Assembly: GCA_022563135.1 (NCBI GenBank)
Contig: JADFNZ010000046.1
Coordinates: forward strand, 1 to 11,597
Reading direction: 5' to 3'
DNA length: 11,597 nucleotides
DNA from: Chloroflexota bacterium
Lineage (GTDB): Bacteria > Chloroflexota > Dehalococcoidia > DSTF01 > RBG-16-68-14
Positions 1 through 11,597 of the stretch are shown piece after piece (position 1 is the first letter of the stretch; every line of letters begins with the position of its first letter). Under the pieces are notes generated by a model, which saw nothing but the letters and a program-made list of their open reading frames with translations, did not search any database and was not told where the DNA came from. Made by a program: the position numbers and the translations under genes.

Positions 1-164
1 TGCACCTGGTCCTGGAGCTGGCTCGTCCAATTGAAGCCGGCCGCGCCTTCGATGTGGCCCTCATCGTAGGCCGTGGTGTCGACGTCGACCTCGATCAGCT
101 TCACGTTGCTCAGGTTGTCGGCCACCCACTGCGTCGTGACCAGAACTTCGTCTCGTGCGGTCAT
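1..164 (-). CDS. Thiosulfate sulfurtransferase (rhodanese), N-terminal part, cut by the window edge
   Basis: Starts at ATG 164-162 and runs off the left edge with no stop; about 54 residues are visible. The reading MTARDEVLVTTQWVADNL, then an EVDVDTTAYDEGHIEGA segment and an LQDQV segment, matches the start of the first rhodanese domain of two-domain thiosulfate sulfurtransferases such as mycobacterial CysA2/CysA3 and SseA. The catalytic cysteine would lie in the second domain, outside the window. A strong ribosome site, AAGGAGGA at 177-170, sits 5 bases before the ATG. It is the last gene of the sulfur cluster on this strand, 168 bases after cysM, with its own promoter. Family knowledge: these enzymes move sulfane sulfur from thiosulfate to a thiol acceptor. 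Inference: it may supply sulfur to the E1 at 1567-2694, which has no rhodanese domain of its own. Family call is confident; the partner is a guess. Confidence 0.85.
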   Translation of the reverse strand, partial: MTARDEVLVTTQWVADNLSNVKLIEVDVDTTAYDEGHIEGAAGFNWTSQLQDQV

Positions 165-280
165 CTTCGTCCTCCTTGCAAATGGAATGTGCTGCGCGCC
201 AATCCTCTGCGCGCGGCGAGCCTAGCCGCTGTGCGTGAGATCACACTGATGCGATGAAGTGGACCCCCCGTCCCTTTCGA

Positions 281-309
281 AATATAGGAAAGCCAGCGGA
301 AAAGGTCAA
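281..309 (-). promoter_or_regulatory. Sigma-70-type promoter of the sulfurtransferase gene
   Basis: On the minus strand, TTGACC (309-304) is followed after exactly 17 bases by TATATT (286-281). Both boxes are 5/6 matches to consensus. Transcription would start near 274, giving a leader of about 110 bases before the ATG at 164. The -10 box lies inside an inverted repeat CTTTC-N9-GAAAG. The leader holds a short palindrome GTGAGATCAC near 236-245 and paired GCGCGC stretches that could fold. Either could be a regulatory site, but neither matches an operator I can name. Confidence 0.65.
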
Positions 310-312
310 CAG

Positions 313-326
313 CCGGGTACGCCCGG
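313..326. terminator. Short GC hairpin just after cysM, doubtful terminator
   Basis: CCGGG (313-317), loop TACG, CCCGG (322-326) is a 5-bp stem 7-20 bases beyond the cysM stop codon. In the cysM direction it is followed by a mixed stretch with only one run of four T, which is also part of the downstream promoter. It may weakly end or slow cysM transcription, but it lacks a proper T-tract. Confidence 0.25.
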
Positions 327-332
327 GCCCGC

Positions 333-1268
333 CTACCACCAGACCTTGCCCTCGATGTCTTCCGTCAGCTCGTCGTAGTCTTTGCTCCAGAGCGAGGTGG
401 AGAGGTATTTCCAGCCGCCGTCGGCGAGCAGCAGCACGACGTTGCCGCTATCGAGCCGCTCCGCCACGCGCTGCGCCGTGCGCAGGACGGCGCCGGCCGA
501 GATGCCCGCGAAGATCCCCTCGGCCTCCGTCAGCTCCTTCGTTGCGGCGAACGAGGTGGGCGAATCGACGACGATCTTGCCGTCGAGGATCGATTCGTCC
601 AGCACCGGCGGGATGAAGCCCTCGTCCAAGCTGCGCAGGCCCTGTACGAGATCGCCGGGGTGGGGCACGCAGGCGACGACCTTCAGGTCCGGCCGCTGCT
701 CTTTCAGGTAGCGGCCGGCGCCCGTGAGCGTGCCGCCCGTGCCCAGGCCCGCGACGAAGACGTCTATGTCCGGCAGGTCGCGCAGGATCTCGGGGCCGGT
801 GGTCTCGTAGTGGGCGCGGGGGTTGGCCTCGTTGCCGTACTGGTAGAGCAGCAGGTAGTTCGGGTTGCCTGCGGCCATCTCCTGCGCGACGACGATCGAG
901 CCGTTCGTGCCCTTGATCCCCTCCGAGTAGGTGATCTCCGCCCCAAAGGCCTTCAGGAGCTGCGCGCGCTCCTCGCTCACGCTCTCCGGCATGACGACCT
1001 GCAGCCGGTAGCCCTTGATGCGGCAGATCATCGCCAGCGAGATGCCCGTGTTGCCGCTGGTGGGTTCGAGGATGACGCGGTCCGGGGTGATCTCGCCGGC
1101 CTTCTCCGCGTCCTCGATCATGTACTTGGCGATGCGGTCCTTGACCGAGCCGGTGGGGTTCTGCCCTTCGAGCTTGGCGAAGAAGCGGACGCCGGGCTTG
1201 GGGCTGAGCCGTCGCAGCTCCACCAGCGGCGTATTGCCGATCGCCTCGATCAGGTTCTGGTAGAGCAC
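333..1268 (-). CDS. cysM: CysM-type cysteine synthase, probably O-phosphoserine / CysO-thiocarboxylate dependent
   Basis: 311 residues in PLP fold-type II. NPTGSVKDR holds the Schiff-base lysine (Lys43). TSGNTG (70-75) is the substrate loop and GTGGT (176-180) binds the PLP phosphate. By eye it is closer to mycobacterial CysM than to CysK: LYQYGN (141-146), the LRSLDEGF stretch, EGIFAGIS, GWKYLST, and a C-terminus ending EGKVWW where the mycobacterial protein ends EGQLWA. Arg212 sits where mycobacterial Arg220 reads the phosphate of O-phosphoserine. In that family CysM joins O-phosphoserine-derived aminoacrylate to sulfur carried on the CysO C-terminus; the CysO-like gene lies directly upstream, 11 bases away. 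The start is GTG (1268-1266), with no clear ribosome site, so translation probably couples to cysO. Use of O-phosphoserine is inferred, not shown. Confidence 0.9.
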   Translation of the reverse strand: MLYQNLIEAIGNTPLVELRRLSPKPGVRFFAKLEGQNPTGSVKDRIAKYMIEDAEKAGEITPDRVILEPTSGNTGISLAMICRIKGYRLQVVMPESVSEERAQLLKAFGAEITYSEGIKGTNGSIVVAQEMAAGNPNYLLLYQYGNEANPRAHYETTGPEILRDLPDIDVFVAGLGTGGTLTGAGRYLKEQRPDLKVVACVPHPGDLVQGLRSLDEGFIPPVLDESILDGKIVVDSPTSFAATKELTEAEGIFAGISAGAVLRTAQRVAERLDSGNVVLLLADGGWKYLSTSLWSKDYDELTEDIEGKVWW

Positions 1269-1279
1269 GGCCGTTGGCG

Positions 1280-1558
1280 TTAGGATGCGCCGCCGGCCAG
1301 CGCGGGCAGGATGGAGATCACGTCGCCGTCGCTCACGGGCGTCTCGAGCGACTTGAGGTAGCGGATGTCCTCATCGTTCAGGTAGATGTTGACGAAGCGG
1401 TGGAGCTGCCCGTCGTCGCCGCTGATCTGCGCCCGAAAGCCGGGGAAGCGCTCGTTCAGCTTCTCCAGCAGCTCGCCCACCGTACGGCCATCCTCTTCGA
1501 CCGCTTTCGCTCCGACGAGCTTCTGGAGCGTGGATGCCATGCGTACTTCTACTGCCAT
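1280..1558 (-). CDS. cysO: CysO-like ubiquitin-fold sulfur carrier protein with Gly-Gly-Ala-Ser tail
   Basis: 92 residues with a MoaD/ThiS-type beta-grasp fold. The segment LHRFVNIYLNDEDIR (52-66) and the end ILPALAGG (83-90) closely resemble mycobacterial CysO. In the family the C-terminal glycine is adenylated by an E1-like enzyme, turned into a thiocarboxylate, and donates sulfur to CysM. Here Gly89-Gly90 is followed by Ala91-Ser92, so the conjugation end is masked and would need a peptidase. The start at ATG 1558 is chosen because AGGAG (1568-1564) precedes it; the open frame continues upstream to 1669, but that part lies inside the E1 gene. The ribosome site overlaps the stop codon of the upstream E1 gene (8-base gap), which suggests translational coupling. 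Molybdopterin or thiamine use is less likely given cysM next door. Confidence 0.88.
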   Translation of the reverse strand: MAVEVRMASTLQKLVGAKAVEEDGRTVGELLEKLNERFPGFRAQISGDDGQLHRFVNIYLNDEDIRYLKSLETPVSDGDVISILPALAGGAS

Positions 1559-1566
1559 TGAGTCTC

Positions 1567-2694
1567 CTATGCCTCCGCGCTCACGGCGGCCTGCACCGGG
1601 GCAGCGCCGCAGAACGCATCGTAGTCGATCAGCTCCGTGATCGACGGGTTGTCGCCGCAGACGACGCATTCCGGGTCGCGGCGGATCTTGAACTGGCGCA
1701 TCTCCACGTTGAGCGCGTCGATGATCAGGAGGCGGCCGTTGAGCGATTCGCCGATGCCCAGGATCAGCTTCAGCGTCTCGGTCGCCTGCATCGAGCCGAT
1801 GATGCCGCAGAGGGCGCCGAGCACACCGGCCTCCGCGCAGCTCGGCACCATGCCGGGGGGAGGCGGCGCGGGGAAGAGGCAGCGGTAGCAGCCCTTGCCG
1901 GGCAGATAGACCGTCGCCTGGCCTTCGAAGAGGAGGATGCTGCCGTCCACGAGCGGCTTCTTGAGGAAGACGCAGGTATCGTTCACGAGATAGCGCGCCG
2001 CGAAGTTGTCCGCGCCGTTGACGACGATGTCGTACTGGCCGACGATCTCCAGCGCGTTGTCCGAGGTGAGCGGCGCTTCGTGCGTCACCACGTTCACGTC
2101 CGGGTTGTAGCGGTTGAGCGTCTCCTTCGCGGAGACGACCTTCGGCCGGCCGACGTCCTCGGTCTGGTGGAGGATCTGGCGCTGCAGGTTCGAGAGGTCG
2201 ACGGTGTCGAAGTCGACGAGGCCGATCGTGCCGACGCCGGCGAGCGCAAGATAGACGGCCACCGGCGAGCCGAGTCCGCCCGCGCCGACGATGAGCACCT
2301 TCGATGCCATGATCTTGCGCTGTCCGGTGCTGCCCACCTGCGGCATGATGATGTGGCGCGAGTAGCGCGTCACCTGGTCCGGCGTGAGCGCCTTGGCCGG
2401 TGACGCGCCGTCGCCGTCCGCGCCGCCCGCGATGGCCGGGATGATCGCGATCTGGTCGCCCGTGGCGAGCGGCGTGCTGTCGCCCTCCAGGCTGTTGATC
2501 TCCTGATTGTTCACGTAGATGTTGATGTGGTTGGGGATCTCGTGCTGGCTGCTGTAGATCAGGTCGTGCACGCCGGGGAACCGCTCGTCGAGGTTGTCCA
2601 GCACCTCGGCGACAGTGGCGCCTTCCACCTCCACGTACTGGCGATTGCCAGTCATCCTACGCAACGCGTTGGGTATGTACACAGTGACGGTCAT
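1567..2694 (-). CDS. moeB: Fusion of MoaD/ThiS-like sulfur carrier and MoeB/ThiF-like E1 adenylyltransferase
   Basis: 375 residues. Residues 1-91 are a complete ubiquitin-fold carrier (NHINIYVNNQEIN at 55-67, ending IIPAIAGG). A linker of about 16 residues follows, then a full E1-like domain (about 108-375). E1 marks: nucleotide loop GAGGLG (137-142), DFD (161-163), NLQRQ (169-173), NGADNF (226-231), a cysteine in PSCAEAG (Cys286) at the usual active-site place, and zinc pairs Cys269-x2-Cys272 and Cys343-x2-Cys346. It ends soon after LIDYDAFCG, where MoeB-rhodanese fusions go on into a rhodanese domain. The likely job is ATP-driven adenylation of the carrier C-terminus before sulfur loading, most obviously for CysO downstream. 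ATG 2694 is preferred over ATG 2721 because GGAGGAA (2707-2701) sits 6 bases before it. The buried Gly90-Gly91 of the fused carrier is unusual. Confidence 0.9.
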   Translation of the reverse strand: MTVTVYIPNALRRMTGNRQYVEVEGATVAEVLDNLDERFPGVHDLIYSSQHEIPNHINIYVNNQEINSLEGDSTPLATGDQIAIIPAIAGGADGDGASPAKALTPDQVTRYSRHIIMPQVGSTGQRKIMASKVLIVGAGGLGSPVAVYLALAGVGTIGLVDFDTVDLSNLQRQILHQTEDVGRPKVVSAKETLNRYNPDVNVVTHEAPLTSDNALEIVGQYDIVVNGADNFAARYLVNDTCVFLKKPLVDGSILLFEGQATVYLPGKGCYRCLFPAPPPPGMVPSCAEAGVLGALCGIIGSMQATETLKLILGIGESLNGRLLIIDALNVEMRQFKIRRDPECVVCGDNPSITELIDYDAFCGAAPVQAAVSAEA

Positions 2695-2739
2695 GGTCGC
2701 TTCCTCCGCGGGGCCTCTCATCTCCTTAACGTTCTCTCC

Positions 2740-3705
2740 TTACAGGTCGACACTCAGGTAACGCTCGCCGGTGTCCGGCAGTATCGTGACGATGCGCTTG
2801 CCCCGGCCCAGCTTCTCCGCCACCTGGAGCGACGCGAAGACGTTGCAGCCGCCCGATATTCCCACCAGCAGCCCTTCTTCCTTCGTCAGGCGGGCCGTCA
2901 TCGCGTAGGCGTCCTCATCCGCAACCGCGATGAGCTGGTCGTAGATCTCGCGGTTGAGCACGCTGGGTATGAAGCTTGCGCCGATACCTTGGATGCCGGT
3001 GAGGCCGGCCTTCCCACCCCCGAGCACCGGCGATCGCTCCGGCTCCACGGCGACGATGAGGATCTGCGGGTTGTGCTGCTTCAGCACCTCGCCTACGCCG
3101 GTGATCGTGCCGCCCGTGCCTACCGCGGCGACGAAGGCGTCGAGCTCGCCGCCGGTCGCCTTCAGCACCTCCTGGGCCGTCGTGCGCCGGTGGATCTCCG
3201 GATTGGCGGGGTTGTTGAACTGCTGTGGCATGAAGTAGCCGTGCTTCTCCTTCAGCTCCTGCGCCTGGTAGACGGCGCCGGACATGCCCTCGATGGCGGG
3301 CGTAAGAACAAGCTCCGAGCCGAAGCGGGTGAGGAGCTTTCGCCGCTCCAGGCTCATGTCGTCGGGCATAGTCAGGATTAGGCGGTAGCCCTTCACCGCC
3401 GCGACCATCGCCAGGCCGATGCCGGTGTTGCCGCTCGTCGGCTCAACGATCGTGTCGCCCGGCTTCAGCTCCCCGCGCGCCTCGGCGTCCTCGATCATGG
3501 CGAGCGCGATGCGGTCCTTGACGCTGCCGGCCGGGTTGTGCGACTCCAGCTTGGCGAGCACCTCCGCCGAGCCGTCCGGCACGACGCGGTGGAGCCGCAC
3601 CAGCGGCGTGTTGCCGACGAGATCGAGCGCGCTGTCGGCGATCTCCTCGCCCGCGCTGACGGAAGCCCGCAGGGCGCGCAGCTCAGATGTGGTAGCGTCC
3701 ACCAC
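2740..3705 (-). CDS. cysK: Cysteine synthase (O-acetylserine sulfhydrylase type)
   Basis: About 321 residues from GTG 3705. IADSALDLVGNTPLVRL opens the catalytic fold. NPAGSVKDR holds the PLP lysine (Lys63), TSGNTG is at 90-95, and GTGGT, GISGG and the CysK-style end LPDTGERYLSVDL follow. The family makes cysteine from O-acetylserine and sulfide. The open frame runs to 3819, but that would bury the end of the Rrf2 gene. GTG 3705, 10 bases after AAGGAG (3721-3716), gives a normal length and a 23-base overlap with the Rrf2 gene, implying coupling. A second GTG follows at once (3702). The gap to the E1 gene is 45 bases. Compared with the CysM gene it has QQFNNPANPEIH where CysM has LYQYGN, so the two probably use different substrates. 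Cystathionine beta-synthase activity cannot be excluded. The exact start is less certain than the family. Confidence 0.88.
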   Translation of the reverse strand: MVDATTSELRALRASVSAGEEIADSALDLVGNTPLVRLHRVVPDGSAEVLAKLESHNPAGSVKDRIALAMIEDAEARGELKPGDTIVEPTSGNTGIGLAMVAAVKGYRLILTMPDDMSLERRKLLTRFGSELVLTPAIEGMSGAVYQAQELKEKHGYFMPQQFNNPANPEIHRRTTAQEVLKATGGELDAFVAAVGTGGTITGVGEVLKQHNPQILIVAVEPERSPVLGGGKAGLTGIQGIGASFIPSVLNREIYDQLIAVADEDAYAMTARLTKEEGLLVGISGGCNVFASLQVAEKLGRGKRIVTILPDTGERYLSVDL

Positions 3706-4123
3706 TGTGTTGGTACTCCTTGTCCTTCGCTGCCAGATCGGCGATAGAGACGCTCTCGAGGATCTCGTGCGTGGCGTCGCGAATGCGGACCCAGACGTCG
3801 CGCTGGGCACAGCGGCCATCCTTCGAGCAGACTTCTGGGTCGTCCACGCAGGCGCTCGGCGCGATCGTTCCTTCCAGCGCCAGCATCGCCTCGCTCAGCT
3901 TCACTTCGCGCGGATCGCGGATGAGTGCGTGGCCGCCCTGCGGGCCGCGCACGCTGCGGATGATGCCGGCGCGCCGCAAGGTCGTGAGGAGCTGATCCAG
4001 GTAGGTCTCCGGGATCTTCTGGCGCGTCGCGATCTCCGCGCTTTGCACCGCCCCCTCGCCGTAGCGATGGGCCAGCTCAATGAGCGCGCGCACGCCGTAT
4101 TCGCCCTTAGTCGATACCTTCAT
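3683..4123 (-). CDS. Rrf2-family transcription regulator with three cysteines
   Basis: 146 residues. The N-terminus MKVSTKGEYGVRALIELA, the helix-turn-helix region around 26-60 (IPETYLDQLL; RSVRGPQGGHAL) and the KLSEAMLALEG stretch are typical of the Rrf2 family (IscR, NsrR, CymR). Cys92, Cys99 and Cys105 are spaced C-x6-C-x5-C, close to the C-x5-C-x5-C that holds an Fe-S cluster in IscR. CymR of Bacillus, the cysteine-metabolism member, has no such set. The gene heads the cysteine operon and overlaps cysK by 23 bases, so it is very likely a self-regulating controller of sulfur assimilation. Whether it senses Fe-S status, redox or a cysteine precursor cannot be read from the sequence. No strong ribosome site is seen before ATG 4123; this start matches the family's usual N-terminus. 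Confidence 0.9.
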   Translation of the reverse strand: MKVSTKGEYGVRALIELAHRYGEGAVQSAEIATRQKIPETYLDQLLTTLRRAGIIRSVRGPQGGHALIRDPREVKLSEAMLALEGTIAPSACVDDPEVCSKDGRCAQRDVWVRIRDATHEILESVSIADLAAKDKEYQHSGGRYHI

Positions 4124-4135
4124 GGTTGCTCGAAT

Positions 4136-4154
4136 GAATGTTTATCGAATTCCT
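4136..4154 (-). promoter_or_regulatory. Candidate operator in front of the Rrf2 gene
   Basis: Minus-strand AGGAATTCGATAAACATTC (4154-4136) lies 12 bases before the Rrf2 start codon, just downstream of the putative -10 box. Its left part, AGGAAT-TCGATA, matches the minus-strand element AGGAATCTCGATATTCCT in front of sir (9888-9871) apart from one missing C. It contains GAAT-N9-ATTC arms. This is a plausible autoregulatory Rrf2 site; it rests on two sequences only. Confidence 0.4.
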
Positions 4155-4164
4155 CAACAATCCT

Positions 4165-4173
4165 AGTGTACCA
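4165..4173 (-). promoter_or_regulatory. Extended -10 promoter candidate for the Rrf2-cysK-E1-cysO-cysM operon
   Basis: Minus-strand TGGTACACT (4173-4165) fits the extended -10 form TGnTAnnnT. The hexamer 17 bases upstream (GGCGAA) is a poor -35 box, as is common for extended -10 promoters. Transcription would start near 4158, 35 bases before the Rrf2 ATG. The 83-base gap after the permease has no convincing terminator, so read-through from the upstream operon is also possible. Confidence 0.4.
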
Positions 4174-4206
4174 CGGGCCAATCGCCCTTCGCCACGCTCA
4201 CGAATG

Positions 4207-5352
4207 CTACAGCACGAGCAGCACCCCCGGCACAATGAAGATCGCCGCGAGAAACGAGGCGAACGCTCGCCTGCTCGCCGTGAGCCGGTGCGCCAGGCTG
4301 AGGATCAATCGCTGGAACGGCTGATAGACGAACAGCAGCACCAGCGCGGAGACCGCGGCAGTGAGCACAAGCTGCGTCACAACGATCGTGACCGCTCGTG
4401 GCGTATCGAGCAAGACGGCCGCGAAGAGCGTATCGATGAACGTGGTGATGTTCGCGCCCATCACGTACGGCACGATGCCGTGACGCCGGACGACGCCTTT
4501 CAGGGAGAGCGGCACGAGTAGCGTGAGCGAGATGGAGACGGAGAGCGTCACCAGGGTGACGAGGCCGCCTATCGCGAACATGGTCAGGGGACGGTGAAAG
4601 AAGCCGAGCACGCGCTCCAGCCGCGGGCTGGGCGGATCCAGGTTGGGCAGCACCCGGTCGAAGAGCTGGAAGGAGGCGAGCAAGATGACGCCGCCCAGCG
4701 CGAACACGGCCAGGGCCGGCAGCACGTCGTCGAGCCGCTCCGCCGAGCCGCCGAAGACGTCGTCTACGAAGGTGGCGATGCCGGGCGGCGCGCCCGCGCT
4801 GACGCCGTCGAACCACCCCTGATCGAGCGCCAGCAGGCCGATGAGCAGCGAGGGGGTGTAGATGGTGAACGTGGTGAGCAGCGCGACGACGCCGATGTAG
4901 AGCCCGTCCGGGTTTCGCTGGTGACGGATGTAGTAGATGAAGCCGACGAAGAGCACCATGAAGGAGGCTCCGAAGCGAGAGCCGTTGATCATGGCGAAGC
5001 TCTCCGTGACGGAGATCGCGCCGCCGCTGAAGAGGCCCAGCGAGGTCGCCGCAACCGGCGAGCCGCTCAGCATCACGTAGGCGCCGAGCCAGCCGAAGCC
5101 GAAGAGGTTGAGCGGCCCGTCGGCCGAGAGTCGGTCCAGCAGCGTCGTCGCGCCGCCGGCGCCTGTCGTGAGCAGCTTGAGGGCGAGCACGAAGAGGCCG
5201 AGCGCGAGGATGACGTAGGGGATGCGCACGGCGCCCGCTCGGATCAGCGAGCGGGCAGCGCCTGCCGCGCGCGCCACGGCCGCCTCGCTCCGCTGCGCGC
5301 TCTCCTCTGCCGCGGGCGGAAGGACGCGTTCGGAGGTCCTAGGCGCCGCCAC
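4207..5352 (-). CDS. Na+/Pi-symporter-family membrane permease, probable sulfate transporter
   Basis: 381 residues. A cytoplasmic-looking tail of about 40 residues is followed by some eight or nine hydrophobic segments (about 44-65, 81-108, 127-143, 151-176, 208-230, 254-280, 299-312, 315-341, 364-381). Two related re-entrant-like motifs, [11 protein letters not shown] (97-107) and [11 protein letters not shown] (299-309), are separated by half the protein. They recall the inverted-repeat motifs of the Na+/phosphate cotransporter (NptA/SLC34-like) family, where GANIGTT-type loops line the substrate path. The start is GTG 5352, overlapping the sat stop by 14 bases and preceded by a GGGAGGG ribosome site, so it is coupled to sat. 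No ABC or SulP sulfate transporter is in the window, so context suggests this protein imports sulfate or exports a sulfur anion. Substrate is inferred only from position; phosphate remains possible. Confidence 0.7.
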
Positions 5353-6529
5353 CGCTCCCTCCCGCTCCGGCCGGTTGCCGGGTCGCCTCGATCAGGACTT
5401 CGGCGACCTCCGGCCTCGTGAACTCGGCCGGCGGAATCTCGCCGGCGGCGAGCATCTCGCGCACGCGCGTGCCGGAGAGCGCCACGCGCTGCTCGGCGTC
5501 GTGCGGGCAGGACTTGCTGCTCGCCATGGAGCCGCAGGCGCGACAGAAGAAGGTGTGCTCGAAGAAGAGGGGCGTCACGCCGAGCTCGTCCGGCGAGAAC
5601 TGACCGAAGATCTGCTGGGCGTCGTAGGTGCCGTAGTAGCTGCCGACGCCGGCGTGATCGCGCCCGACGATGAAGTGCGAACAGCCGTAGTTCTTCCGCA
5701 CCAGGGCGTGGAAGATCGCCTCGCGCGGGCCGGCGTAGCGCATCGCCGCCGGCAGCACGGAGAGGAGCACGCGGTCGCTCGGGTAGTAGCCCGCGAGCAG
5801 CACCTCGTAGCAACGCATGCGCACGTCGGCGGGGATATCGCCCGGCTTCGTCTCGCCGACGAGTGGGTGCAACAGCAAGCCATCGACGATCTCGAGCGCG
5901 CACTTCTGGATGTACTCGTGGGCGCGGTGGACCGGGTTGCGCGTCTGAAAGCCGACGACCGTGCGCCAGCCGCGCTCCGCGAAGAGCGCGCGGGTCTGGG
6001 CGGGCGTCCGCTGATGGTCGGGGAACTGCGCGGGCGGCTGGCGAAAGCGCGTCACCTTGCCGCCGAGTAGCACGTCGCCCTGCCCGTACAGGGCGGCGAC
6101 GCCGGGGTGGGCGTCCTCCTTGGTGCGGTAGACCTGCTCGGCCTCGACCTGCTTGTCGTAGTCGAACCGCTCCTCAAGATCGAGCACCGCGATCGGCTCG
6201 CCGTCCTCGTCGACCAGCGCGACACGCTCTCCGTCGCTGAGCGACGCTGCCTCGTCGCGCGCGGCCGGCAGCGTCACGGGGAGCGACCAGACGTGGCCGT
6301 CCGGCAGGTGCATCTCATCGACGACCGCGCGATACTGGCGCTGGGTCATGAATCCTTCGAGCGGGCTGAAGCCGCCGATTGCGAGGAGCTCCAGGTCGGA
6401 GAGGGTGCGGCTGGAGAGGCGGATCGCCGGTAGGCTACGGGCCTCCTCTTGCAGCGCGGAGGCTTTCGCGCCGGTGACATCCCGGTCGATGAGCCTGCCG
6501 CCGTGTGGCGCGATGAGCTGGTCCTCCAT
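5339..6529 (-). CDS. sat: Sulfate adenylyltransferase (ATP sulfurylase)
   Basis: 396 residues, normal for the single-chain Sat family (not CysD/CysN). It makes adenosine 5'-phosphosulfate and pyrophosphate from ATP and sulfate. Visible marks: [10 protein letters not shown] near the N-terminus, [10 protein letters not shown] (195-204) with the nucleotide-binding HxxH, GRDHAGVG (289-296), a zinc set Cys329-x2-Cys332-x8-Cys341-x-His343, and SGTRVREML (352-360). The C-terminus ends with a Gly-rich tail and has no kinase domain. ATG 6529 is chosen over TTG 6559 because GGAAGGAAG lies about 8 bases before it and the family N-terminus fits. It follows cysC after a 114-base gap with no clear gene, terminator or promoter, and overlaps the permease gene by 14 bases. 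Confidence 0.95.
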
Positions 6530-6643
6530 ACGTTCTCTTCCTTCCCCTTCCGTCCTCAACGAAACGAGCGCCTGAACGCTCCCTCCAAACTGAGGCCGAC
6601 CTCGATGGCCGGCCCCAGAGGAATCGTGTGGTCTGCTCGCGCG

Positions 6644-7201
6644 CTACCCTGCCACCGCCCGTTCGGCAAGCGGAGCGAGGTAGTGCAACTCCTCCAGCTT
6701 GTTCAATACCTTCGCCAGGCTCTCCTCCACCGTCTCCTTGTCCGACTCGAACACCACTTCCGCGTTGAGCGGCTCCTCGTAGGGGTCGGAGACGCCGGTG
6801 AAGTTCTTGATCTCGCCGCGGCTCGCCTTCGCGTAGAGGCCCTTCACGTCGCGCTCCTCGAGCACATCGAGCGGACACTGGGCGAAGACCTCGACGAAGT
6901 CGCCGATCAGCTCCCGCAGCTCGTCGCGAATCGCGCGGTACGGGGAGATAGCGGAGGCGATGGCGATGACGCCGTTGCGGGAGAGGAGGTGACAGACGAA
7001 GCCGATGCGCCGGATGTTGGTGTCGCGGTCCTCTTTGCTGAAGCCGAGCCCCTTGCTCAGGTTGGTGCGTACGACATCGCCGTCCAGCATCTCAACCTTC
7101 AGGCCGCGATCGCGCAGCTCCTGATAGAGCTTCTCAGCGATGGTCGTCTTGCCCGCGCCTGAGAGTCCGGTGAACCAGATGGTGAAGCCTCGCTCGCCCA
7201 T
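6644..7201 (-). CDS. cysC: Adenylylsulfate (APS) kinase
   Basis: 185 residues, normal length. It phosphorylates APS to PAPS. The Walker A loop GLSGAGKT is at 12-19, LDGDVVR at 39-45, and SAISPYR (83-89) contains the serine (Ser86) found at the active site of the family. [24 protein letters not shown] is a near-invariant family stretch. The start at ATG 7201 follows AGGAG (7211-7207) by 5 bases, and that ribosome site overlaps the TAG of cysH (8-base gap). The frame remains open to 7543 but that part is inside cysH and unlike the family. Because the neighbouring reductase looks able to use APS directly, PAPS made here may serve sulfation reactions as well as assimilation. Confidence 0.95.
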
Positions 7202-7209
7202 GTACGCTC

Positions 7210-7959
7210 CTATCTTGCGACCTCTTCGCCGCGGGCCAGCTTGATCGACCCGTCCTGGACGTTGATGCCGCATTCGATCTTGTCCATGCCCGGCCAGCGG
7301 CCGGCGCGGGGGTCTTCGCCCGGCTTGACCGCCACGGTGCAGTGCGTGCAACCGATGCTTGGGTAGCTCTTGTCGTGAAGCGGATTGTAGGGCAGGTCGT
7401 GCTTGGCGATGTAGGCCCAGACGTCCGCCTCCGTCCAACGCGCCAGCGGGATGACCTTCACGAGGCCATACTTTTCGTCCCACGCGACTACGGGCGTCTC
7501 GCGTCGCGTCGCGCCCTGGTCGCGGCGAATGCCTGCGATCCACGCGTGCTTGCCGGCGAGGGCGCGCTGGTTGGGCTCGACCTTGCGCAACTGGCAGCAG
7601 AGATCCGGGTCGCGCCGCCAGAGCTCATCGCCGTGCTGCTCCGCCTGCTGGTCGACCGTGAGCGTCGACTTGTAGGCGACCGGCTGGATACCGTACCGCT
7701 CGATCACCCGGTCGCGCGTTGCGTAGGTCTCGGGGAAGAGGAGGTCGGTATCGAGGTAGAAGACCTCGACCTGCGGCTCGATCTTACTGATCATGTCGAC
7801 GAGCACGAGGCCGGAAGGTCCGCCGAAGCTGCAGGCTAGGGTGAGGTGCGGATGAAACTCATCGACGGCCCATTGCAGGATCTGTTGCGGGGTCTGCTCT
7901 TCCAGCTCCCGGCTGATCTCTGCCAGCTTCTCGCTGCTATAGGTCTGAACGTCGGCCAC
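7210..7959 (-). CDS. cysH: Assimilatory APS/PAPS reductase of the [4Fe-4S] type
   Basis: 249 residues of the PAPS reductase/ATP-pyrophosphatase fold. The loop SFGGPSG (44-50), [12 protein letters not shown] (68-79) and [10 protein letters not shown] (143-152) are family marks. Cys121-Cys122 and Cys204-x2-Cys207 form the CC...CxxC set that binds a [4Fe-4S] cluster in APS-reducing members; PAPS-only enzymes such as that of E. coli lack it. Cys230 in ECGIN is the catalytic cysteine that takes sulfite from the substrate, with electrons from thioredoxin. The product feeds sir upstream in the same operon. GTG 7959 is preceded by AGGAG with 5 bases between. Cluster-type enzymes may use APS, PAPS or both, so substrate choice beside cysC is open. 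Confidence 0.93.
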
Positions 7960-7997
7960 AGTATCTCCTAGCCGCTCCGATATCGCCGGACATGGTT

Positions 7998-8018
7998 AGC
8001 CGGGCGTCACGCCCGGCT
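7998..8018. repeat. Perfect 9-bp hairpin between sir and cysH
   Basis: AGCCGGGCG (7998-8006), loop TCA, CGCCCGGCT (8010-8018). It lies in the 106-base gap between the sir stop and the cysH start. No T-run follows on either strand, so it is not a normal intrinsic terminator; it could slow polymerase, protect the sir mRNA end, or set the ratio of sir to downstream genes. The rest of the gap shows nothing else I can name except the cysH ribosome site. Confidence 0.6.
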
Positions 8019-8065
8019 GACCTCGCCCCTCCCTGCGCCCGATGGCAGATGCGGAAGCGCGAAAA

Positions 8066-9847
8066 CTATACGGAACACTCTCCTTCGCCCATGTCGTCCA
8101 GGCTGAAGAGCTTGACGCCTCCCCAGTCTACGAACGCCATGGGGTCCTTCTCGAACGTGGGCATCTCCCGGTAGTCGGCGAGCACTTCCTGGATCTCCGG
8201 CTTGCCTGCGCGAATCGCCCAGTCGCCGAAGGGCTCACCTTCGTTGCGGTGCTCGCGGTAGTAGTCGATGAGCGTAACGACCGCCTCCGGGATGCGCTTA
8301 GCGGCGATCTTCATCACGTGCGTACCAATGCGCGCGTCCAGCCCATCGCCCTTGCCGGCGACGAGCATAGAGAAGGCGGGCACCATGCGGTCGCTCGAAC
8401 GAACGGCGTTGCCGTAGAAGCCGATGTCGGCGACGTGGTGATGGCCGCAGGAGTTCGGGCAGCCGCTGATCTTGATGCGGATCTGCTCCACCAGCGGGTC
8501 GTCCCTTAGGTGGCCGTTCTTGCCGCGCAGGGCGTCGCGGATCGCCGTGCCCAGCCCCTTCGACGACGTGACGCCCAGGCTGCAGGTGTCGGCGCCGGGG
8601 CAGGTCATCACATCTGTGAGCGTGAGGACGCCGTCCTCGGCCAGCCCGGCCTCGGCAAGCTCCGCGTGAAGGCTAGGCAGGTCCTCCTCGTGCACCCAGC
8701 GCAGCACCATGTTCTGGTTCACGGCGGTGCGGATGTGCCCGCCCGAGTACTTGCGGGAGAGGCGCGCCAGATCGCGGAACTGCTGCGCCGTGATGTCACC
8801 GATGGGCAGCAGGACGTAGACCAAGTAGAAGCCGTCCTGCTTCTGCGGGAACGCGTTGGTGCGCTTCCATGCCTCGAAGCCGGTCTTCGGCCCGTGGCCG
8901 TTCTGGCCGAGCGATGCGGCCGATGGGTGCGTCACGTTTTCCTCTTCGAGGAATGACCAGTCCGGATCGCGATACTGGCCGCTGTCGGCCGGCGGCAGCG
9001 TGGCGGCCTCTTCGTGGATCAGCCGCCGCACCTCGTCGATGCCGAGCCGCTTGATGACGAACTTGATGCGCGCCTTGTTGCGGTTCTTGCGCTCGCCATG
9101 GCGGTCGAAGATGCGGATCGTCGCTTCGGCGATGCGGAGAAACTCCTCCTCCGGCACGAACTCGTCCAGCACCTGAGCGATGAACGGTGCGGCGCCCAGC
9201 CCGCCGCCGATGGTGACGCGGAAGCCGCGCTTGCCGTCCTTGATCACGGCGGTCGCGCCCAGGTCGTGTATCGGCACCAGGCCGTGGTCGTGCACGCAGG
9301 CGGAGAAGGCGATCTTGAACTTGCGGGGCAGCTTCTGGCAGACGGGGTGGCGCAGGAAGAAGCGCGCCGTCGCCTCCGCGTAGGGCGTGATGTCGAACAC
9401 CGTGTCGTCGCAGAGGCCGGAGACGGGGTCTGCGGTGACGTTGCGCACGGTGTTGCCGCACGCCTCGCGCGTGGTGAGGCCGACCTGCTCCAGCATGCGC
9501 ATGATCGTTGGCGTGTCCTCCAGCGCGATGAAGTGGTACTGGATCGCCTGGCGCGTTGTGACGTGGCCGAGCTTGCGCGGGGCGTACTTCTCCGCGATCT
9601 CAGCGAGCACGTCCACCTGATCGGCGTTGAGCGTCCCGTGGGGTACCTTGACGCGCACCATCTGGGCATCGTCCTGGCGCTGGCCGTAGATGCCGTGCTG
9701 GAGGCGGAACGGGCGGAAGTCGTCGCCCAGCCCACCGCCCGCCTGAAACTCCTTCGCCTGCTCCTCGAAGTTCGCGATCTCCGCGATCACGAGCGGCGAG
9801 AGGCCGTTGTTCAGCTCCTGCGTCTCGCGAGTAAGCTCCTTGACCAT
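8066..9847 (-). CDS. sir: Siroheme / [4Fe-4S] sulfite reductase, ferredoxin-type
   Basis: 593 residues with the two-fold ferredoxin-like plus siroheme architecture of plant-type sulfite/nitrite reductases. Cluster and siroheme ligands are Cys416-x5-Cys422 (TCPGADTC) and Cys463-x3-Cys467 (GCPNSC). Substrate-binding basic residues match the family: Arg99 (TTRQ), Arg135 (VRN), Lys176 and Lys178 (RKFK). Tyr54 (GIYGQRQ) and Cys130 (EACG) sit where Tyr69 and Cys161 are cross-linked in mycobacterial NirA, which acts on sulfite; this and the setting beside cysH argue for sulfite to sulfide rather than nitrite reduction. The gene leads the operon behind a consensus promoter. ATG 9847 has AAAGGA about 7 bases upstream. 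A nitrite reductase remains a minor alternative. Confidence 0.92.
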   Translation of the reverse strand: MVKELTRETQELNNGLSPLVIAEIANFEEQAKEFQAGGGLGDDFRPFRLQHGIYGQRQDDAQMVRVKVPHGTLNADQVDVLAEIAEKYAPRKLGHVTTRQAIQYHFIALEDTPTIMRMLEQVGLTTREACGNTVRNVTADPVSGLCDDTVFDITPYAEATARFFLRHPVCQKLPRKFKIAFSACVHDHGLVPIHDLGATAVIKDGKRGFRVTIGGGLGAAPFIAQVLDEFVPEEEFLRIAEATIRIFDRHGERKNRNKARIKFVIKRLGIDEVRRLIHEEAATLPPADSGQYRDPDWSFLEEENVTHPSAASLGQNGHGPKTGFEAWKRTNAFPQKQDGFYLVYVLLPIGDITAQQFRDLARLSRKYSGGHIRTAVNQNMVLRWVHEEDLPSLHAELAEAGLAEDGVLTLTDVMTCPGADTCSLGVTSSKGLGTAIRDALRGKNGHLRDDPLVEQIRIKISGCPNSCGHHHVADIGFYGNAVRSSDRMVPAFSMLVAGKGDGLDARIGTHVMKIAAKRIPEAVVTLIDYYREHRNEGEPFGDWAIRAGKPEIQEVLADYREMPTFEKDPMAFVDWGGVKLFSLDDMGEGECSV

Positions 9848-9860
9848 AGCTCTATCCTTT

Positions 9861-9873
9861 CCTCTGCGAGAGG
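9861..9873 (-). promoter_or_regulatory. Small leader hairpin upstream of the sir start
   Basis: CCTCT-GCG-AGAGG, a 5-bp stem, lies in the predicted sir mRNA leader directly beside the AAAGGA ribosome site and overlaps the AGGAAT palindrome by three bases. It might tune translation; it is short, and chance is possible. Confidence 0.3.
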
Positions 9874-9888
9874 AATATCGAGATTCCT
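9871..9888. promoter_or_regulatory. 18-bp palindrome AGGAATATCGAGATTCCT, candidate operator of sir operon
   Basis: Arms AGGAAT (9871-9876) and ATTCCT (9883-9888) are perfect and the centre TCGA is also symmetric; only one base pair of nine breaks symmetry. It lies about 8 to 25 bases downstream of the predicted start of transcription, a good place for a repressor. The minus-strand left half resembles the element before the Rrf2 gene, so the Rrf2 protein is the first candidate binder. Confidence 0.55.
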
Positions 9889-9902
9889 GACCGACTTACT
9901 CA

Positions 9903-9931
9903 ATTATACGTTTCTTCGCCGAAGGTGTCAA
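9903..9931 (-). promoter_or_regulatory. Consensus sigma-70-type promoter of the sulfate-reduction operon
   Basis: Minus-strand TTGACA (9931-9926), 17 bases, TATAAT (9908-9903): both boxes and spacing are perfect matches. The predicted start of transcription is near 9896, giving a leader of about 50 bases to the sir ATG. A second TTGACA (9961-9956) with CATACT 16 bases on (9939-9934) may be an upstream tandem promoter. A promoter this strong usually needs a repressor, and candidate operators overlap and follow it. Confidence 0.85.
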
Positions 9932-9943
9932 CTAGTATGACAC
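9925..9943. promoter_or_regulatory. Inverted repeat GTGTCA-N7-TGACAC overlapping the sir -35 box
   Basis: GTGTCA (9925-9930) and TGACAC (9938-9943) flank ACTAGTA. The left arm covers most of the -35 box of the sir promoter, and the repeat also covers the -10 of the possible upstream promoter. It has the form of a dimer-bound operator. It differs from the AGGAAT palindrome 37 bases away, so a second regulator, or one acting on the plus-strand kinase gene as well, may bind. Confidence 0.5.
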
Positions 9944-10004
9944 ACCATCTGAATCTGTCAAGATCGCGCTCGACGGAGCGTCGCGGACGGTCTACGATGC
10001 TCCC

Positions 10005-10901
10005 GTGACGAAGCGTGCGCTCCTCATCCTCAACCCCGCGGCCCGCCGCGCCCCGCCGGCCGATCGCCTGCGCGCGGCTATCGATGCGGTCGATGGCTGG
10101 CAGGGGTCGCTGAGGCTGACGGAAGGGCCTCGCCACGCGACGGAGCTCGCACGCGAGGCCGCGGTTGGCGGCTTCGACGCCGTCGTCGCCTGCGGCGGCG
10201 ACGGCACGGTGAACGAGGTGGCCAACGGCCTCGCCGGTTCGGAGGCGGCGCTCGCCGTCGTCCGCGGTGGGACGGCGAACGTCTGGGCGAAGGAGATGCG
10301 CCTCCCGCGCAAGCCGGAGGAGGCCGTACGGCTGGTCGCGGACGGCGAAACGCGGACCGTCGACCTCGGCCGCGCGGGCGACCGCTACTTCCTGCTTATG
10401 GCGGGCGTCGGCTTCGACGCTGAGATCGTGCAGGCGGTGGGCCGCTCGAAGCGGAGGCTGGGTGCGACCGCGTATCTGCTGCACGGCCTCAGGATCGGTC
10501 TTCGCTATCGGGCCACGAAGGCCGAGCTTACGGCGAACGGCGAGCCGCTTGCGAATCAGCTCTACTGGCTGCTCTTCGCGAACACACGCAGCTACGCCGG
10601 CCTGCTCAACATCACCGACCGGGCGCGATTGGACGACGGGCGGCTCGATCTCTGTCTGCTGCCGAAAGGTGGGCTGTTGCGGCTCGGCTGGCTGCTGCCG
10701 TGGGTGCTCCTGCGCCGCCACCACAGTCGCGCCGGCGTCATCTACCGGCAGCTCGAATCGCTCGACGTGCGCACGCCCGGGCTGCCGGTGCAGGTAGACG
10801 GCGAGTACCTGGGCGAGACTCCGCTTCGCTTCGGCGTCGCGCCGGCCGCGCTCCGAATCGTCGTGCCGCGCGGGCTGCGCAGCGAGCTGTTTCGGCGGTA
10901 G
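10005..10901 (+). CDS. Diacylglycerol-kinase-family lipid kinase (YegS/BmrU-like)
   Basis: 298 residues. ILNPAARR opens the domain. GGDGTVNEVANGL (64-76) is the nucleotide-binding loop of the DAGK catalytic family, and VRGGTANVWAKEM (86-98) corresponds to the conserved GTxN segment. FDAE, a DGRLDLCLLP stretch and VQVDGEYLGETP near the end match the C-terminal beta-domain. No membrane helix or signal peptide is obvious. Such proteins phosphorylate diacylglycerol, phosphatidylglycerol or long-chain bases; the substrate is unknown here. The start is GTG 10005 with no clear ribosome site; the ATG at 9997 is out of frame. It is transcribed away from sir, sharing a 157-base intergenic region, and shows no functional tie to the sulfur genes. 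Confidence 0.88.
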   Translation: MTKRALLILNPAARRAPPADRLRAAIDAVDGWQGSLRLTEGPRHATELAREAAVGGFDAVVACGGDGTVNEVANGLAGSEAALAVVRGGTANVWAKEMRLPRKPEEAVRLVADGETRTVDLGRAGDRYFLLMAGVGFDAEIVQAVGRSKRRLGATAYLLHGLRIGLRYRATKAELTANGEPLANQLYWLLFANTRSYAGLLNITDRARLDDGRLDLCLLPKGGLLRLGWLLPWVLLRRHHSRAGVIYRQLESLDVRTPGLPVQVDGEYLGETPLRFGVAPAALRIVVPRGLRSELFRR

Positions 10902-10935
10902 CTTCTCTATTCGCTACCCTGTCTCAATCGTCAAT

Positions 10936-10959
10936 GTAGGGGAGGTCTTCAGACCTCCC
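10936..10959 (+). repeat. Palindromic intergenic repeat, copy 1
   Basis: GTAG followed by GGGAGGTCT (10940-10948), TC, AGACCTCCC (10951-10959): a perfect 9-bp inverted repeat. It shares the GTAGGG lead and the GGTC/GACC core with copies 2 and 3. It lies 35 bases after the lipid kinase stop. With no T-run after it, it is not a standard terminator. Confidence 0.7.
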
Positions 10960-10994
10960 GCACCCACGCCGCCATATTCGATGGCTCACGGGCC

Positions 10995-11020
10995 GGACAG
11001 ACCTAAAGGTTTGTCCCTAC
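10995..11020 (-). repeat. Palindromic intergenic repeat, copy 2 (inverted)
   Basis: GGACAGACC (10995-11003), TAAA, GGTTTGTCC (11008-11016) followed by CTAC. Read on the minus strand it begins GTAGGGACAAACC, the same lead as copies 1 and 3 but in the opposite direction. One stem position is mismatched (a G-U pair in RNA). Confidence 0.65.
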
Positions 11021-11041
11021 GAGCCAAATGCATCCGTCATC

Positions 11042-11067
11042 GTAGGGGCCGACCTTCAGGTCGGCCC
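11042..11067 (+). repeat. Palindromic intergenic repeat, copy 3
   Basis: GTAG followed by GGGCCGACCT (11046-11055), TC, AGGTCGGCCC (11058-11067): a perfect 10-bp stem. It has the same orientation and same TC centre as copy 1. Together the three copies look like a dispersed REP-like family. Confidence 0.7.
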
Positions 11068-11150
11068 GGCTCGTTGGGCAGCGATCGTCTAGCACGGGCG
11101 CGCGCGAGGCGCGCGGGGTCCTGCCCTTAGCCTTGACTTCCATATGCCGC

Positions 11151-11164
11151 AGCACTCGAGTGCT
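11151..11164. promoter_or_regulatory. 14-bp perfect palindrome AGCACTCGAGTGCT, CIRCE-like arms without spacer
   Basis: With the next two bases it reads AGCACTCGAGTGCTAA. The right arm GAGTGCTAA equals the right arm of CIRCE, the HrcA operator (TTAGCACTC-N9-GAGTGCTAA), and the left arm matches in seven bases, but the nine-base spacer is absent. It lies 20 bases before the FG-GAP gene. It is a clear palindrome; function as an operator is unproven. Confidence 0.4.
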
Positions 11165-11183
11165 AAACACGGTGGCCGGACTG

Positions 11184-11597
11184 ATGCGAAACTTTCCTAA
11201 GCTCAGCGTAACGGCGCGCCTCGCGCTCTTAGCGTTGCTAGTGATCATCGCTGTCGGGCTGCTATCCGGCCCGGCCGGCCTCAGTCCCGAGCCGCGGAGC
11301 GCTGAGGCGGCGCTGTTGAGCGAGGTGAAGAAGCTCACCGCCTCCGACGCCCAGGCCGGCGACCAGTTCGGCTGGAGCGTGGCGGTCAGCGGTGAAACCA
11401 TCGTTGTGGGGGCGCTCGGCGAGGATGCCGGGGGCACCTCCGCCGGCGCCGCCTACGTCTTCCAGCGCGACCAGGGCGGCGCGGGCAACTGGGGCGAGGT
11501 GACCAAGCTCACCGCCTCCGACGCTCAGGCCGGCGACAAGTTCGGCTGGAGCGTGGCGGTCAGCGGCGACACCGCCGTCGTGGGGGCGGTCGGCGAG
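11184..11597 (+). CDS. Secreted FG-GAP repeat protein, N-terminal part, cut by the window edge
   Basis: 138 residues are visible, open to the right edge. Residues 1-42 look like a signal peptide or membrane anchor: basic start MRNFPK, then a hydrophobic core LALLALLVIIAVGLL, then a likely cleavage area near SAEAA. From about residue 50, KLTASDAQAGDQFGWSVAVS begins a repeat of 58 residues that starts again at residue 108 (KLTASDAQAGDKFGWSVAVS). This fits the FG-GAP family of extracellular beta-propeller-like repeats; each unit also holds VVGA and AAYVFQRD. Function is unknown, commonly surface or adhesion-related. ATG 11184 is the start that puts the basic segment first; GTG 11172 and GTG 11160 in the same frame are alternatives. 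No clear ribosome site. Confidence 0.8.
   Translation, partial: MRNFPKLSVTARLALLALLVIIAVGLLSGPAGLSPEPRSAEAALLSEVKKLTASDAQAGDQFGWSVAVSGETIVVGALGEDAGGTSAGAAYVFQRDQGGAGNWGEVTKLTASDAQAGDKFGWSVAVSGDTAVVGAVGE
11331..11597 (+). repeat. Tandem 174-base coding repeat of the FG-GAP gene
   Basis: The stretch beginning at 11331 recurs at 11505, a period of 174 bases (58 codons). Over the 93 bases of the second copy that are visible I count 8 differences. Such similarity suggests recent duplication or gene conversion between units, and more copies probably follow beyond the edge. Confidence 0.85.

Follow-up and report, generated by a model that had tools for sequence, protein, structure and literature searches.

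In the stretch of Chloroflexota DNA analysed here (contig JADFNZ010000046.1; 11,597 nucleotides, hereafter the window), a sulfur carrier fused to its activating enzyme (E1), a second, free CysO-like carrier and a CysM-type cysteine synthase are encoded consecutively on the minus strand, with gaps of 8 and 11 bases. This carrier-E1 fusion operon is real and well conserved, and the sequences give good support for assigning it to a route that makes cysteine by way of a protein thiocarboxylate. A preliminary description had pointed to the same three genes, including the carrier domain within the E1 protein, and both coordinates and domains agree with it. Considered as a whole, the explanation that we regard as likely is a CysO/CysM-type route in which a JAMM protease would free the carriers and the E1 would activate them in trans. 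The three-gene set forms the end of a sulfate-assimilation operon, whose parts are as follows.

1..164, minus strand: rhodanese (sulfurtransferase) fragment, the N-terminal 54 aa, in frame after an AGGAGG site; active site outside the window
333..1268, minus strand: CysM-type synthase, probably O-phosphoserine-dependent (311 aa, PF00291; best PDB match 3dwg/3dki, 318.8 bits)
1280..1558, minus strand: free CysO-like sulfur carrier ending Gly-Gly-Ala-Ser (92 aa, PF02597; PDB matches 4n6e_B and 3dwg_C)
1567..2694, minus strand: carrier-E1 fusion with no rhodanese domain (375 aa; PF02597 at residues 5-91, PF00899 at residues 111-344; no PF00581)
1600..2394, minus strand: E1 (MoeB/MoeZ-type) adenylation domain of the fusion; Cys286 and two CxxC pairs invariant
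2422..2427, minus strand: Gly90-Gly91 in the fused carrier, kept in all 68 aligned fusions; JAMM is predicted to cut directly behind it
2740..3720 (start approximate), minus strand: CysK, O-acetylserine type (PF00291; in a run on 2740-3819, TIGR01139 scored 439.5 bits against a cut-off of 350.95; Gln in the column of CysM Arg212)
3683..4123, minus strand: Rrf2-family regulator, CymR/IscR-like (PF02082, TIGR00738; below both equivalog cut-offs)
4207..5352, minus strand: permease, candidate sulfate importer (weak Na+/Pi-cotransporter match PF02690, 30.8 bits, cut-off 29.1; no NCBIfam match)
5339..6559, minus strand: ATP sulfurylase Sat (PF01747, TIGR00339)
6644..7162 (start approximate), minus strand: APS kinase CysC (PF01583, run on 6644-7183)
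7210..7959, minus strand: PAPS/APS reductase CysH (PF01507)
8066..9847, minus strand: sulfite/nitrite reductase haemoprotein (PF01077, PF03460; no equivalog cut-off passed)

A GGAGG-like site lies upstream of the fusion start at 2694, and CysK and the Rrf2 regulator, directly upstream of the fusion, belong to a conserved block. The rhodanese gene, on the same strand and 3' of CysM, is cut by the window edge after 164 bases; its fragment is 63-69% identical to the gene following CysM in the relatives L003, L011 and L043, and a Pfam run on the L043 copy identified that copy as PF00581.

The gene order was searched for in other genomes, a check that the preliminary description had proposed, and the order Rrf2-CysK-[carrier=E1]-carrier-CysM is kept in 39 of 40 relatives, a set drawn from the best E1 matches, so that the fusion was selected for, and not composed entirely of independent members (L155 and L156, for example, are 94% alike). 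Given this count, the three-gene order is not a product of chance. Rrf2 and CysK are both present in the block in all 40. The exception is L162, where neither a free carrier nor CysM was found and a JAMM gene directly follows the fusion. A rhodanese gene comes next in 12 of the 40 relatives, and sulfate-reduction genes are found on the same strand in eight. Across a wider sample, the fusion is present in 92 of 245 genomes from one class and occurs in other phyla as well. In a plasmid search, the five matches listed of 539 were to the E1 domain only, at less than 61%. In the E1 tree, fused and unfused forms are interleaved, with 12 label changes for 'unfused', eight of them forced by starred branches.

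The synthase passed the cysKM subfamily cut-off alone, missing those of cysK and cysM. Several of its features point to O-phosphoserine as its substrate. Its best structural match (3dwg/3dki) is to a CysM known as an O-phosphoserine sulfhydrylase. Arg212 aligns with an arginine of mycobacterial CysM, presumably the phosphate-binding Arg220 of that enzyme. Once copies matching over 250 residues or fewer had been left out, this column held R in 47/47 CysM and Q in 48/48 CysK sequences, and a C-terminal WW was present in 47/47 CysM. The other loci of the best 80 among the matches listed gave 39 synthase frames, with K in this column in 36, Q in two and R in one; these synthases are a different subfamily. 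In mycobacteria, according to the available part of the source, CysM uses O-phosphoserine and CysO (PMC11361707).

An ordinary O-acetylserine pathway, in which both synthases would use O-acetylserine and sulfide and the carriers and E1 would act in thiolations of other kinds, would agree with the adjacent CysK in all 40 relatives and with the presence of CysE (E <= 1e-30) in 38 of these 40 fused relatives, 31 of them over the cut-off. The latter indicates that these relatives probably have a parallel O-acetylserine route. As an account of the whole operon this pathway is nonetheless quite improbable, considering the CysM-type Arg212 and C-terminal tail, the carrier and CysM genes that follow the fusion in 39 of 40 relatives, and ten genomes that have E1-CysM and no strong CysE match. 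These ten emerged from another CysE search, in which 4 of 22 genomes passed the cut-off and 14 genomes (G028-G041) gave nothing better than 7.8e-13; in ten of the 14, all Chloroflexota, CysM adjoins an unfused E1 and has R in the Arg212 column. No strong CysE match was found in G003 and G011 either, although both have CysK. Among 30 loci fetched, L227 (G040) is 49% CysK-like, and L239, L240, L251, L252 and L254, from the ten genomes without a strong CysE match, are closer to CysM.

As encoded, neither carrier has Gly-Gly as its C-terminus: the free one continues with Ala-Ser, and in the fused one Gly90-Gly91 runs on into a linker and then the E1. Since the Gly-Gly is covered in both, neither would be adenylatable as encoded, and a Gly-Gly C-terminus could be reached only after cutting. 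A self-contained three-gene route is not supported, in view of the same observation. Conservation of the motif was surveyed twice, first in the best 80 loci among the matches listed, 51 of which have the fusion, and then in 48 relatives (a first eight and the forty described above) together with the window, with six loci shared between the two surveys. Ala-Gly-Gly is kept in 51/51 and 47/47 fusions, respectively, and Gly-Gly in 68/68 aligned fusions, a set overlapping both, in which the linkers are variable. An E1 tail of more than 100 residues, the length of a rhodanese, is present in 42 of the 51 fusions of the first survey (two checked by Pfam). Separate carriers in the second survey have Ala-Gly-Gly in 56 of 57 cases and end exactly there in 14 of 57, so trimming is not always needed. 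Moreover, L011, G273, G110, G096 and G169 encode the fusion's carrier as a separate gene in the same order, these split carriers ending in Gly-Gly plus 2-12 residues; as L011 and G273 are 95% identical in DNA, the split form represents four lineages at most. An AlphaFold2 model of the fusion built on the 68-sequence alignment (mean pLDDT 87.2, pTM 0.71) places residues 88-99, comprising Gly-Gly and linker, at pLDDT <50 between two confident domains, and the linker is predicted to be disordered. On the basis of sequence and model, the fused carrier is read as a carrier that would work once freed.

The protease required for such cutting appears to be encoded outside the window. No JAMM was found among the window ORFs, and the window ends 332 bases after CysM. 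In the first eight relatives, the JAMM gene follows CysM (L002, L050), the rhodanese (L003, L011, L043) or the fusion (L004), lies beside CysM on the opposite strand (L001) or is found on another contig (L005). Six JAMM sequences, read by eye, keep H-S-H and S-x-x-D, which we take to be the JAMM motif. Of the 40 relatives, 22 have JAMM at a distance of about 10 kb or less, and in 21 it is a same-strand gene downstream, no more than 5 kb away; in 18 it was not found in the fetched stretch, and 16 of these genomes gave a match over the cut-off elsewhere. Among the five full-length matches that scored best, JAMM is a same-strand downstream gene in L131, L132 and L133 and lies on the opposite strand in L134; none was found in the L130 stretch, whose genome, G249, the closest relative, gives a sub-threshold match alone. 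In the 51 fused loci of the best 80 listed, JAMM is within 3 kb in 41, a synthase in 37 and both in 34. The preliminary description had held that the E1 replaces the JAMM peptidase Mec as neighbour; this impression reflects where the window stops, and the E1 as a substitute for Mec is not supported, given the JAMM genes found in relatives beyond that end point.

Co-occurrence was assessed in the 245 genomes, which come from the class that includes G001, with thresholds of E <= 1e-70 for E1 and E <= 1e-8 for JAMM. E1 was detected in 149 and JAMM in 151: both in 141, E1 only in eight, JAMM only in ten and neither in 86. JAMM is thus present in 141/149 E1-positive and 10/96 E1-negative genomes (Fisher p 1.5e-44, uncorrected for kinship or incomplete genomes). 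MoaE is likewise associated with E1 (141/149 E1-positive against 52/96 E1-negative genomes), which indicates that the co-occurrence of E1 and JAMM partly reflects genome type. Judged by match start, 92 of the 149 E1-positive genomes are fused, with JAMM in 87 of them and lacking in five. The other 57 were not scored as fused and include G129 and G154, which have no listed match row, and G056 and G142, whose match begins at a contig edge; JAMM is found in 54 of these 57. JAMM therefore tracks the E1 and not the fusion.

That JAMM is as common without the fusion as with it would also be expected if the fused carrier were never cut and served the E1 as a domain with a structural or regulatory role, leaving the free carrier as the only sulfur carrier. 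Cleavage is so far predicted, and retention of the fusion in 92/149 E1-positive genomes is compatible with such a domain. We nevertheless hold permanent fusion to be unlikely: the Gly-Gly never varies, even though a diglycine is of no use in catalysis while covered, the linker is variable and predicted to be disordered, split versions exist in five relatives, and the MoaD-MoaE fusion MoaX requires a cut after Gly-Gly to function, as stated in the accessible portion of the source (PMC4326299).

In 68 aligned fusions G137, G139, G140, C286, C269/C272 and C343/C346 are invariant. We take the three glycines to bind the nucleotide, C286 to be the catalytic cysteine and the remaining four cysteines to form the CxxC pairs. 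A search for ThiF-family proteins (PF00899, E <= 1e-10) in 12 fused genomes recovered one protein in nine and a second, weaker one in three. MoaE is present in 11 of the 12, and in all 11 a further ThiS/MoaD domain directly adjoins MoaE or shares its frame; in eight genomes the two are apparently in one frame, making them probable MoaD-MoaE fusions, and these could need JAMM as well. Molybdopterin synthesis thus appears to have its own carrier and, in most of these genomes, no other E1, and the E1, being the only ThiF-family protein found in 9/12, probably also serves the molybdopterin carrier. In mycobacteria MoeZR activates both MoaD and CysO, according to the part of the source available (PMC3227635), and by analogy the E1 described here probably activates several carriers in trans. 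Such sharing makes it more credible that the free carrier is activated, and less so that the route is a dedicated one. Of the self-contained thiocarboxylate route proposed in the preliminary description, the route itself retains the support of the CysM match, Arg212 and the ten CysE-poor genomes, but its self-contained character is not supported, with Gly-Gly covered in both carriers. The E1, for its part, does not look dedicated to this route.

In another reading, the fused carrier would be the cell's MoaD, acting in molybdopterin synthesis, with the free carrier alone feeding CysM and the operon merely holding a shared E1. The abundance of MoaE in E1-positive genomes (141/149) fits this reading, as do the higher score of the free carrier against CysO (64.9 bits, compared with 51.8 bits for the fused one), its position adjoining CysM and the name MoaD-MoeB given to the fusion in the available text of one paper (PMC11237513). 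It is nonetheless rather doubtful that the fused carrier has this role, because all 11 MoaE-bearing genomes among the 12 fused ones searched have a further ThiS/MoaD domain beside MoaE or in one frame with it, G004 has the fusion and JAMM without MoaE, and at 31 of the 34 fused loci with JAMM and synthase within 3 kb (best 80 loci listed) the fused carrier is the sole carrier found in the stretch.

In the CysO/CysM-type route that we prefer, Sat, CysC, CysH and the sulfite reductase would, by family assignment, convert sulfate to sulfide. A JAMM encoded outside the window would cut the fusion after Gly-Gly and trim the free carrier, and the E1 thus set free, in most cases the sole E1 detected in a genome, would adenylate the carriers in trans. 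Since the E1 has no rhodanese domain, sulfur would be supplied by sulfide or by the separate downstream rhodanese. By analogy with mycobacteria, CysM would then join O-phosphoserine to the carrier thiocarboxylate and JAMM would release cysteine, while CysK and CysE would provide a parallel O-acetylserine route. We infer all of these catalytic steps. More speculatively, and with a low probability in our estimation, the fusion may be a proteolytic switch, in which the carrier keeps the main E1 idle until the JAMM cut, the carrier:E1 ratio is then fixed at 1:1 and the same JAMM later frees cysteine. If so, a single protease would govern the initiation as well as the turnover of protein-bound sulfur.

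Resemblances to several known systems can be recognised. Like the mycobacterial CysO-CysM-Mec-MoeZ system, the operon has a CysO-like carrier beside a CysM that matches O-phosphoserine sulfhydrylase structures (3dwg/3dki), with JAMM in relatives and an E1 probably common to other carriers, as is the mycobacterial one (PMC3227635). It differs in that the E1 is within the operon, lacks the C-terminal rhodanese of the MoeZR type and has a fused carrier, and in that the carriers are encoded with residues after Gly-Gly and the operon is tied to sulfate reduction and CysK. Two arrangements appear in the available sections of Iyer et al. (2006; PMC1779556): type 4c, found in organisms including Chloroflexus, has a carrier, an E1-rhodanese, a JAB protein and a cysteine synthase, whereas type 4e has a carrier, an E1 without rhodanese, a JAB protein, sulfate-reduction genes, O-acetylhomoserine sulfhydrylase and SirA. 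Compared with type 4c as given there, the window has a rhodanese-less E1 and no JAMM match among its ORFs. With type 4e, again as given there, it shares a carrier, an E1 lacking rhodanese and linkage to sulfate-reduction genes, here Sat, CysC, CysH and Sir, all encoded upstream in the same orientation. It has CysM, however, and not the O-acetylhomoserine sulfhydrylase and SirA of type 4e, neither of which was among the ten proteins scanned between 333 and 9847. Relative to those sections, the operon merges types 4c and 4e and adds the carrier-E1 fusion and a second free carrier.

Fusions of a carrier to an E1 have themselves been recorded. The available text of a 2024 mSystems paper places MoaD-MoeB and MoaD-MoeBR fusions of archaea under molybdopterin synthesis and calls MoaD-MoeB in bacteria limited to Rokubacteria and NC10 (PMC11237513), and Ubl-E1 fusions are noted in Thaumarchaeota in the portion available of another study (PMC2948915, presumably Makarova and Koonin, 2010). 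The fusion described here is alike in joining carrier and E1, but relative to that text it occurs in many Chloroflexota, with rhodanese in other phyla, beside a cysteine synthase and often with JAMM. The MoaX-type fusions, to the extent that the source portion covers them, also contain a carrier with internal Gly-Gly, the partner there being molybdopterin synthase and here the activating enzyme (PMC4326299); a JAMM protease cuts the MoaD-MoaE fusion in Deinococcus, according to a title cited in PMC11237513. No earlier description of this operon's arrangement was found in the literature searched, which had most subscription journals outside its reach. The Wolinella HcyS-HcyF-HcyD system has an E1 without rhodanese, a JAMM that removes the carrier's extra residue and sulfide from sulfate reduction. 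In those features it resembles the operon described here; the product differs, being homocysteine and not cysteine.

The genome counts obtained here extend the bacterial range of carrier-E1 fusions beyond the Rokubacteria and NC10 named in the accessible text (PMC11237513). The fusion is widespread, and where it is named it is called MoeB, ThiF or adenylyltransferase/sulfurtransferase. The genes around it suggest a role in making cysteine and a maturation step that depends on a protease. The ten genomes that combine E1-CysM with the lack of a strong CysE match may be natural instances of cysteine synthesis that depends on O-phosphoserine and protein-bound sulfur.

The cysteine block and its surroundings in the window include the following genes:
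3683-4123, minus strand, Rrf2 regulator with three cysteines in close spacing
4207-5352, minus strand, permease with a weak Na+/Pi-cotransporter match, flanked by the Sat and Rrf2 genes
10005-10901, plus strand, open reading frame with a GGDGT motif

The permease, which also adjoins Sat in nine relatives (loci L001, L130-L134, L141, L146 and L159), is a candidate sulfate importer. The cysteines of the regulator are suggestive of an IscR-like cluster or redox sensor. The plus-strand frame resembles a lipid kinase of the YegS/diacylglycerol-kinase type.

An additional free carrier has been observed upstream of the block, 5' of Rrf2, at L003, L011, L043, L140, L143, L144, L150 and L151. In eight genomes (G001, G026, G124, G152, G174, G195, G228 and G249), MoaD and MoaE appear to share one frame, because the frame length is identical for both domains, and this MoaD would be another carrier whose Gly-Gly needs uncovering.

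Among the other loci of the best 80 listed (L006-L079), lysine occupies the column of CysM Arg212 in 36 of 39 synthase frames, and judged by sequence these lysine-bearing synthases are a subfamily distinct from CysM. In the Chloroflexota genomes G028-G041 (loci L020-L054), the E1 lacks a fused carrier, with CysM adjoining it in ten. A search of these genomes for CysE, the enzyme of the O-acetylserine route, gave no strong match, and in the ten with CysM beside the E1 cysteine may depend on O-phosphoserine.
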